Positions 1 through 64,000 of a stretch of 64,000 nt of DNA are shown piece by piece. The stretch comes from Mitsuaria chitosanitabida ATCC BAA-476 = NBRC 102408 (GTDB taxonomy: Bacteria > Pseudomonadota > Gammaproteobacteria > Burkholderiales > Burkholderiaceae_C): the NCBI RefSeq assembly GCF_001598255.1, contig NZ_BCYP01000021.1, forward strand, positions 62,001 to 126,000, in the 5' to 3' direction. The notes under the pieces are model-generated. The model was not told the origin of the DNA and searched no databases. It was given only the letters and a program-made list of their open reading frames with translations. Position 1 is the first letter of the stretch. Each line of letters begins with the position of its first letter. The translations under genes and the position numbers were made by a program.

Positions 1-561
1 ATCGCCCGCATCCGGCGCAATCCGCTGGACGCGCTGGTGCGACCGGGCGAGGTGGCGGAGATCCGCGTCAATCCGATCAACGCGGCCAGCGAGTCCACCT
101 GGGGCATCGACGTCGGCACGCGCTACAGCTGGTCGGCCGAAGGCTGGGGCCGCTGGACCGCGGACGCGAAGTACACCAAGGTCAAGAGCTTCCGGTACCA
201 GCAGTTCGCCGGCGATGCCAACGACAACATCGTCGGTACCCGTGATTTCGGCGACTGGCCGAGCCGACTCAACGCGAGCTTGAACTGGAAGATCGGCGAT
301 TGGTCCCACACGCTGGCGGCCCAGCGCAACGGGCGCATCCCGGGCGCGGAACCGGGCGCCTGGGTCGGCCCCTACTGGAACCTCAACGCGAGCACCTCGT
401 GGCAGCTGGCCAAGCGCACGCGGGTCAGCGTGATCGTCAACAACGTGTTCGACAAGATCCGCCGCGACCCGAGCTCGACCTGGCCGTACTACCCGGTGGG
501 CTACTACCTGCCGCACGGCCGCCAAGGCTGGATCGAGCTGGAGCACAGCTTCGGCGCATGA
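1..561 (+). CDS. TonB-dependent receptor, C-terminal fragment (5' end outside window)
   Basis: The reading frame is open from base 1, so this is the 3' end of a larger gene. The 186 visible residues alternate aromatic and polar residues as in outer-membrane beta-strands. They contain the NNVFDK segment typical of the last strands of TonB-dependent receptors, and the protein ends in a strand closing with ...HSFGA. The family imports siderophores, vitamin B12 or sugars across the outer membrane, driven by TonB-ExbBD. The substrate cannot be told without the plug domain. A terminator hairpin follows about 45 bases downstream. The family call is good; specificity is unknown. Confidence 0.85.
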   Translation: MARIRRNPLDALVRPGEVAEIRVNPINAASESTWGIDVGTRYSWSAEGWGRWTADAKYTKVKSFRYQQFAGDANDNIVGTRDFGDWPSRLNASLNWKIGDWSHTLAAQRNGRIPGAEPGAWVGPYWNLNASTSWQLAKRTRVSVIVNNVFDKIRRDPSSTWPYYPVGYYLPHGRQGWIELEHSFGA

Positions 562-606
562 GGCCGCGCGCCCGACCCGGGCGCCATGGCCGTCGTGATC
601 GACGCG

Positions 607-638
607 GGGCCGTCCCTCACGAGGGAACGGCCCTTATT
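607..638 (+). terminator. Intrinsic terminator of the TonB receptor gene
   Basis: GGGCCGT-CCC and GGG-A-ACGGCCC arms enclose a short loop and are followed by TTATTCGTT. It lies between the receptor stop and the sulfate-binding protein gene, so the two genes are probably separate transcription units. Confidence 0.65.
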
Positions 639-751
639 CGTTCTTGATTGGTTTGCATGGTCGGCTGCAAAGCAAAGCAGATCTTCTTGGTTCACTTGGA
701 CGGTGCGCTTGCCTACATTGGGCGCTCCCTCAACCGAACGAGAAGATCCCT

Positions 752-1774
752 GTGAACGCTCTCCGCCGCACCGTCTCGCTGCTCGCCACCGCTGCCCTGC
801 TCGGCGGCGCGATGATGCCCCTGGCCCATGCGCAGGGCTCGGTCACGCTGCTCAACGTGTCCTACGACCCGACGCGGGAGCTGTACCAGGACTTCAACAC
901 CGCCTTCGCCAAGTCCTGGAAGGCCAAGACCGGCGAGACCGTCACGGTGAAGAACTCGCACGGCGGCTCGGGCAAGCAGGCGCGCTCGGTGATCGACGGC
1001 CTGGACGCGGACGTCGTCACGCTGGCGCTGGCCTACGACATCGACGCGCTGTACGACCACGGCAAGCTGGTCCCGTCGGACTGGCAGAAGCGTCTGCCCA
1101 ACAACGCCTCGCCCTACACCTCGACCATCGTGTTCCTGGTCCGCAAGGGCAACCCCAAGCACATCAACGACTGGCCGGACCTGGCCCGCAGCGGCGTGGA
1201 CGTGATCACGCCCAACCCGAAAACCTCGGGCGGCGCGCGCTGGAACTACCTGGCGGCCTGGGCCTATGCGCTCAAGCAGCCGGGCGGCAACGCGGACTCG
1301 GCCAAGGCCTTCGTCAAGCGCATCTACGGCAACACCAAGGTGCTGGACTCGGGCGCCCGCGGCGCGACCACGACCTTCGTCGAGCGCGGCATCGGCGACG
1401 TGCTGATCGCCTGGGAGAACGAGGCCTATCTGGCGGTGAAGGAGCTGGGTCCGGACAAGTTCCAGATCGTGACCCCGAGCCTGTCCATCCTGGCCGAGCC
1501 GCCGGTGTCGGTGGTCGACAAGACCGTGGACAAGAAGGGCACGCGCAAGGTCGCCCAGGCTTATCTCGAGTACCTGTACTCGCCGGAAGGCCAGGAGATC
1601 GCCGCGAAGAACTACTACCGTCCGCGTGACGCGAAGGTCGCGGCGAAGTACGCCAAGCAGTTCGCGCCGGTGAAGCTGGTGACCATCGACGAGGTCTTCG
1701 GCGGCTGGCGCAACGCGCAGAAGACGCACTTCGACGATGGCGGCGTCTTCGACCAGATCAGCGCCGCGCGCTGA
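752..1774 (+). CDS. sbp: Sulfate ABC transporter periplasmic substrate-binding protein
   Basis: The 340-aa protein has an N-terminal signal peptide ending around AHAQ and then the hallmark opening [17 protein letters not shown] of the Sbp/CysP family. Also present are the conserved blocks [36 protein letters not shown] and [17 protein letters not shown]. It should bind sulfate (or thiosulfate) in the periplasm for CysTWA import. No cysTWA genes are adjacent; a terminator follows. The GTG start is chosen because AGAAG sits about 6 bases upstream and the signal peptide begins there; an upstream extension would be out of character. Sbp versus CysP cannot be settled by eye. Confidence 0.93.
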
Positions 1775-1874
1775 TCCCTTCTGATCTCTCCGATTTCCTG
1801 TTTGTCTCCTCGGTCGATCTCGGACGCCGCCTGCGCGGCGTCAAAGGCAACCTGACCGTTCGCTCTCGCGAGCA

Positions 1875-1909
1875 GCCCTGCCAGGCCAGTCCTGGCGGGG
1901 CATTTTTTT
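1875..1909 (+). terminator. Strong intrinsic terminator after sbp
   Basis: A GC-rich stem pairs GCCCTGCCAGG with CCTGGCGGGGC and is followed by seven Ts. It separates sbp from the convergent ars operon. Confidence 0.85.
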
Positions 1910-1928
1910 CGTCCGGAGGCGGGCGGCC

Positions 1929-2741
1929 TCAGCCGCAGCACTTGGCGCCGGCGCGGCCAGCGGTGCCGCACGTCGTCGCCACCGGAGGAGGCACGCCGTT
2001 ATCCACAGCCACGACCGGTGAAGCCCTGTGGACAGAGTTGTCCACAGCCGCCTTCGCGGCGGCTTCCTTGCGCTCGCTGTAGCGGTCGACGAGGTAGGGA
2101 CCGAGATCGCGCGTGAGCAGCGTGAACTTGAAGAGCTCCTCCATCACGTCCACGACGCGGTCGTAGTAGGACGAGGGCTTCATGCGGCCTTCCTCGGTGA
2201 ACTTGTCGTAGGCCTTGGCGACGGAGGACTGGTTGGGGATGGTCAGCATCCGCATCCAGCGACCGAGCACGCGCATCTGGTTGACCGCGTTGAAGCTCTG
2301 CGATCCGCCGCTGACCTGCATCACCGCGAGGGTCTTGCCCTGTGTCGGGCGGATGGCGCCGGAGCTCAGCGGGATCCAGTCGATCTGCGCCTTCATGACT
2401 CCCGTCATCGCGCCGTGACGTTCCGGCGAGCACCAGACCATGCCCTCGGACCAGGCGGCGAGCTCGCGCAGCTCACGCACCTTGGGATGCGTGTCGGCGG
2501 CGTCGTCAGGCAACGGGAGGCCGGACGGATCGTAGAGGCGGACCTCACCGCCCATCGCCTCCAGCAGCCGCGCGGCTTCCTGCGTCAACAGCCGGCTGTA
2601 GGAGCGCGCGCGCAGCGAGCCGTGGAGCAACAGGAAGCGCGGTCGGTGTGCCGCGGGCTCGCGCGGTGCGAGCCGATCCGGCGTCGGCACGTCGAAATGG
2701 TCGGCGACGAGCGCCGGGAAGCTGGGGGTCGGGTCAGACAT
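1929..2741 (-). CDS. arsH: Arsenical resistance flavoprotein ArsH
   Basis: This NADPH-dependent FMN reductase family protein (270 aa) oxidises trivalent organoarsenicals in the family members studied. The N-terminal segment [18 protein letters not shown] is the flavodoxin-like phosphate loop. The conserved [23 protein letters not shown] and [21 protein letters not shown] blocks follow. It is the last gene of arsR-arsC-acr3-arsH and overlaps the acr3 stop by 8 bases. The C-terminal ~45 residues look like a variable extension ending Lys-Cys-Cys-Gly. That extension encodes a repeated VDN segment, because two exact DnaA-box-like 9-mers fall there. The extension is unusual relative to the conserved core. 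Confidence 0.93.
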
Positions 2742-3864
2742 GGCGGGATCCCTTCTCGTACCAGGATTGCGTGCGGTTCACGAGGGCGACGACGGCCAGC
2801 ATCACCGGCACCTCCACGAGCACGCCCACCACGGTGGCCAGCGCGGCGCCGGAACGCAGGCCGAAGAGGCCGATCGCCGTCGCCACGGCGAGCTCGAAGA
2901 AGTTGCTCGCGCCGATCAGCGCGGACGGGCCGGCCACGTCATGCCGCACGCCCAGGGCGCGATTCAGCAGATAGGCGAGCGTCGAGTTGAAGGCCACCTG
3001 CAGCAGGATGGGCACGGCGAGCAGCGCGATGACCAGCGGCTGCGCGAGCACGCGCTCGCCCTGGAACGCGAACAGCAGCACCAGCGTCAGCAACAGCGCC
3101 GCGATGGAGAGCGGCCCCAGACGATCGACCACCGCCTGCAGCCGGTCGGCGCCGCGCGCGAGCAGCCAACGCCGCCAGATCTGCGACAGCAGCACCGGGA
3201 TCACGATGTAGAGCAGCACCGAGATCGCCAGCGTGCCCCAAGGCACCACGATCGAGGACAGCCCCAACAGCAGCGCGACGATGGGCGCGAAGGCGACGAG
3301 CATGATCGCGTCGTTGAGCGCCACCTGCGACAGGGTGAAGTAGGGATCGCCGCGGCACAGTCGGCTCCAGACGAAGACCATGGCGGTGCAGGGTGCCGCG
3401 GCCAGCAGGATGAGGCCGGCGATGTAGCCGTCGATCTGGTCCGGCGGCAGCCACGGCGCGAAGACATGGCGCACGAAGATCCAGCCCAGCAAGGCCATCG
3501 AGAAGGGCTTCACCGCCCAGTTGATGAAGAGCGTGACGCCGATGCCGCGCGCCTGGGACTTCACCTGGCCGAGTGCCGCGAAGTCGATCTTCAGCAGCAT
3601 CGGGACGATCATGATCCAGATCAGCACCCCGACCGGCAGGTTGACCTGCGCGATCTCCCAGCCGCCGACGGTCGACGCGACATCGGGCAGCAACTGCCCG
3701 ATCACGACGCCGACGACGATGCACAGCGCGACCCACAGGCTCAGATAGCGCTCGAAGAAGCCGATGGCGGGCGGGCCGAGACCGCCGGCCGGCTTCTCCG
3801 TCAGCCCGCTCGCTACCACGGCGGCCGAATCGCGGGAGGCTGCTCGTGAGGTGATGTCGCTCAT
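2734..3864 (-). CDS. acr3: Arsenite efflux transporter, ACR3 family
   Basis: The polytopic inner-membrane protein (376 aa) has about ten hydrophobic segments. The motif [15 protein letters not shown] carries the conserved Cys of ACR3 transporters, and the C-terminal [18 protein letters not shown] block is diagnostic of the family. It exports arsenite using the proton gradient. The ATG starts one base after the arsC stop, which indicates translational coupling. Longer upstream starts would run into arsC. An alternative name in annotations is ArsB, but the sequence is ACR3-type and not the 12-helix ArsB type. Confidence 0.95.
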
Positions 3865-3865
3865 C

Positions 3866-4354
3866 TCAGGACTTCTCGATCTCGAGCAGGGCCTGGCGCA
3901 ACTCGGCATCGCTCATGGTGTCGAGCGGCAGCTGCGCGAGCTGCAGCATCCGGGTGCCGATGGCCTGACGCGTGAGCTCGAAGGCGCGGGGGCGCTCGTC
4001 CTCGGGCGCGTTCGACGGATCCGGATAGCCCCAGTGCACCTGGACCGGGCCACCCGGCCAGTACGGGCACGGCTCGGCCGCGGCGCTGTCGCAGACGGTG
4101 ATGACGACGCGCATCTCGGGCGCGTCGGTGCCGGAGAAGACATCCCAGCTCTTGCTGCCCAGGCTCGAGACATCGACGCCGGCGTGGCGCAACGCGTCGA
4201 GCGCATGGGGATTGATGCGGCCGCTCGGCGCGCTGCCGGCGCTGAAGGCGCGGAGGTCCTTGCCGAGCCGGGCGGCCCAATGGTTCAGCATCGCCTCCGC
4301 CAGCACGCTGCGGGCGGAGTTGTGGGTGCACAGGATGAGGATGTTCGTGGTCAT
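3866..4354 (-). CDS. arsC: Arsenate reductase ArsC, low-molecular-weight phosphatase type
   Basis: The 162-aa protein begins with the P-loop CTHNSARS (Cys-X5-Arg), which gives the nucleophilic Cys at residue 9, as in the thioredoxin- or glutaredoxin-coupled ArsC family. The downstream VCDSAAAEPCPYWPG segment supplies a further Cys pair, and the VHWGYPDPSNA block holds the general-acid Asp. It reduces arsenate to arsenite for export by the adjacent ACR3 pump. Spacing to acr3 is one base. A second operon ArsC type (glutaredoxin ArsC1) is not seen here. Confidence 0.94.
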   Translation of the reverse strand: MTTNILILCTHNSARSVLAEAMLNHWAARLGKDLRAFSAGSAPSGRINPHALDALRHAGVDVSSLGSKSWDVFSGTDAPEMRVVITVCDSAAAEPCPYWPGGPVQVHWGYPDPSNAPEDERPRAFELTRQAIGTRMLQLAQLPLDTMSDAELRQALLEIEKS

Positions 4355-4391
4355 CGGGGTCTCCGGATCTCGGTCATGGCCGCCAGCGTCA

Positions 4392-4718
4392 TCAGCAGCA
4401 GGTCTTCGAAGCCGCGCCGTCGACGGCGCAGGACTCGCCCTGGCAGCAGTTCTCGGTCAGGTAGCCGAGCAGTGCGTTCATCCGGTCGTAGGCGGCGCGA
4501 TAGATGAGGTTGCGGCTGGCGCGCTCCTGCGTGACCAGGCCAGAGGCGACCAGCTCCTTCAGGTGGAAGGACAAGGTCGCGGCCGGGACGCCGAGCCCCT
4601 CCTGGATCGCTCCGGGCGTCAGGCCGGACTCGCCGACGACGACCAGCGCGCGAAAGACCTGCAGCCGCAGCGGCTGCGCGAGCGCCCCGAGGGCCTTGAC
4701 GACTTCGTTTTCTTCCAT
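4392..4718 (-). CDS. arsR: ArsR-family arsenic-responsive repressor
   Basis: This 108-aa winged-helix repressor leads the ars operon. The recognition region reads PAATLSFHLKELVASGLV, standard for ArsR/SmtB proteins. Instead of the ELCVCDLC metal site of the E. coli protein, it has Cys91, Cys92 and Cys97 (NCCQGESC) near the C-terminus plus a terminal Cys-Cys. That arrangement resembles the C-terminal arsenite site described for Acidithiobacillus ferrooxidans ArsR. The start is fixed by GGAAAG directly upstream; a much longer open frame continues upstream but has no family similarity. It should derepress the operon on arsenite binding. Confidence 0.93.
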   Translation of the reverse strand: MEENEVVKALGALAQPLRLQVFRALVVVGESGLTPGAIQEGLGVPAATLSFHLKELVASGLVTQERASRNLIYRAAYDRMNALLGYLTENCCQGESCAVDGAASKTCC

Positions 4719-4719
4719 C

Positions 4720-4737
4720 TTTCCATTTTTATGGAAA
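4720..4737. promoter_or_regulatory. Perfect inverted repeat at the arsR translation start
   Basis: TTTCCAT-TTTT-ATGGAAA is a perfect 7-bp inverted repeat one base upstream of the arsR ATG. On the minus strand its downstream arm contains the arsR ribosome binding site (GGAAAG). It could be the ArsR operator, an RNA hairpin hiding the ribosome binding site, or both. Confidence 0.6.
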
Positions 4738-4792
4738 TGTTGATGGGAAGCAAGTCGTGGGGCCTTCGCGCCCAGGAAGAGGCGAGGGCTCC

Positions 4793-6001
4793 TCAGAGCG
4801 GCGCGGCCGCTTCCGGATAGAGGCCCGGCAAGAGGATCGGCAGGGCGTCCAGCGGCAAGGCCGCGTGGACCGCCGAATTGCGGCTCTCGGAGCTGACGAT
4901 GCCATCGTCGAGCAGGCCCTTCAGCACGCGAGCCGCCGAGCGTGGCGGCATGCCGAGCAGCTGCTGGAACTCTCCTCGGCTCACGGGACCCGCCGCGAAG
5001 AGATGGAAAAGGATCAGGTCCATGCCCGGCCGATAGATCAGTTCCTTGCCCGGCTGGAGCCTGCGCACCGCGACCAGTTGAGCCAACCGCGTGCGCATGT
5101 TCGGCAGATCCAGCAACTTGCCCATGAAGGACACCTGGTCCATGCAGACGTCCAGGAAGAACCGGCACCACTGCGCCAACATGCGTTCGCTGAGATTGCC
5201 TCGACCATCGAGGTCGCCTTGGCGAGCCATGTCGGCCTCCGACAAGCGAGCGTAGTACTCGTCCCTGCGTCGCGCGAAGCCACGGTTCACCGACCACAAG
5301 CCTCCCGAGAGCTGCCACAGCGCCGCATGCGTTTGCAGCCGGGTCGCTCGGCCATTGCCATCGGCAAAGGGATGAATCCACGCCATGCGATGGTGCGCGC
5401 AGGCGACCACGCGGGGAAGATCGCACATGACCCAGCGTTTCGCATACGCCTGATCGAATCGGTCCAGAAACTTCGGCAGTGCGGCGTGGGTCGGCGGGTG
5501 GTGTCGATGCACGGCGACGTCGGTGGTCCGAACCGCGCCGGGCTCGATCAGCGTGCCTTCCTCGGACCGCCGGTCCGCTTCGTCCAGGCGCTCATAGAGC
5601 TCACGATGCGCCTGGATGGCGAAGGCGCTTCGCAGCGGATCCTCGCCGGCATCGACATGACGCTCAAGCGCTTCCTCGGCCCCGACATGCGCCAGTGCCA
5701 GGCGTTGACGGAAGGCGATGTCGGGCTGATCCGCGAAGCTGCGCGTCAACGCCTGCGCGATGTAGACGGGATGCGTGCTCTGCCCTTCGATCCGATTCGA
5801 GTAGTACGAGTTCATCGCCCGGACGAGGCCGCGAAGCGCGACCAGCATGCTGGGGTGAGCGCCCCCTCTCAGCAACAGCGAATCCCGCGCGATCTGGTCG
5901 CCCATCTCCCGCAACTCGCCAAGATGGCTCGCGCCGGGAAGCATCGGCTCGAATGGGTGAGGGGCGTCGTAGACGGTCACCTGTTGGGGCTTGACGGACA
6001 T
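4793..6001 (-). CDS. Fic family protein with built-in inhibitory helix (class II)
   Basis: The 402-aa protein has the complete Fic catalytic motif HPFADGNGR at about residues 210-218, with the catalytic His and the phosphate-binding loop. Fic enzymes usually transfer AMP to hydroxyl side chains of target proteins. An inhibitory motif of the (S/T)xxxE(G/N) type, SNRIEG, lies at about residues 68-73 upstream of the Fic core, which makes this a class II, self-inhibited Fic. The C-terminal ~120 residues resemble the winged-helix region common in these proteins. An upstream ATG at 6052 would add SVCQ-like repeats encoded by a 12-bp DNA repeat, so the ATG at 6001 is preferred. The target is unknown. 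Confidence 0.9.
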   Translation of the reverse strand: MSVKPQQVTVYDAPHPFEPMLPGASHLGELREMGDQIARDSLLLRGGAHPSMLVALRGLVRAMNSYYSNRIEGQSTHPVYIAQALTRSFADQPDIAFRQRLALAHVGAEEALERHVDAGEDPLRSAFAIQAHRELYERLDEADRRSEEGTLIEPGAVRTTDVAVHRHHPPTHAALPKFLDRFDQAYAKRWVMCDLPRVVACAHHRMAWIHPFADGNGRATRLQTHAALWQLSGGLWSVNRGFARRRDEYYARLSEADMARQGDLDGRGNLSERMLAQWCRFFLDVCMDQVSFMGKLLDLPNMRTRLAQLVAVRRLQPGKELIYRPGMDLILFHLFAAGPVSRGEFQQLLGMPPRSAARVLKGLLDDGIVSSESRNSAVHAALPLDALPILLPGLYPEAAAPL

Positions 6002-6003
6002 GT

Positions 6004-6125
6004 TTTGGCAGTCTATTTGGCAGACCGATTGGCAGACAGAATTCTCATTCAAATATATGTTTTTAAAGAAACTATCTCAATCTACAACTCAGAGAAATGT
6101 CAAATTTGGCAGACCATTTGGCGAG
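6004..6125. repeat. 12-bp-period direct repeats TTTGGCAGACCN in two clusters at the fic start
   Basis: TTGGCAG occurs at 6005, 6017 and 6029, exactly 12 bases apart. It recurs at 6106 with TTGGCGAG at 6118, again 12 bases apart. The two clusters flank an AT-rich stretch (about 6040-6100) that probably holds the fic promoter. The pattern looks like a repeated protein-binding site. Confidence 0.75.
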
Positions 6126-6311
6126 CTAAATGACTGACCGGCTGACTGCCGACGGGTCTTCCAGGGCACCTGCCTGACCGCGACGCAAGGGTCGTTCGCT
6201 GATCAACATCTGGCGACCATCCCCCCTCATCCTGCGCCAAGCAGTGACCAACTACCGCACTCGCACCTGTGGATAAGCTGAAGGGCCGATCTGCCGAGCA
6301 GTGGCCCCCTT
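6126..6311. other. Intergenic region upstream of the binding-protein-like gene
   Basis: Together with the repeat region above, this is the gap between the divergent fic and downstream genes. It contains one exact TGTGGATAA (6268-6276) of the window-wide DnaA-box-like motif. No other gene or RNA is visible. Confidence 0.5.
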
Positions 6312-7238
6312 ATGCTGACCGCCGTGATCCGTCCCAGCCCGACACGCGTTCGCCGCTTCAACATCCCGCGTCCCGTCCTGGCGACCCTGGCCCTGAGCCT
6401 GGTCGCCGCGGCGCCGTGCGCGCGGGCGCAGCCGGCCGAGCCGGCGGTCACCAAGATCACCTGGCTCGCGTCCGATCACACACCGGTGATGACCGGCTCC
6501 GACGCCAGCGGCGTGACGAACCGGGTCGTGACCTACCTCGGCAAGCAATGGCCGCAGGTCCAGCATGAGATCGTCTTCGCCAACGCCAAGCGCAGCTGGC
6601 AGATGATCGAGAACGGCGACGAGGTCTGCCGCGCCAACATGGTCCGCACGCCGGAGCGCGAGAAGTCGGCCTACTTCATCAACACCCAGCTCACGCCGCC
6701 GCCTCAGCTCGTGGTGCGCCGCGACCGGCTCGCCAAGCTGCCGCGCAACGCCGCCGGCGAGGTCCTGCTCCAGCGGCTGTTCAGCGACACCCGTCTGCGT
6801 GGCGCGCTCATCGACGGCCGCAGCTACGGGCCCGCGCTCGACGAGGTGCTCGCCGCGCGGCCGGCCAACGGCGCCGTGTCGATGTACTCGCCCAAGGACT
6901 TCGGCGCGCGCATCCTGCAGATGATCAGCCTGGGCCGCGCCGATTACTCGATCGAGCAGGACATGGCCCTGGTCATGGCCGGCAACCCCAAGGATCTGGC
7001 CAGCGTGCCCATCCAGGGCGCCAGCGAACTGGTGATGGCCGGGATCGCCTGCCCGCGCACGCCCTGGGGGCTGGCGGCGATCCGCGGCATCGACCGCGCC
7101 TATGGCCGCCCCGAGGGCGCCGCCAACCTGCGCGAGGGCCTGATGCATTGGCTCACGCCCGAGACCAAGGCCCATTACGCCGCGCGCTTCGACGCGTTCT
7201 ATCGCGAACGCGCCAAGCCCTCCCGCATCGACCCCTGA
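6312..7238 (+). CDS. Periplasmic solute-binding-like protein (TIGR02285-like)
   Basis: The 308-aa protein has a signal peptide (hydrophobic core LATLALSLVAAAP, cleavage near CARA). A type-3-like binding fold is suggested by ITWLASDHTPVM and by later conserved GRSYGPALDEVL and DYSIEQDMALVMAG blocks. The layout resembles the uncharacterised TIGR02285 family, relatives of extracellular solute-binding proteins without their own permease. No transporter genes are adjacent. The downstream convergent gene is a large signalling protein, so a sensory role is possible but is only inference. Confidence 0.75.
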   Translation: MLTAVIRPSPTRVRRFNIPRPVLATLALSLVAAAPCARAQPAEPAVTKITWLASDHTPVMTGSDASGVTNRVVTYLGKQWPQVQHEIVFANAKRSWQMIENGDEVCRANMVRTPEREKSAYFINTQLTPPPQLVVRRDRLAKLPRNAAGEVLLQRLFSDTRLRGALIDGRSYGPALDEVLAARPANGAVSMYSPKDFGARILQMISLGRADYSIEQDMALVMAGNPKDLASVPIQGASELVMAGIACPRTPWGLAAIRGIDRAYGRPEGAANLREGLMHWLTPETKAHYAARFDAFYRERAKPSRIDP

Positions 7239-7326
7239 ACCTTGATCGCGGTCGCGATCCCCGTGGCCATCGGGAACTCAGGCCGATCGCCGCCGAGCCG
7301 GGCTGTGGACAAGTGCCGCGCCGGGA

Positions 7327-10300
7327 TCAGTCCTGCTGCTCGACGCGATTGCGACCGCCATCCTTGGCGCGGTACAGCGCCTGGTCGGCGCGGCCCAGCA
7401 GCTCCTCCACGCGCAGGTCCTCGACCCGCAGCGCGGTGACACCGAAGCTGGCCGTCAGCGCCACCGGCGGCGAGCCCGCCTGCAGCTCCAGCCCGCTCAC
7501 CTCGATGTGCTGGCGCAGCCGCTCGACCAGGTGGGTCGCGTCTTCCAGCGAGGTCTGCGGCAGCAGCAGCGCGAACTCCTCGCCCCCCAGGCGACCGAGC
7601 AGATCCTGCTTGCGCACGATCTGCGCGCACAGCTGCACCAGCCGGCACAGCGCCGCGTCGCCGCGCGCATGGCCCAGCGTGTCGTTGATGCGCTTGAAGT
7701 GGTCGACGTCCATCATCACCAGCGACATCTCGAGCCCGTAGCGCCGGCTGCGCGCCAGCTCCGCCTCGGCATGCTCCAGGAAGCAGCGGCGGTTGGCCGC
7801 GCCGGTCAGCGCATCGGTCGTGGCCAGGCGCTGGAGCTCCAGCTCCAGCCGCTTGCGCTCGGTGAAGTCCACCAGCGTGCTCAGCACCGAGGCCGCGCCG
7901 TCGTAGACCACCGGCACCATGGACAGCAGCATCCACAGCTCCCCGCCATCGGCGGCCAGCAGGCAGACCTCCTCGCCCTGCAGCCGGCCCTCGTCGCGGA
8001 ACTTCAGCTGCATGCGGTCGCGGTCCGCGGGATCCCGGTAGAAGCTGATCGCGGGCTTGCCGACCAGGTCGTCCAGCGGCCGGCCGACGATGTCCGCCGA
8101 GGGGCCGTTGGCGTAGACGATCAGCGCGTCGCGCTCGCGCGTGACCACCATCGGGATGGGCGCGTTGTCCAGCACCGCGCGCAGGCGCTCCTCGCTGTCG
8201 GCGAGCTCGCGGGTGCGCTGCGTCACGCGGCGCTCCAGGCTGGCGTTGAGCTCCTGCAGCTCCGCCACCAGCCGCGCGTTGTCCACCGCGTTGACCACGT
8301 TGGCGCAGAGCAGCTCCAGGAAGCTGACCCGCGCCTCGGTGAACACGCCCGCGGCGGCGGCGTTCTCCAGGTAGAGCGCGCCCACCGTCTGCCCCTGCTT
8401 GAGCAGCGGCAGCGCCAGCACCGAGCGCGGCGGCGCCGCGTGGTGCTGGAAGTAGTCCTCCATCGTCGCCAGGCCGCGCGCGTCCACGATCAACTCACGG
8501 CGGCCGTCGCGCAGCACGCGCGTCATCAGCGCCAAGGGCAGTTGGGCGCCGGCACGCTCCAGCGGCAGCTGTTCCAGCAGGTGCAGCCTGGGCTGATCGC
8601 CCAGCGTCGCCTCCGCCTGCAGCACCCAGCGCGTCGCGCCGGCCGGTCCGCTGGCCAGCACGATGGCCGCGCGCTGCGCGCCGGCGTTCTCGGCCACGAC
8701 CTCCAGCAATCGACGCAGCAGGCGCGGCAGATCCGGCTGGCTGCTGATCGCCTGCACCGCCTTGGTCAGGCTGCTCAGGTCGGCCGCGTCCGGGCGCTCG
8801 CCGTCGAGCTCCACCCCCTCCTGTCCGTCGAAGAGCGAGGCCAGCGCCGAGTCCTCGAAGGCGCCCGACACCGGCGTCAGCGCCGGCACGCCCGCGCCAC
8901 CCAGCGAGACCACGCCCCATCGTTTCCAGGCCTGCTGCGCGTGCAGCCGCGCATGCGCGGCGCGGACCGGCTCGCGGTCCTGCCACCAGGCGGCCTGCGC
9001 CCGCCACACGGCGGCGCTGTCCAGCGCCGTGCCGTGCGGGCCCTCGGCCGCCTCGATCGCGCGCTCCAGCAGCCGCTCGATCTCCTCGTCCGAGGCCTCG
9101 GCCAGCATCGCCTGCTGCGCCCGCAGCAGGGCGACGCGGTCATGCAGATGCCCCGGTCCCGCGTCCTGCCAGCGTTGCAGGCGCTGGAGCGCGTCGTCCT
9201 CCAGCGCCAGGTCGCGCTCGCCACCGGCCAGGGCCAGGCGCTGCGAGGCCCAGGCCGCGATGAACAGGAACAGCGACTGCGCATGCATGCCGCGACCCGC
9301 CGCGAAGAGACCGCGCGCCGCCTGCGCCTCGCGCAAGGCGGGCTCGGGCCGGTCGGCGGCGAAATGCAGCAGCGCCTGCCAGCCGTGCAGGAACATCAGG
9401 CCGGTCTGGTCCTGACGCTCGGCATAGGTGCGCGCGAAGGTCTCGGTGCCCTTGAGGCCCTGCTCCGGCAGCTGCGGCCGTTGCAGCGTCCTGACCAGTG
9501 CCAGCAGCACGTCCTCGTAGTCGGCGGCCACCGGCTGGCGCATCGCGCGCAGGCGCTGCGCATGCGTCTGCAGCTGCTCCTGCAGCACGGCCAGCGGGGC
9601 GCCGGAAAGGAAGGCATGCACGTCGTGGACGTAGAGCCCCAGCCCCGCGTGCCGCAGGTTGCCGAACTCCAGCCCGTTGCGATGCGTCTGCATCAGGCCG
9701 TCCATGCTCACCCGCAGCCCGTCGACCCAGTGGCTCAGGAAGGCGTGATACGAAAAGCCCGCATGCGCGAAGACCTGCATCCAGCCGTGGCGCTTGACCA
9801 GGTCCATGGACATGCGGCCGATGTCATGGGCGAAGCGGTAGTCGCCGAGGAACTCCGCGCACATCAGGCCCAGCACCGAGTACGCCGACAGCGCCTGCGG
9901 CACGTGGCCGTGGTCCACCATCAGCCGGACCTGGAACAGCGTCAGCAAGGGCAGCAGCGCCGGCCGCACGATGTAGGCCGCGGCGGTCATCTTCGCGGCG
10001 ATGGACATCAGCAGCAGCCGCGCCTCGTCGCGCATGGGCTCGCGCGCGGCCAGGGTGTCCAGGCCGATCGCGACGACCTCCTTCTGCAGCTCCCCGAGCA
10101 GTCGCGCCACGTCGGCCATCGCGTCGGGGCCGGAGAGTTGCGGCAGCCGCGCGTTCAGCAGCAGGAAGAGCTCGAGGCCGAGATCCACCGTGTCGGCGAG
10201 CCGGCCCTGGGCATAGAAGGCCTCCATGCGGACCTCGAGCAGGCGGGCCCGCTCGGCGTTGTCCACGGCATCGGCGAGCGCGGACTCGAGCAACGCGTCC

Positions 10301-12777
10301 ATGCGCGCGGGGCGGCCGGCGAGGTAGGCCATGCGCGCCGCGTGATGCAGCCATGCGCCGCGTCGCGGCGAGCGCGGCGCGAGCTCCAGCGCCAGCTCCG
10401 CGTAGTCGGCGGCGGGCTCGAAGGCCGCGGCATCCAGCGCCAGGCGCGAGGCCTCGGCGTTGAAGTCGGCCAGCGCGAGCCGCTCGGCCTCGTCCCTGCC
10501 TTCGCGCAGCAGCATGCGCGCGGCGTTGAGGTGATGCAGCGCGGTGTAGGGCAGCGGCGTGTCCGGATGCGCGGTGCGATGGCCGTCGCGCAACAGGCGG
10601 CCGATGCGCAGCTGCAGCGCGGGCCGCTGATCGGCGGCGATGCGTTGCAAGGCCGCTTCCTGCACGCGATCGTGCGCGAAGGCGTAGCGCACCGATTCGC
10701 TCGCCTGGCCTTGCAGCTGCGGCGCATAGCGGTAGAGGGCGCTGGCGGGCACCAGCAACTGCGCCTGCAGCGCGGGCAGCAGGTCGGTGGCGAGTTGATC
10801 GGCCGGCGCGTCCAGCGCCATCGCCAGGCTGTCCAGGCCGAAACTCGCGCCCAGCAAGGCGGCGACGCTCAGCGCCTGGCGCGTCGCGTCGGGCAGGCGC
10901 TCGAGCTGCTGGAGCATCAGCGCGACGACGTTGTCGGCCGTGCGCGTCGCCGCGATGCGCTCCAGCGCGTGATCCCAGCGCTGAGCGGAGGCGTCGTAGT
11001 GGATCAGCCCGCGGCGGACCAGGTCCTCCAGCAGCCGGCGCAGGAAGAAGGGGTTGCCCGCGGTCCGCGTCTGGCACAGGCGCGCGAGCTCGTCGAGCCC
11101 CGCGTCCTCCGCGTCCGCGTCGCGATGCAGGCTGTCGGCGAGCAACCGGCGCGTGTCGTCCAAGCCCAGCGGCCCGACGCGCAGCGAGCTGAAGCGCTCG
11201 CCGATCTGCTGGCGCAGCTCGGCCAGCTCCTGCGCGATCGGATGACCGGGCGGGATCTCGTTGTCGCGATACGCGATGACGAACAGCGTGTGGCGCAGCG
11301 ACGCGTCGCTCAGGCATTCGCGCAGCAGGCGGCGCGAGGCGCGGTCGGCCCATTGCCAGTCGTCGAGGAACAGCGTCTGCGGCTCGCCCTCGCGCGCGAG
11401 CGCGGCGAAACCCTGGCTGACGCTGCGCAGGAACCGGTTCTCGGCCTCCGCGGGACCGACCGCCACCAGCGGCGCGACGGCGCCCAGCAGCGGTGCCAGC
11501 TCGGGCAGCGCCTGCGTCAGCAGACCGGCGTTGGCGCCGAGGCGATCGCGCAGGCGTTCACGCCACAGGACTTGCTGCTCGTCCGGCAGCGCCAGCACCT
11601 GCGCGGCGCGTTGCGCCAACAGATGGAGCAGCGGTCCGTAGGGGCGGTCCTGGCCGTACTGGTTGAACTTGGCGGCGGCGAAGTGCCCGCGCTGCGCGAG
11701 CAGGCTGCGCTGCGCCGCCAGCACCAGCGCCGTCTTGCCGATGCCGGAGAAGCCCGCGACGGCGACCAGTCCGGCGCCCGTCGGGAAGCCCTGCGCGGCG
11801 TCGTCGAAAGCCTGCGCGATCTGGGCCTGCGCGACCTCGCGGCCATAGAGGCGGCCGCTGGGCTGGAAGCGCACCGCGGCGTCGCCGCGTCCCGGCTCGA
11901 AGCCCGGCAGGCCGCGGCCCTGTTCCAGCGCCGCGAGACAGATCTGCAGGTCCTGGCGCAAGGCCTGGTGGCTCTGGTACCGGCCTTCAGGCTCCTTGTG
12001 CAGACAGTGCGCGACGACCTGCGCCAGCGGCGCGAAGACCTGGTGGTTGCGTGTCGTGGCCATCGGCGCGGCAAGCGCCAGATGCGCGTGCACGGCGCGC
12101 GCCGGATCATCGATGTTGAAGGGCGGCGCGCCCGTCAAGGCTTCGAGCAGCGTGGCGCCCAGGCTGTAGAAGTCGGCGCGGTAGTCGACATCGCGGCTCA
12201 TGCGGCCGGTCAGTTCCGGCGCCAGGGTCGCGAGCGAGGCCTCGATCAGCTCGGCCCGCTGGACCAGCGGGCGCTCGCGCTCGATCTCGGCGGCCAGACC
12301 GAGGTCGGCGATCAGCACCCGCCCCGGTTCGCGGCCCGCGCCCGGCAGCAGCAGGATCTTGCCGGGTCCGAGATTCCTGTGGATCAGTCCATGGCCGTGC
12401 AGGTGCTGCAGGCCGGTGATGAGGTCCAGCGCGATGCGCAGCAGCTCCTCGTTGTCCAGCGTGCCGCGCGCGATGCGGTGGCGCAGCGTCTCGCCGCCGA
12501 AGTCCGGCAGCACCAGCGCGGGCCGGCGTTCATGCTCGATGAGGGCTTGAGGGCAGAGGATCAACGCCGGATCGAGGCGTCGCGCGAGATCGAATTCGCG
12601 GCGCAGTCGCGCCACGGCGGTGGGATCCGCCCGGGCATCGCGCAGGCGCTTGAGCAGCGCGGTGCCGCCCTGGCCGTCGCCGACGCGGACGACCTCGCTC
12701 CGTCGACCCTGGTGGAGCGTGCGCTCCGCCTGCCAGGCACCCGCGGCGGCCGTCTCCCACGCTCGTCTGTCCGTCAT
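7327..12777 (-). CDS. Giant hybrid sensor: pseudokinase - AAA ATPase - TPR-like - GAF - PAS - GGDEF
   Basis: This is a 1816-aa signalling protein. The N-terminal Ser/Thr kinase-like domain (about 20-290) keeps Lys43 but reads HRNLGPGK at 133-140 where active kinases have HRDxKxxN, and DLG at 158-160 for DFG, so it is probably a pseudokinase. A STAND/AAA ATPase follows, with Walker A GFSGIGKT at 342-349 and Walker B LFLDDWQWAD. Next come a long helical TPR-like region, a GAF domain and a PAS domain. The C-terminal GGDEF domain reads GGEEF at about 1731-1735 with an RKQD inhibitory site five residues upstream, so it is predicted to make cyclic-di-GMP. The usual output for this architecture is a histidine kinase. 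The ATG at 12777 is chosen because an upstream ATG hits a stop at once. Confidence 0.9.
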   Translation of the reverse strand: MTDRRAWETAAAGAWQAERTLHQGRRSEVVRVGDGQGGTALLKRLRDARADPTAVARLRREFDLARRLDPALILCPQALIEHERRPALVLPDFGGETLRHRIARGTLDNEELLRIALDLITGLQHLHGHGLIHRNLGPGKILLLPGAGREPGRVLIADLGLAAEIERERPLVQRAELIEASLATLAPELTGRMSRDVDYRADFYSLGATLLEALTGAPPFNIDDPARAVHAHLALAAPMATTRNHQVFAPLAQVVAHCLHKEPEGRYQSHQALRQDLQICLAALEQGRGLPGFEPGRGDAAVRFQPSGRLYGREVAQAQIAQAFDDAAQGFPTGAGLVAVAGFSGIGKTALVLAAQRSLLAQRGHFAAAKFNQYGQDRPYGPLLHLLAQRAAQVLALPDEQQVLWRERLRDRLGANAGLLTQALPELAPLLGAVAPLVAVGPAEAENRFLRSVSQGFAALAREGEPQTLFLDDWQWADRASRRLLRECLSDASLRHTLFVIAYRDNEIPPGHPIAQELAELRQQIGERFSSLRVGPLGLDDTRRLLADSLHRDADAEDAGLDELARLCQTRTAGNPFFLRRLLEDLVRRGLIHYDASAQRWDHALERIAATRTADNVVALMLQQLERLPDATRQALSVAALLGASFGLDSLAMALDAPADQLATDLLPALQAQLLVPASALYRYAPQLQGQASESVRYAFAHDRVQEAALQRIAADQRPALQLRIGRLLRDGHRTAHPDTPLPYTALHHLNAARMLLREGRDEAERLALADFNAEASRLALDAAAFEPAADYAELALELAPRSPRRGAWLHHAARMAYLAGRPARMDALLESALADAVDNAERARLLEVRMEAFYAQGRLADTVDLGLELFLLLNARLPQLSGPDAMADVARLLGELQKEVVAIGLDTLAAREPMRDEARLLLMSIAAKMTAAAYIVRPALLPLLTLFQVRLMVDHGHVPQALSAYSVLGLMCAEFLGDYRFAHDIGRMSMDLVKRHGWMQVFAHAGFSYHAFLSHWVDGLRVSMDGLMQTHRNGLEFGNLRHAGLGLYVHDVHAFLSGAPLAVLQEQLQTHAQRLRAMRQPVAADYEDVLLALVRTLQRPQLPEQGLKGTETFARTYAERQDQTGLMFLHGWQALLHFAADRPEPALREAQAARGLFAAGRGMHAQSLFLFIAAWASQRLALAGGERDLALEDDALQRLQRWQDAGPGHLHDRVALLRAQQAMLAEASDEEIERLLERAIEAAEGPHGTALDSAAVWRAQAAWWQDREPVRAAHARLHAQQAWKRWGVVSLGGAGVPALTPVSGAFEDSALASLFDGQEGVELDGERPDAADLSSLTKAVQAISSQPDLPRLLRRLLEVVAENAGAQRAAIVLASGPAGATRWVLQAEATLGDQPRLHLLEQLPLERAGAQLPLALMTRVLRDGRRELIVDARGLATMEDYFQHHAAPPRSVLALPLLKQGQTVGALYLENAAAAGVFTEARVSFLELLCANVVNAVDNARLVAELQELNASLERRVTQRTRELADSEERLRAVLDNAPIPMVVTRERDALIVYANGPSADIVGRPLDDLVGKPAISFYRDPADRDRMQLKFRDEGRLQGEEVCLLAADGGELWMLLSMVPVVYDGAASVLSTLVDFTERKRLELELQRLATTDALTGAANRRCFLEHAEAELARSRRYGLEMSLVMMDVDHFKRINDTLGHARGDAALCRLVQLCAQIVRKQDLLGRLGGEEFALLLPQTSLEDATHLVERLRQHIEVSGLELQAGSPPVALTASFGVTALRVEDLRVEELLGRADQALYRAKDGGRNRVEQQD

Positions 12778-13045
12778 CCCATCCCGCTCTTTGTTGATCG
12801 GTGAATGTAACGGCTGGCCGTGGCAGGTTCGCGTCAACGCGGCGTCAAACCTGGGCCCAAAGCCCCGGGGAAGCGGGAGAAAGTGACAGTCCGGCGGCCC
12901 GTCGTGGCGCCGGCGGCACAGCAGGTCCGGTCGGCGTGTCACCTTGGCGCCAGCGTTCCCTTGAGCCGCCGCGCGGCGCGGGCGGGACGGGCGGACCGAT
13001 CGGCAGGTCCGAACGACCGACCGACCGGGGCTCGCGCGGGGATGC

Positions 13046-14278
13046 TCAGGCGCTCGCGGTCTTCGCGCGATCCGTCGCGCGGTCGGCGCGGATGCGCAGC
13101 AGCAGCGCCGCGGCCGAGGTCAGGACCGCGAGACCACAGACGCCGCGCCAGCCCAGGGCCTGCAGCGACAGCGAGCCCAGCCAGGCGCCGGTGGCCATGC
13201 CGATGAACATCGCGCCGATCAGCACGGCGTTGAGGCGGCTGCGCGCCGGCGGCTCCAGGCCGTAGACGATGCTCTGGTGAGCGACCAGGCAGGACTGGAC
13301 GCCGAGGTCGAACAGCACGGTACCGGCGACCAGGATCCACAGGTTGCTCGGCAGCAGGCCCATGCCGAGGAAGGAGACCAGCACCAGGGTCGCGCCGAGC
13401 CGGATCACGGAGCGGGCGCCGCGCTTGTCGGCGACGCGTCCGGCCAGCGGCGCGGCGAGCGCGCCGGCAGCCCCGGCCAGGCCGAAGGCACCGGCCGCCG
13501 CGCTGCCCAGGTTCAGCGACTGGTGCAGCATCACGGCCAACGTCGACCAGAAGGCGCTGAAGCCGACCGCCAGCAGCGCCTGTGTCGCGGCCGCGGTGCG
13601 CAAGGCCGGGTAGCGGCGCGTCAGCGTGAGCATGGACCGCAGCAGCTCGCCATAGGGCATCGGGCTGGCGGGTGGCATCCTGGGCAGGCCGCGCTGCAGC
13701 ATCAGGCCGAGTCCGAGGATGCTCAGCGCCGCGATGCCGAACACCCAGCGCCAGCCGAACTGCTGCGCCAGCGTGCCGCTGACGACACGCGACAGCAGGA
13801 TGCCGAGCAGCAGTCCCGTCATCACGGTGCCCACGGTCTGGCCGCGTTGCGCATCGGGCGCGAGCGTCGCGGCCGCGGGCAGCAGGTCCTGCGCGAGTGA
13901 CGCGGTGATGCCGATGAGCACGCTGGCCAGGCACAGCGCGACCAGGTTGGGCGAGAACGCGGCCACGATCAGCGCGAACAACAGGGCAGCGCTCTTGAAC
14001 GCGATGAGACGGCGCCGCTCGATGCGGTCGCCCAGCGGAGCGAGCAGCAGGATCGCCGCGGCGTAGCCGAGCTGGGTGAGCGTCGGGATCAGGCCGATCT
14101 GCGAGGCGCTGGCGCCGAACTCGGTCGACAGCAGACCCAGCATCGGCTGCGCGTAGTACAGCGGCGCGACCGAGAGTCCGGCCCCCACCGCCAGCAGCAG
14201 CACCAGCGCGCGCGACATCGGCGCGGCAGGCGTGGCGGTGGTCGGGGCGGGAGAGGTGGCGGGCGGAGAGGCGCTCAT
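13046..14278 (-). CDS. MFS transporter (multidrug/sugar exporter type)
   Basis: The 410-aa protein has twelve predicted membrane segments. The loop 2-3 motif reads APLGDRIERRRLI, a good match to the MFS signature GxLaDrxGrkxxl, and GRVADKRGARSVI repeats it between helices 8 and 9. Similar proteins are annotated as drug or arabinose exporters of the YnfM type; the substrate is unknown. The N-terminal ~20 residues are a Pro/Thr/Ala-rich tail. The start was placed at the ATG that opens this tail. The gene is alone, between the hybrid sensor and a divergent lipoprotein gene. Confidence 0.88.
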   Translation of the reverse strand: MSASPPATSPAPTTATPAAPMSRALVLLLAVGAGLSVAPLYYAQPMLGLLSTEFGASASQIGLIPTLTQLGYAAAILLLAPLGDRIERRRLIAFKSAALLFALIVAAFSPNLVALCLASVLIGITASLAQDLLPAAATLAPDAQRGQTVGTVMTGLLLGILLSRVVSGTLAQQFGWRWVFGIAALSILGLGLMLQRGLPRMPPASPMPYGELLRSMLTLTRRYPALRTAAATQALLAVGFSAFWSTLAVMLHQSLNLGSAAAGAFGLAGAAGALAAPLAGRVADKRGARSVIRLGATLVLVSFLGMGLLPSNLWILVAGTVLFDLGVQSCLVAHQSIVYGLEPPARSRLNAVLIGAMFIGMATGAWLGSLSLQALGWRGVCGLAVLTSAAALLLRIRADRATDRAKTASA

Positions 14279-14478
14279 GGGGAACCAAGCAAAGGCGCGA
14301 TTGTCCGCGCGCCCATCGCGCTCGTGGGCGAACCGTGGCGATGGGCTTCGATCGGCAAGGGGCTTCGCATCCGGCCTCACGGAATGACCAAGGCGTGCAT
14401 GAATTCGACCCACTTCGGTCATTGATGCCCCCCGCGGACCGTCTCAAAGTGCCCCCTTTTTCCTCTCAGGAGCTCGAG

Positions 14479-14862
14479 ATGACGCGTCCCTCTTCCCCTG
14501 GTTTCCCTCTCGCGCGTCGACGCGGCGCGTGGCTCGCGCTGCTCGGCATCGTGCTGCTGAGCGCGTGCTCGTCGGGTCGATGGCTGCGCGACGGCACCTC
14601 GCCGACCGAGACCGAACGCGACCTGTTCGATTGCGAGCGCGAGGCGGCGCGCATGTATCCACCGGCGGTGGTGACCGAGCAGCGCTATGGGGGACAGTCG
14701 TCCGAGAAGACGAAGTGCACGAAGAAGGGGGAGGTGCTCGACTGCAGCACCACGACCACGCCGGCCTACTCCTCGACCGTGGACGCGAACGAGGATCGGC
14801 GCCTGCGCGCGCAGGGCTCCTGCATGCGCGGCCGCGGCTACTGGTGGCAGGAAGACCGCTGA
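14479..14862 (+). CDS. Small lipoprotein of unknown function
   Basis: The 127-aa protein has a charged N-terminus, a hydrophobic segment and a lipobox LLSAC, so the mature protein should start at the Cys and be anchored by lipid. The mature part has several further Cys residues and a WLRDGTSPTETERDLFDCEREA block of the kind seen in small uncharacterised betaproteobacterial lipoproteins. CAGGAG lies about 7 bases before the ATG. The function is not recognised. Confidence 0.8.
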   Translation: MTRPSSPGFPLARRRGAWLALLGIVLLSACSSGRWLRDGTSPTETERDLFDCEREAARMYPPAVVTEQRYGGQSSEKTKCTKKGEVLDCSTTTTPAYSSTVDANEDRRLRAQGSCMRGRGYWWQEDR

Positions 14863-14933
14863 GGCGGTCACCTCGCTTCGATGAGGAACCCGGCCCGCGG
14901 GAGGCGGCCCCGGTTCATGGCGCTGTGGACAAC

Positions 14934-15599
14934 TCAGCTGCCGTACTTGATCGAACAGCCGTAGGGCCGCGTGCTGGCCTGGCTGATCTTCTTGCCGGCG
15001 GCGAGCTCGCCCAGCGCCGTTTTCACGTAGGGGTCGGCCTTGGCGATGTCGTCGACCTTCGCGGTGGCGATGCTGTCGATGCCGCCCTTGTAGACCAGCA
15101 CGCCCTGTGGATTGACGATGAACAGGTGCGGCGAGGTCTGCGCGCCATAGGCCTTGCCGATCTGGCCGCTCGGGTCGAGCAGGGTGTGGGTCGGGGCGGC
15201 GCCGCGTTCCTGGTTCAGCCTGATCGCGGTCGGTCCGTCGACGAAGCCCTGCTGGCCCGGCGCGGACGAGATCACCTGCAGCCATACGACGCCGTGCGCG
15301 GTCGCGTCCTTCTGCAGCGCCGGGATGTTGCCGCTGCCGTAGTGCTTGCGGACGTACGGGCACTCGTGATTGGTCCACTCGAGCACGACGGTCTTGCCCT
15401 TGAGGCTGTCCAGCGTGAGTGTCTTGCCCTCCGCGGTGGTCGCGCTGAAGGCGGGCGCTGGATGGTCGATCTGCGCCTGGGCATGGGCGATGCCGGCGAT
15501 CGACCACGAGGCGACCAGGGCCGCGGCGGCGATCAGGGACCGGCGCGACAGGGCGCGCGCGGCGCCGGAGAACGAAGCGGGGATCGATGCGGTCTTCAT
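14934..15599 (-). CDS. Secreted redoxin (thioredoxin-fold, AhpC/TSA-like)
   Basis: The 221-aa protein has a signal peptide (to about AHAQA) and a thioredoxin-like domain beginning HPAPAFSATTAEGKTLTLDSL. The active-site region reads WTNHECPYVRKHY, a single Cys where thioredoxins have CxxC, so it is closer to one-Cys peroxiredoxin-like redoxins. A late conserved GCSIKY supplies a possible resolving Cys. It follows the DsbD-type reductase gene by 58 bases on the same strand, so that membrane protein may supply its electrons. This pairing is inference from context. Confidence 0.85.
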   Translation of the reverse strand: MKTASIPASFSGAARALSRRSLIAAAALVASWSIAGIAHAQAQIDHPAPAFSATTAEGKTLTLDSLKGKTVVLEWTNHECPYVRKHYGSGNIPALQKDATAHGVVWLQVISSAPGQQGFVDGPTAIRLNQERGAAPTHTLLDPSGQIGKAYGAQTSPHLFIVNPQGVLVYKGGIDSIATAKVDDIAKADPYVKTALGELAAGKKISQASTRPYGCSIKYGS

Positions 15600-15657
15600 G
15601 TCGAGGAGCTCCTGGAGGTGGTGGGCGGGCTGGCCGGGCTGGCGCGTGATCGCGCGA

Positions 15658-17838
15658 TCACGTGGCACCGGCTTGCAAGGCCGAGACGACGATGCCGGGC
15701 GTCAACAGCTGCGGCAGCACCTGCGCGTCGCTGCCGATGCCGGCCGGATAGAACAGGTAGAGCGGCACGCCGCTGCGCTGGTGCCGCCGAAGCAACTCGG
15801 TGATGCGCGGGTCCTGGCGCGTCCAGTCGCCTTTCAGATAGGTCACGCCCTTGGCGGCGAAGGCGTCCCGGACGTCGGCTGTGGACAAGGCGACGCGCTC
15901 GTTGACCAGACAGGTGATGCACCACGACGCGGTGAGATTCACGAACACGGGCTTGCCTTGCGCGCGCAGCGCGGCGAGGCGCTCCGGTGAATAAGGTTCG
16001 AACTCGGCTTGCGCGGCGCCCGCAGGATCGCCGCCTTCCCGCATGGCCCCGGGGTTCCGGGGCGAAGCGACGTCTGTGGACAAGTTGTCGCTCGCGGCCA
16101 TCGGCAACAAGCTCGCCGTCGCGAGCATGGCGGCGATCGCACCGCCGGCACCCGTCCACCGCCAGCCCGCGGAAGCCCGCCGACTCACGCGCCTGAGCCA
16201 GGCGGCGAGTGCGAGCATCCCCATGCCTGCCAGGGCCAGGAGGACCCCCGCCGGTCCCGCCTGCTGCGCCAGCACCCACACCAGCCAGATCGCGGCGGCG
16301 AACATCGGGAAGGCCAGCCCCTGCTTGAGCACCTCCATCCATCGACCCGGGCGCGGCAGGCCCCGCTGCAGGGCCGGCCACCAGGCCAGCGCCAGATACG
16401 GCAATGCCAGGCCCAAGCCCAGCGAGAGGAACACTGCGAACAGCGGCACCGGCGACTGCGCCAGCGCATAGGCCATCGCCGCGCCCATGAAGGGCGCGGT
16501 GCAAGGGGTCGCGACGACGGTCGCTAGAACGCCGGTGAAGAAGCTGCCGCTCAGGCCGGATCGGCTCGCGAGCCCGTTGCCCATGCCGGCGAACCCCGCG
16601 CCGATCTCGAGCACGCCCGCCAGCGACAGACCCAGCACGAACATCAACCACGCGAGCGACAGCACGAAGATCGGCGACTGGAACTGGAAGCCCCAACCGA
16701 CGCCGCTCCCGGCCGCGCGCAACGCGAGCAGGGCCGTCGCCAGCGCCGCGAACGCGACGAGCACGCCGGCCGTGTAGGCCAGACCTTGCCGGCGGTGCTC
16801 ACGCGGCTCGCCATGCAGAAAGCCCAGGGCCTTGATCGCCAGCACCGGGAAGACGCAAGGCATCAGGTTGAGGATCAGCCCGCCGACGAGCGCGAGTCCC
16901 ATCGCTGTCCACAAGCCCAAGTTGTCCACACCCGCGGCGGTGGCGGACGTCGCCGATGTCGCCGCGCCGCCGGTCACCGTCGGGTGCACCGTCCAGGCCC
17001 GGCCGTCCACCAGCAGCAGGCCTTCGATCGGCTGGCCCGCCTGGGCCGGTTGCTCACCGACCGGCATGCGCAGGTGCCAGTCATTACCTGCGCGGGTCAG
17101 CGCCGGCTTGGCGGCATGCTCGATGCGGCCCCAATCGTTCGGCAGGAACAGCGCCTGCCGGATATCCACAGGACCGGGGGCTTGAGCCGGCCAGCTCAGC
17201 GTCATCTCACGACCGTCGATGCGCGCGCTCACCGGATAGGGCACGGCGACGGGCAGCGCGGCTCGCGCACGGGCCAGGGTGTCGGCCTCCGACGAGTCCA
17301 TGGCCCGGGCCGCCACCGGCAGCACGAGGGTCAAGGTCGCCTGTTGGGGAATGCACGCCTCGCGGCAGACCAGCCAGGTCGCCTCGGCCGACAGCGTCGC
17401 GCTTCCTCCTGGGGTCAGGTCTTGTGGCAGCCGGACCTCGGTGAGCAGGAGCGCCCGATCCTCGTAGCCATAGTTCGTGATCGGTCCGACATCGAAGCGC
17501 TTCGGCGCTGGCCAGAGGATGTCGCCGGCCTGCGCGCCTGTGGGTAACTTCCACTCGATGCTCGTGGGCTGACCGGAGTCGCCCGGATTCCGCCAGTACG
17601 TGTGCCAATGCGGCGCGATCCGCTGCTCCAGCGCCAGCAACACGGTCTGCCCCGGGACCACGCGCGACGAGGCGCTGATCAGGCGCACCTGCACTTCATC
17701 CGTGGCCGAACGGTCCGACGGCGAGATCCGCGCCGAGGCCGATGACATCGAGGCATTCGGCGCTTGCGCGACCGCGGCCGTGCTCATGCACAGGGTCGCG
17801 GCCGCCGCGACCGCGAGGTGGGTGGACCTGGGTGGCAT
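15658..17838 (-). CDS. Thiol:disulfide interchange reductase, DsbD/ScsB type
   Basis: The 726-aa inner-membrane protein has three parts. After a signal peptide, the periplasmic domain (about 45-280) carries the pair LVCREAC at 158/162. The eight-helix membrane domain has its redox Cys residues in LNLMPC (~327) and VVATPC (~446). The C-terminal thioredoxin-like domain has WCITC at 640-643. Such proteins move electrons from cytoplasmic thioredoxin to periplasmic partners. The N-terminal domain is the ScsB type and not the short DsbD-alpha immunoglobulin-like domain. The likely partner is the redoxin encoded just downstream. Three exact DnaA-box-like 9-mers lie within this gene (15880, 16075, 16922). 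Confidence 0.92.
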   Translation of the reverse strand: MPPRSTHLAVAAAATLCMSTAAVAQAPNASMSSASARISPSDRSATDEVQVRLISASSRVVPGQTVLLALEQRIAPHWHTYWRNPGDSGQPTSIEWKLPTGAQAGDILWPAPKRFDVGPITNYGYEDRALLLTEVRLPQDLTPGGSATLSAEATWLVCREACIPQQATLTLVLPVAARAMDSSEADTLARARAALPVAVPYPVSARIDGREMTLSWPAQAPGPVDIRQALFLPNDWGRIEHAAKPALTRAGNDWHLRMPVGEQPAQAGQPIEGLLLVDGRAWTVHPTVTGGAATSATSATAAGVDNLGLWTAMGLALVGGLILNLMPCVFPVLAIKALGFLHGEPREHRRQGLAYTAGVLVAFAALATALLALRAAGSGVGWGFQFQSPIFVLSLAWLMFVLGLSLAGVLEIGAGFAGMGNGLASRSGLSGSFFTGVLATVVATPCTAPFMGAAMAYALAQSPVPLFAVFLSLGLGLALPYLALAWWPALQRGLPRPGRWMEVLKQGLAFPMFAAAIWLVWVLAQQAGPAGVLLALAGMGMLALAAWLRRVSRRASAGWRWTGAGGAIAAMLATASLLPMAASDNLSTDVASPRNPGAMREGGDPAGAAQAEFEPYSPERLAALRAQGKPVFVNLTASWCITCLVNERVALSTADVRDAFAAKGVTYLKGDWTRQDPRITELLRRHQRSGVPLYLFYPAGIGSDAQVLPQLLTPGIVVSALQAGAT

Positions 17839-18125
17839 GGCCGCGATGCTAGGCCTTGGCCGACGCCCCTCGCAAGGCATCGGACTTCGGGGATTGCAGC
17901 CGCGCCTTCCTTGTTTCCTTACCGAAAGGAAAACCAGGTTCCGGGATCGCGGAGGTCCGTGATTCGAGGCGTCCGTGACGAGGCGATCGGCTCATGGCGC
18001 CGACCTCTCGGACGCGGGTCGTCGCGATGCGGGGACAAGGCAGCGACTCGTGCCACCTGTGGAAAACCGCGAGCAAAAACGGGGGAGGTCCTTCGACAAG
18101 GACCCGAGAACCCAGAAACGAGGCG

Positions 18126-18159
18126 CGAAAAATGTCCACAGCCTGTCAGCCCCTGACAA
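18126..18159. repeat. Direct repeat copy 1 (CGAAAAATGTCCA...CCCCTGACA)
   Basis: This copy includes the perfect inverted repeat TGTCAG-CCC-CTGACA at 18144-18158. A second copy with a few differences lies 138 bases downstream. Read on the minus strand, the hairpin is followed by a T-tract. Confidence 0.65.
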
Positions 18160-18263
18160 ACGGGATGCAGGGGACCGTTGGGGAAAACGTCGAAAAACGG
18201 GGAGACCCCAAAAAACGGCCAGGGGCATCTCGCGTCCACACCGGCGTCCGACGCCGGTCCGCT

Positions 18264-18298
18264 CGAAAAAATGTCCAGAGGCTGACAGCCCCTGACAG
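18264..18298. repeat. Direct repeat copy 2 (CGAAAAAATGTCCA...CCCCTGACA)
   Basis: It matches copy 1 at CGAAAAAaTGTCCA and at CAGCCCCTGACA. The left arm of the hairpin is changed (CTGACAG instead of CTGTCAG), so the palindrome is not kept. Confidence 0.6.
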
Positions 18299-18377
18299 TC
18301 GACAGAGGGCGGCAACGCGGGATACCGGACCCAGCCCCGAAAAACAGCGGAGACCCGGTCCGGCGAAAAAATCGATC

Positions 18378-18821
18378 TCAACCCGGCATGTCCGGTTCGA
18401 CCAGTTGCGTGAGCAGCAGCAGCGACTCCTGCCAGCCCAGATGGCAGGCCGCTTCCGGGATCACGTCCGGAATGCCTTCCTGGGTCACCTGCATCGCCGT
18501 CCCGCAGAAGACCGGCTTGAGCTCGATGGTCGTGACCATCTCCCCGGGCAGGTTCACGTCGTCGAAGCGGCTCGTGTAGCGCAGCCGGCTGCCGGGTTGG
18601 AGCTCCAGGTACTCGCCGCCGAAGGTGTGCTGCGCGCCCGCCGCCAGGTTGGTGAACGACATGCGCCAGCTGCCGCCGACCCGCGGATCCATGTGATGCA
18701 TGGTGCCGGTGAAGCCGTGCGGCGGCAGCCATTTGCACATCGCGGCCGGGTCGGTGAAGGCGCGGTAGATGCGCTCGGGCGGCGCCTTGAGCACGCGATG
18801 CAATCGGAGGGTGAAGGGCAT
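18378..18821 (-). CDS. SRPBCC family protein (AHSA1/START-like)
   Basis: The 147-aa soluble protein opens LRLHRVLKAPPERIYRAFTDPAAMCKWLPPHGF, the classic start of Aha1/START-type ligand-binding barrels. It also has the family's GGSWRMSF and GWQESLLLLTQLVE segments. It probably binds a small hydrophobic ligand; the cellular role is unknown. It is a single gene between the dsbD-like gene and a royal-jelly-family gene. The start is clear, with GGGAGACTTTCG upstream. Confidence 0.9.
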   Translation of the reverse strand: MPFTLRLHRVLKAPPERIYRAFTDPAAMCKWLPPHGFTGTMHHMDPRVGGSWRMSFTNLAAGAQHTFGGEYLELQPGSRLRYTSRFDDVNLPGEMVTTIELKPVFCGTAMQVTQEGIPDVIPEAACHLGWQESLLLLTQLVEPDMPG

Positions 18822-18977
18822 CGAAAGTCTCCCGTTCAGGGGCTCGCGCGTCGCGCGGGCGGAAGGCCGACCATAGTCCGCGATCGTGTCGGGCGCGAGT
18901 CTCCGCGCCCCTGACAGGGAATCCCCGAAGCGGGCGCCGGCCGGCGCTCGACGGCGAAGCTCGGCGCCCGCCAGGCG

Positions 18978-20084
18978 TCAGCGGGAGGCCTCGCCCGTCC
19001 ACACGCGCATGACGCGATACGGCGGCCGGCCCTCGTCGGCCCCCCCGGTGAAGGCGGGCGTCTTGTGGAGCTGGTTCACCGAGATGTAGAGCCAGGGCGA
19101 GTCGCCCAGGTGCACGCTGTCGGGCCAGTCCAGGCGCGGATCGCGCGCCAGCGGGGTGAGCTTGCCGTCCGGATTGAGCTGGTCGATGCCGCCCTCGTTG
19201 AGGTTGGTGAAGAAGTGGCGACCGCGCTTGTCCGTCGCGGCGCCGTCGGAGACCGGCTTCGGCCCGACGCGCCGGATGGCGTCGCCGATCCGGGCATCGC
19301 TGGCGCCGTCGCGCAGCAGCTGGGCCGGCAGGGCGTACCAGGTCTTGCCGTTCATCGCGCCGAAGAACAGGGTCTCGCCGTCGGCCGACAGGCTGATCGG
19401 ATTCACCGCCACGTTCGCCGGTTTGCCCTGGAACTGGATGGGCCGGCCCGCGATCACCATCGGGGCCTCGGGTTCGGCCTGCAAGGCGGGGTGACCGCCG
19501 AATCGCCGCGCCTTGCCGGTGGACATCTCGACGGCGATCAGTCCCGGGTTGGCGATGTCAGCCAGGAAGATCCAGCCGTGGCGGTCATCGACCACCAGAT
19601 CCTGGACGAAGCTCCCCTTGGGCGCGACATCCGGTGGCAGGACGATGAGATGGGTGCGCCGCCCTTGCGCCGCATCGAAGGCCCAGAGCCGGGTCTTGCC
19701 CAGGTTCAGGCCCATGTCCACGATCCACACCCGGCCGCGGCCGTCGAGCGCGATGCCCAGTGGCGTGTCGATGCGGTCGTCGCTGGCTGGACGGGTGCCG
19801 CGCTGGAGTTCGACGTTGGGCCAGGGCCGGTAGGCGTCGCGGCCGGTGATCTCGATGAGCTGGGCCGAGGCCGGCGCGCCCAGCGGGTGGACGGTGGCGA
19901 AGAGTCGACCACCGGGGCCGGGCGTCACGTTGCCGGGACGGATCGGCAGCTCGGCGACGACTTCCAGGTCGCCGGGCTGGGCGGCCTGCGTCGGCGGGGC
20001 CAGCACGGCCGCGATCGCGAGCATCGAGGTGGTCAGGACAGCGCGCAGCGGCGCGTTCCGCGAAGGGGAGGGGAGGGCGGTCAT
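18978..20084 (-). CDS. Secreted major royal jelly/yellow-family beta-propeller protein
   Basis: The 368-aa protein has a signal peptide (LTTSMLAIAAVLAPPTQA) and beta-propeller blades with GIALDGRGRVWIVDMGLN, DLVVDDRHGWIFLADI, NPISLSADGETLFFGAMNG and a final WPDSVHLGDSPWLYISVNQLH. These match bacterial members of the MRJP/yellow family, often annotated as SMP-30/gluconolactonase-like. The biochemical role in bacteria is not established. The second of two ATGs is preferred because GAGGAG lies about 6 bases upstream. The gene stands alone. Confidence 0.85.
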   Translation of the reverse strand: MTALPSPSRNAPLRAVLTTSMLAIAAVLAPPTQAAQPGDLEVVAELPIRPGNVTPGPGGRLFATVHPLGAPASAQLIEITGRDAYRPWPNVELQRGTRPASDDRIDTPLGIALDGRGRVWIVDMGLNLGKTRLWAFDAAQGRRTHLIVLPPDVAPKGSFVQDLVVDDRHGWIFLADIANPGLIAVEMSTGKARRFGGHPALQAEPEAPMVIAGRPIQFQGKPANVAVNPISLSADGETLFFGAMNGKTWYALPAQLLRDGASDARIGDAIRRVGPKPVSDGAATDKRGRHFFTNLNEGGIDQLNPDGKLTPLARDPRLDWPDSVHLGDSPWLYISVNQLHKTPAFTGGADEGRPPYRVMRVWTGEASR

Positions 20085-20231
20085 CGGTCGCTCCTCGCTC
20101 ATCGGCGAGGCCTGGTTGGGGGAAGCGATGAGTCTTCCGCAGCAGGCCTCGGCAATGAACCGGCGCGCGATTGAACCTGCTTCAACCGACGCTTGAAGGC
20201 CGGTGCGGATCCGCCCCTGTGGACAAGTCCC

Positions 20232-20852
20232 TCAGATCGAGAACGACCACTCCAGGATGCTGGCGCGGGCGGGCCGGCGCTCGCGCGCGGCGCGGGCCCG
20301 CGCCGATTCGACCCAGCGCTTGGCCAGCGGGAAGGGACCGAAGCCCGACTCGCTGTTGATATGTCCGACCAGGCCGATGTTGCTGTAGCTGCTGCCCCAG
20401 CGCGTGGCCCAGCGCAGCGCGCTCGCGGCGCTCATCCAGGGATCGTTCTGGCTGGCGATCAGCGCGGTCGGCCGGCCCAGCCGCTGATGCGGCAGGCTCT
20501 CGGCCAGACCGAACTTGTCGGGCTCGGCCGGCGCGACGAACAGCGCCTCCCGCACCGGCGAGTCCGGATGCTGATGCAGGTGATGCGCCAGCGCCAGGCA
20601 GCCGAAGCTGTGGGCCACCGCGATCCATTCGCCGGGGCCGGCGTTCTCCAGCCGCGACTGGATGCGCTCCGACCAGCGCTCCAGCTCCGGATGGCTGAAA
20701 TCACGCTGGCGCACCCGGTGGGCGTCGCGGTACTGCTGCTCGAGCCAGGTCTGCCAATGCGCCGGGCCGCTGTCGTGCAGGCCCGGGATGATCAGCAGGC
20801 GCGGCTCGGCGTCGCCGTTGCGCCGTGCGGCGCGGTGCGGATAGAGCGCCAT
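20232..20852 (-). CDS. RBBP9/YdeN-type serine hydrolase
   Basis: The 206-aa alpha/beta hydrolase begins LLIIPGLHDSGPAHWQTWLEQQ, typical of the RBBP9 (DUF1234) family. The nucleophile elbow is AHSFGC, the Asp lies in SQNDPW and the His in GHINSESGFG. The substrate is unknown. A second member of the same family (40223-40858) sits next to parB. It is 18 bases downstream of the molbindin gene on the same strand. Confidence 0.9.
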   Translation of the reverse strand: MALYPHRAARRNGDAEPRLLIIPGLHDSGPAHWQTWLEQQYRDAHRVRQRDFSHPELERWSERIQSRLENAGPGEWIAVAHSFGCLALAHHLHQHPDSPVREALFVAPAEPDKFGLAESLPHQRLGRPTALIASQNDPWMSAASALRWATRWGSSYSNIGLVGHINSESGFGPFPLAKRWVESARARAARERRPARASILEWSFSI

Positions 20853-20870
20853 GGCGATCTCCTCGGCGCC

Positions 20871-21089
20871 TCAGAGGGTGGCGATCGACACCTCGGTCGA
20901 CTTGACCAGGGCGACGACTTCCTTGCCGACCGTCAGCTGCAGCTCCTTGACCGAGCGCGTGGTGATCACCGACGTGACCACCAGGCCGCCGGCGGTCTGG
21001 ACATCGACCTCGGACACGACCGGGCCTTCGATGATCTCCTTGATCGTGCCGCGGAACTGGTTGCGGACGTTGATGGCGGTGATGCTCAT
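20871..21089 (-). CDS. Molbindin, single TOBE (Mop) domain
   Basis: The 72-aa protein is essentially one TOBE domain: INVRNQFRGTIKEIIEGPVVSEVDVQ and VTSVITTRSVKELQLTVGKEVVALVKSTEV. Molbindins of this type assemble into hexamers that store molybdate or tungstate. No modABC genes are adjacent. It is probably co-transcribed with the downstream hydrolase. Confidence 0.93.
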   Translation of the reverse strand: MSITAINVRNQFRGTIKEIIEGPVVSEVDVQTAGGLVVTSVITTRSVKELQLTVGKEVVALVKSTEVSIATL

Positions 21090-21340
21090 GCGGGGGCTCC
21101 CCTGAATGTGGTGGCGCCCAGCTTAGGCAGCGGTCCTCATCCGGCGAACGAAGGGCTGCGACCATCCACATGCGACCGCCTCATAAGCGCCAGGCCGCCC
21201 GTAAAGCCCCGGTAAACGGATCCGCCACGCGCCCGGCCGCCGGGATTGCCCGTTGATGGCTGTCATCGAGCGACATGCACAATGCGCGATCCCCTGCCCG
21301 GCGGACCGCCGGCGCTCGTCCCTCGATCGGGTTCCAAGTC

Positions 21341-22381
21341 ATGAACAAATCGTTTGCGCGCGGCGTCGCCGCGCTGTCGCTCCTGGCCGCCTGCTGCGGT
21401 CAGGCCTTCGGTTTCGGCGCCGTCGGCCACAACACGGTCGGCGAGATCGCCGCCCAGCTGATCCAAGGCCATCGCGCCGACGCCGAGGTCAAGCGCATCC
21501 TGGGCAAGGTCTCGCTGCGCGACATCGCCGTCTGGGACGACTGCGTCAAGGGCATCGACACCGGCAACGGCTTCAAGTACGCCGTGACCGGCCGCTTCCA
21601 CGAGTGCGCCGTCTTCGAGAACGATCCCGAGGAGGAAGCCCGGATGCGCGACTACGTCCAGCGCAACTTCGAGCAGTGCGATCCCAAGCCGGGCGAGGAG
21701 TCCTGCAACAAGCAGTACCACTACTCGAACGTCGCCATCCAGCGCGGCCGCTACGTCGCCGGCGCGATCGGCACCAGCGATCACGACATCGTCGCGGCGC
21801 TGAAGGCCGCGGTGCTCGTGCTCAAGACCGGCAAGCAGACCCCGCCGATGAACTTCAACGAGCGTGACGCGCTGGCGCTGATCGTCCATGCGCTGGGCGA
21901 CATGCATCAGCCGCTGCACATGGGCTCGCTCTACCTGGACGCGGACGGCAAGGCCTATGACCCCGACACCCAGGGCAACGATGCGCAGACCCACACGGTT
22001 GGCGCGAACGCGATCACGCTGCCCAAGCCGGACGGCACGCCGGGCGGCAACCTGCACAGCTACTGGGATGGCATGCCCGGCCGCCTGAGCCCGGCCCAGC
22101 TGGCCGCCATGCCGGCCCTGGCCAAGGACGTGCCGCCCTCGACCGGCAATCCCGACGACTGGCCGGTGCAGTGGGCGAGCGAATCGCTGCTGGGCGCCCG
22201 CGACGCCTTCGACGGCATGAGCTTCGGCGCCCGCCAGCAGAGCCTGCGCGGTCCGCGCTGGCTGGCCACGCCGCCGGCGAACTACGACGCGCGCAGCCTG
22301 GAGCAGACCCGGCTGAACGTCATCAAGGGCGGCGCCCGTCTGGCGCAACTGCTGGAGACCATCTGGCCAGACAAGAAGTAA
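21341..22381 (+). CDS. Secreted S1/P1-type nuclease
   Basis: The 346-aa protein has a signal peptide and a zinc-dependent S1/P1 nuclease fold. Likely zinc ligands are the first GH of AVGHNTVGEIA, WDD near residue 61, FHE in GRFHECAVF, and HALGDMHQPLHMG. The family cleaves single-stranded DNA and RNA in the periplasm or outside. The mature N-terminus would be Phe-Gly, whereas the zinc-coordinating N-terminal residue of P1 nuclease is Trp. An intrinsic terminator follows at once. The ATG is chosen at the start of the signal peptide. Confidence 0.92.
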   Translation: MNKSFARGVAALSLLAACCGQAFGFGAVGHNTVGEIAAQLIQGHRADAEVKRILGKVSLRDIAVWDDCVKGIDTGNGFKYAVTGRFHECAVFENDPEEEARMRDYVQRNFEQCDPKPGEESCNKQYHYSNVAIQRGRYVAGAIGTSDHDIVAALKAAVLVLKTGKQTPPMNFNERDALALIVHALGDMHQPLHMGSLYLDADGKAYDPDTQGNDAQTHTVGANAITLPKPDGTPGGNLHSYWDGMPGRLSPAQLAAMPALAKDVPPSTGNPDDWPVQWASESLLGARDAFDGMSFGARQQSLRGPRWLATPPANYDARSLEQTRLNVIKGGARLAQLLETIWPDKK

Positions 22382-22401
22382 GCCTTCAGACGAAGCCTGA
22401 G

Positions 22402-22427
22402 AGCCCCGCCGATGCGGGGCTTTTTTT
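22402..22427 (+). terminator. Intrinsic terminator after the S1/P1 nuclease gene
   Basis: AGCCCCGC-CGAT-GCGGGGCT is followed by a run of Ts, directly downstream of the stop codon. Confidence 0.9.
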
Positions 22428-22755
22428 CGTCCAAACGCGCCCGAAAGACCGTCACAAGGCCTCCCAGGATCGTCCAACAGCCGTTTTCGAACCCTCCTAC
22501 ACCCTGTGCAAAGAGCTGTGGAGGCGGCTTGAACAACCGCAGGCTTATCCACAGCCGAGCGGCGCCGCCGGAAGTTGTTGTCGATCCGTCCCCGCGTTGC
22601 ACCGGGTCCGGCGCACAGGGTTGAGGCAATCACAAGTACTTGAATTGAAAACAGAAATGGCACTTGTCCACAGGAAGTGCCAAACACCTACTAACACGAC
22701 CAGAGAGATATTCAACATCAAGGAATAAGAAAAGCGGGCGTGTCACACTTCCGGG
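22428..22755. other. Intergenic region with DnaA-box-like sites and origin-like module A
   Basis: There is no gene. It carries TTATCCACA at 22545-22553, TTGTCCACA at 22664-22672 and, from 22634 to about 22722, a module homologous to one at 24723-24815. The module's 3' end is AT-rich and leads into the queD start. Confidence 0.6.
22634..22722 (+). repeat. Module A: AAGTACTTG / AATTGAA / ACTTGTCCACA / CTACTAACACGACCA
   Basis: The ordered blocks recur with the same order and nearly the same spacing as module B at 24723-24815. The TTGTCCACA block is a DnaA-box-like 9-mer, and CTACTAAC resembles trinucleotide repeats used in origin unwinding. The AT-rich sequence follows in both copies. Confidence 0.65.
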
Positions 22756-23868
22756 ATGTCTGCTTCTCCCTCACCTCTCTTCACCGCTTCCGCGGGGTTC
22801 GAGTCGGCCTGCCAGATCGATGCGCTGCCGCCCGGACACCGCAGCCGGGGTCTGCATGGCCACAGCTACCTGGCCACCGTTCGTGCCGAGTTGCCCACAG
22901 GCTGGGCGCCCTTCCCAGGGTCCGAAGTCCATGCGCTGCGCGATTGCCTCGAGCGCTGCATCGCACCGCTGGACCATGCGCTGCTCAACCAGCACATCAC
23001 CCAGCCGACGGACGAGAACATCGCCCGCTGGATCCGACATCGCCTCGAGACCGAGTTCCAGGTCCCCGGCATCACCCAGGTCGGGATCCAGAGCACCGCG
23101 AACTCCGGTGTCGATCTGGACGCCAACGGCCACGCCCATGTCTGGCGCCGTTACCGCTTCCAGGCCGCGCACCAACTGCCCAACGTCCCGATGGGCCACA
23201 AGTGCGGCCGGATGCACGGCCACGGTTTCGAACTGATCCTCCACGCGAATCAGGATCTGGGCGAACGCGACCTGAGCATCGACTACGACCACCTCGACGA
23301 GCTCTGGGCGCCGTTCCACGCGCAGCTGAACTACCAGTGCCTCAACGAGATCGAGGGCCTGTCGAATCCGACGAGCGAGCTGATCTCCTCCTGGCTGTGG
23401 AGCAAGCTCAAGCCGCAACTGCCCGAGCTGAGCTGGGTCACCGTCTACGAGACCGGCTCCAGCGGCGCCAACTTCGACGGCGAGCGCTACCGGATCTGGA
23501 AGGAATTCACCCTGGACAGCGCGGTCAAGCTGGCCCGCGCGCCGGCCGGTCATCAGCTCGCCGGCATCCACGGCCACACCTTCACGCTGCGCCTGCACCT
23601 GAGCGCGCCGCTGGACCAGGTCTACGGCTGGGCGATGGACTTCAGCGACGTGAAGATGCTGTTCGATCCGATCTTCAAGTCGATGGACCACCACCCGCTG
23701 CATGAGCTCGCGGGACTGCCGGACGCCGACACGGCCAGCCTGGCCGCCTGGGTGCTCCAGCACGCGAAGGCGCAGCTCGAGCCGCTCGAGCGCGTCGACC
23801 TCTACGAAACCCGCGGGAGCGGGGCGATCGTCAGCCACGGCCCGATCGAGGAGCTGATCCCGGTATGA
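22756..23868 (+). CDS. queD: Triple-repeat 6-carboxytetrahydropterin synthase (QueD-type)
   Basis: The 370-aa protein contains three consecutive QueD/PTPS-like units; a normal QueD is about 120 residues. The middle unit (about 130-245) is complete, with His139, Cys150 in GHKCGRMHGH, His154 and His156, and YETGSSG. The first (about 8-120) reads GHRSRGLHGH, with Ser30 at the Cys position. The third (about 247-365) reads GHQLAGIHGH, with Leu268, and keeps YETRGSG. So only the middle unit should form 6-carboxytetrahydropterin for queuosine synthesis. The stop overlaps the queE start by four bases. Confidence 0.88.
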   Translation: MSASPSPLFTASAGFESACQIDALPPGHRSRGLHGHSYLATVRAELPTGWAPFPGSEVHALRDCLERCIAPLDHALLNQHITQPTDENIARWIRHRLETEFQVPGITQVGIQSTANSGVDLDANGHAHVWRRYRFQAAHQLPNVPMGHKCGRMHGHGFELILHANQDLGERDLSIDYDHLDELWAPFHAQLNYQCLNEIEGLSNPTSELISSWLWSKLKPQLPELSWVTVYETGSSGANFDGERYRIWKEFTLDSAVKLARAPAGHQLAGIHGHTFTLRLHLSAPLDQVYGWAMDFSDVKMLFDPIFKSMDHHPLHELAGLPDADTASLAAWVLQHAKAQLEPLERVDLYETRGSGAIVSHGPIEELIPV

Positions 23869-24512
23869 CCTACGCCGTCAAGGAAATGTTCTACACGCTG
23901 CAGGGCGAGGGCGCGCAAGCCGGCCGTGCGGCCGTGTTCTGCCGCTTCGCCGGCTGCAACCTCTGGAGCGGCCGCGAGCAGGACCGTGCCACGGCCGTCT
24001 GCAGCTTCTGCGACACCGACTTCGTCGGCACGGACGGTCAGGGCGGGGGCAAGTTCGCCTCGGCCGATGCGCTTGCCGAGGCGATCGACGCCAAGTGGCC
24101 CAAGGATGACCACGGCCGCAAGACCGGCACGCCCTACGTGGTCTGCACGGGCGGCGAACCGCTGCTGCAGCTGGACGGGCCGCTGATCACGGCGCTCAAG
24201 GCGCTGGGTTTCGAGATCGCCGTCGAGACCAACGGCACGCAACCCGCGCCGGAAGGTCTGGACTGGATCTGCGTCAGTCCCAAGGCCGACGCCGAGATCG
24301 TGCTGAAGACGGGCAACGAGCTGAAGCTGGTTTATCCACAGCCGCTGGCGATGCCGGAGCGTTTCGAGGGCTTGGCCTTCGAGCACTTCTTCCTCCAGCC
24401 CATGGACTCGGTGCTGCAGAAGCAGAACACCAAGGCGGCGGTGGCGTATTGCATGGACCACCCGCAATGGAAGTTGTCCATCCAGATGCACAAGGTCGTC
24501 GGCATCGACTGA
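23865..24512 (+). CDS. queE: 7-carboxy-7-deazaguanine synthase (radical SAM)
   Basis: The 215-aa radical SAM enzyme converts 6-carboxytetrahydropterin to 7-carboxy-7-deazaguanine, the step after QueD. The cluster motif is C-x14-C-x2-C (GCNL...AVCSFCD), the spacing seen in Burkholderia multivorans QueE rather than the canonical CxxxCxxC. TGGEPLLQLDG is the SAM-binding GGE region. Its ATGA overlap with queD means coupled translation. A TTATCCACA 9-mer lies within the gene at 24332. Confidence 0.95.
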   Translation: MTYAVKEMFYTLQGEGAQAGRAAVFCRFAGCNLWSGREQDRATAVCSFCDTDFVGTDGQGGGKFASADALAEAIDAKWPKDDHGRKTGTPYVVCTGGEPLLQLDGPLITALKALGFEIAVETNGTQPAPEGLDWICVSPKADAEIVLKTGNELKLVYPQPLAMPERFEGLAFEHFFLQPMDSVLQKQNTKAAVAYCMDHPQWKLSIQMHKVVGID

Positions 24513-24915
24513 GGACGGCGGCGCGGTCCTCCGGTCGTCCACAGGCTTGTCCCCCGCGAAGGGACCGCTAATCGATCCGGGGCCGCGCTGTAAAGCCAAC
24601 AAAGCTGTGGAAAACTTTTTGACAAGGCCCTGCTTTTCCACAGCCGCATCGAGATCCGACGGCTTGTTGTCATCTCGTCCCAGCGCTTAGAGGCCCTCCG
24701 CGCACAGCGTTTTCATCGACGCAAGTCCTTGTCTGAATTGAACAATCTGGACTTGTCCACAAAAACCGGCGCCCTCTACCAACATGACCAAGGAGTTATA
24801 TAAAACCTTGATGTTGAAAAGAGAGGCGAGAAAAAAACCGGGCGCGTTGCTGCAACACCCGAAAGCAACACGCTCGGCTTGAGCCGGAACCGGCCCGCTT
24901 GCACACTGCGGTCCC
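24513..24915. other. 403-base intergenic region rich in DnaA-box-like sites, with module B
   Basis: There is no gene. The region contains GCTGTGGAAAA (24604-24614) and its perfect inverse TTTTCCACAGC (24634-24644) around a 19-base loop, TTGTCCACA at 24753-24761, and module B with AT-rich TTATATAAAA just after it. The mazG-like gene starts about 100 bases further on. Confidence 0.6.
24723..24815 (+). repeat. Module B: AAGTCCTTG / AATTGAA / ACTTGTCCACA / CTACCAACATGACCA
   Basis: This is homologous to module A. The last 15-base block differs from module A at only two positions, and the TTGTCCACA block precedes it by 23 bases here and 24 in module A. Confidence 0.65.
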
Positions 24916-25230
24916 ATGGACATCGAAGAGCTGCAACTTCGCCTGCGCCGCTTCGCCGCGGCAAGGCACTGGGATCCGTACCTGACCCCGAAGAACCTGG
25001 CGATGGCGCTGGTCGTCGAGGCGGCAGAGCTCGTCGAGATCTTCCAGTGGCAGACGCCCGAGCAGTCGCTGCAGCTGGACGAGCCCACGCGTCAGCACCT
25101 GGGCGAGGAGATCGCCGATGTGCTGCTGTACCTGTTGCAGATCGCGGACCGCGCCGGCGTCGACGTGCCGCAGGCGGTCGAACGCAAGCTGGTGATGAAC
25201 GCCAGGAAGTACCCCGAACCCACCGCATGA
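24916..25230 (+). CDS. MazG-like nucleotide pyrophosphohydrolase (RS21-C6/dCTPase type)
   Basis: The 104-aa all-alpha NTP pyrophosphatase has LAMALVVEAAELVEIFQW and GEEIADVLLYLL, the paired ExxE and ExxD magnesium-binding helices of MazG-like enzymes. Small members of this group hydrolyse dCTP or modified nucleotides. The stop overlaps the exonuclease start (ATGA), so the two form a coupled pair with a plausible nucleotide-pool or DNA-repair role. Confidence 0.92.
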   Translation: MDIEELQLRLRRFAAARHWDPYLTPKNLAMALVVEAAELVEIFQWQTPEQSLQLDEPTRQHLGEEIADVLLYLLQIADRAGVDVPQAVERKLVMNARKYPEPTA

Positions 25231-25889
25231 AGCGCACGATCGCCGTCATTGACTTCGAGACCACCGGCAACTCCCCGCAGGGCGGCGGTCGCGCCACCGA
25301 GATCGCCGCCGTGCTGCTGCGCGACGGCGAGATCGTCGGCCAGTACCAGAGCCTCATGAACACCGGGGCGTGGATCCCGCCGATGATCGAACGCCTCACC
25401 GGCATCAGCAACGAGATGCTCGAGGACGCTCCCGATGCGGCCCGCGTCATGCGCGAGGTGGCCGAGTTCACCGCCGACTGCGGCTTCGTCGCGCACAACG
25501 CGAGCTTCGATCGCGGCTTCTGGCTGCATGAGCTCGATCGCGCGGAGGTCGCGCCGCGTGTCGCGCCCGAGTTCGCGTGTACCGTGAAGCTGGCTCGCCG
25601 GCTCTATCCGGAATCGCCCAACTGCAAGCTCGGCACGCTGGCGCGCTATCACCGGTTGCCTGACAACGGCCGCGCGCACCGGGCCCTTGCCGACGCGATG
25701 ACGACGGCCCAGCTCGTGCAGCGGATGCAGCGCGACATCGGGCTCGAACTCGTCGAATTTCTCGGCGAACTGAGCGTCGAGCACGAGCTGCTGCTGCGAT
25801 TGCAGGCCGTGGCGCGTCCCCAATGGCACAAGGCCGCGACCGGATACGCCCGTGATCTGCGCCGCCATCTGCAGGACTCGTTGGTCTGA
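25227..25889 (+). CDS. DnaQ-like 3'-5' exonuclease (DEDDh)
   Basis: The 220-aa exonuclease has motif I in VIDFETTG, motif II in FVAHNASFDRGF and motif III in HRALADAMTT, the DEDDh pattern of the DNA polymerase epsilon-subunit family. The length and the free-standing gene suggest a stand-alone repair exonuclease and not the replicative DnaQ. It overlaps the mazG-like gene by four bases. Confidence 0.93.
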   Translation: MKRTIAVIDFETTGNSPQGGGRATEIAAVLLRDGEIVGQYQSLMNTGAWIPPMIERLTGISNEMLEDAPDAARVMREVAEFTADCGFVAHNASFDRGFWLHELDRAEVAPRVAPEFACTVKLARRLYPESPNCKLGTLARYHRLPDNGRAHRALADAMTTAQLVQRMQRDIGLELVEFLGELSVEHELLLRLQAVARPQWHKAATGYARDLRRHLQDSLV

Positions 25890-26031
25890 TCGCGAACATC
25901 GAAGGGGCCGGGCGAGAGTCCGACACCATCGATCAAAAGCAGGTCAGCAAATCATTTACTGTCAAGATCCCCAATTGGCCGCATAGGCTGGGACAATCTT
26001 GCGCTTTCCCGTTTTGCGTTTGTTCTCAGGT

Positions 26032-26550
26032 ATGTCGAGTATTCAAGTCCGCCCGGCCACGCTGCGTGATGCCAAGGCCATCGCCCAGATCCAGGTGACT
26101 TCCGCTCAGGATGCGTACAGGGAGTTCTGGCCCGACACCGCCCTGAATGGTCTGTCGATCGCTCAGCGCCAGGCCTATTGGCGCGAAGCCATCAACATGT
26201 GCGAGCCGCAAGTGCTGGTCGCCCATCTGGACAACGAAGTCATGGGCTTCGTCGGTTTCGATCGCTCGCGCGACAAGGGCACCCCGTCGACCACCGGCGA
26301 GATCTGGGCCATGTACGCGTCTCCGTCGCATTGGGACAAGGGCGTCGGTCAAGCGCTGGTCGAAGCCGCCCAGGAAGGTCTGCACGAAGAGGGCTGCACC
26401 CGCGTGACCCTGTGGACCTACAAGAACAACTCCCGCGCGATGCGCTTCTTCGAGCTGGCCGGTTTCCGCCCGGAATCGGACAGCGTCAAGGCCGTGGACG
26501 TCGAGGGCAAGCCCCTCGAGCAACTGCGCATGCAGCGTTCGCTGGTCTGA
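26032..26550 (+). CDS. GNAT N-acetyltransferase
   Basis: The 172-aa protein begins IQVRPATLRDAKAIAQIQVTSAQDAY. It has the acetyl-CoA binding region WAMYASPSHWDKGVGQALVEAA and the late NNSRAMRFFELAGFRPE segment typical of GNAT enzymes. The substrate is unknown. An ATG 33 bases upstream is possible but adds an unmatched hydrophobic stretch. It lies just before the AbrB/PIN pair, four bases from the AbrB-like start. Confidence 0.9.
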   Translation: MSSIQVRPATLRDAKAIAQIQVTSAQDAYREFWPDTALNGLSIAQRQAYWREAINMCEPQVLVAHLDNEVMGFVGFDRSRDKGTPSTTGEIWAMYASPSHWDKGVGQALVEAAQEGLHEEGCTRVTLWTYKNNSRAMRFFELAGFRPESDSVKAVDVEGKPLEQLRMQRSLV

Positions 26551-26554
26551 TCCC

Positions 26555-27058
26555 GTGCTGGCGAAGCTCACGTCGAAGAACCAGCTGACCCTGCCCAAGA
26601 GCGTCACCGACCGGCTCGGCCCGGTGCAGTACTTCGAGGTCCAGCTGCAGGCGGGTCAGGTCTTGCTCACCCCGGTGCGGATCCAGCGCGGCGATGCCGT
26701 GCGGGCCAAGCTGGCCGAACTGGACCTGGGCGAGGACGTGATCGCGCGCGCGCTGGATGCCGCGCGCAAGCCCGTGAAGCAGGCCACGAAGCAGGCCGCG
26801 GGCAAGGCGGCAAGGTCTGTCGGCGGCAAGGCCTCCCCCGTCAAGACCAGGACGCCGGCGACAGCCGGCGTCGCGCTTGTGGATAAGTCTGTGCAGAAGC
26901 GTGTGGGCAAGGCGGTGGACAAGAAGCTCGCCGCGGCGCGCAAGCCCGCAGGCAAGGCGGCCGCGAGCGTTTCCGCGAAGCTGTCCACAGCCGCCGAGAA
27001 GCCTGCGCGCAAGACGCCGGCCAAGACTTCGCGTCGGAAGGGCGCCTCGGCCGCATGA
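26555..27058 (+). CDS. AbrB-like antitoxin with a histone-H1-like Lys/Ala tail
   Basis: The first ~50 residues are an AbrB/SpoVT swapped-hairpin DNA-binding domain (AKLTSKNQLTLPKSVTDRLG). Residues from about 70 to the end are low-complexity Lys/Ala/Pro-rich (repeated KPxKQA, AAGKAA and KKLAAARKPAGKAAA units), much like histone H1 or bacterial Hc1/AlgP tails. The start is GTG, four bases after the GNAT stop. It overlaps the PIN gene by four bases (ATGA), so this is a toxin-antitoxin pair. The tail is much longer than in usual AbrB antitoxins (about 75-90 aa). Confidence 0.85.
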   Translation: MLAKLTSKNQLTLPKSVTDRLGPVQYFEVQLQAGQVLLTPVRIQRGDAVRAKLAELDLGEDVIARALDAARKPVKQATKQAAGKAARSVGGKASPVKTRTPATAGVALVDKSVQKRVGKAVDKKLAAARKPAGKAAASVSAKLSTAAEKPARKTPAKTSRRKGASAA

Positions 27059-27549
27059 GCCGTCGTTCCCGAGCCCACGCTGCGCCCGAACGCGCGGTGA
27101 TCGATCCCTCATTGATCCTGCGCGCGCTGACGCTGTCCGATGACGCGTCGCGTGGTCTGCGTCGCGCCTGGCAGCAAGGGCTGCTGCGACCGCTGCTCAG
27201 TCCCGAGCTGGCGTCGACCTTGATGCGCGCGCTGTCCTATCGGGCGCTGGGTTTGTCGACTGACGAGCAGCAGGAATTGCTCGCCGATTTCCTGCCCTTC
27301 GTCGAGGTGGTGAAGCCGGTCGCGGGGGCTCGTGCGTCACGCGCATCGGGTGTGCCGGCGACGCATCAGGCGCTCGTCGAGCTCGCCCTGCAAGGCGATG
27401 CGACGGTGCTGTTATGCGATGACGAGGTGCTTTCGGAATGGTCTGCGAACAGTCGCAGCCAGGCCGCCCGGCAACTCTGCACGGTCCGCGCGATGTCGGC
27501 ATGGTTCCAGGTGTTGCCCCCCTCCCAGAGAGACGCGGTGCTTTGCTAA
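27055..27549 (+). CDS. PIN-domain ribonuclease toxin
   Basis: The 164-aa protein fits the PIN-family toxin partner of AbrB-type antitoxins. Acidic candidates for the metal site are Asp in AVIDPSLIL, the Asp/Glu in EELLADFLPFVE-like segments, and the CDDEVLSEW block near the C-terminus. PIN toxins cleave RNA, commonly tRNA or mRNA. The four-base overlap with the antitoxin gene supports co-translation. The sequence is divergent, so specificity cannot be inferred. Confidence 0.78.
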   Translation: MSRRSRAHAAPERAVIDPSLILRALTLSDDASRGLRRAWQQGLLRPLLSPELASTLMRALSYRALGLSTDEQQELLADFLPFVEVVKPVAGARASRASGVPATHQALVELALQGDATVLLCDDEVLSEWSANSRSQAARQLCTVRAMSAWFQVLPPSQRDAVLC

Positions 27550-27564
27550 ATTCCGCCCTCTCTT

Positions 27565-27783
27565 ATGGGCAGCTTTCACGACCGGATCCCCTCCAACATG
27601 TGGCGCGTGGTGTTCTACGAACGCCGCGGCAATCGTGTTCATCTGGACCGCACCGGTCCATGGCTGCCGGAGAAGCAACTGGCGAAGAACTGGGCTGACT
27701 GGTTCAAGGAGCGCGGCTATCACGTCGCGTTGCAGGACCAGAACGGCGGCCTCGAGAAGATGTACCCCGGCCTGCCCGGCTGA
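27565..27783 (+). CDS. Small conserved-looking hypothetical protein
   Basis: The 72-aa ORF (or 61 aa from the second Met at 27598) encodes MWRVVFYERRGNRVHLDRTGPW and then LPEKQLAKNWADWFKERGYHVALQDQNGGLEK. The balanced composition and Trp/Tyr content argue for a real protein. It follows the PIN gene by 15 bases. The function is unknown. The start is uncertain. Confidence 0.6.
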   Translation: MGSFHDRIPSNMWRVVFYERRGNRVHLDRTGPWLPEKQLAKNWADWFKERGYHVALQDQNGGLEKMYPGLPG

Positions 27784-27846
27784 GCGGATTCGTCGTCCCC
27801 CCTCGCTGAATTCCTGCCGCGCCGATCGCGCGCGCCTCGCATCGTT

Positions 27847-28989
27847 TCAAGCCGCGTCGCGGAAGCCCTGACGCTCCAGCGCCCAACCATCGGTCCCGGC
27901 GCTGCCGTGGCTCTGCACGTGGACGTTGCTCAGGTGCTTGCTGGCGGCGCGCTGCACCAGTTGCTCCGCCTGCTCCGCCGTCAGCTGCGAGGCGAAACGC
28001 GTCCAGCGCTTCTGCAGCAGCGGGTCGCGCCATGCGTCCTCGAGCGCCCATCGGATGTCCATCGGATCGGTCAGCGACTGGCAGCGCAGCACGCGCGGCA
28101 CCAGGGCCAGCACGAACTTGGAGAAGTCGGCGCGCTGTTGCGTGGCCATCAGCGCTTCCAGGCGCGTGAGGCGCTGGCTCCAGCCCGGCGTCGCCAGTTG
28201 ACGGGTGACCAGCGCCTGCAGCGCCTGCACCGGATTGAACAGCCGCATGCGATTGGAGGGCATCACCAGCAGCGGCAGCGTCGCGGCCAATTCATGCGCC
28301 ATCGGCGTGACGAAGCTGGCCAGGACGGCCATGCGTTCCCAGGCCTCGGCATTGAGACCGCCCGCCAGGGTCATCGGGCCCTGACGCAGGCTCTGAGCCA
28401 TCGCCCAGCATTGCTGCCAGCCGCGGTCCGACTTGGCCTGGTTGGCGGCGTGGCTCATCAGCGTCAGGTTGCCGGCCGCATAGCCCGCGTCGTCGCGAAC
28501 GCGGTCGATCGAGCGGCATTGCGGGTGATCGGCGTCGTCGTTGAGCGCCAGGCGGCTGACGGGGCAGTGGGTGGTGTCCAGCTGCTGCAGGTAATTGGGC
28601 GTGACCAGCAGCGTCTCGAAATTGCGGCCGCGCTGCCAGGCATGCAGGCGCAGGGAGAGCCACAGCTGCGTGTGGCGATGCGACTTCAGGGTGCGTGCGC
28701 CGAAAGTCGAGCGGCCCAGCTGCCAGCCCTGCTGCAGCGGCGATTGGCGGAAGAGCTGATCCACCGGCGGCGTCAGGCCGTGATGGGCGTAGTCCCAACC
28801 GAGCTCGAAGCCCACGCGCTCATGACTGGAGGCGGCTTCCTCCTCGCGGTCCGCGCGGCGTTCGGCGAGTCGCTCCTCCAGACGTTCCGAGCGGCGGCCG
28901 AGGCGCGGTTCCGCGTCCTGCGTGCCCATGGGCAGGGCCAGTTGCTGGGCGGCGTTGTCGGCGGCGTTGCGGTGGATAGAAGCGACCAT
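27847..28989 (-). CDS. HNH-like protein divergent from a WYL regulator
   Basis: The 380-aa protein of unknown function contains a degenerate HNH-type block at mid-length: a Cys-Pro, then Cys, then SIDRVRDDAGYAAGNL-TLMS-N-K, which matches the SxDRxxxxxGYxxxNL pattern of HNH nucleases. An N-terminal segment (about residues 28-60) is highly charged. The strong ribosome site AAGGAGA five bases before the ATG at 28989 fixes the start; earlier ATGs lack one. It is divergent from a WYL regulator with a palindrome midway between them. Whether the nuclease motif is active is uncertain. Confidence 0.6.
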   Translation of the reverse strand: MVASIHRNAADNAAQQLALPMGTQDAEPRLGRRSERLEERLAERRADREEEAASSHERVGFELGWDYAHHGLTPPVDQLFRQSPLQQGWQLGRSTFGARTLKSHRHTQLWLSLRLHAWQRGRNFETLLVTPNYLQQLDTTHCPVSRLALNDDADHPQCRSIDRVRDDAGYAAGNLTLMSHAANQAKSDRGWQQCWAMAQSLRQGPMTLAGGLNAEAWERMAVLASFVTPMAHELAATLPLLVMPSNRMRLFNPVQALQALVTRQLATPGWSQRLTRLEALMATQQRADFSKFVLALVPRVLRCQSLTDPMDIRWALEDAWRDPLLQKRWTRFASQLTAEQAEQLVQRAASKHLSNVHVQSHGSAGTDGWALERQGFRDAA

Positions 28990-29053
28990 GAGACTCTCCT
29001 TGAGGACCGCTGAACCAACGGGTTCAGGCTTGGGATCAAGTATTTGGGTCAGC

Positions 29054-29072
29054 TGGCTCATAGAATGAGCCA
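29054..29072. promoter_or_regulatory. Perfect 8-3-8 palindrome between the HNH-like and WYL genes
   Basis: TGGCTCAT-AGA-ATGAGCCA is a perfect inverted repeat, 62 bases from the WYL gene start and 65 bases from the HNH-like gene start. This midway position is expected for a shared operator bound by the WYL regulator. Confidence 0.75.
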
Positions 29073-29133
29073 CCTTTCATCGGTCGACAGAAATTTGCGG
29101 TCGGCCCACCGGAATCTGTCAGGAGGGGCCGCC

Positions 29134-30117
29134 ATGGACCGCACCGAACGCTTCTACAAGATCGAGATGCTGATCCGCAGCCGGGGCTGCGTGAGCTTCG
29201 CGGAGATGCGCGAGCAGCTGGAGGTGTCGCCGGCGACGCTCAAACGCGATCTGCAGTACCTGCGCGAGCGCATGGACGCGCCCATCGAGTACGACGCCGC
29301 GGAAAACGGCTACCGCTTCGGGCAGCAATGGCGCGGCCAGCGGCATGAGCTGCCCGGCATCTGGTTCAGCGAGAAGGAGTTGCACGCGCTGCTGACCATG
29401 CATCAGATGATGGCCGGGCTGGACGAGAACGGCCTGCTCAGCCGGCACCTGCAACCGATGCTGGACAAGCTCACCGGCATGCTGGGCGGCGACGAGGTCG
29501 AGGCGCAGGAGATGACGCGCCGCATCAAGTTGATTTCCACGGCCCGGAGACGCGTGCCGTCGGAGCACTTCGAGACCGTGGGCAGCGCCGTCGTGAAGCG
29601 GCGGCGCCTGAAGCTGCGCTACCGCAAGCGGGGCCCGGGCGGCGGCTCGGTCAGCGAGCGGGACGTGTCACCGCAGCGCCTGGTCCACTACCGCAACACC
29701 TGGTATCTCGACGCGTGGTGCCATGCCAGCGACGGCTTGCGGCGTTTCGCGCTCGATGCGGTGGAAGCGGCCGAGGTGCTGCCGGATCAGGTGGCGCGCA
29801 GCCTGCCGCTCAAGGAGCTGGAAGGGGAGCTGGATCAGGGCTACGGCATCTTCGCCGGCGGTGATCCGCAATGGGCGACGGTGATCTTCGGCGCCGGTAT
29901 CGCGGCCTGGGTGTCGAGCGAGGAATGGCATCCATCGCAACGCAGCGAATGGCTGCCCGACGGACGCTGGCAGCTGGAACTGCCCTTCGTCGATGCGACG
30001 GAGCTGCTGATGGACCTGCTCCGACATGCGGGCCAGGTCGAGGTGGTGTCGCCGCCCGCGCTGCGGGAAGCCTTCGCGAAGCGGCTCACGCACGCGGTGG
30101 CGGCGCTCGACGCCTGA
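29134..30117 (+). CDS. WYL-domain transcriptional regulator (HTH-WYL)
   Basis: The 327-aa protein has an N-terminal winged helix (RFYKIEMLIRSRGCVSFAEMREQLEVSPATLKRDLQYL). A WYL domain follows, with its ligand-binding core near residues 150-220 (LHYRNTWYLDAWCHASDGLRRFALDAV, in which the WYL triad reads WYL), and then a C-terminal extension. Relatives such as BrxR and CapW repress phage-defence operons, and others respond to DNA damage. CAGGAGG sits before the ATG. It is divergent from the HNH-like gene. Confidence 0.92.
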   Translation: MDRTERFYKIEMLIRSRGCVSFAEMREQLEVSPATLKRDLQYLRERMDAPIEYDAAENGYRFGQQWRGQRHELPGIWFSEKELHALLTMHQMMAGLDENGLLSRHLQPMLDKLTGMLGGDEVEAQEMTRRIKLISTARRRVPSEHFETVGSAVVKRRRLKLRYRKRGPGGGSVSERDVSPQRLVHYRNTWYLDAWCHASDGLRRFALDAVEAAEVLPDQVARSLPLKELEGELDQGYGIFAGGDPQWATVIFGAGIAAWVSSEEWHPSQRSEWLPDGRWQLELPFVDATELLMDLLRHAGQVEVVSPPALREAFAKRLTHAVAALDA

Positions 30118-30747
30118 GCACGCGCCGCTTGCGGCACCGCGTGCCGGCCCGCTGGTCCGGCGCCCCTGTGGATATCTCCGCCGAGGGGCGCGGCGTCAGG
30201 GCGAGTTCGACGGAAGGACAGTCTCGACCGACGCTCCGGTCACTGGCGCCGGCCACTCCGGTGGAAGGCCGGACGGTGATGGTGCGTCAACGTGGCCGCA
30301 TGGCCGTGGATGTCGTGCACGGCGGGCCGCGGGATGCCGATGGGGCGGGGCGCGTGGTGCGGCATCGGCCGGGTGGCGAGGCCCTCGGCGGGCGTGCCGG
30401 GATCGATGTCGTTCGGGGAGGCGTCGCCGGGCATGCGCCGGAGCTGATCCATCCACCAGACCTTCAGCCAGTCCATGCGCAGGCTGGCGAGCATCAGCAA
30501 GGCCAGCAATGCGGCCCAGACGGCCCATAACCACAGGTGGGACATGAGGGTCTCCCGTTCACGCGCCGGGGCGCGACAGCGTTCATGCTGTCACTGTGCG
30601 GGTCGCGGCGCAAGCACGCGGCGCCGCGGTTCGTCGGGAGCCTGGCTTCCTAGAATCGCAGAGATATCCACAGGATCCGGCCGCCGTCCGTCGATCGGGC
30701 GGTGCGGCGGTCAGGACATCCGGCCCACGGGCCATCAGGAGACACCG
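30118..30747. other. Intergenic region with one small minus-strand ORF
   Basis: Apart from the small membrane-protein ORF at 30240-30545 I see no gene here. TGTGGATAT near 30168 and ATATCCACA near 30662 are relaxed versions of the window's DnaA-box-like motif. Confidence 0.45.
30240..30545 (-). CDS. Small single-span membrane protein
   Basis: The 101-aa ORF begins MSHLWLWAVWAALLALLMLASLR, one clear membrane helix, followed by a Trp-containing short linker and a His/Pro-rich tail. GGGAGACC lies just before the ATG. I do not recognise the protein, and it could be spurious. The membrane segment and the ribosome site support it. Confidence 0.5.
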   Translation of the reverse strand: MSHLWLWAVWAALLALLMLASLRMDWLKVWWMDQLRRMPGDASPNDIDPGTPAEGLATRPMPHHAPRPIGIPRPAVHDIHGHAATLTHHHRPAFHRSGRRQ

Positions 30748-32187
30748 ATGAACGCGCCTCGAGATTTCAGCGCCCCCGCCCAACCGGACTACGCGCCGCG
30801 GCCCCTGCCGGCCGAGATGCTGAGCGCCCTGCAGACGCGCTTCGGCGCACGCTGCAACACGGCGCTGGCGATGCGCCAGCAGCACGGGCGGGATGAATCG
30901 GTCTTCGACCTGCCGCCGCCCGAGGCGGTCGTCTTCGCCGAGAGCAACGAGGAGGTGGCCGAGGTCCTGGCGCTCGCCAACGCGCATCGCGTGCCGGTGA
31001 TTCCCTACGGCGCCGGCACCTCGCTGGAGGGCCATCTGCTGGCCGTGCAGGGCGGGATCAGCCTGGACCTGTCCCGGATGAACAGGATCCTGCGGATCAA
31101 CGCCGAGGACCTGACCGTCACCGTGCAGGCCGGCGTGACGCGCAACCAGCTCAACGCCGAGATCCGCCATCAAGGCCTGTTCTTCCCCATCGACCCGGGC
31201 GCGGACGCCTCCATCGGCGGCATGTCCGCCACGCGGGCCAGCGGGACGAACGCGGTCCGCTACGGGACGATGAAGGAGAACGTGCTCGGCCTGACCGTGG
31301 CGACGGCGGCGGGACAACTTGTCCACACCGGCTCGCGCGCCCGCAAGAGCAGCGCCGGCTACGACCTGACGCGGCTGTACGTCGGCAGCGAGGGCACGCT
31401 GGGCGCGATCTGCGAGATCACGCTGCGGCTTTATCCACTGCCCGAGGCGGTGTCCGCGGCAGTGTGCTCCTTCGAGAGCATCGACGCGGCCGTCCGCACC
31501 ACCATCGCCATCATCCAGATGGGCGTGCCGATCGCGCGCTGCGAGCTGCTGGACGCGCACGCGGTCCGCGCCGTCAATCGCCACGACAAGCTGACGCTGC
31601 GCGAGGCCCCGATGCTGCTGATGGAGTTCCACGGCTCCGAGGCCGGTGTCGCCGAGCAGGCGGCCCTGGTGCAAGAGATCGCCGCCGAACACGGCGGCAC
31701 CGACTTCGAATGGGCGACCACGCCGGAGGACCGCACCCGCCTGTGGACAGCTCGGCACCACGCCTACCTGTCGGCGCTGCAGATGAAGCCCGGCTGCCGC
31801 GCGGTGACGACGGACACCTGCGTGCCGATCTCGCGCCTGGCGGAGTCCATCAATGCGTCGGTGGAGGAGGTCGAGGCCAGCGGCCTGCCGTACTTCATCG
31901 TCGGTCACGTGGGGGACGGCAACTTCCACATGGGCTATCTGATCGATCCCGAGCTGCCGCGGGAACGCGAGACCGCCGAGCGGCTCAGCGCCCAGATGGT
32001 GGCCCGCGCGATCGCGCTGGAAGGTAGCTGCACCGGCGAGCACGGCATCGGCCTGCACAAGCAGGGCTTCCTGGTCCAGGAAGCGGGCGAGGGCGCCATC
32101 GATCAGATGCGGGCGATCAAGCGGGCGCTCGATCCGAACGACATCATGAATCCGGGGAAGATCTTTGGCCTCACGGGCGAACGCTGA
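30748..32187 (+). CDS. FAD-linked oxidase, D-lactate dehydrogenase (cytochrome) type
   Basis: The 479-aa protein has the FAD-binding PCMH domain (VPVIPYGAGTSLEGH, DPGADASIGGMSATRASGTNAVRYG, VGSEGTLGAI) and the C-terminal oxidase domain ending ALDPNDIMNPGKIF with GHVGDGNFH. This matches GlcD/Dld-type flavoproteins that oxidise D-2-hydroxy acids at the membrane. The exact acid is not determined. CAGGAGA precedes the ATG. No glcEF-like partners are nearby. Confidence 0.92.
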   Translation: MNAPRDFSAPAQPDYAPRPLPAEMLSALQTRFGARCNTALAMRQQHGRDESVFDLPPPEAVVFAESNEEVAEVLALANAHRVPVIPYGAGTSLEGHLLAVQGGISLDLSRMNRILRINAEDLTVTVQAGVTRNQLNAEIRHQGLFFPIDPGADASIGGMSATRASGTNAVRYGTMKENVLGLTVATAAGQLVHTGSRARKSSAGYDLTRLYVGSEGTLGAICEITLRLYPLPEAVSAAVCSFESIDAAVRTTIAIIQMGVPIARCELLDAHAVRAVNRHDKLTLREAPMLLMEFHGSEAGVAEQAALVQEIAAEHGGTDFEWATTPEDRTRLWTARHHAYLSALQMKPGCRAVTTDTCVPISRLAESINASVEEVEASGLPYFIVGHVGDGNFHMGYLIDPELPRERETAERLSAQMVARAIALEGSCTGEHGIGLHKQGFLVQEAGEGAIDQMRAIKRALDPNDIMNPGKIFGLTGER

Positions 32188-32329
32188 TGACTTCTCACAC
32201 TGATGGAATGACAGCTAAAGGTGGAAGACCGCAGCCGCATGGCCTTGCTTAAGCGATTGCAGGCCCCATCAGAATTTTCGACACTCGTAGAATAGCTTCC
32301 TTGGCAAAGAACTTGTTGAAGGTGCGACC
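32188..32329. other. AT-richer region before the small ORF and dGTPase
   Basis: The base composition falls compared with flanking genes and stays lower through the dGTPase gene, which suggests a transferred segment. No RNA gene or repeat is recognised. Confidence 0.4.
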
Positions 32330-32503
32330 ATGAATGCAACTGTTGAATCGAAGGCTGCGTCGGATGCGAAGCAGACGGTGCAGACGCAGTTCAGCCACTT
32401 CTACAAGGTGATGGGGGGGACGACGGAGCAGCCACGCAACGCGTTGGAGATGCTGCAAAGGAAGTCGGAACCCACCACGAGCCCTACCAACCAGAAACGA
32501 TGA
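32330..32503 (+). CDS. 57-aa ORF upstream of the dGTPase
   Basis: The short ORF begins MNATVESKAAS and contains FSHFYKVMGG in its middle, with a Thr/Ser/Lys-rich end. GAAGG lies about 8 bases before the ATG. It ends 31 bases before the dGTPase ATG, and a perfect hairpin fills that gap. The function is unknown; it could be a leader peptide or a small partner protein. Confidence 0.5.
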   Translation: MNATVESKAASDAKQTVQTQFSHFYKVMGGTTEQPRNALEMLQRKSEPTTSPTNQKR

Positions 32504-32505
32504 AT

Positions 32506-32527
32506 GAAGCCACCGCAAGGTGGCTTC
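32506..32527 (+). promoter_or_regulatory. Perfect GNRA hairpin just before the dGTPase start
   Basis: GAAGCCACC-GCAA-GGTGGCTTC forms a 9-bp perfect stem with a GCAA tetraloop, three bases after the small ORF stop and seven bases before the dGTPase ATG. It lacks a T-run, so a translational role or a weak terminator is likely. Confidence 0.6.
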
Positions 32528-32534
32528 CTCACTT

Positions 32535-33917
32535 ATGCGCGACCTCTACGATCAGCAAGACCATGCGCGAGCTCTGCCAGAGCGGGAAGAACTGGATGTC
32601 GGGCGGTCACCGTTTCGACGGGACTATGGTCGTCTATTGCATTCGGCAGCGTTCCGACGGCTCCAGGGCAAGACACAGCTATTTCCTGGTCACGAGTCGG
32701 ACTTCTTCCGAAATCGGCTCACGCATTCGTTAGAGGTCGCTCAAGTTGCGAAGGGCATCGCGCAGCTATTGAATGCGCGGGATTTGGCGACGAGGGCGGA
32801 GAAGATTGATCTCGACCTCGTCGAGTTTGCCGGTCTGGCGCATGACCTTGGCCATCCTCCCTTCGGACACAACGGTGAGCGGGCGCTCGACGAGTGCATG
32901 AAAGCCTTTGGAGGTTTCGAGGGGAACGCGCAGACGCTGCGGATTCTCACGCGTGTTGAGAAGAAGGTGTATCGGTCGGGGGACCTCGACGATGGAACCT
33001 GCGGCATCTCGGTCGACGGAATCGACAAGCGTTTGGGCATCAACGCCACCTTCCGTGGTCTCGCAGCGGTCCTCAAGTACGACTCGGAGATTCCGGTGGT
33101 GCGTGGCAAAGACGCTGGGCTGGCGAAGGGCTATTACGAAAGCGAGAAGAGCCTCGTGGCCAGCATCAAGAGTCACGTCGGACAACCGCCAGACGGTGTG
33201 GCGTTCAAGACCCTCGAATGCCAGATCATGGATATCGCGGATGACATCGCGTATTCGACATACGACTTGGAAGATGCGATGAAGGGCGGCTTCACGCATC
33301 CGATGAAGCTTCTCTCCCAGATCGTCGGAGACCAAGGTCTGCTCGAAACGCTTCGCGCAAAGGTGGCCAAGGAGGTTGAGTCCCTCACCGAACGAGAGCT
33401 CTACGAATCGATCGGTAGCGTCTTTATGGTTTTTGACCGTGATGAGGGGCCGCTCGAGATGTATACGAAGTCGAAACTGATCGCCGGCGATGGGCATCAT
33501 CGCTCCGAGTTCAGTTCCGCGATGATCGGCCGTTTCATGAGGGGCATCAGCCTTGAAATTCCGCCGAACGCGGATCTGCGTTTCGCGAAGGTGCTCGTTG
33601 AGCGGCCGATCAAGATTGCCATCGAGGCCGTGAAGCACCTGAACTATCTGCTCACGATCATGTCGCCGCGCTTGAAGGTCGTCGAGTTCCGAGGCTTTGA
33701 GGTGGTCCAAACGATCTTCAGCACGCTGACCGACGAAGCACAAAACGGACATCATCTTCTGCCCGACGATCTGCAGGAGATGTACAGGCGCCTCAAGGAT
33801 GGCTCTCAGCGGATGAGGTTGGTTTGCGACTTCGTCGCTGGCATGACCGATGGCTATGCAGTCGACTTCTATGGTCGACTCAAAGAGTCCGGCGCCACGA
33901 TCTTCAAGCCCTTCTGA
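32535..33917 (+). CDS. dgt: dGTP triphosphohydrolase family protein (HD domain)
   Basis: The 460-aa HD-superfamily enzyme removes triphosphate from dNTPs, typically dGTP. The metal site is in RLTHSLEVAQ, LAHDLGHPPFGHNGE and IADDIAYSTYDLEDA. Near the N-terminus FRRLQGKTQLF matches the nucleotide-binding region. Bacterial dGTPases of this family can act as anti-phage proteins by draining dGTP. The gene is AT-richer than its neighbours and has codons unlike them. The ATG at 32535 is preferred over the GTG at 32520, which lies inside the hairpin. Confidence 0.92.
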   Translation: MRDLYDQQDHARALPEREELDVGRSPFRRDYGRLLHSAAFRRLQGKTQLFPGHESDFFRNRLTHSLEVAQVAKGIAQLLNARDLATRAEKIDLDLVEFAGLAHDLGHPPFGHNGERALDECMKAFGGFEGNAQTLRILTRVEKKVYRSGDLDDGTCGISVDGIDKRLGINATFRGLAAVLKYDSEIPVVRGKDAGLAKGYYESEKSLVASIKSHVGQPPDGVAFKTLECQIMDIADDIAYSTYDLEDAMKGGFTHPMKLLSQIVGDQGLLETLRAKVAKEVESLTERELYESIGSVFMVFDRDEGPLEMYTKSKLIAGDGHHRSEFSSAMIGRFMRGISLEIPPNADLRFAKVLVERPIKIAIEAVKHLNYLLTIMSPRLKVVEFRGFEVVQTIFSTLTDEAQNGHHLLPDDLQEMYRRLKDGSQRMRLVCDFVAGMTDGYAVDFYGRLKESGATIFKPF

Positions 33918-33931
33918 TCGTCACAGGCGCC

Positions 33932-35530
33932 TCAATGCTGCGGCGCCGGCACGCTCCACTTGCGGGTCACGTCGCCTCGGGCGTTCACGCTCTCCATGTG
34001 CACGCCGAAGCCCCACAGCCGCGCCACGTGCTTGAGCACCTCCTGCGCGTCGTCGTGCAGCGGCCGGTCCTGGTGCTGCTGATGGCGCAGCGTCAGCGAG
34101 CGGTCGCCGCGCAGGTTCACGTTCCAGACCTGGATGTTGGGTTCGCGTGTGGACAAGTCGTACTGCCGCGAGAGCGTCTCGCGGACATGTTGATAACCCT
34201 GCTCGTCGTGGATCGCGGAGATCTCGTACTCGGCCTGGTGCTCCTCGTCGAGGATGGAGAACAGCCGGAAATCCCGCATCAGCTTGGGGCTCAGGTACTG
34301 CGCGATGAAGCTCTCGTCCTTGAAGTTGCGCATCGCGTGATCCAGCGTCGGGAGCCAGTCGGTGCCGGCGATCGCGGGGAACCACTCCCGATCCTCGGCG
34401 GTGGGCGCCTCGCAGATGCGCTTGATGTCGGTGTACATCGCGAAGCCCAGCGCATAGGGGTTGAGCTGTGCCATCGGCGGCTGCGCGACCACGTTGGTGT
34501 GCGACTTCAGCCACTCGATCATCATCCCGTCCGACAGGTAGCCGTCGTCGTACATGGTGTTGAGCAGCTTGTGATGCCAGAAGGTGGCCCAGCCCTCGTT
34601 CATCACCTGCGTCTGGCGCTGTGGATAGAAGTACTGCGCGATCTTGCGGACGATGCGCACCACCTCGCGCTGCCAGGGCTCGAGCAGCGGGGCGTTCTTC
34701 TCGATGAAGTACAGCAGGTTCTCCTGCGGCTCGTCCGGGAAACGACGCTTCTCCTCGGCCTTGGCCTCGTCCTCGGGTCGGCGGGGCAGAGTGCGCCACA
34801 TGTCGTTGACCTGGCGCTGTGCATAAGCCTCGCGGTCCTTGCGCATGGCCTGTTCCTGGGCCAGCGAGAGCTTGGCCGGACGGCGGTAGCGGTCCACGCC
34901 GTGGTTCATCAGCGCGTGGCAGGAATCGAGCGTCGCCTCGACCGTGTCCAGGCCGTAGCGTTGCTCGCAGTCGGCGATGTAGTGCTTGGCGTAGACCAGG
35001 TAATCGATGATGGACGAGGCATCGGTCCACATCCGGAACAGGTAGTTGTTCTTGAAGAAGCTGTTGTGGCCGTAGCAGGCATGCGCGATGACCAGCGCCT
35101 GCATCGCCATCGTGTTCTCCTCCATCAGGTAGGCGATGCACGGATCGGAGTTGATGACGATCTCGTAGGCCAGGCCCATCTGGCCGCGCTTGTAGTGGCG
35201 TTCCGTCGAGATGAACTCCTTGCCGTAGCTCCAGTGCCGGTAGTTCACCGGCATGCCGACCGACGCGTAGGCGTCCATCATCTGCTCGGCCGTGATGACC
35301 TCGAGCTGGTTCGGATAGGTGTCCAGGCCGTAGCGCTCGGCGGTGGCGCGGATGACCTCGTGGTACTCCTCGATCAGCTCGAAGGTCCAGTCGCTGGGGG
35401 AGGGCAGCGGCCGCTCGGGGCGCTTCTCCAGCGGACGCATCTGCATCAGCGGGGCCCGCACACGGCGGCCGCCGTACTCGTTCTGACCGATCCCGATGCC
35501 GACATTGCGGCGGTTCTCCAGGCTGCTCAT
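33932..35530 (-). CDS. SpoVR family protein
   Basis: The 532-aa protein matches the SpoVR/YcgB family: WTFELIEEYHEVIRATAERYGLDTYPNQLEVI, the invariant HACYGHNSFFKNNYLF, and NEGWATFWHHKLLN. Its molecular role is unknown; in Bacillus it affects spore cortex, and in proteobacteria it is stress-linked. It is the last gene of prkA-yeaH-spoVR. GGAGGGTG precedes the chosen ATG at 35530. An alternative ATG at 35557 would overlap the yeaH stop by four bases. Confidence 0.93.
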   Translation of the reverse strand: MSSLENRRNVGIGIGQNEYGGRRVRAPLMQMRPLEKRPERPLPSPSDWTFELIEEYHEVIRATAERYGLDTYPNQLEVITAEQMMDAYASVGMPVNYRHWSYGKEFISTERHYKRGQMGLAYEIVINSDPCIAYLMEENTMAMQALVIAHACYGHNSFFKNNYLFRMWTDASSIIDYLVYAKHYIADCEQRYGLDTVEATLDSCHALMNHGVDRYRRPAKLSLAQEQAMRKDREAYAQRQVNDMWRTLPRRPEDEAKAEEKRRFPDEPQENLLYFIEKNAPLLEPWQREVVRIVRKIAQYFYPQRQTQVMNEGWATFWHHKLLNTMYDDGYLSDGMMIEWLKSHTNVVAQPPMAQLNPYALGFAMYTDIKRICEAPTAEDREWFPAIAGTDWLPTLDHAMRNFKDESFIAQYLSPKLMRDFRLFSILDEEHQAEYEISAIHDEQGYQHVRETLSRQYDLSTREPNIQVWNVNLRGDRSLTLRHQQHQDRPLHDDAQEVLKHVARLWGFGVHMESVNARGDVTRKWSVPAPQH

Positions 35531-35553
35531 GGTCTCACCCTCCGAGTCGGCGC

Positions 35554-36843
35554 TCATGCGCTCGCCCCTTCCTTCTTGAACAGATCGCGGAAGACCGGAT
35601 AGATCTGCGCGACCTCCACCGCCTTGCGCATCGCGAAGTGGCGCACCTCGTCCTGCAGCTTGGCGTATTCCTCCCACAGGTTCTGCTCGGCCTCGGCCAC
35701 CTGCACGTAGGCGTAGTAGCGGCACAGCGGGAGGATCTTGTCGGCCAGCAGCTCGCGGCAGCGTCCGCTGTCGTGATGCCAGTTGTCGCCGTCGCTGGCC
35801 TGGGCGCCATAGATGTTCCAGTCGCCGGCCGGGTAGCGGGCGCGGATGATCTCCTCCATCAGCACCAGGGCCGAGGACACCACCGTGCCGCCGGTCTCGG
35901 TCGCATGGAAGAAGTTCTGCTCGTCGACTTCCTGCGCTTGCGTGTGGTGGCGGATGAAGACCACCTCGATCTTCTCGTAATGCCGCGTGAGGAAGAGATA
36001 GAGCAGGATGAAGAAGCGCTTGGCCAGGTCCTTGCGGCTCTCGTCCATCGAGCCCGACACGTCCATCAGGCAGAACATCACCGCGCGCGTCGTGGGCTGG
36101 GGCACCTTGATGCGGTTGCGGAAGCGCAGGTCGATCGGGTCGAGGAAGGGGATGGCGCCGATGCGCTGCTTGAGCAGCACGATGCGGGCCTCGGTCTCGG
36201 CGACGAGCGCCTGGATCTCGGGCCGGCGGCCGTCCTCTTCCTGCTTCAAGGTCTGCAGCCGGGCCTCGAGCTCGTGCAGCTCGCGCCGCTTCTCCATGCC
36301 CAGCGCGATGCGCCGGCCCAGCGCGCCGCGCATCGAGCGCACCACGTGGAGATTGGTCGGCGTGCCGTCGGTGACGTAGCCGGCGCGCACGGTCTTGTAC
36401 TCGGGCGTCTCCGCGAGCGTGGTGCGCGCCAGATTCGGAAGTGCCAGGTCCTCGAAGAAGACCTGCATGAACTCCTCCTTGCTGAGGTGGAAGACGAAGT
36501 CGTCCTCGCCCTCGCCGGAGTCGCTCGCCTGGGAGCCCCCGCCGCCGCCCTGGCCGCCCTGCGGCTTGGCGACGCGGTCACCCTTGATGTGCTCGGTGTT
36601 GCCGGGCCGCACGACCTCGCGCGTGCCGCCCTCGCCATGGCTGAAGACGGGCTCGCTCAGGTCGCGCTTGGGGATGTGGACATCCTCGCCGCGTTCCATG
36701 TCGCGGATGCCGCGCTTGTCCACCGCGCGGCGCACCGCGTCCCGGATCTGGTCGCGATAACGGCGCAGGAAGCGCTCGCGGTTGCCGATCGATTTGTTCT
36801 TGCCCGACAGCCGTCTATCGATGATCTGTTGAAGGCTGGTCAT
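35554..36843 (-). CDS. YeaH/YhbH family protein (DUF444, VWA-like)
   Basis: The 429-aa protein matches YeaH: the start with IIDRRLSGKNKSIGNRERFLRRYR, an Arg/Gly-rich middle, and a von Willebrand A-like MIDAS motif DVSGSMDES. It is co-transcribed with prkA and spoVR in many bacteria under stationary-phase or nitrogen-starvation control, and probably works with the PrkA kinase. The ATG at 36843 opens the conserved N-terminus. Confidence 0.95.
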   Translation of the reverse strand: MTSLQQIIDRRLSGKNKSIGNRERFLRRYRDQIRDAVRRAVDKRGIRDMERGEDVHIPKRDLSEPVFSHGEGGTREVVRPGNTEHIKGDRVAKPQGGQGGGGGSQASDSGEGEDDFVFHLSKEEFMQVFFEDLALPNLARTTLAETPEYKTVRAGYVTDGTPTNLHVVRSMRGALGRRIALGMEKRRELHELEARLQTLKQEEDGRRPEIQALVAETEARIVLLKQRIGAIPFLDPIDLRFRNRIKVPQPTTRAVMFCLMDVSGSMDESRKDLAKRFFILLYLFLTRHYEKIEVVFIRHHTQAQEVDEQNFFHATETGGTVVSSALVLMEEIIRARYPAGDWNIYGAQASDGDNWHHDSGRCRELLADKILPLCRYYAYVQVAEAEQNLWEEYAKLQDEVRHFAMRKAVEVAQIYPVFRDLFKKEGASA

Positions 36844-36960
36844 GTGGACCCCGCTGGTTCTGTTCCGATCGTCCGGATCTGCCGGACCTGGTCCCAACGT
36901 CCGCCCCGCGTCGCCGCCGTTGCCATGCGCCGGCGCGGGGCCCTCGGCCGATCAGGCCGA

Positions 36961-38883
36961 TCAGCTCGACTTGCGCACCCGCAGGTACCACTCGCACAAC
37001 AGCCGCACCTGCTTGGGCGTGTAGCCCTTGTCCACCATGCGCTGCACGAAGTTCTCGTGCTTCTTGGCCTCGTCGGCGCTGGCCTTGGCGTTGAAGCTGA
37101 TGACCGGAAGCAGCTCCTCGGTGTTGGAGAACATCTTCTTCTCGATCACCGTGCGCAGCTTCTCGTAGCTGGTCCACGTCGGGTTCTTGCCCGCGTTGTT
37201 GGCCCGCGCGCGCAGCACGAAGTTCACGATCTCGTTGCGGAAGTCCTTCGGATTGCTGATGCCCGCGGGCTTCTCGATCTTCTCGAGCTCCGCGTTCAGC
37301 GCCGAGCGGTCGAACACCTCGCCGGTGTCGGTGTCCCGGTACTCCTGGTCCTGGATCCAGTAGTCGGCGTAGGTGACGTAGCGGTCGAAGATGTTCTGGC
37401 CATACTCGCTGTAGCTCTCGAGGTAGGCCGTCTGGATCTCCTTGCCGATGAACTCGGCGTAGCGTGGCGAGAGCACCTCCTTGATGAAGCCGACGTACTT
37501 CTGCTCGGCCTCCTGAGGGAACTGCTCCCGCTCGATCTGCTGCTCCAGCACATACATCAGGTGCACCGGATTCGCGGCCACCTCGGTCGAGTCGAAGTTG
37601 AAGACCTTGGACAGGATCTTGTAGGCGAAGCGGGTGGAGATGCCGGACATGCCCTCGTCGACGCCGGCGTAGTCGCGGTACTCCTGCTGCGACTTGGCCT
37701 TGGGATCGGTGTCCTTCAGGTTCTCGCCGTCATAGATCTGCATCTTGCTGAAGACGCTGGAGTTCTCCGGATCCTTCAGCCGCGTGAGCACCGCGAACTG
37801 CGCCATCATCTTCAGCGTCCCGGGCGCGCACTTGGCATCGGCGAGCGAGGAATTGCGGATCAGCTTCTCGTAGATCTTCACTTCCTCGCTGACGCGCAGG
37901 CAGTAGGGCACCTTCACGATGTAGATGCGATCGAGGAAGGCCTCGTTGTTCTTGTTGTTGCGGAAGGTCTTCCACTCGCTCTCGTTGCTGTGCGCCAGCA
38001 CGATGCCGTCGAAGGGGATCGCGCCGAAGCCCTCGGTGCCCTTGAAGTTGCCTTCCTGCGTCGCGGTCAGCAGCGGATGCAGCACCTTGATGGGCGCCTT
38101 GAACATCTCGACGAACTCCAGCAGGCCCTGGTTGGCCAGGCACAGACCGCCGGAATAGCTGTAGGCATCGGGGTCGTCCTGCGCATAGGTCTCGAGCTTG
38201 CGGATGTCGACCTTGCCCACCAGCGAGCTGATGTCCTGGTTGTTCTCGTCGCCCGGCTCGGTCTTGGCCACGCCCACCTGCTTGAGCATGCTGGGCAGCC
38301 GCTTGATGACCTTGAACTTGCGGATGTCGCCACCGTACTCGTCGAGCCGCTTCACCGCCCACGGGCTGAGGATGCGGTTCAGGTAGCGGCGCGGGATGCC
38401 GTACTCGCGCTCGAGCAGCGGGCCGTCCTCGACCGGATCGAAGAGCCCGAGCGGGGTCTCGTTCACCGGACTGTCCTTGAGCGCGTAGAACGGGACGTGC
38501 TCCATCAGCTGCTTGAGCCGCTCGGCGATGGAGCTCTTGCCGCCGCCCACGGGGCCCAGCAGATACAGGATCTGCTTCTTCTCCTCCAGCCCTTGCGCGG
38601 CGTGGCGGAAGTAGCTGACCACCTGCTCGATCGCGTCCTCCATGCCGAAGAACTCGGCGAAGGCGGGATAGATCTTGATGACCTTGTTCTGGAAGATGCG
38701 CGACAGGCGCGGGTCGTTGCGCGTGTCCAGCATCTGCGGCTCGCCGATGGCCTTGAGCATGCGCTCGGGCGCGGTGGCGTAGGCGAGGGGATCGCGCTTG
38801 CACTCGTCGAGATACTCCTCCAGCGTGAGTTCCTCGACCTTGCTGCGTTCGTAGCGTGCCGCGAAATGGCTGATCACATCCAT
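36961..38883 (-). CDS. prkA: PrkA family serine protein kinase (AAA domain)
   Basis: The 640-aa protein contains an AAA-type ATPase with Walker A GPVGGGKSS in the N-terminal half and the conserved PrkA blocks YSYSGGLCLANQGLLEFVEMFKAPIKVLHPLL and EGMSGISTRFAYKILSKVFNFD. The C-terminal kinase-like region follows. It is the first gene of the prkA-yeaH-spoVR operon. The length matches E. coli YeaG (about 640). The ATG at 38883 opens the conserved IxHFAARYERS start; a frame reading upstream is not conserved. Confidence 0.95.
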   Translation of the reverse strand: MDVISHFAARYERSKVEELTLEEYLDECKRDPLAYATAPERMLKAIGEPQMLDTRNDPRLSRIFQNKVIKIYPAFAEFFGMEDAIEQVVSYFRHAAQGLEEKKQILYLLGPVGGGKSSIAERLKQLMEHVPFYALKDSPVNETPLGLFDPVEDGPLLEREYGIPRRYLNRILSPWAVKRLDEYGGDIRKFKVIKRLPSMLKQVGVAKTEPGDENNQDISSLVGKVDIRKLETYAQDDPDAYSYSGGLCLANQGLLEFVEMFKAPIKVLHPLLTATQEGNFKGTEGFGAIPFDGIVLAHSNESEWKTFRNNKNNEAFLDRIYIVKVPYCLRVSEEVKIYEKLIRNSSLADAKCAPGTLKMMAQFAVLTRLKDPENSSVFSKMQIYDGENLKDTDPKAKSQQEYRDYAGVDEGMSGISTRFAYKILSKVFNFDSTEVAANPVHLMYVLEQQIEREQFPQEAEQKYVGFIKEVLSPRYAEFIGKEIQTAYLESYSEYGQNIFDRYVTYADYWIQDQEYRDTDTGEVFDRSALNAELEKIEKPAGISNPKDFRNEIVNFVLRARANNAGKNPTWTSYEKLRTVIEKKMFSNTEELLPVISFNAKASADEAKKHENFVQRMVDKGYTPKQVRLLCEWYLRVRKSS

Positions 38884-39320
38884 GCTGACCTCCAGAGTAG
38901 TTCGTGGGGAGGCGACGCGGGGCCGTGCAGCGACGGGTCCCGCATCGTCCAGGAAGTTCTGGCGACGTCCATGACTCAAGGCGTCATCAGAGCTTTCCGG
39001 GCTCAGCGTGTGATCAGCAAACGGCCGACCCAATGTCGGTCCGGGTGCCCTGCCGGTGAGTGTCCTCGCGATGGACAACCCCGTCGGCGGCGAGGGCTTG
39101 GTGGAATCATGCTACGCCCGTCGGCATCGACGGGGCGGCAAGACATGACCCTTGTACTCCGTTGTTCAACGTCTGTGAAGCGGCGGAGTTGACGCTCCCC
39201 GCAAGTCGGGCCCCTGTGGGAATTACGCAGGAGACAGCATGCAGGACGCGTGCCATCCTGCGTCGTTGAACCCGTGTCGGGACGCCTCGCCGACCGCGCG
39301 GGCGCGATCGGCGTCGGTGC
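38884..39320. other. 437-base intergenic region between prkA and parB
   Basis: It should hold the prkA promoter on the minus strand. I see no RNA gene or repeat, and no sigma-54-type site stands out. Confidence 0.4.
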
Positions 39321-40229
39321 TCAGGCGTCCGGCGCCTCCCGGCGCAGCTTTTGCAGCAAGCCATTCAACTCGTCGAGCGAGCCGAAACCGATCGAGACCT
39401 CGCCCTGTTCACCGCGCTTGGTCTTCTTCTTGACGCGGATTTCCACCGGGGCGGTCAGCAGGTCGGAGAGCTCTTCCTCGAGCCGCAGCACATCGCGGCT
39501 CTTGTCCGATTTCACGCGCAGCAGCGGGGCCTGACGGCCCGCGCCCTGCTGGCGCTGCACCAGCTTCTCGGCCTCGCGCACGCTCAGCTTCTTGGCGGCG
39601 ATCTCGGTCGCGCTGGTGATCTGATGCGCGCCGTCCAGGGCCAGCAACGCGCGCGCGTGGCCCATGTCGATGTCGCCGGCCATCAGCATGTTCTGCACCG
39701 GCTCGGCCAGGTTGAGCAGCCGCAGCAGGTTGGAGGCGGCGCTGCGCGAGCGGCCCACCGCTTGCGCGGCCTGGTCGTGCGTCATGCCGAATTCCTCGAC
39801 CAGCCGCTTCAGGCCCTGCGCCTCTTCCAGCGCGTTGAGGTCCTCGCGCTGGATGTTCTCGATCAGCGCCATCGCGGCGGCGGCCTCGTCCGGCACGGCC
39901 TTGACCAGCACCGGCACCTCGGCCAGGCCCGCCAGCCTGGCGGCGCGGAAGCGGCGCTCGCCGGCGATGATCTCGTAGCGGACCGCGCCGTTCGGGGCGA
40001 TCGGGCGCACCAGGATCGGCTGCATGATCCCTTGCGCCTTGATGCTCTCCGCCAGCTCGTAGAGCGAGCCCTCGTCCATGCGCGTGCGTGGCTGGTACTT
40101 GCCAGCCTGCATCTGCGCCAGCGGCAGCACGCCGGGTTCGCCCTCGCGCGCGGCGGGCGCGTCGCTCACTTTGGGGCCCAGCAAGGCCTCCAGGCCCATG
40201 CCCAGGCCCTTGGGTTTCTTCGTCACCAT
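39321..40229 (-). CDS. parB: Chromosome partitioning protein ParB
   Basis: The 302-aa CTPase clamp protein has the N-terminal ParB/Srx domain with GERRFRAARLAGL and ENIQREDLNALEEAQGLKRLVEEFGMTHDQAAQAVGRSRSAASNLLRLLNL, covering the CTP-binding patches and helix-turn-helix. The C-terminal dimer region ends ...IGFGSLDELNGLLQKL. It loads at parS sites and spreads. In this window parA is 3 kb away with four genes in between, one of them in the same direction. Confidence 0.96.
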   Translation of the reverse strand: MVTKKPKGLGMGLEALLGPKVSDAPAAREGEPGVLPLAQMQAGKYQPRTRMDEGSLYELAESIKAQGIMQPILVRPIAPNGAVRYEIIAGERRFRAARLAGLAEVPVLVKAVPDEAAAAMALIENIQREDLNALEEAQGLKRLVEEFGMTHDQAAQAVGRSRSAASNLLRLLNLAEPVQNMLMAGDIDMGHARALLALDGAHQITSATEIAAKKLSVREAEKLVQRQQGAGRQAPLLRVKSDKSRDVLRLEEELSDLLTAPVEIRVKKKTKRGEQGEVSIGFGSLDELNGLLQKLRREAPDA

Positions 40230-40858
40230 GGGGCGCGATTGTCCGCGATTCGCCGCAGCATCTCGCGGCCCTCCGGCCAGGCCCCCAGACCGGTGGCCGT
40301 GTTGATGTGTCCCAGCGCGCCGCCGAGCACGAATGCCGCGCCCCAGTCGGCCGCCATGCCGGCCGCGCGCTCGGGGGCGCAGAAGGGGTCGTCGCTGGAC
40401 GCCACCACGATGGACCGGAAGGGCAGGCGGCCGCGCCGGATCGGCCGCCAGTTGTGCAGCTGGGGCGGGGTCTCCTCGCGCTCGGTGTCGGGCGGCGCGA
40501 CCAGCAGCGCACCGGCCACCAGGCGCGTGTGCGTCGAGTGCTCGGCCCAGGCGGCCACCAACTGGCAACCCAGGCTGTGCGCGACCAGCAGCGCCGGCTG
40601 CTCCACCAGCCGCCCGTCCTGCTGCAGCACCTCGTCGAGCCGTGCCATCCAGTCGCCGCGGCGCGGCCATTCCCAATCGTTCTGCTCGACGCGGACGTCG
40701 CCATGCAGGCGTTGCCATTCGCTCTGCCAGTGGTCGGGATCGGAGTTCAGCCAGCCCGGCAGCAGGTAGACCGGCCGCGGGATCGCGGCGTCGTTCCCCG
40801 CCGCGTCGGCGAGGGCGGTAGTGTCGAGGTCATTCGACGGAATGGCGTGTGTTGACAT
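40223..40858 (-). CDS. RBBP9/YdeN-type hydrolase next to parB
   Basis: The 211-aa alpha/beta hydrolase has [21 protein letters not shown], the nucleophile AHSLGC, SSDDPFC and [10 protein letters not shown]. It overlaps the parB start by seven bases, so it is co-translated with parB. It is the second member of this family in the window. Its role is unknown; a partition link is only context. Confidence 0.88.
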
Positions 40859-40938
40859 CGGATGGCCTTATGCTTCGCGCTTCTTTGGCGCCGATGGGGA
40901 AAGGGTCCCCGGCGGCAGCGGATTTTGCAGGAGCGGCG

Positions 40939-41904
40939 ATGAAGTACGCGGTGTATGTCGACGGGCAGGAGGGCACGACCGGCCTGCGCATCAATGAATA
41001 TCTGGCGCAGCGCGCCGACATCGAGGTGCTGCGCATCGACGCTGACAAGCGCAAGGACGCCGCCGAGCGCGCCCGCCTGCTCAACGCCGCCGATGTCGCC
41101 TTCCTGTGCCTGCCCGACGCCGCCTCGCGCGAGGCGGCCGCGATGATCACCAATCCCCGGACCTGCCTGATCGACGCCAGCACGGCGCACCGCACGGTCG
41201 CGGGCTGGGCCTTCGGCCTGCCCGAGCTGAGCAAGGGCCAGCGCGGCGTGATCCGCGAGTCCAAGCGCATCGCCAACCCCGGCTGCCACGCGAGCGCCTT
41301 CATCCTGGCGGTGCGTCCGCTGGTCGATGCCGGCCTGCTGTCGCCCGACGCGCTGATCACGGCGACCTCCATCACCGGCTACTCCGGCGGCGGCAAGTCC
41401 ATGATCGCGGAGTACGAGGCGGGCGGGAACACCAAGCTGGATTCGCCGCGCCCCTACGCGCTGGGCCTGGCGCACAAGCACATCCCGGAAATGATGGCCC
41501 ACACCGGCCTGAGGAACGCCCCCGTGTTCATGCCCATCGTGGCCAACTTCTACAAGGGCCTGGGCGTGACGGTGCCGCTGCATCTGAGCCAGCTGCGCGC
41601 CGGCACGACGCCGGAGCAGGTCCGCGACGCGCTGGCCGCGCACTACGAAGGCGAGCGCTTCGTCCACGTGAAGCCGCTGCGCGACGCGGACACGCTGGCC
41701 GGCGGCTTCTTCGACGTGCAGGCCTGCAACGACACCAACAACGTCGACCTGTTCGTGTTCGGCAACGAGCAGCAGATCCTCGTCATGGCCCGCCTGGACA
41801 ACCTGGGCAAGGGCGCCAGTGGCGCCGCGGTGCAGAGCATGAACGTGCACTTGGGCGTCGACGAATCGCTGGGCCTGACCGGCCCGGACGTGAACAGCAT
41901 CTGA
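40939..41904 (+). CDS. argC: N-acetyl-gamma-glutamyl-phosphate reductase, type 2
   Basis: The 321-aa protein matches the short (AGPR type 2) form: [20 protein letters not shown] near the N-terminus, the catalytic Cys in [12 protein letters not shown], and [17 protein letters not shown]. It performs the third step of arginine synthesis. It is encoded on the strand opposite to its flanking par genes. GCAGGAG precedes the ATG. Other arg genes are not in view. Confidence 0.95.
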
Positions 41905-42359
41905 TGAGCGACGTGTCGAGGGATGGCGCGATGAAGCGGGACTGGCGTCGGGACGACGCCGTTCCGCCGAGCGACCTCGACGCGATCCGCGATGCGGTCA
42001 TCAGCTTCGGCCGCCAGCAGACACAGGGCAGCGACGCGCGGGACATCGCCGTGGCGCTGTACGACGGCGACGCGCTGATCGCCGGCGCCTTCGGCCGGAC
42101 CGAATTCCAGCGGCTCTACGTGAGCTATCTCTGGGTCCATGCGGACCACCGCGGGCAAGGCCTGGGCGGCGACTGCCTGCGCCAGCTCGAGGCCATGGCG
42201 CTCAGGCGCGGCTGCGTGGATGCGCTGATCGAGACCCTGCTGGACGAGGTCGCCGAGATGTACGAGCACCTCGGCTACGCCTGCATCAGCCATGTGCACG
42301 ACTTCGTGCCGGGCTTCACCCGCCACACGCTGTTGAAGGTCTGGCAGGCGCGCGACTGA
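41904..42359 (+). CDS. GNAT N-acetyltransferase overlapping argC
   Basis: The 151-aa protein has the GNAT core YVSYLWVHADHRGQGLGGDCLRQLEAMALRRGC, in which RGQGLG is the pyrophosphate-binding loop, and MYEHLGYACISHV. It overlaps the argC stop by one base (TGATG), so it is coupled to argC. The substrate is unknown. A role beside arginine synthesis is possible but not shown. Confidence 0.9.
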   Translation: MSDVSRDGAMKRDWRRDDAVPPSDLDAIRDAVISFGRQQTQGSDARDIAVALYDGDALIAGAFGRTEFQRLYVSYLWVHADHRGQGLGGDCLRQLEAMALRRGCVDALIETLLDEVAEMYEHLGYACISHVHDFVPGFTRHTLLKVWQARD

Positions 42360-42417
42360 TCGCGTGCGGCGGTCGGCCTCGCCGGCCCTGGCTGCCCGGT
42401 GGGGGCGTCTCCGGAAC

Positions 42418-43203
42418 TCAGGCCCAGGCGCGCGGGTCGTCGCTGCGGTAGTGGTAGCGATAGCCCTGCAGGAAGCCCAGACGGCCATACAAGCGCTTCG
42501 CGACCTCGTTCTCGGCCCCCACCTGCAGATACGCATTCGAGGCGCCCTGGCGCCTTGCCACGGCCAGCAGCGCCGCGCAGAGGCGGAAGCCGTGTCCCCG
42601 ACCGCGCTGGTCCTCCGGCGTGAAGATGTCGAAGAGTCCCGCCATGCCCCCCGAAGGGCGGCCGTCCGCGGCGGGATCGATCGCGACTTGTCCACAAGCC
42701 AGCAGCACACCGTCCTGTTCCAGCTTGAAGGCCTGATGGCGGATACGGGCCTGTTCGAGCCGGCGCGCATGGCCTTCGATTTCCACGGTGCTCGAGCCGC
42801 GCAAGGCGCCGATGAGCCCCGCATATGCGGCGGGGGAGAGCGGGACCAGGCCGGCCTCGTCGCTGAAGCCGTCGAGCGAGGGCAGCACCATCACATCGGC
42901 GGGATCGAAGGCGGTCCAGCCCATGCCGGCCAGCCGATCGTCGAGATCGCCCGGTTGACTGAAGGGGGTGAGGCGCAGGATCAGCGGCAGCTGCGCGTGG
43001 TCGAAGCTGACGCGGCAACGGCGCAGGACTTCGTCCAGGGGCAGGGTGCCGTCCTCGATCGCGTTGACGCAGCGGGAGCGCTTGGCCTTGCCGGGAGAGA
43101 GCCTCAGCAGCCAGCCGTCCACCCGCGCTTCACGTGGCGCCGACGCGGCGTTGAGGCCGGCGAGCTCGGCCCGGCGGGCGAGGGCGTCCAACTCGGGCGA
43201 CAT
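42418..43203 (-). CDS. GNAT N-acetyltransferase, tandem or extended type
   Basis: The 261-aa protein has a C-terminal GNAT domain (LFDIFTPEDQRGRGHGFRLCAALLAVARRQGASNAYLQVGAENEVAKRLYGRLGFLQGYRYHYR). The N-terminal half resembles a degenerate GNAT fold. A similar arrangement is seen in many proteobacterial GNAT proteins of unknown substrate. It is 36 bases downstream of parA on the same strand. Confidence 0.85.
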   Translation of the reverse strand: MSPELDALARRAELAGLNAASAPREARVDGWLLRLSPGKAKRSRCVNAIEDGTLPLDEVLRRCRVSFDHAQLPLILRLTPFSQPGDLDDRLAGMGWTAFDPADVMVLPSLDGFSDEAGLVPLSPAAYAGLIGALRGSSTVEIEGHARRLEQARIRHQAFKLEQDGVLLACGQVAIDPAADGRPSGGMAGLFDIFTPEDQRGRGHGFRLCAALLAVARRQGASNAYLQVGAENEVAKRLYGRLGFLQGYRYHYRSDDPRAWA

Positions 43204-43239
43204 GGCGGTGGTGCTCCGCGCGCGTGAACGTCGCCCCGG

Positions 43240-44013
43240 TCAGCGCATCGCGCCGACGCGCTTCACCATTTCCTTGGCGAAGTCGACGAAGGCGTGCGCA
43301 CCCTTGGAGCTGCCGTCGAACACGACGCCCGGCAGCCCGTAGCTGGGGGCTTCGGCCAGACGCACGTTGCGGGGGATGACGGTGTCGAAGACCTTCTCGC
43401 CGAAGTGCGCCTTCAGCTGTTCGCTGACCTGCTGCTGCAAGGTGATGCGCGGGTCAAACATGACGCGCAGCAGACCGATGATCTGCAGGTCCGGGTTCAG
43501 GTTGGCGTGGATCTGCTTGATGGTGTTGACCAGGTCGGTCAGGCCCTCGAGCGCGAAGTACTCGCACTGCATCGGCACCACCACGCCATGCGCTGAGCAC
43601 AGGCCGTTCAGCGTGAGCATGGACAGCGAGGGCGGGCAATCGATCAGGACGAAGTCATAGTCCGCGGCTGCGGCGGCCAGAGCAGTCTTGAGGCGCTGCT
43701 CACGGCGTTCCAGCTCGACCAGCTCCACCTCCGCTCCCGCCAATTCCCGGTTGGCGCCCAGCACGTCATAGCCCGCCTTCTCGCTGCGCTGACGGGCCTC
43801 GGCGATCGTCGAGGACTCGAGCAGCACGTCATAGACGGTGAGGGGCAGGGCGCGCTTGTCGATGCCCGATCCCATGGTCGCGTTGCCCTGTGGATCCAGG
43901 TCGATCACCAGCACGCGCTGGCCGACCTTGGCCAAGCCAGCAGCCAGGTTCACCGTGGTGGTCGTCTTGCCGACGCCGCCTTTTTGGTTCGCAACGCAAA
44001 AGATCTTGGCCAT
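43240..44013 (-). CDS. parA: Chromosome partitioning ATPase ParA (Soj)
   Basis: The 257-aa protein has the deviant Walker A KGGVGKTTT at about residues 11-19, Walker A' in LVIDLDPQGN, and the Walker B-like DFVLIDCPPSLSMLT. The protein moves parS-bound ParB along the nucleoid. It lies in the usual mnmG-rsmG-parA order, 47 bases from rsmG. parB is separated from it, contrary to the common parA-parB layout. Confidence 0.97.
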   Translation of the reverse strand: MAKIFCVANQKGGVGKTTTTVNLAAGLAKVGQRVLVIDLDPQGNATMGSGIDKRALPLTVYDVLLESSTIAEARQRSEKAGYDVLGANRELAGAEVELVELERREQRLKTALAAAAADYDFVLIDCPPSLSMLTLNGLCSAHGVVVPMQCEYFALEGLTDLVNTIKQIHANLNPDLQIIGLLRVMFDPRITLQQQVSEQLKAHFGEKVFDTVIPRNVRLAEAPSYGLPGVVFDGSSKGAHAFVDFAKEMVKRVGAMR

Positions 44014-44060
44014 GAAGGGTCGGGAAGCTGGTGATGGCAGGACGCTGGGGAGGGCGGAGC

Positions 44061-44729
44061 TTAACCGATGGCAGCCGTGGGACGGATCCAGAGCAGGCAG
44101 CGTTGTGCGTCCAGTCCCGGAACGTCGAGCTGTTCCACGTGAAACACGGACAGATCCGGTGCTCGTTTCGCGAGCTCGGTGAGCTCTTCGGCCGGATGCT
44201 GACCCTTCATGGCGGCCCAGACCGCACCAGGCTTCAGATGCATCCGAGTCCATTCGGTGAAGTCGGCCAGCGAGGCGAAGGCCCGCGAGGTGATGACATC
44301 GAAGGGGGCCGTCTTGAGCTTCTCGACACGCGAGTGCTCGGCGTGCAGGTTGGGCAGGCCCAGTTCGGCTGCGACCTGGGCGATGAAGAAGGCCTTCTTG
44401 CCGACGGTGTCGACGCAAGTGACGTCGATGGTCGGGTCGCAGATGGCGATGACCACGCCCGGCAGACCGCCGCCGCTGCCCACATCCATCAGCCGCATCG
44501 CTTGACCCGCGGCATGACGGCGCAGGGGCGGGATGAGGCTGAGACTGTCGACCAGATGCTGGGTCAGCATCGCCTCGGGATCGCGGACCGCGGTCAGGTT
44601 GTAGACCTTGTTCCACTTCTGGAGCAGGCCGAGGTAGGCGATCAGCTGGTCGAGTTGCGAGTCGGTCAGGCCGAGTCCCAGGGGCTGGGCGGCAGTCGCG
44701 AGGCGGGAGCGCAGGTCGAGGTCGGTCAT
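44061..44729 (-). CDS. rsmG: 16S rRNA (guanine-N7) methyltransferase RsmG
   Basis: The 222-aa SAM-dependent methyltransferase (GidB) makes m7G527 in 16S rRNA. Motif I is LMDVGSGGGLPGVVIAI; LLQKWNKVYNLTAVRDPEAMLTQHLVDSLS is the conserved family block. The ATG at 44729 gives a length close to the E. coli protein (207). A near-perfect parS lies inside the coding sequence at 44131-44146. It is downstream of mnmG, as usual. Confidence 0.96.
   Translation of the reverse strand: MTDLDLRSRLATAAQPLGLGLTDSQLDQLIAYLGLLQKWNKVYNLTAVRDPEAMLTQHLVDSLSLIPPLRRHAAGQAMRLMDVGSGGGLPGVVIAICDPTIDVTCVDTVGKKAFFIAQVAAELGLPNLHAEHSRVEKLKTAPFDVITSRAFASLADFTEWTRMHLKPGAVWAAMKGQHPAEELTELAKRAPDLSVFHVEQLDVPGLDAQRCLLWIRPTAAIG
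44131..44146. other. parS: Near-perfect parS site inside rsmG
   Basis: TGTTCCACGTGAAACA differs from the canonical parS by one base (C for T at position 5). It lies about 1.25 kb from the perfect site. Confidence 0.85.
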
Positions 44730-44856
44730 CAATTCAGCCTGTGTCGGCAGTCGATCGGCGGGATTCAAAACGCCGGCTCGAGTGATCTCGGCCGGCGCTG
44801 GTGGCAATGCGAGGGGGTGGGCGACGCGGGACATGCGGTGGCACGTCCCGTCGGCC

Positions 44857-46824
44857 TCAGGCGGCGGACGGTTCGGCCGCGGCGTCCTGATCGGTGAAGC
44901 CCTTGAAGCGGCCCTTGCGCAGGTGGATCAGCAGCAGCGAGATCGCCGCCGGCGTGATGCCCGAGATGCGCGAGGCCTGGCCCAAGGTCTCCGGCCGATG
45001 CTTGCTCAGCTTCTGGCGGGCCTCGAAGGAGAGGGCGGTGACCAAGTGGTAGTCCAGGTCCTCGGGCAGGCGCAGGTGCTCGTAGTTGGATGCGCGCGCC
45101 ACGTCGTCCTGCTGCTTGCTGATGTAGCCGGCGTACTTCACGCTGATCTCGATCTGCTCGACGACGGCATCCGCCATGTCGGTGCCCAGGGTCTCGGCCA
45201 GTGCGTCGCGCGTGACGCGGGCCTCCGGGCGAGCGATCGACGCCACCTCGGCGATCGTGTCGAAGGTGACGCCCGGGCGGCGCAGCAGATCGACCAGGTT
45301 GTATTCGCGCTCCAAGGCCTTGCCCACCAGACGTTCCGCATCGGCGGCGGGCAAGATGTTCGGGTGCACCCAAGTCGACTTCAGCTTCTCTGTTTCACGT
45401 GAAACAGCATCGCGCTTGCGGTTGAAGGCGTCCCAGCGGGCGTCGTCCACCAGACCCAGTTGGCGGCCGGCTTCGGTCAGGCGCATGTCGGCGTTGTCCT
45501 CGCGCAGCTGCAGGCGGAACTCGGCGCGGCTCGTGAACATCCGGTAGGGCTCGGTGACGCCCTTGGTGATCAGGTCGTCGACCAGCACGCCCAGGTAGGC
45601 CTGGTCGCGCGTGGGCAGCCAGGCGTCCTTGCCCTGGACTTGCAGGGCGGCGTTCAGGCCGGCGAACAGGCCTTGGGCCGCCGCCTCCTCGTAGCCGGTC
45701 GTCCCGTTGATCTGGCCGGCGAAGAACAGGCCGCCGATGGCCCGCGTCTCGAAGCTGGACTTCAGCTCGCGCGGATCGAAGTAGTCGTACTCGATGGCGT
45801 AGCCGGGACGCAGGATGTGCGCGTTCTCCAGGCCGGGGATGGACTGGACAGCGGCAAGCTGGATGTCGAAGGGCAGGGACGTGGAGATGCCGTTCGGATA
45901 GAACTCGTGCGTGGTCAGGCCCTCGGGCTCCAGGAAGATCTGGTGCGAGTCCTTGTCGGCGAAGCGATTGATCTTGTCTTCGATGGACGGGCAGTAGCGC
46001 GGGCCGACGCCCTCGATCACGCCGGTGAACATCGGGCTGCGGTCGAAGCCGGAGCGGATGATCTCGTGGGTGCGCTCGTTGGTGTGGGTGATCCAGCAGG
46101 GCAGCTGCCGGGGGTGCTGGGCGGCATTCCCCATGAAGCTGAACACGGGCACCGGATCCAGGTCACCGGGCTGCTCCAGGCATTGGGAAAAGTCGATCGT
46201 GCGGCCGTCCAGGCGAGGCGGGGTGCCGGTCTTGAGGCGGCCCTGCGGCAGCTTCAGTTCCTTGAGCCGGCCCGACAGCGAGACCGCGGGCGGATCGCCG
46301 GCACGGCCGGCGGCGTAGTTCTGCAGTCCGATGTGGATGCGGCCGTCCAGGAAGGTGCCGGCGGTCAGCACCACGGCGCGGGCGCGGAAGCGCAGGCCGG
46401 ACTGGGTCACCGCGCCGACCACGCGGTCGCCTTCGACCATCAGGTCGTCGACGGCCTGCTGGAACAGCATCAGGTGGGGCTGGTTCTCCAGGCGCTGACG
46501 AATGGCGGCCTTGTAGAGCACGCGATCGGCCTGGGCCCGGGTGGCACGCACGGCCGGACCCTTGGAGCCATTGAGGATGCGGAACTGGATGCCGCTCTCG
46601 TCGGTGGCCGCGGCCATGGCGCCGCCCAGCGCATCCACTTCCTTGACCAGGTGGCCCTTGCCGATGCCGCCGATCGACGGGTTGCAGCTCATCTGGCCGA
46701 GCGTCTCGATGTTGTGGGTCAGCAGCAGCGTGCTGACGCCCATGCGGGCGGCGGCCAGCGCGGCCTCGGTGCCGGCATGGCCGCCACCGACCACGATCAC
46801 GTCGAACTCTTTCGGATAAAGCAT
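44857..46824 (-). CDS. mnmG: tRNA uridine 5-carboxymethylaminomethyl modification enzyme MnmG
   Basis: The 655-aa FAD-binding enzyme (GidA) works with MnmE to modify the wobble uridine of tRNAs. It opens [22 protein letters not shown], the FAD Rossmann motif. The conserved [22 protein letters not shown] and [22 protein letters not shown] blocks follow. The ATG at 46824 matches the known start. A perfect parS (45391-45406) lies within the gene; the amino acids it encodes there (AVSRET) are in a variable part of the protein. Confidence 0.97.
45391..45406. other. parS: Perfect parS site inside mnmG
   Basis: TGTTTCACGTGAAACA is the canonical 16-base palindromic ParB binding site. It sits in mnmG coding sequence, 1.4 kb from parA. 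Confidence 0.97.
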
Positions 46825-47045
46825 GGCAAGTCGGGCCAGCAGAAACGGCGGTCTCGCCCTCGCGGACCTCGGCGACCTCGCAGGCTCGACGAGCGCGCGG
46901 ATCCGGGGCGGCGGGCAGCCGGCTGGCATCAGATGAGGGAAGGGCGCGATTTTACGCGGGGCTGTGGATAAGTCACCGCCTCAGGGGCATGGTGAGCGGC
47001 ACTCGTTGGCGGGGCGCGCCATCGCGCGGCGACAATCCACGGGTC

Positions 47046-47303
47046 ATGAACTGTCGTCCCCATTGCGCGGCCTGCTGCATCGCGCCGTCGATCTCCAGCC
47101 CCATCCCCGGCATGCCCGACGGCAAGCCGGCCGGCGTGCGCTGCATCCAGCTCGACGATGCGCTGCGCTGCAAGATCTTCGGCCACCCGGACCGGCCGGC
47201 CGTCTGCGGCTCGCTCCCCCCGCACGAGGAGATGTGCGGCGAGAGCCGCGAGCAGGCCCTGCGCTGGCTCGGCTGGATGGAAGACCAGACGCGTCCCGCC
47301 TGA
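47046..47303 (+). CDS. YkgJ-family cysteine cluster protein
   Basis: The 85-aa protein has a CxxHCAACC N-terminus, then [30 protein letters not shown], the Cys spacing of the zinc/iron-chelating CxxCxxCC (YkgJ) family. It probably binds a metal; the role is unknown. The second ATG is chosen because it opens the conserved Cys-rich start. It is divergent from mnmG. Confidence 0.88.
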
Positions 47304-47479
47304 GCGGGCCGTTCGCCCCCAGCCGCTGCCCCATCTCGCCTCGGCGGCGGCCAAGACGCTGCAGACGCGCAAGAACGACATCCGCAGCTGAGCGTTCGCG
47401 GGGCGGCGCGCCTGAAAGCGGTTTGACAGCGCGCGCTCGTAGAGTCGGAGTTTCCAGAAGACCACATCGGAGACACCGA

Positions 47480-48481
47480 ATGATCCCCACCGACGAGGAC
47501 CGCCGCCGCTTCCTCCTGCAGACCGCCGCGCTCGGCGCCGCGGGAGCCTCCCTAGGCACCGCGCTGCCCGCCTTCGCGCAGACCACCTGGCCCTCGCGCA
47601 ACGTGCGCCTGGTCGTGCCCTTCGCCCCCGGCGGCAGCAGCGAGATCGTCGCGCGCGCCACCGCGTCGGAGTTGTCCAAGACGCTGGGCCAGTCGGTCTA
47701 TGTGGACAACAAGCCGGGCGGCGGCGGCAACATCGCCATGGGCGAGGTGGCGCGATCGGAGGACCAGCACACGCTGATCCTCGGCCACATCGGCACGCTC
47801 GCGGTGAACCCCTACATCTACGACAAGCTGCCCTACGACCCCAACCGCGATTTCAAGCCCATCACGCTGCTGGCCAAGGTGCCTTCGCTCTACGTCGTCC
47901 ATCCGGACGTGCCGGCGCGCAACTTGAAGGAATGGGTGGCGCTGGTGCGCAAGAACCCGGGCAAGTTCAGCTACGGTTCCGCGGGCAACGGCAGCGCCGG
48001 CCACCTCGCGATGGAGTACCTCAAGATGGTCGCCGACCTGTACATCCTGCATGTGCCCTATCGCGGCACCGGTCCGCAGCTGACGGACCTGCTGGCGGGA
48101 CGGCTGGAGGCGGCCTCGGTGGGTGCGCCGGCCATCATCCAGTTCATCAAGGCGGGCAAGCTGCGCTGCATCGCCACCGGCTCCAAGGAGCGGCTGCCCC
48201 AGCTGCCCGACGTGCCGACGGTGGCGGAGCAGGGCTTCCCGGGCTTCGAGATGACGCAGTGGTATGGCCTGTGCGCGCCCGCTAACCTGGCGCAGCCGGC
48301 GGTGGACAAGCTGGCGGTGGAGTCGGTCAAGGCGATCCGCTCGCCCGCGGCGCGGGAGCGCCTGAGCCACGATGCGGCCGAGGCCGTGGGCAGCACGCCG
48401 GCGCAGTTCGCGGCCTTCATCGCACAGGAGCAGCAACGCTGGAAGGCGGTCGTGGCGCGCGCCAAGATCAAGCCCGATTGA
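47480..48481 (+). CDS. Bug-family tripartite tricarboxylate binding protein
   Basis: The 333-aa periplasmic protein has a Tat-like signal (RRRFLLQTAALGAAGASLGTALPAFA). The Bug/TctC blocks VPFAPGGSSEIVAR, VDNKPGGGGNIAMGEVA and SAGNGSAGHLAMEYLK follow. This large betaproteobacterial family binds carboxylates, often without a dedicated TctAB permease nearby; none is seen here. An inverted repeat follows the stop. Confidence 0.94.
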   Translation: MIPTDEDRRRFLLQTAALGAAGASLGTALPAFAQTTWPSRNVRLVVPFAPGGSSEIVARATASELSKTLGQSVYVDNKPGGGGNIAMGEVARSEDQHTLILGHIGTLAVNPYIYDKLPYDPNRDFKPITLLAKVPSLYVVHPDVPARNLKEWVALVRKNPGKFSYGSAGNGSAGHLAMEYLKMVADLYILHVPYRGTGPQLTDLLAGRLEAASVGAPAIIQFIKAGKLRCIATGSKERLPQLPDVPTVAEQGFPGFEMTQWYGLCAPANLAQPAVDKLAVESVKAIRSPAARERLSHDAAEAVGSTPAQFAAFIAQEQQRWKAVVARAKIKPD

Positions 48482-48497
48482 GCACCGCGCAATGACG

Positions 48498-48519
48498 AAC
48501 GGCCGCTGATGCGGCCGTT
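48498..48519 (+). terminator. Inverted repeat after the Bug gene
   Basis: AACGGCCGC-TGAT-GCGGCCGTT is a 9-bp perfect stem 16 bases after the stop. There is no T-run, so it may be a weak or Rho-assisted terminator. Confidence 0.55.
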
Positions 48520-48713
48520 GTCGTGGGGGCCCCGGCGCGTCGCGCGGGGTGGGGATGGGCTCGGAGATGAAGCCCGGCTTGCAAGCCTAACGCCTCCCGC
48601 TGCAGACGATCGCGCTTGCCACACGACCGCCTACCGTTGGGCCTGCAAGCCAGGCAACTCCTCCTGCGTGATCCGGGTGCGGACCGCGCGGGTCCGCCTG
48701 TTCTCGCAAGGGC

Positions 48714-48902
48714 TTACCAGGTGCCCTTCGGCGTGGGTTCCATGGAGTCCGCGGCCGTGGCGACCAGGGCGGAAGCGTCGCCGCCCACCAGCCAGGTTCC
48801 CTTGGGGGTGCCGCCGCCGACGAATTGCAGGTCCTCGAGGTCCAGTTCGACCAGACCTTGTTCAACGGTGTTCGCGGCGACGGTGTTCGATTGGGCGTTC
48901 AT
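48714..48902 (-). CDS. Double-glycine-leader peptide with terminal TPKGTW repeats
   Basis: The 62-aa peptide has a leader that ends in VELDLEDLQFVGGG, a match to GG-type leaders cleaved by C39 peptidases. The predicted ~31-residue core starts and ends with TPKGTW. The two repeat copies use different synonymous codons at three of six positions, so the repeat is kept at protein level. CTGGAG lies before the ATG. A lux-box-like site lies about 82 bases upstream, and a LuxR-type regulator is the preceding gene. No modification enzyme or C39 exporter is adjacent. Confidence 0.72.
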   Translation of the reverse strand: MNAQSNTVAANTVEQGLVELDLEDLQFVGGGTPKGTWLVGGDASALVATAADSMEPTPKGTW

Positions 48903-48983
48903 GAGAGGCTCCAGATTCGGATGACGGCCAGCGGAAGCGCTGAGCACGGAACGAATTGAAGCAGCCCGGGGTGGGAGCTTGTA

Positions 48984-49001
48984 ACTGTCAGCTCTTACAG
49001 T
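48984..49001 (-). promoter_or_regulatory. Lux-box-like site upstream of the GG peptide
   Basis: ACTGTCAGCTCTTACAGT has the CTGT-N8-ACAG arrangement of lux boxes, with seven of nine mirrored positions paired. On the minus strand a TTCAAT-like -10 follows at a distance that puts the box near -45, as expected for LuxR-type activation. Confidence 0.65.
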
Positions 49002-49028
49002 GTTTCAGGCCGCCGCGACCGGGCAGCA

Positions 49029-49745
49029 TCAGCGAATCAAGCCCAGCCGGAGCGCCTTGAGCACGGCCTGGTGCTTGTTCGTGCAGCCGAGCTTGTGCAT
49101 CGCGTTGTTGATGTGCAGCACGGCGGTGCGCTCGGTGATGCTGAGGATGGCGCCGACTTCCCAGGCGGTCTTGCCTTCCATCGTCCAGTGCAGGCACTCG
49201 AGCTCGCGCGGCGTGAGCCGCGGCGCGTCGATCTCGACCGGCGTCGAGGGCAGCAGCAGGCGCATGGCCGAATCCACCGCGTGCACGGCGAACAGCTGCA
49301 GGTCCGCGACCATGCGCGTCAGCGTGATCGGGTTGGACGGGAGCATCTGGTCGCGGTTCACGCCCAGCACGAAGTGGCGCCCCTCGGGCAGGTGCAGCGC
49401 CAGCGAGATCCCCACCTTGTAGCCGAACGGCGCCTGCGCTTCCCAGAGCTCGGGCGCGTCGTTCTTCACGTAGGTCTGCTGGTTCCAGACGATGGGCACG
49501 CTCTGCTTCTTGCAGTGCTGCATCACCGGATCGCGCTTGCCCAGGCGGGGGTCGTTGAAGATGTCGGAGAAGCCGTCGGGCGCGTTCTCCACCGCGATGA
49601 AGTCGGAGCTGCCGATGGCGCGATCGACGACCAGGATGGCGGAAAAGCGCTCGAACTCCAGTCCGTGCGCGAAGCGCGTGATCTCGCTACGGAACTCGTC
49701 CGTGGAGCGAGCCTCCAACACTGACTGATAACCGCCTTGCAGCAT
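49029..49745 (-). CDS. LuxR-type transcriptional regulator (autoinducer-binding fold + HTH)
   Basis: The 238-aa protein has an N-terminal autoinducer-binding domain and a C-terminal LuxR helix-turn-helix (LTPRELECLHWTMEGKTAWEVGAILSITERTAVLHINNAMHKLG). The conserved DPV (RDPVMQHC) and VW of the ligand pocket are kept. The usual Trp/Tyr pair just before DPV is not evident, so the ligand may not be a standard acyl-homoserine lactone. No luxI is in view, so it is a solo. The gene lies directly upstream of the GG peptide on the same strand. The start was placed at the ATG before GGYQSVLEARST. Confidence 0.9.
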   Translation of the reverse strand: MLQGGYQSVLEARSTDEFRSEITRFAHGLEFERFSAILVVDRAIGSSDFIAVENAPDGFSDIFNDPRLGKRDPVMQHCKKQSVPIVWNQQTYVKNDAPELWEAQAPFGYKVGISLALHLPEGRHFVLGVNRDQMLPSNPITLTRMVADLQLFAVHAVDSAMRLLLPSTPVEIDAPRLTPRELECLHWTMEGKTAWEVGAILSITERTAVLHINNAMHKLGCTNKHQAVLKALRLGLIR

Positions 49746-49926
49746 CGATCGCTCCGGCCCTGGACCGGCCTCTGTCTCCGTGATGAGTCGCACACCCTGT
49801 GCGGGGCCCCTGCTAGGGTTTACAGCTGGCGAGCCGCCCCTGTCATGTCCAAACTGCTTGTCATGGGGAGCAGCACATGCAGACGATGCACCTGCCGCGA
49901 AATAACCAAATTCAACAAGTCTGACA

Positions 49927-50298
49927 ATGACACCAGCCTGGATTGTGTACGCATGGCCGCGAATCTTGTGTGATGTACAGCGTCTGCCTCGCCTGCAGTT
50001 CGCGCATTTGAGCACGCGAGTTCTGGTCGCGGGAGATGAGGATCACCCGGCCATGGGGCAAACCCTGTGGACGGGGGAGTCCGAGTGGGGCGCCGCCGGC
50101 GTCGCCTGGGACTGGGTCCGCATGCCTTACGGCATGGTCTCGATGGTCGATCCGATGGCGCTGGTGACCAACATGCAGTTCCTGAACCGCGCGGGCGAGG
50201 TGCTCGCGCCCATGGAATCGGCCATCCAGCTCAACGGCATCGTGCACATGCTGCCGTGGCAGGAACAGGTCCAGCTGGCCCTCGCGCTGCGCCACTGA
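49927..50298 (+). CDS. Hypothetical protein divergent from the LuxR gene
   Basis: The 123-aa ORF contains LPRLQFAHLSTRVLV and a region WGAAGVAWDWVRMPYGMVSMVDPMALVTNMQFL that looks like a real folded protein. An alternative start is the ATG at 50053. I do not recognise the family. Its position divergent from the LuxR regulator makes it a candidate member of the same system. Confidence 0.55.
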   Translation: MTPAWIVYAWPRILCDVQRLPRLQFAHLSTRVLVAGDEDHPAMGQTLWTGESEWGAAGVAWDWVRMPYGMVSMVDPMALVTNMQFLNRAGEVLAPMESAIQLNGIVHMLPWQEQVQLALALRH

Positions 50299-50322
50299 GG
50301 CCAGAAGCACCGGCCTCACGAG

Positions 50323-50348
50323 CGACGCCGCGGCTTGCCGCGGCGTCG
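50323..50348. terminator. Bidirectional hairpin between convergent genes
   Basis: CGACGCCGCGGC-TT-GCCGCGGCGTCG is a perfect 12-bp stem between the convergent genes ending at 50298 and 50364. Confidence 0.7.
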
Positions 50349-50363
50349 TCGTTCACGGCCGGC

Positions 50364-51542
50364 TCAGCGCGCCACCGCCGCGCGCATCGAGCGCGACACG
50401 AAGCTCAGGCCGGCCACGGTCAGCGCCACGCCCGAGATCACCGTCGGCAGGACCTTGGCCAGGGTCAGCGCCTCGCCCTTGAGCACCTGCATCATGAGCA
50501 GGTTCTGGCCCAGGCCCGGCACCCACAGGTGCCAGGAGGCCTCGCCGCCCGGGTTGACGATGGCCACCATCGGCGTCAGCGCCACCGCGGTGATGACCAG
50601 CGTGGTGCTGGCCTGCGCCTCCTTGAAGGTCTTGGTCCGGATGGCCAGGGCCATCAGCACCGCCGACAGGCCCATGCCCAGCGGGATCTGCAGCAGCAGG
50701 AAGCGCAGCGCCTCGCCCCAGCCGAACTGGAACATCGCCGCCAGCGCGTCGCTGCGCATGAGCAGCTGACCCGGCAGGAAGCTGAGGTTGGAGAGCACCG
50801 CCACCATCAGCCCGGCCATCAGCACGGCGGCCCACTTGCCCACGACGATCGCGGCATGCGGCGCGGGATTCACCAGCAGCGGCTCGAGCGAGCCTCGCTC
50901 GCGCTCGCCGGCGGTGGAGTCCAGCGCCGCGGTCAGCGCGCCGTAGAGCACCGCCATCATGATGAACATCGGCAGCATCTGCGTCAGCCGTGTGGCACGC
51001 GCCTGCACGCTGGCCAGGTCGCGCTCCTGCACGTCCAGCGGCCGCAGCTGCTGTGCGCTCAGGCCGCGCATCGCGAGCAGCAGGCCCGCGCGCTCGTTGC
51101 CGAAGCCCTGCACCAGCCGGTTCAGCGCGCCCATGCCGGCCTCGGCGCGCTGGTTGGCGCTGTCGCTGACGATCTCCAGCGTGGCGGGCTCGCCGCCGGC
51201 CAGGAGGGTCTCGAAGTCCGCGGGCACGACCAGCACCGGGTCGGTCAGCTTGCCGCTGCGCAACTGGGCCTCGTAGTCGGCCGGCGCGGCCTTGATGGTG
51301 TAGGTCTGGCGCTCGATGTAGTTGCGCAGCGTGGGCGCGTGCCCGATGCCCGCGACCAGCACCTCGCGCTGCTCGGCGCGGTCCTGCAGCGAGGCGGCCA
51401 GGCTGGACATCAGCACCAGCATCAGCGGCCCCATCAGCACCGACGGGATCATCAGGCGCAGCAGCGTGCGGCGGTCCCGCAGCGCGTCGACGATCTCCTT
51501 GGCGAAGACGGTCCGGAAGGCTTTGAAGAAATCGAGGCTCAT
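50364..51542 (-). CDS. ABC-2 type permease (NatB-like)
   Basis: The 392-aa protein has an N-terminal membrane helix, a large extracytoplasmic domain and five or so C-terminal helices, with GALTAALDSTAGERERGSLEPLLVNPAP as the ABC-2/NatB signature. NatB-type permeases export sodium ions or small compounds with NatA. It overlaps the ATPase gene by four bases. The substrate is unknown. Confidence 0.9.
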   Translation of the reverse strand: MSLDFFKAFRTVFAKEIVDALRDRRTLLRLMIPSVLMGPLMLVLMSSLAASLQDRAEQREVLVAGIGHAPTLRNYIERQTYTIKAAPADYEAQLRSGKLTDPVLVVPADFETLLAGGEPATLEIVSDSANQRAEAGMGALNRLVQGFGNERAGLLLAMRGLSAQQLRPLDVQERDLASVQARATRLTQMLPMFIMMAVLYGALTAALDSTAGERERGSLEPLLVNPAPHAAIVVGKWAAVLMAGLMVAVLSNLSFLPGQLLMRSDALAAMFQFGWGEALRFLLLQIPLGMGLSAVLMALAIRTKTFKEAQASTTLVITAVALTPMVAIVNPGGEASWHLWVPGLGQNLLMMQVLKGEALTLAKVLPTVISGVALTVAGLSFVSRSMRAAVAR

Positions 51543-52405
51543 GCGGCGGACTCCTGATGGCGGCCCGGTTGCGGGGGTGGGGTGCCGGGGGCGTGCTCAA
51601 GGGCGGCCTCCTCGGGGAAGGCCAGGTCGACGAAGGCGTCCTCGAAGCGCTCGCGGCCGGTCTGCGCGAGCAGCCCCGCCACGGTGCCGGTCGCGACCGA
51701 GCGCCCGTGCGACATCACCACCACCTGGTCGCAGAGCAGTTCCACCTCTTGCATGATGTGGCTCGAGAAGACGATGCACTTGCCGCCGCCGGCCGGCGAG
51801 CGCAGGTGCCGCAGCACCTCGCGCAGCGCGCGGGTCGCGACCACGTCCAGACCGTTGGTCGGCTCGTCCAGGACGATGTTGGCGGGGTCGTGCACCAGGG
51901 CGCGGGCCAGCGCGGTCTTCATGCGCTCGCCCTGGCTGAATCCGTCGGCGCGGCGGTCCAGGATGCGGCGCATGTCCAGCAGGTCGGCCAGCGCCTCGGC
52001 GCGTGCCTGGGCCTGGTCCATCGGCATGTCCTGCAGCCGCGCGAAGTAGACGATGTTCTCGCGCGCGGTCAGGCGCGGGTACAGGCCGTGGGCGTCGCCG
52101 AGGATGCCCATGCGGCCCAGGGCCGTGCGCGGGCTTTTGAGCACGTCGACGCCGTCGACCTCGATGCGGCCGGTGTCCGGCGGGAACAGGCCCGCCAGCA
52201 TGCGCAGCGAGGTCGTCTTGCCCGCGCCGTTGGGGCCGAGCAGGCCGGTGATGCGGCCGTCGGGCGCGTCGAGGTCCAGATGCTCGACGGCGACGACGGT
52301 CTTGGCCGGCGCGCCGCGCTTGCCCAGCAGCGTGCTCAGCGAGAGCCCCTTGCGGGAGCCGCCGCGGGTCTGGAAGGTCTTGTGGAGCGCTTGGAGGCGG
52401 ATCAT
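51539..52405 (-). CDS. ABC transporter ATP-binding protein (NatA-like)
   Basis: The 288-aa ATPase has Walker A GPNGAGKTT, signature FSQGERMKTALARAL, Walker B IVLDEPTNGLD and the SSHIMQEV switch region. It pairs with the downstream NatB-like permease, and both overlap by four bases. It also overlaps the upstream peptidase gene by four bases, so all three are co-translated. The last ~30 residues are a Pro-rich tail. Confidence 0.95.
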   Translation of the reverse strand: MIRLQALHKTFQTRGGSRKGLSLSTLLGKRGAPAKTVVAVEHLDLDAPDGRITGLLGPNGAGKTTSLRMLAGLFPPDTGRIEVDGVDVLKSPRTALGRMGILGDAHGLYPRLTARENIVYFARLQDMPMDQAQARAEALADLLDMRRILDRRADGFSQGERMKTALARALVHDPANIVLDEPTNGLDVVATRALREVLRHLRSPAGGGKCIVFSSHIMQEVELLCDQVVVMSHGRSVATGTVAGLLAQTGRERFEDAFVDLAFPEEAALEHAPGTPPPQPGRHQESAA

Positions 52406-54063
52406 CGGTCGGTCTCCCGGGCGGCAGCGGCGGAGGCGGCGGCCGCGACGGTCGCGGCCGTGGGCGGCAGGTAGGGCGTCGGGCGCGGGATGAGCTGGGC
52501 GCAGGAGGCGTCCACGCGCAGCGCGTCGTCGTCCTGGGCCGCGTCGATGAAGCGGTAGACCACGTCGCGCATGCAGCCCAGCGTCATCGCCACGCCATGG
52601 CCGGCCTGGGGCACGACCACGTGCACCGCGCGCGGGCCCAGGGTCTGGGCCACGCGGGCGCCGTGGCGCGGCGGCGTGGCCGGATCGGCACCGCCGCTCA
52701 GCACCAGCACCGGGGTCTTCGCCGTCGGCATCGTGTAGAAGGCCGGCGGCACCTCGCCGCGCGGCCAGGCGCGGCAGACGTTGGCGTAGAGATCCCGGTC
52801 CAGCGTGCCGAAGTCGGAGGAGGGCGCGTCGGTCGACCGGGCCAGGCGCGGGGCGTCCTCGGCGCAGATCACCGAGAAGTGCATGCCCTCGGCCAGGCGC
52901 ATCGCGCGCGAGCCCCCGCCGAGCTGGCCCGCCAGGCCGGCCACCGCCTCGAACCGGCCCTGCGCCGCCTCATGCAGCGCCGCCGGCAGGGCGGACGCGG
53001 CGGCGGGCACGTACAGCGGCGGCCGGATCATGCCCAGCAGCGCCTCGCGCGTGAGGGTGAACTGCTCGGCCTTGCCGGTCACCGGGTGGGTGACGCCGAC
53101 CTTGCGCGGCAGGCTCTTGAGCAGGCCCTGCCATTCGGCGCGCAGCTCGGGATAGCGGCCCCGGCAGGCGGCATCCGCCGCGCAGCCGTCGAAGACCTGG
53201 TCCAGCGCCGCCTGGCCGTCGCGCGAGAACGAGGCCGGCAGCACCATGTCCGGCGGCGCGACGCCGTCGATCACCGCGCGGCGCACGCGCTGCGGGAACT
53301 GGCGCTGGTACTCCAGCGCCGCGCGGGTGCCGTAGGACGCGCCGATCAGGTTCCAGCGCTCCACGCCCAGGGCGGCGCGCACGGCGTCCATGTCCTGCAT
53401 GGCGATGGGGGTGGTGAACATCCGCAGGTCGCCGTAGGGCAGCTTCTCCAGCGCGACGCGGCAGGCGTCGAGCAGGCGCAGCTTGGCGCCGGGCTGGGTC
53501 AGCTCCTCCAGGTCGCGGCCGCTGGTGTCGGGGCATTGCAGCGGGGCGGAGCGGCCGGTGCCGCGCTGGTCGACGAAGACCAGGTCGCGGCGGTAGTTCA
53601 GCCGCGACAGGCGCGGCAGCACCGAGCCCGTCAGCGACACGGCGCTCTGGCCGGGACCGCCGGCCAGCAGCAGCACCGGGTCGGGCAGCTTGTTGCGCGC
53701 CAGCGCGCGCACGACGACGAAGCGCAGGTCGATCTGCTTGCCTTCGGGATGCGCGGGATCCAGCGGACGGCGCAGGCTGCCGCACTGGACCTCGGTGGGC
53801 ACGCCGTCGACGCGGCAGGGCGTCAGCGTGGCCAGACCGTTCGCGGAGAGCGAGGAGGAGGCCGCCGGGCCGCGTGTGCCCGCGGGCGGCTCCGAGGATG
53901 CGCCGGACGTGGCGGGGGCCTCCGGCGTCGACGGCGCGGGGCCGGCGGCGGGTGGGGCGGCGAGGGCCTCGGCCGCGAGCAGCGCGAGCGCCACGGTCAG
54001 GGTCGGCAGGGACAGCGGGGGCCGGGCTCGGGGGCCAGGTCTTGCCCCGGGAAGCATGCGCAT
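52402..54063 (-). CDS. Secreted alpha/beta hydrolase, tripeptidyl-aminopeptidase type (S33-like)
   Basis: The 553-aa protein has a signal peptide, a Pro/Ala/Ser-rich linker and an alpha/beta hydrolase domain with VFVDQRGTGRSAPL, the nucleophile GASYGT, and the C-terminal His in PQAGHGVAMTLGCM. Relatives are exported proline-type or tripeptidyl aminopeptidases. The ATG at 54063 follows GGAGGAG; a GTG two codons earlier lies within that site. The gene leads a three-gene overlapping operon with NatAB. Confidence 0.92.
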   Translation of the reverse strand: MRMLPGARPGPRARPPLSLPTLTVALALLAAEALAAPPAAGPAPSTPEAPATSGASSEPPAGTRGPAASSSLSANGLATLTPCRVDGVPTEVQCGSLRRPLDPAHPEGKQIDLRFVVVRALARNKLPDPVLLLAGGPGQSAVSLTGSVLPRLSRLNYRRDLVFVDQRGTGRSAPLQCPDTSGRDLEELTQPGAKLRLLDACRVALEKLPYGDLRMFTTPIAMQDMDAVRAALGVERWNLIGASYGTRAALEYQRQFPQRVRRAVIDGVAPPDMVLPASFSRDGQAALDQVFDGCAADAACRGRYPELRAEWQGLLKSLPRKVGVTHPVTGKAEQFTLTREALLGMIRPPLYVPAAASALPAALHEAAQGRFEAVAGLAGQLGGGSRAMRLAEGMHFSVICAEDAPRLARSTDAPSSDFGTLDRDLYANVCRAWPRGEVPPAFYTMPTAKTPVLVLSGGADPATPPRHGARVAQTLGPRAVHVVVPQAGHGVAMTLGCMRDVVYRFIDAAQDDDALRVDASCAQLIPRPTPYLPPTAATVAAAASAAAARETDR

Positions 54064-54117
54064 CTTCACTCCTCCACAAAGTGCCGCCGATTATGGCCAG
54101 CGGGAGGAGGCCTGCCG

Positions 54118-54600
54118 TTAGGGACCCGCCAGGGGGGAGGGCTCGCTTTCCCTGCGTCCGAACATGCCCCAGCCTTCCATGCTCATGACCTGCTCGTCCT
54201 TCTGGTTGAAGACTTCCCAGCCCGAGCGCACCAGGCCGAGGGTGGGGCGGCTGCGGCTGGCCTTGGTCTCGAGGACGGTCATGCGCACCCGCAGCGTGTC
54301 GCCGGGGCGCACCGGCTTGAGCCAGCGCAGGTTGTCGATGCCGGGCGAGCCCTGGCTGGTGGAATCCAGCAGGTAGGCGTCGCACATCATGCGCATCACC
54401 ATCGCGCAGGTCTGCCAGCCGCTGATGGACAGGCCGCCCAGCACGGAGGCGTCGGCGGCGGCCTCGTCCAGGTGCAGCGGTTGCGGATCGTAGGCGGCGG
54501 CGAAGGCCAGGCCCTCCTCGCGGTCGACGAAGCGCGAGCCGAACTCGCGCACCTGGCCGACGGCGAAGTCCTCGAATGCGTAGGTCTTGGGAGTGCTCAT
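54118..54600 (-). CDS. MaoC-like acyl dehydratase
   Basis: The 160-aa hot-dog-fold protein opens YAFEDFAVGQVREFGSRFVDREEGLAFAAAYDPQPLHLDEAAA, the MaoC hydratase signature including the catalytic Asp/His, and has LRWLKPVRPGDTLRVR. It likely hydrates enoyl-CoA or a related thioester. The start at 54600 opens the conserved region. It is divergent from gstA. Confidence 0.92.
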   Translation of the reverse strand: MSTPKTYAFEDFAVGQVREFGSRFVDREEGLAFAAAYDPQPLHLDEAAADASVLGGLSISGWQTCAMVMRMMCDAYLLDSTSQGSPGIDNLRWLKPVRPGDTLRVRMTVLETKASRSRPTLGLVRSGWEVFNQKDEQVMSMEGWGMFGRRESEPSPLAGP

Positions 54601-54788
54601 CGGTGGCGGGGCGCCGGACGGCGCCGTGATGCTGAAGCGTCCGACTGTAGGCGGCGGCCCGACGGGCGGCTGGCGCGCCGGCGACAGCCCCGGGGATGGC
54701 CCCGACATTGCGCGGTGATTCGCGGGCGCGTATGGTGCCCGGCGACCTTCCCCCGAACGGTTCCACGACCTCTTTGAAGGAGACCCCC

Positions 54789-55397
54789 ATGAAGCTCTAT
54801 TACAGCCCCGGCGCCTGCTCGCTGTCGCCCCACATCGTCCTGCGCGAGGCCGGCCTGGCCTTCGAGCCCGTGCTCGCCAGCACCAAGACCCACAAGCTGC
54901 AGGACGGCACCGACTACTACGGGATCAATCCCAAGGGCTACGTGCCGCTGCTCGAGCTCGACGACGGCCAGCGCCTGAGCGAAGGCCCGGCCATCGTCCA
55001 GTACATCGCCGACCAGGCGCCGGACAAGCAGCTCGCGCCGGCCAACGGCACGCTGGCGCGCTATCGCCTGCAGGAGTGGCTCAACTTCATCACGACCGAG
55101 CTGCACAAGACCTTCAGCCCGCTGTTCAATCCGGCGATCAACGACGAGGCCAAGGCCGTGTTCCGCGCCAAGCTGCACGACCGCTTCCAGTGGATCGACA
55201 GCCAGCTCGAGGGCAAGCAGTACCTGATGGGCGACGGCTTCACCGTGGCCGACGCCTACCTGTTCACCGTGTCGAACTGGGGCCAGCACGTCGGCGTCGA
55301 CGTGTCCGGCTATCCGAACCTGGTCGCCTACCGCGGCCGCGTCGCGGCTCGCCCGGCGGTGCAGGAAGCGATGAAGGCCGAGGGCCTGCTGAAGTAA
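54789..55397 (+). CDS. gstA: Glutathione S-transferase (beta class, GstA)
   Basis: The 202-aa protein matches beta-class GSTs: MKLYYSPGACSLSPHIVLREAGL with Cys10 as the catalytic Cys, INPKGYVPLLELDDGQRLSEGPAIVQYIAD, and the C-terminal GFTVADAYLFTV. It conjugates glutathione to electrophiles. GGAGA lies seven bases before the ATG. Confidence 0.95.
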   Translation: MKLYYSPGACSLSPHIVLREAGLAFEPVLASTKTHKLQDGTDYYGINPKGYVPLLELDDGQRLSEGPAIVQYIADQAPDKQLAPANGTLARYRLQEWLNFITTELHKTFSPLFNPAINDEAKAVFRAKLHDRFQWIDSQLEGKQYLMGDGFTVADAYLFTVSNWGQHVGVDVSGYPNLVAYRGRVAARPAVQEAMKAEGLLK

Positions 55398-55430
55398 TCC
55401 GCTCGCTGCCTGCGACGGCCCTCACCCCCG

Positions 55431-55457
55431 CCCCTCTCCCGCGCGGCGGGCGAGGGG
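55431..55457. repeat. GC-rich hairpin repeat copy 1
   Basis: CCCCTCTCCCGC and GCGGGCGAGGGG arms form an extragenic palindrome in the tail of gstA. A related one is at 55552-55577. Such repeats are common between convergent genes in this group and may act as terminators. Confidence 0.7.
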
Positions 55458-55551
55458 AGTCGGTGCGCCAGATGCGCGGTGGTCAGCCCCTCGCGGAGTT
55501 CCGCTCAGGCATTGGTGCGCTCCTCTCGGAGTACACCTGAGCAAGGGTGAA

Positions 55552-55577
55552 CCCCTCTCCTGCCTTGCGGGAGAGGG
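55552..55577. repeat. GC-rich hairpin repeat copy 2
   Basis: CCCCTCTCCTGC-CTT-GCGGGAGAGGGG forms a strong stem. It is similar in sequence to the copy at 55431, 121 bases away, between convergent gstA and the thioredoxin-like gene. Confidence 0.75.
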
Positions 55578-55605
55578 GAAGGTGCGCGGGTAGTCCCCGC
55601 GGGCC

Positions 55606-57198
55606 TCAACCCTTCTTCTTCAGCAGCGACTCGCAGGCGCCCTTGTCGGACGCCTTCTGCTTGGCGCAGACGCCGTCCAGCTGGGTGCGCAGGCGCGTGA
55701 GCGCCGCGTCGTGCTGGCCGTTCGCGTTCCAGGACACCAGCTGGCTGCCCACCTTCTGCAGCGAGCGCGCGCTGCGCTCGTAGAAGGCGCCCTTGTCCTT
55801 CTCGGCCTCGGTCAGCAGCTGCGCCGCGGCCTTCTCGATGCGGGCCGAATCCTGCGGCGCCAGTTCCACCAGCGCGCTCAGGTAGTTCGAGCCCCACTGC
55901 AGACGTGTCGCCGGGCCCTCGCTCTTGTTGAAGGCCTCCTCGTACCAGCGCAGCGCCTCGTCCTTGCGGCCCTGCTTGCGCGCGTTGCCGCCCAGCTGGC
56001 TCATCAGGTAGTAGGGGCTGTGGCTCTTGGCGATCGACGACTTGAGCAGCGCGTCGCTGTCGCTCCACAGGCCGGCGCGGCCCAGCAGATAGGCGGCGGA
56101 GGTGATCACGGCCTGGCGCTCATAGCCGTCGGTGATCTCCTTGTCGGCTTGCGCGGCGTGCGCCTTGACCTCGGCCTGCAGCGCGGCGGGCAGCTTGGGG
56201 TTGAGCGCGTTGCGGTCCTGGTCCAGGCGGGCCAGCTCGACGCGCGCCACCAGCGATTGCAGGCGGTCGGCCCGCGACAGCGAGGCATCGCCCTGGAAGC
56301 GCTTGAGCACGCCATCGAACTTGCCGATCAGCGCCTGACGATCGGCACCGGCCGCGGGGGCCAGCGCGCGCACGATGTCGTCGGCGTTGTTGGTCAGCAC
56401 GTCGGTCTGCGCGCGCGCGGCGACCGGGTCGGCCAGCACCTTCTCGACGCGACCGCGCAGCGCGGCGTCGGCCTTCAGCGCGCCGCCGCCCTCGGTGGAC
56501 GCCAGGGCCTTGAGCCACAGGCGGGTGGTGGTCTCGTCGTCGACGCCCTGGCTGGCGGCGGCCAGCTTGGCCAGCAGCGCCGGACGCTGGGCGGCGGGGA
56601 TCAACTGCTGCTCGTCGGTCTCCCACGAGTAGAAGCCCAGCAGCTTCCATTCATTGGCGCTGAGCTTCTTGCCGGCCTGCGCGTCGGCCAGCACGGTCTT
56701 GACCGGGCGGCCGCCGGCCAGTCCCAGCTGCAGCACGCGCAGCACCTGCGGGGCGTCGACCTCGCCGGGCAGGCGGGTGAGTTCCTGACCGTCGTTGTTG
56801 AACAGGATCATGGTCGGATAGCCGCGCACCTTGAAGCGGGCGCCCAGGCGCTGGGCGCCGGGGTTGTCGCCGTCGATGTGGACGGCGACCACGGCGCGCG
56901 ACTGCTCGATGAAGTCGGCGCGGTTGAACAGCGTGGCCTTGAGCTGGTTGCAGGGCGGGCACCACTTGGCGCCCCAGTACAGCAGCACCGGCTTCTTCTC
57001 GCCGCGGGCCTGCGTGAAGGCGCGCTCGATGTCGGCGTCGCCGGAGGCTTCCTGCCAGGCCACCGCGGCGGTGGCGCTGGACGCCGCGGCCGAGGCCGTC
57101 GCCGTGGGCATCAGCGCCGGCGTCAGGCCCGCGAGGGACAGGGCGGCGGCAAGGACGGACAGGCGCAGGCGGCGGTGCATCGTGGCGGTGGTGGTCAT
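55606..57198 (-). CDS. Secreted thioredoxin-fold protein with a long helical domain
   Basis: The 530-aa protein has an N-terminal signal sequence and a thioredoxin domain with WGAKWCPPCNQLKATLFNRADF. A long alpha-helical region without recognised signature follows (about 170-530). The CPPC active site suggests a disulfide role in the periplasm. The start at 57198 is supported by the signal peptide. Confidence 0.88.
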   Translation of the reverse strand: MTTTATMHRRLRLSVLAAALSLAGLTPALMPTATASAAASSATAAVAWQEASGDADIERAFTQARGEKKPVLLYWGAKWCPPCNQLKATLFNRADFIEQSRAVVAVHIDGDNPGAQRLGARFKVRGYPTMILFNNDGQELTRLPGEVDAPQVLRVLQLGLAGGRPVKTVLADAQAGKKLSANEWKLLGFYSWETDEQQLIPAAQRPALLAKLAAASQGVDDETTTRLWLKALASTEGGGALKADAALRGRVEKVLADPVAARAQTDVLTNNADDIVRALAPAAGADRQALIGKFDGVLKRFQGDASLSRADRLQSLVARVELARLDQDRNALNPKLPAALQAEVKAHAAQADKEITDGYERQAVITSAAYLLGRAGLWSDSDALLKSSIAKSHSPYYLMSQLGGNARKQGRKDEALRWYEEAFNKSEGPATRLQWGSNYLSALVELAPQDSARIEKAAAQLLTEAEKDKGAFYERSARSLQKVGSQLVSWNANGQHDAALTRLRTQLDGVCAKQKASDKGACESLLKKKG

Positions 57199-57438
57199 GG
57201 TCGTCGCCGGCCTCGTGAGCCGGTCGTGGCGGGTGAAGGGAAGCGGCGGCGCGCGGACGCGCCCCGGGCCGGCGGCGGGTCGCCGCGGCGAGCGGGCATT
57301 GTGGCGCCGGAAATCCGCCCGCGATATGCGGGAGGGTTCTAGCCTTGCTCGTTCTTCGCCCGAGGTCGGCATGACTTTCGGCCGGGCGCCGCGGGCGCGC
57401 GCAGCGTGCCCCGTGCGGTCCTCCGCCGATCCGGACCC

Positions 57439-58209
57439 TCAGCTGTCGGCGAGCGCGCGGCGCGTGGCCGCGTCGGCCGGGAAGAAGTGCTCGACCCGCA
57501 GCGAGGCCAGCGTCACGTCCAGCGGCGAGCCGAAGCTGGTGAAGGCCGAGAACAGGCTCAGCGGCCCCGCCGACGAGCGCAGGCGCGTGTGCAGCAGCGG
57601 TGTGTGCGCCTGCTGCGGGACGCGCGTCGGCACATGCGGGCGCAGGTCCTCCAGCAGGGGCTTGAGCTCGGGGAAGTGGGCGGCCTCGTGATTGGCGCGG
57701 CTCCACAGGGCGGCGCAGACCTCGTCCTCGTTCTCGCACAGCGCGCGCAGGCCGCCGGGTTCCAGGCAGGCGCGCAGCAGGTTGAATCCGGGTCGCAGCG
57801 CCGCGTCCGCGTCCACGCCCAGCAGCGTCATGAGCCGGTGCGCGCCGCGGTTGGACATGACCAGGTTCCAGCCGCCGTCCAGTACCAGCGCCGGCGCGGG
57901 ATCGTGCGCCTCGAGCAGGTGATGCAGCGCCTGGCGGACCTCCGCGAGATCCGGATCGTCGAGCGAGCGCCGCGGGTAGTGCGGCGCATAGCCGGCAGCC
58001 AGCAGCACCTCGTTCCGCCGGGGAAGCGGCGCCTCCAGCGCGTCGAGCAGCGCGATCAGCATCTCGCGGCTGGGACGGGCGCGGCCGGTCTCGATGCAGC
58101 TCAGATGGCGCTGGGAAACGCCGACGCGCAGGGACAGTTCCAGCTGGCTCAGTCGGCGCTCGCGGCGCAGCTCGGGGAGGAGGGCGGTGACGGGGCTCAT
58201 GCGGTCCAT
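57439..58209 (-). CDS. XRE-family regulator with MmyB-like C-terminal domain
   Basis: The 256-aa protein begins with an HTH (LLPELRRERRLSQLELSLRVGVSQRHLSCIETGRARPSREML). A longer ligand-binding-type domain of the MmyB class (PALVLDGGWNLVMSNRGAHRLM, ALWSRANHEAAHFPELKPLL) follows. Such proteins often respond to fatty acids or other small molecules. A perfect palindrome lies just upstream, between it and the divergent DUF2834 gene. The first in-frame ATG is used; no clear ribosome site is seen. Confidence 0.9.
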   Translation of the reverse strand: MDRMSPVTALLPELRRERRLSQLELSLRVGVSQRHLSCIETGRARPSREMLIALLDALEAPLPRRNEVLLAAGYAPHYPRRSLDDPDLAEVRQALHHLLEAHDPAPALVLDGGWNLVMSNRGAHRLMTLLGVDADAALRPGFNLLRACLEPGGLRALCENEDEVCAALWSRANHEAAHFPELKPLLEDLRPHVPTRVPQQAHTPLLHTRLRSSAGPLSLFSAFTSFGSPLDVTLASLRVEHFFPADAATRRALADS

Positions 58210-58232
58210 GCTAGCGGCCGGCCCGCTGGCGG

Positions 58233-58253
58233 CAATGACCTCGGAGGTCATTG
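58233..58253. promoter_or_regulatory. Perfect 9-3-9 palindrome between the XRE regulator and DUF2834 gene
   Basis: CAATGACCT-CGG-AGGTCATTG is a perfect inverted repeat 24 bases from the regulator ATG. This placement suggests that the regulator binds it to control itself and the divergent gene. Confidence 0.8.
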
Positions 58254-58321
58254 AGGCCGTGCGCGCCGCGGCCGAGACTGACGCCATGTCCCACCCTACC
58301 GATGAGCGAAAGGAACCCATC

Positions 58322-58660
58322 ATGCTGAAGATCCTCCTGGCCCTCGTTCTGGCCGCGTTCGGCGCGTACTCGATGGTCGTGATGTTCGAACTGGGCTATC
58401 TCGGCCTGTGGAAGGCGCTGCTGGAAGGGCCGGCCAGTCGGCAGGCGCTGGCCGACCTCATGATCGCGAGCGTGCTGCTGCTGGGCTTCCTCTGGCGCGA
58501 CGCACGCCAGCACGGGCGCCGCTTCTGGCCCTACGCGCTGATCACGCTGGCCGCCGGATCCTTCGGGCCGCTGCTGTATCTGCTGCTGGCGCCCAAGCCC
58601 GCCGCGACGCCGGCCGACAGCGCCACCCGGCCCCTTCAGGCTTCGCCCAGCAAGTCCTGA
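58322..58660 (+). CDS. DUF2834 small membrane protein
   Basis: The 112-aa protein has three membrane helices and a conserved WRDARQHGRRFWPYALITLAAGSFGPLLYLL ending, matching the DUF2834 family. The function is unknown. The ATG at 58322 is chosen because AAAGGA lies eight bases upstream. Its last 25 bases overlap the convergent nuclease-like gene. The divergent XRE regulator probably controls it. Confidence 0.85.
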   Translation: MLKILLALVLAAFGAYSMVVMFELGYLGLWKALLEGPASRQALADLMIASVLLLGFLWRDARQHGRRFWPYALITLAAGSFGPLLYLLLAPKPAATPADSATRPLQASPSKS

Positions 58661-59370
58661 CCCTCGTCCAGCGGCGGCGGCTCGGGCGTGGCCTTGGCCA
58701 GCGCCATCCAGGTGGCGAAGTCCGGCCGCATCGCCCGGCGGGGCGCCGGTCGGCCGAGCTCGAAGCGCAGGCCGTCGCCGCCGGCCAGCTCATGCGCGAA
58801 CAGCACGCCGAAGGCGGGTGGAATCTCCGCCACCGTCGCGATGCCGGCGCGCAGCACGTACCAGCACTGGCCGCTCAGCGCGAGATAGGCCTGGGCCTTG
58901 GCGGGCCGCCGCAGCTCCGCGAGCAGGTCGGCGCGGCTCACCTTGATCTCGTGGACCGCCGGCTCGAGGTAGTCCTCGACCGTCGTGTTGCGGACCGAAT
59001 AGACGTCCGGCATCGCATGGACCCACTGGAGCCGCTCGGGCTCGTCCTCGCGCGGCAGGCCGGCCCGCAAGGACAGGCCGCGCCACACGACGCGGCCGGC
59101 GCGCTGGAGCTCCCTCGCCGTGCGCGTCACGAGGTCCTCGTGCCGGTCCCGGGCCGCGCGGTTCTTGCGCAGGCCCAGGTGCAGCACCTCGATGCCGGGC
59201 GTGGTGAGATGCAGGGTCTCCCGACCCTGCGGATCGAGCCGGCGCTCCAGCCAGCCCAGCGCCAGCAGTTCCACCTCCAGCATGTCCTGGCAGGGCCAAC
59301 CCGCCGAGCGCCAGAGCTGACGCAGCCGGCGGATCTGCAGGACGGTGGGACGAGGTGCGGCGTCGGACAT
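58636..59370 (-). CDS. PD-(D/E)XK-like protein of unknown function
   Basis: The 244-aa protein has a segment MPDVYSVRNTTVEDYLEPAVHEIKVSRADLLAEL, where PD, then Glu-Ile-Lys after ~19 residues, fit the PD-(D/E)XK nuclease core. The N-terminal part (LRQLWRSAGWPCQDMLEVELLALGWLERR) resembles a winged helix. It may be a nuclease, possibly related to MmcB-like repair enzymes. Family identity is uncertain. The 3' end overlaps DUF2834. Confidence 0.6.
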   Translation of the reverse strand: MSDAAPRPTVLQIRRLRQLWRSAGWPCQDMLEVELLALGWLERRLDPQGRETLHLTTPGIEVLHLGLRKNRAARDRHEDLVTRTARELQRAGRVVWRGLSLRAGLPREDEPERLQWVHAMPDVYSVRNTTVEDYLEPAVHEIKVSRADLLAELRRPAKAQAYLALSGQCWYVLRAGIATVAEIPPAFGVLFAHELAGGDGLRFELGRPAPRRAMRPDFATWMALAKATPEPPPLDEGQDLLGEA

Positions 59371-59432
59371 GCGGCGATCTTGCCGCAGGCCCCGGACGCG
59401 CGGCGTCAGCAGGGACGCCGCGTCGCGCGGGC

Positions 59433-60704
59433 TCAGCGGTCCCGGCGCAGCACGCCGCTGGGCTGGGCCTCGCTGCCCAGCATCATGACGGTGTACAGAC
59501 CGCCGGACTGCGAAGCGAAGCTGGGCTCGGTGAACAGCGCGGTCGTCGACGCCGACGAGCTGACCGTGAGCAGGGCCGAGGCGCTGGGCGACACGGTACC
59601 CGCGCCATAGCTGGCCGGCGCGATCCCGCCGGCCAGCGCGCCGTAGTTGACGTTGAGCGTCAGCGCCTGGTTCAGGCCGTTGAGCACCCGCACCCGGGCC
59701 AGGCCGGCCGTTTCCGGGAGCCGGTTGTCGTCGGTCAGCAGGTCGACGATGGGCGCGGCCGCATCGCCACGCATCAGCACGGTGTAGTCGCCGCCCGCGA
59801 CCAGGGGCGCGAGATCCCGGGACAGGTCCTGCGCGTTGACGGTGCCACGCAGGTTGCGGGAGCCGGCGTCCACCAGCTGGTACTCGCCGATGGCGGGTGA
59901 GAGCGCGCCCTTCAGCAGCGGCCGGCCGTTCCAGGTCGTGTCGATCGCGATCGAGGGCGTCGCCACCACGAGCCGCACCCGGGCCGAGGGGTTGTCCACG
60001 CGGGTCAGCGCACCGCGTTGCTGCAGCGTCAGCGCGTGGACCAGCGTGCCCCCGGTGCTGCCGCGCAGGATCAGCGTCGTCACCTGACCGGACTCGAGCT
60101 TGAACGCCGGCAGGTCCAGCCGGATCTCGTCGCGCTTGGCGGGGTCGGTCACGCGGATCCGGTAGGTGCCGGCCGCCTGCGTCACGTAGCCGCTGCCCAC
60201 GCCCGCGGCCAGGCTGGCGGCGAAGGGCGATGAACCGGTCAGCGCGGCGTCCGGCGCCGTCACGAACACACTCACCGGGCCGGCGTCGGGGGCGAGGTTG
60301 AGCACCATCAGCTTGCTCTGGCCGGACGCCGGCTCGGTCTGGTCTTCCTGCAGCAGGCTGGTCCGGATCGCCCCGGGCCCGCCGTAGGCGATCAGGGTGT
60401 GGCTGACGCCCTTCTTGAGCGTGGCGGGCGTGGCGGCAAGGTTGGCGGTCGAGTTCGCGCCGCGCAGCTGGAGCGTCGCGGTGCCGGCGGCGCGATTGCC
60501 GTACTCGCCGACCGCCAGCGCGCCCACGCTCGCGGACAGCTTGTCCTTGTCGGACATCAGGTCGATGGCGCCGGGATCGGCGCCGGCGTTGAGCAGGCGG
60601 ATTCGCGCGTCGTCACCGGAGCCGCCACCACAGGCGGTCAGGGTGGTGGCCAGGATCGCCAGGGAGGCGAAGGTCGCGAGGGAGGAGCGTCGGGAGAGGG
60701 ACAT
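59433..60704 (-). CDS. DUF4397 lipoprotein, copy 2 of a tandem pair
   Basis: The 423-aa protein has a lipobox LTACGGGS and then two DUF4397 units beginning RIRLLNAGADPGAIDLMSDKDKLS and, in the second half, ARVRLVVATPSIAIDTTWNG. It is an anchored surface or periplasmic protein of unknown role. It is paralogous to the gene at 61010-62290, 305 bases upstream on the same strand; the matching stretches include HTLIAYGGPGAIRTSLLQEDQ and MVLNLAPDAGPVSVFV. Confidence 0.92.
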   Translation of the reverse strand: MSLSRRSSLATFASLAILATTLTACGGGSGDDARIRLLNAGADPGAIDLMSDKDKLSASVGALAVGEYGNRAAGTATLQLRGANSTANLAATPATLKKGVSHTLIAYGGPGAIRTSLLQEDQTEPASGQSKLMVLNLAPDAGPVSVFVTAPDAALTGSSPFAASLAAGVGSGYVTQAAGTYRIRVTDPAKRDEIRLDLPAFKLESGQVTTLILRGSTGGTLVHALTLQQRGALTRVDNPSARVRLVVATPSIAIDTTWNGRPLLKGALSPAIGEYQLVDAGSRNLRGTVNAQDLSRDLAPLVAGGDYTVLMRGDAAAPIVDLLTDDNRLPETAGLARVRVLNGLNQALTLNVNYGALAGGIAPASYGAGTVSPSASALLTVSSSASTTALFTEPSFASQSGGLYTVMMLGSEAQPSGVLRRDR

Positions 60705-61009
60705 GGTGTCGGGCGAGGCGCCGCGGGATCGCGGGCCGAAAGTCGGGAGGACCTGGGAGCCTAGGCAGCCCCGCCCGATCCGGCACTGGCTGGAAAGGGT
60801 GGATGACCCGCCCTCATCCCCTGATGTGAGCCATCCGACAGCACGAACGTGTGGAAGAAGAACGCCGCGGGGCCTCGGACCTCGCGACGAAAAAAAGGCC
60901 ACGCCTCGGAAGAGGACGTGGCCAACAGGGAGGATTTCTCGTCGGGCCGCGCGGGGCGGCCCGTGGCCGGATCAACGCCGCGGGCGGCGTCCGGCGGGCA
61001 TCGCGTCGA
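60705..61009. other. 305-base region between the tandem DUF4397 genes
   Basis: It contains the terminator of the upstream DUF4397 gene and no other recognised element. Confidence 0.6.
60888..60923 (-). terminator. Intrinsic terminator of the first DUF4397 gene
   Basis: On the minus strand GGCCACG and CGTGGCC arms are followed by a run of Ts, about 85 bases after the stop. Confidence 0.8.
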
Positions 61010-62290
61010 TCAGCGTTCCTTGCGCAGGGAGCCGACCATCGACGTGCTGTCGCCCATCACGAAGACGGTGTAGACGCCGTTGGCCTGGATGGCCAGCGAG
61101 CTCAGGCTGTAGACCGGGGTCGCCGAGGCCGGCGAGTTCACGGTCAGCAGCGAGGAGGTCGTGGCGGCGGTCGTGGTCGGCGTGGACGAGGTCCCCGCCA
61201 GCACGTTGGAGGCCAGCGCGCTGTAGTCCACGTTCAGCGTCAGGCCGGCCGAGGCGTTGGCCACGCCGTTGACCAGGCGGATCTTGGCGGCGGTCGAGGT
61301 CGTCGGCAGCTTGTTGTCGTCGGTCAGCACCGTGAGCTGCGGTGAGCCGGCCGGGCCCCAGACCATCAGCGTGTAGTCGCCGCCGGCAGCCAGCGTCGGG
61401 AAGCTCGGGACCTGCAGTTGAGCGCCGTTGACGAAGATCGTCGGGGCGGTGGCGCCGGTGGCGATGGTCTGGTAGTCGCCGATGGTCGGCGCCGTCGAGG
61501 TGGGCAGCAGCTGGGTGGAGCCGATCGACCCCGCGACCAGCGCGTTGCCGCCGACCGCGGCCACCAGGCGGGCGCGGGCGGTGCTGTTCGGGAAGTTGGT
61601 CGTGGCGCCTTGCTGGATCACCTGGATGCCGTTGACCAGCACGCCGCCGGAGGAGCCCGTCAGCACCAGCGTCGACACGCCTGCGTCGGGCAGGGCGATG
61701 CTGGGGATGTCCAGACGCAGGTCGGACTTGCTGCCGCTGGCGGTCAGGCGCACGCGGACCGTGCCGCTGTTGAAGGTCAGGTAGCCGCTGCCCGAGCCGG
61801 CGGCGATCGCCGCGGCCGAGGTGGAGGCGCTGTCCAGCGTCTCGCTGGTGCCGGTCACGTAGACGTCCAGCGCGCCGGCGTCGGGGGCCAGGTTCAGGAT
61901 CAGCAGCTTGGACTTGCCGGCGGCCGGGACCTCCTGGTCTTCCTGCAGCAGCGTGGTGCGGACCGTGCCGGCGGCGCCGTACGCGATCATCGTGTAGTGG
62001 CTGCCCGCGGTCAGCGAGGGCGTGGTGGAGGCCAGCGTGCTGCCGACCGAGTTGCTCTGCACTTCGGTGCCGGTGGCGCCGGTGTTCACGTCGGCGTAGG
62101 TGCCGACGCCGGCGTAGGTCACGCCGCTGTTGACGGTCGTGCTGTCGACCGCCATGTCCAGCGACGCGTAGCCGATGCTGGCGTTCATCAAACGCATGTG
62201 CGCGGTGCTGCCGCTGCCGCCGCCGCCGCAGGCAGTCATCAGGGCCGCGGTGGCCAGACCCAGGCCCCAGGCCCATTTCGTGATTCGCAT
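61010..62290 (-). CDS. DUF4397 lipoprotein, copy 1 of a tandem pair
   Basis: The 426-aa protein has a lipobox LMTACGGGG and two DUF4397 units (HMRLMNASIGYASLDMAV; ARARLVAAVGGNALVAGSI). It has a Ser/Thr/Gly-rich composition and conserved TMIAYGAAGTVRTTLLQEDQ, like its neighbour. The start at 62290 gives a normal lipoprotein signal. The role is unknown; related proteins are proposed adhesin-like or surface-bound. Confidence 0.92.
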   Translation of the reverse strand: MRITKWAWGLGLATAALMTACGGGGSGSTAHMRLMNASIGYASLDMAVDSTTVNSGVTYAGVGTYADVNTGATGTEVQSNSVGSTLASTTPSLTAGSHYTMIAYGAAGTVRTTLLQEDQEVPAAGKSKLLILNLAPDAGALDVYVTGTSETLDSASTSAAAIAAGSGSGYLTFNSGTVRVRLTASGSKSDLRLDIPSIALPDAGVSTLVLTGSSGGVLVNGIQVIQQGATTNFPNSTARARLVAAVGGNALVAGSIGSTQLLPTSTAPTIGDYQTIATGATAPTIFVNGAQLQVPSFPTLAAGGDYTLMVWGPAGSPQLTVLTDDNKLPTTSTAAKIRLVNGVANASAGLTLNVDYSALASNVLAGTSSTPTTTAATTSSLLTVNSPASATPVYSLSSLAIQANGVYTVFVMGDSTSMVGSLRKER

Positions 62291-62483
62291 CGTCCTACTC
62301 CGAATGTGGATGGCGGGATTGAACGGGGGGCGTGTTGCTGCGGCTTGTGGCGGCATGCCGGGTTTGTGAAGTTGCATATCAAGGCCGACACAGAGTTGCC
62401 GGGCCATTGCCGCCGCCCCCCGATCACCGGGACCGGGAACGCCCGCGAGGCCGATGGCCACGGGCATCCGGGTCTTCCCGTAG

Positions 62484-64000
<1,517 letters not shown>

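Follow-up and report, generated by a model that had tools for sequence, protein, structure and literature searches.

The window analysed here, a stretch of 64,000 nucleotides, contains a LuxR-type regulator gene (luxR), a gene for a short peptide downstream of it on the same strand, and a small gene divergent from luxR (Table 1). The positions given for luxR and for the 62-aa peptide in the original prediction were confirmed. The precursor reads MNAQSN...DLEDLQFVGGG-TPKGTW...TPKGTW, and codon comparison bore out the claim that its core starts and ends with TPKGTW, the two copies differing by synonymous codons only (ACC/ACG, CCC/CCG and GGA/GGC). The leader, ELDLEDLQFVGGG, has the L-12, L-7, V/I-4 and GG of double-glycine (GG) leaders, and the consensus of the aligned precursors of the family is L/I-12, L-7, V/I-4, G-2 and G/A-1. 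Comparison of the precursor with Pfam and NCBIfam models gave zero matches.

Table 1. Features of the luxR–peptide locus and its surroundings in the window
Feature	Position	Strand	Remarks
Substrate-binding-protein-like gene	47500-48481	+	Read from the sequence; outside the system; occupies the usual place of hlyD and the C39 exporter gene
62-aa double-glycine precursor gene	48714-48902	-	Stop codon included; present in 16/16 genus genomes
Motif copy 2, TPKGTW	48717-48734	-	C-terminal
Motif copy 1, TPKGTW	48792-48809	-	Immediately after GGG
Leader up to GGG	48810-48902	-	Conserved ELD..L..VGGG
Extended -10, TGCTTCAAT	48955-48963	-	Placed by eye; one base further from the box than in most relatives
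lux-type box, CTGTAAGAGCTGACAG (CTGT-N8-ACAG)	48985-49000	-	Between luxR and the peptide gene
LuxR-type regulator gene luxR	49029-49745	-	PF03472 and PF00196 domain matches
RsaM-like (DUF4902-related) gene, 123 aa	49927-50298	+	Divergent from luxR; conserved beside luxR

The small ORF is a real gene under protein-level constraint. A tblastn search with the peptide matched 15 of the 16 genus genomes at E ≤ 0.01, all 15 with two identical copies of (T/A)PKGTW, and the sixteenth (G008, locus L137) carries APTKGW twice, with the pentamer PTKGW. Across the two pentamers, pairwise comparison of 15 Roseateles genomes gave 193 synonymous and 0 nonsynonymous codon differences, and the 14 codons before the core gave 458 synonymous and 304 nonsynonymous ones; the precursors for this count were picked by their PKGTW codons, and all 15 tblastn matches carried both copies anyway. 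The alignment of leaders and cores suggested along with the original prediction showed that the leader and the motif are conserved, the spacer being free in sequence and length. The peptide was found on 11 named genus contigs, some of them metagenome bins; a plasmid-borne origin was considered, and a plasmid search with the peptide gave zero matches. Conservation in the genus, linkage to luxR and the codon constraint rule out a chance or non-coding ORF, and neither of the two weaknesses named in advance, absence of the ORF beside the regulator in relatives or lack of constraint on its protein, was observed.

The luxR product (P0002) matched PF03472 (E 5.9e-21, 75 bits) and PF00196 (E 9e-16, 57.7 bits) in a Pfam scan; having both the autoinducer-binding domain and the GerE/LuxR helix-turn-helix, it belongs to the LuxR-type quorum-sensing regulators. 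Its start is the M of MLQGGYQSVLEA, a start position kept among the relatives listed. The closest PDB sequences are QscR and LasR, and the AlphaFold model is poor (pLDDT 59). Alignment to LasR agrees with the earlier remark that the usual Trp and Tyr before DPV are absent: F59 and F63 replace W57 and Y61 in TraR numbering (LasR W60 and Y64). D72, P73, W87 and G112 are retained, as are E181, L185 and G191, the last three read from the alignment. The region of W57 and Y61 in the AHL-type pocket holds the lactone, so the replacements alter the pocket at the lactone site, which fits a different ligand. Nine residues (W57, Y61, D70, P71, W85, G113, E178, L182 and G188) are given as invariant in AHL-type LuxR proteins in the accessible part of PMC4338825, and the LuxR described here departs from this set at F59 and F63.

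At E ≤ 0.1, a peptide-profile search of 399 family genomes picked out 62, a good many probably by chance. Outside the genus, a homologous luxR on the same strand immediately precedes 24 of the 26 best peptide-profile loci; the remaining two (L050 and L052) look like chance matches. The LuxR group itself, with the sister clade included, is present at E ≤ 1e-65 in 102 of the 399 family genomes and in 38 of 141 genera. One hundred LuxR regions were examined, 99 from among the family matches and one order-level match, and LuxR genes scoring at least 345 with at least 400 bases downstream were regarded as strong, the score limit having been set after the list was seen. An ORF ending in P, two to four residues and W follows 84 of 94 strong LuxR genes on the same strand; these genomes represent one species each but are related, so the counts are not independent. 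The search for LuxR genes followed by such a small ORF, proposed earlier, thus succeeded at 69 of 79 strong loci once the 15 genus loci fetched with the peptide were set aside, but with a motif wider than PKGTW. The background for this ending is 33 of 6281 ORF ends, and among LuxR genes below score 345 the ORF was found in 9 of 34.

In seven of the ten strong exceptions (L093, L102, L109, L114, L115, L132 and L135) there is a GG precursor, but its motif does not reach the C-terminal end or lacks W. Two more (L128 and L131) are tandem luxR copies, and downstream of L107 no precursor was visible. At L142, L122, L128, L129 and L131, luxR occurs in tandem, three to five genes in a row with the peptide-linked copy among them; inspection of downstream ORFs revealed no recognisable peptide belonging to the extra copies. 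Several LuxR relatives outside both the strong group and the sister clade also have no such peptide downstream.

Beyond the family, the LuxR group was detected at E ≤ 1e-55 in one genome of another family among 300 genomes of the order. This sole match (L168, genome G520) is without a recognisable peptide ORF or box. A profile of the sister LuxR proteins run against 369 class genomes at E ≤ 1e-50 returned the source genome only; both limits would miss remoter homologues. Wide horizontal spread was rejected, as the LuxR group occurs in the family and hardly outside it in these two sets.

The CTGT-N8-ACAG site predicted upstream of a plausible -10 was located together with an extended -10. The pattern occurs once in the 64-kb window with 0.57 occurrences expected by chance, so what is significant is the conservation of the box in relatives and not the box by itself. 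An exact copy stands between luxR and the peptide gene in 78 of 95 strong loci, and a copy with one mismatch in 13. Aligned sites read CTGTAAGAG(T/C)TGACAGTTAC, followed after about 14 variable bases by CTGCTNNAAT, with little variation in length, and in relatives TGNTNNAAT stands at a fixed spacing from the box. The core AAGAG(T/C)TG and its distance from the -10 hardly vary, and no good -35 is visible in the alignment. The fixed spacing puts the box centre near -43, the position of activated lux boxes. A generic sigma-70 scan gave zero promoters in this stretch of the window, in line with a weak -35.

A search for the box with one mismatch allowed in 24 chosen genomes found exactly one in 15, two to five in eight and none in G075; a backwards control pattern occurred once in total across the 24. 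The source genome has one exact site; with three mismatches, the longer pattern occurs there three times, and the control gives four. One-mismatch boxes precede TonB-dependent receptor genes in two genomes (L216:1554-3017 and L221:1584-3017); such receptors are possible importers or box targets, and two genomes are too few to claim a wider regulon. An SBP_bac_3 gene (L222:1499-2323) lies behind another one-mismatch box, with a similar box in the sister genome G196 (contig C7). In L205 and L218, CTGTAAGGCCTGACAG stands near position 1500, beside a gene judged dinB-like from its sequence; the site is likely a LexA box and shows the likeness of LexA and lux-type boxes.

Downstream of the peptide gene and on the same strand, hlyD was found in 64 of 77 relatives, and a C39 exporter gene is encoded with the peptide in 63 of the 77 but not in the source genome; domains were confirmed by scan for two HlyD proteins and one C39 exporter. 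Clustering of the neighbours, few of which are annotated, identified HlyD and the C39 exporter as the only recurrent same-strand ones, the annotated subset across loci comprising RsaM-like, ABC-2, HlyD, C39, MnmG and epimerase. In class I loci with a readable precursor, a GG/GA site goes with an exporter in 63 cases and without one in eight, and the precursors lacking the site (L095, L120, L127, L136 and L147) have an exporter in none of five, seven rows of this table having been regrouped by eye. The hypergeometric chance of the association is 7e-5, an indicative value since the loci are related.

Ten of the 16 genus genomes have a linked HlyD; the source genome (G000), G001, G004, G010, G014 and G015 have none beside the peptide. 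A search for a C39 exporter homologue within the window revealed only a distant ABC ATPase. The source genome has unlinked C39 exporters on contigs C1 and C23, which share 54% and 47% identity with a linked exporter, and two further, weaker C39 matches. The C1 exporter is accompanied by HlyD, and no GG peptide was found nearby. The C1 HlyD was considered as part of a relocated exporter and rejected: its closer relatives (64–67%) occur in four genus genomes that keep the linked HlyD too, which makes it a separate line and not a moved copy. Beside the C23 exporter lie six small GG-leader ORFs with GGP(Q/E)V.ND motifs, some doubled (L174:9774-10770); they probably represent another peptide family of the same organism.

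All 11 named genus loci retain the gene divergent from luxR, as do 78 of the 80 other loci and, in the sister set, 27 of 33. In every one of those 78 other loci it is upstream of luxR and on the opposite strand. A profile of 14 members had a single PDB match, 4o2h (BCAM1869), at E 0.013. Twelve of the 14 aligned relatives matched PF16245/DUF4902 at E ≤ 0.5, the best at 3.8e-5, and two inspected scores were below the 25-bit cut-off; the window protein itself gave no match to PF16245, and its AlphaFold model is poor (pLDDT 36). With caution, the gene may be called RsaM-like. According to the accessible part of PMC10710839, DUF4902 is the domain of RsaM, which regulates AHL quorum sensing; a type 6 arrangement, with rsaM divergent from a luxR solo, is reported there from Pelomonas, Kinneretia, Albitalea, Xenophilus and Thauera.

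PKGTW is one form of a broader motif family, with TPKGTW, APKNTW and TPRGGW among the natural peptides of different species: 39 C-terminal pentamers were counted among 87 precursors with a P-x3-W unit, and 36 among the 82 with a strong LuxR. Multiple copies were flagged in 38 of 93 precursors and, among these, identical copies in 32. Inspection by eye showed that in three of the six non-identical rows a spurious unit before the start codon had been counted, which makes L078 and L123 single-copy and L092 identical; after correction, the pentamers are identical within 33 of 36 multi-copy precursors and differ in L090, L095 and L105. The number of copies reaches five in L099 and four in L103, L104 and L112. 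Copies identical within a species and varied between species are expected of a specific ligand, and not of a structural repeat or a bacteriocin. Across 41 independent sister pairs, a change of motif brought no extra divergence of the ligand domain over the DNA-binding domain, so receptor–ligand co-evolution was not demonstrated: the mean divergences of the ligand and DNA-binding domains were 0.07 and 0.03 in 21 same-motif pairs and 0.30 and 0.12 in 20 different-motif pairs, with the lowest distance bin, distorted by partial alignments (e.g., L142/L146), left out.

LuxR homologues scoring 225–300 carry tiny leaderless ORFs of 9–24 aa with ends like [LF]PRxG(W/F/G), for example MICLPRVGW, MSQAAIAVRTSFPRTGW and MNPIAVIASQRDFPRTGGW. 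A tight W-ending pattern found them at 9 of 20 such loci, control windows matching in 4 of 2900 cases; the contrast was weak under a looser pattern (12 of 34 loci versus 112 of 780 controls). In a second sister sample the tight pattern matched 0 of 15, the ends being LPRNGG, FPRVGF, LPYTGG and similar ones. Once the second sample had been seen, a broader pattern was drawn up; it matched 10 of 15 there, 9 of 37 in the first sample, where many LuxR genes do not belong to the clade, and 11 of 1154 controls. A single clade of 27 in the LuxR tree (support 0.93) takes in 25 mini-ORF loci, 19 found by pattern and six near-misses taken by eye. At the place of the box, 23 of these 25 loci have CTR-N10-YAG (CTA-N10-TAG in 17), and CTGT-N8-ACAG occurs in none of the 25; mononucleotide shuffles gave 9.5% for CTR-N10-YAG and 1.6% for CTA-N10-TAG. 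An exporter was found within 6 kb in 0 of 21 loci with a best LuxR score of 225 to 345.

It is likely that the locus encodes a LuxR-type quorum-sensing circuit whose autoinducer would be a gene-encoded, exported peptide instead of an AHL. The claim of a quorum-type regulator driving a short exported peptide is supported by the linkage to luxR, the near-invariant box, the GG leader, the HlyD and C39 genes and the RsaM-like gene. In such a circuit, as the conserved anatomy suggests, LuxR would activate the precursor promoter via the lux-type box. A C39 peptidase-containing exporter with an HlyD adaptor would cut after GG and secrete the core, a step well supported by the linkage in relatives; in the species of the window, a non-adjacent exporter would have to act for secretion to occur. 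The concerted, species-specific conservation points to the core or the repeated end motif (T/A)PKGTW as the putative active, mature signal. The signal would then re-enter the cell by an importer and bind to the autoinducer domain instead of an AHL; the peptide-bound LuxR would increase expression of its signal gene and, in most relatives, of the export operon as well. The divergent RsaM-like protein may, judging by its family, temper the loop.

On balance, it also seems probable that these loci form a class of Gram-negative quorum sensing in which LuxR receptors have evolved from AHL to self-encoded PxxxW pheromones. Such a class would comprise a GG/C39 branch, with up to five tandem copies, and a leaderless branch of 9–24 aa, with species specificity residing in the five-residue motif.

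It is unlikely that LuxR instead senses an AHL, made by the cell itself or by its neighbours, and switches on an exported antimicrobial or effector peptide as an output. The GG leader and the C39 exporter do make up a bacteriocin-type export system, but the conserved part of the core comprises only 5–6 residues, repeated and identical within and not between species, and among the few annotated neighbours, where HlyD and C39 recur, no immunity gene was seen. The autoinducer domain retains D72, P73, W87 and G112, yet W57 and Y61 are replaced. AHL-sensing LuxR solos are known (PMC10134790, accessible part). Against this reading, the sister clade has its mini-ORFs of 9–24 aa, and in 15 of 24 genomes the sole box is that of the peptide promoter, so that an AHL would control little else through the box. 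The choice between a signal and a bacteriocin had been left undecided in the original prediction: a signal appears the better supported of the two, since the motif is tiny, repeated, concerted and species-variable and, in the sister clade, lies within mini-ORFs of 9–24 aa.

Arrest-type leader peptides, which would stall ribosomes and tune downstream genes with no secreted product, could be suspected since many of the ORFs are very short and the conserved motif lies right at the stop codon. This is very improbable, as the leaders have a GG consensus that is associated with the C39 exporter, the motif is also found directly after GG and may be repeated identically in tandem, as many as five times within a precursor (L099), and seven strong-class precursors have it away from the stop or without W. 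About as little credit can be given to a multi-core RiPP pathway with LuxR as its ordinary regulator, in which the repeats would be cores cyclised or cross-linked through Lys/Trp before export: repeated short Trp-ending cores do resemble multi-core precursors, but there is no modifying enzyme among the annotated neighbours, and the recurrent same-strand genes are those of HlyD and the C39 exporter. As a variant, an unlinked enzyme may modify the signal. Least probable of all is a LexA (SOS) box in a damage-induced operon with LuxR as a mere neighbour. CTGT-N8-ACAG is also the LexA half-site pattern, and box-like sites lie near a dinB-like gene in L205 and L218, but the AAGAG(T/C)TG core and its -10 spacing are near-invariant with no good -35 in the alignment, as for an activator site. 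In the sister clade the same place is taken by CTR-N10-YAG, so the kind of box follows the LuxR clade, which favours LuxR over LexA.

The peptide-signal reading recalls several known systems. Gram-positive pheromones of the ComC/ComAB type share the GG leader, the C39 exporter and a peptide under positive feedback; their receptor is a histidine kinase, whereas here it would be of LuxR type and in Gram-negatives. In the RRNPP systems (Rgg/SHP, PlcR/PapR and ComR/XIP), a tiny peptide gene likewise lies beside a cytoplasmic receptor-regulator and the active part is a C-terminal fragment, and the leaderless hydrophobic mini-ORFs of the sister clade resemble SHPs; however, RRNPP receptors are built of TPR repeats, a fold unrelated to the LuxR autoinducer domain found here. 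The rsaM-associated LuxI/LuxR systems of Burkholderiales have the same LuxR domains, a lux-type box in the activated position, a positive-feedback layout and an RsaM-like gene beside luxR. Unlike in those systems, luxR is followed here by a peptide gene, usually with an exporter, and W57 and Y61 are replaced; a PF00765 (luxI) search of the source genome gave zero matches, but the control also matched nowhere. The word 'peptide' is absent from the accessible main text of the RsaM review (PMC10710839). The PipR/OryR solos are similar in that a LuxR homologue answers peptide-like compounds needing active import, but PipR adjoins peptidases and a peptide importer and answers plant or medium compounds, with no self-encoded peptide gene described in the accessible part of PMC4981722. 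A flanking proline iminopeptidase and a peptide importer mark the PipR/OryR group. The ligand of PipR is listed as an ethanolamine derivative in the accessible part of PMC10134790, and its residue changes, W57M and Y61W according to that of PMC4338825, differ from the F and F found here. Among the matches listed in searches of open-licence papers there was no LuxR–peptide system of this kind, and PKGTW strings occurred in zero papers.

In textbooks, the LuxR receptors of Gram-negatives sense AHLs, and for many LuxR solos the ligand is not known. For the group described here, which is found in about a quarter of the searched family genomes and thus in many soil and water relatives of Roseateles, the likely ligand is readable from the adjacent gene. 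If the proposed circuit is true, it would provide a genetically encodable, species-specific signal for Gram-negatives and dozens of natural receptor–ligand pairs for studies of specificity, and it may explain the rsaM-luxR solo loci of the Roseateles/Pelomonas/Kinneretia group.
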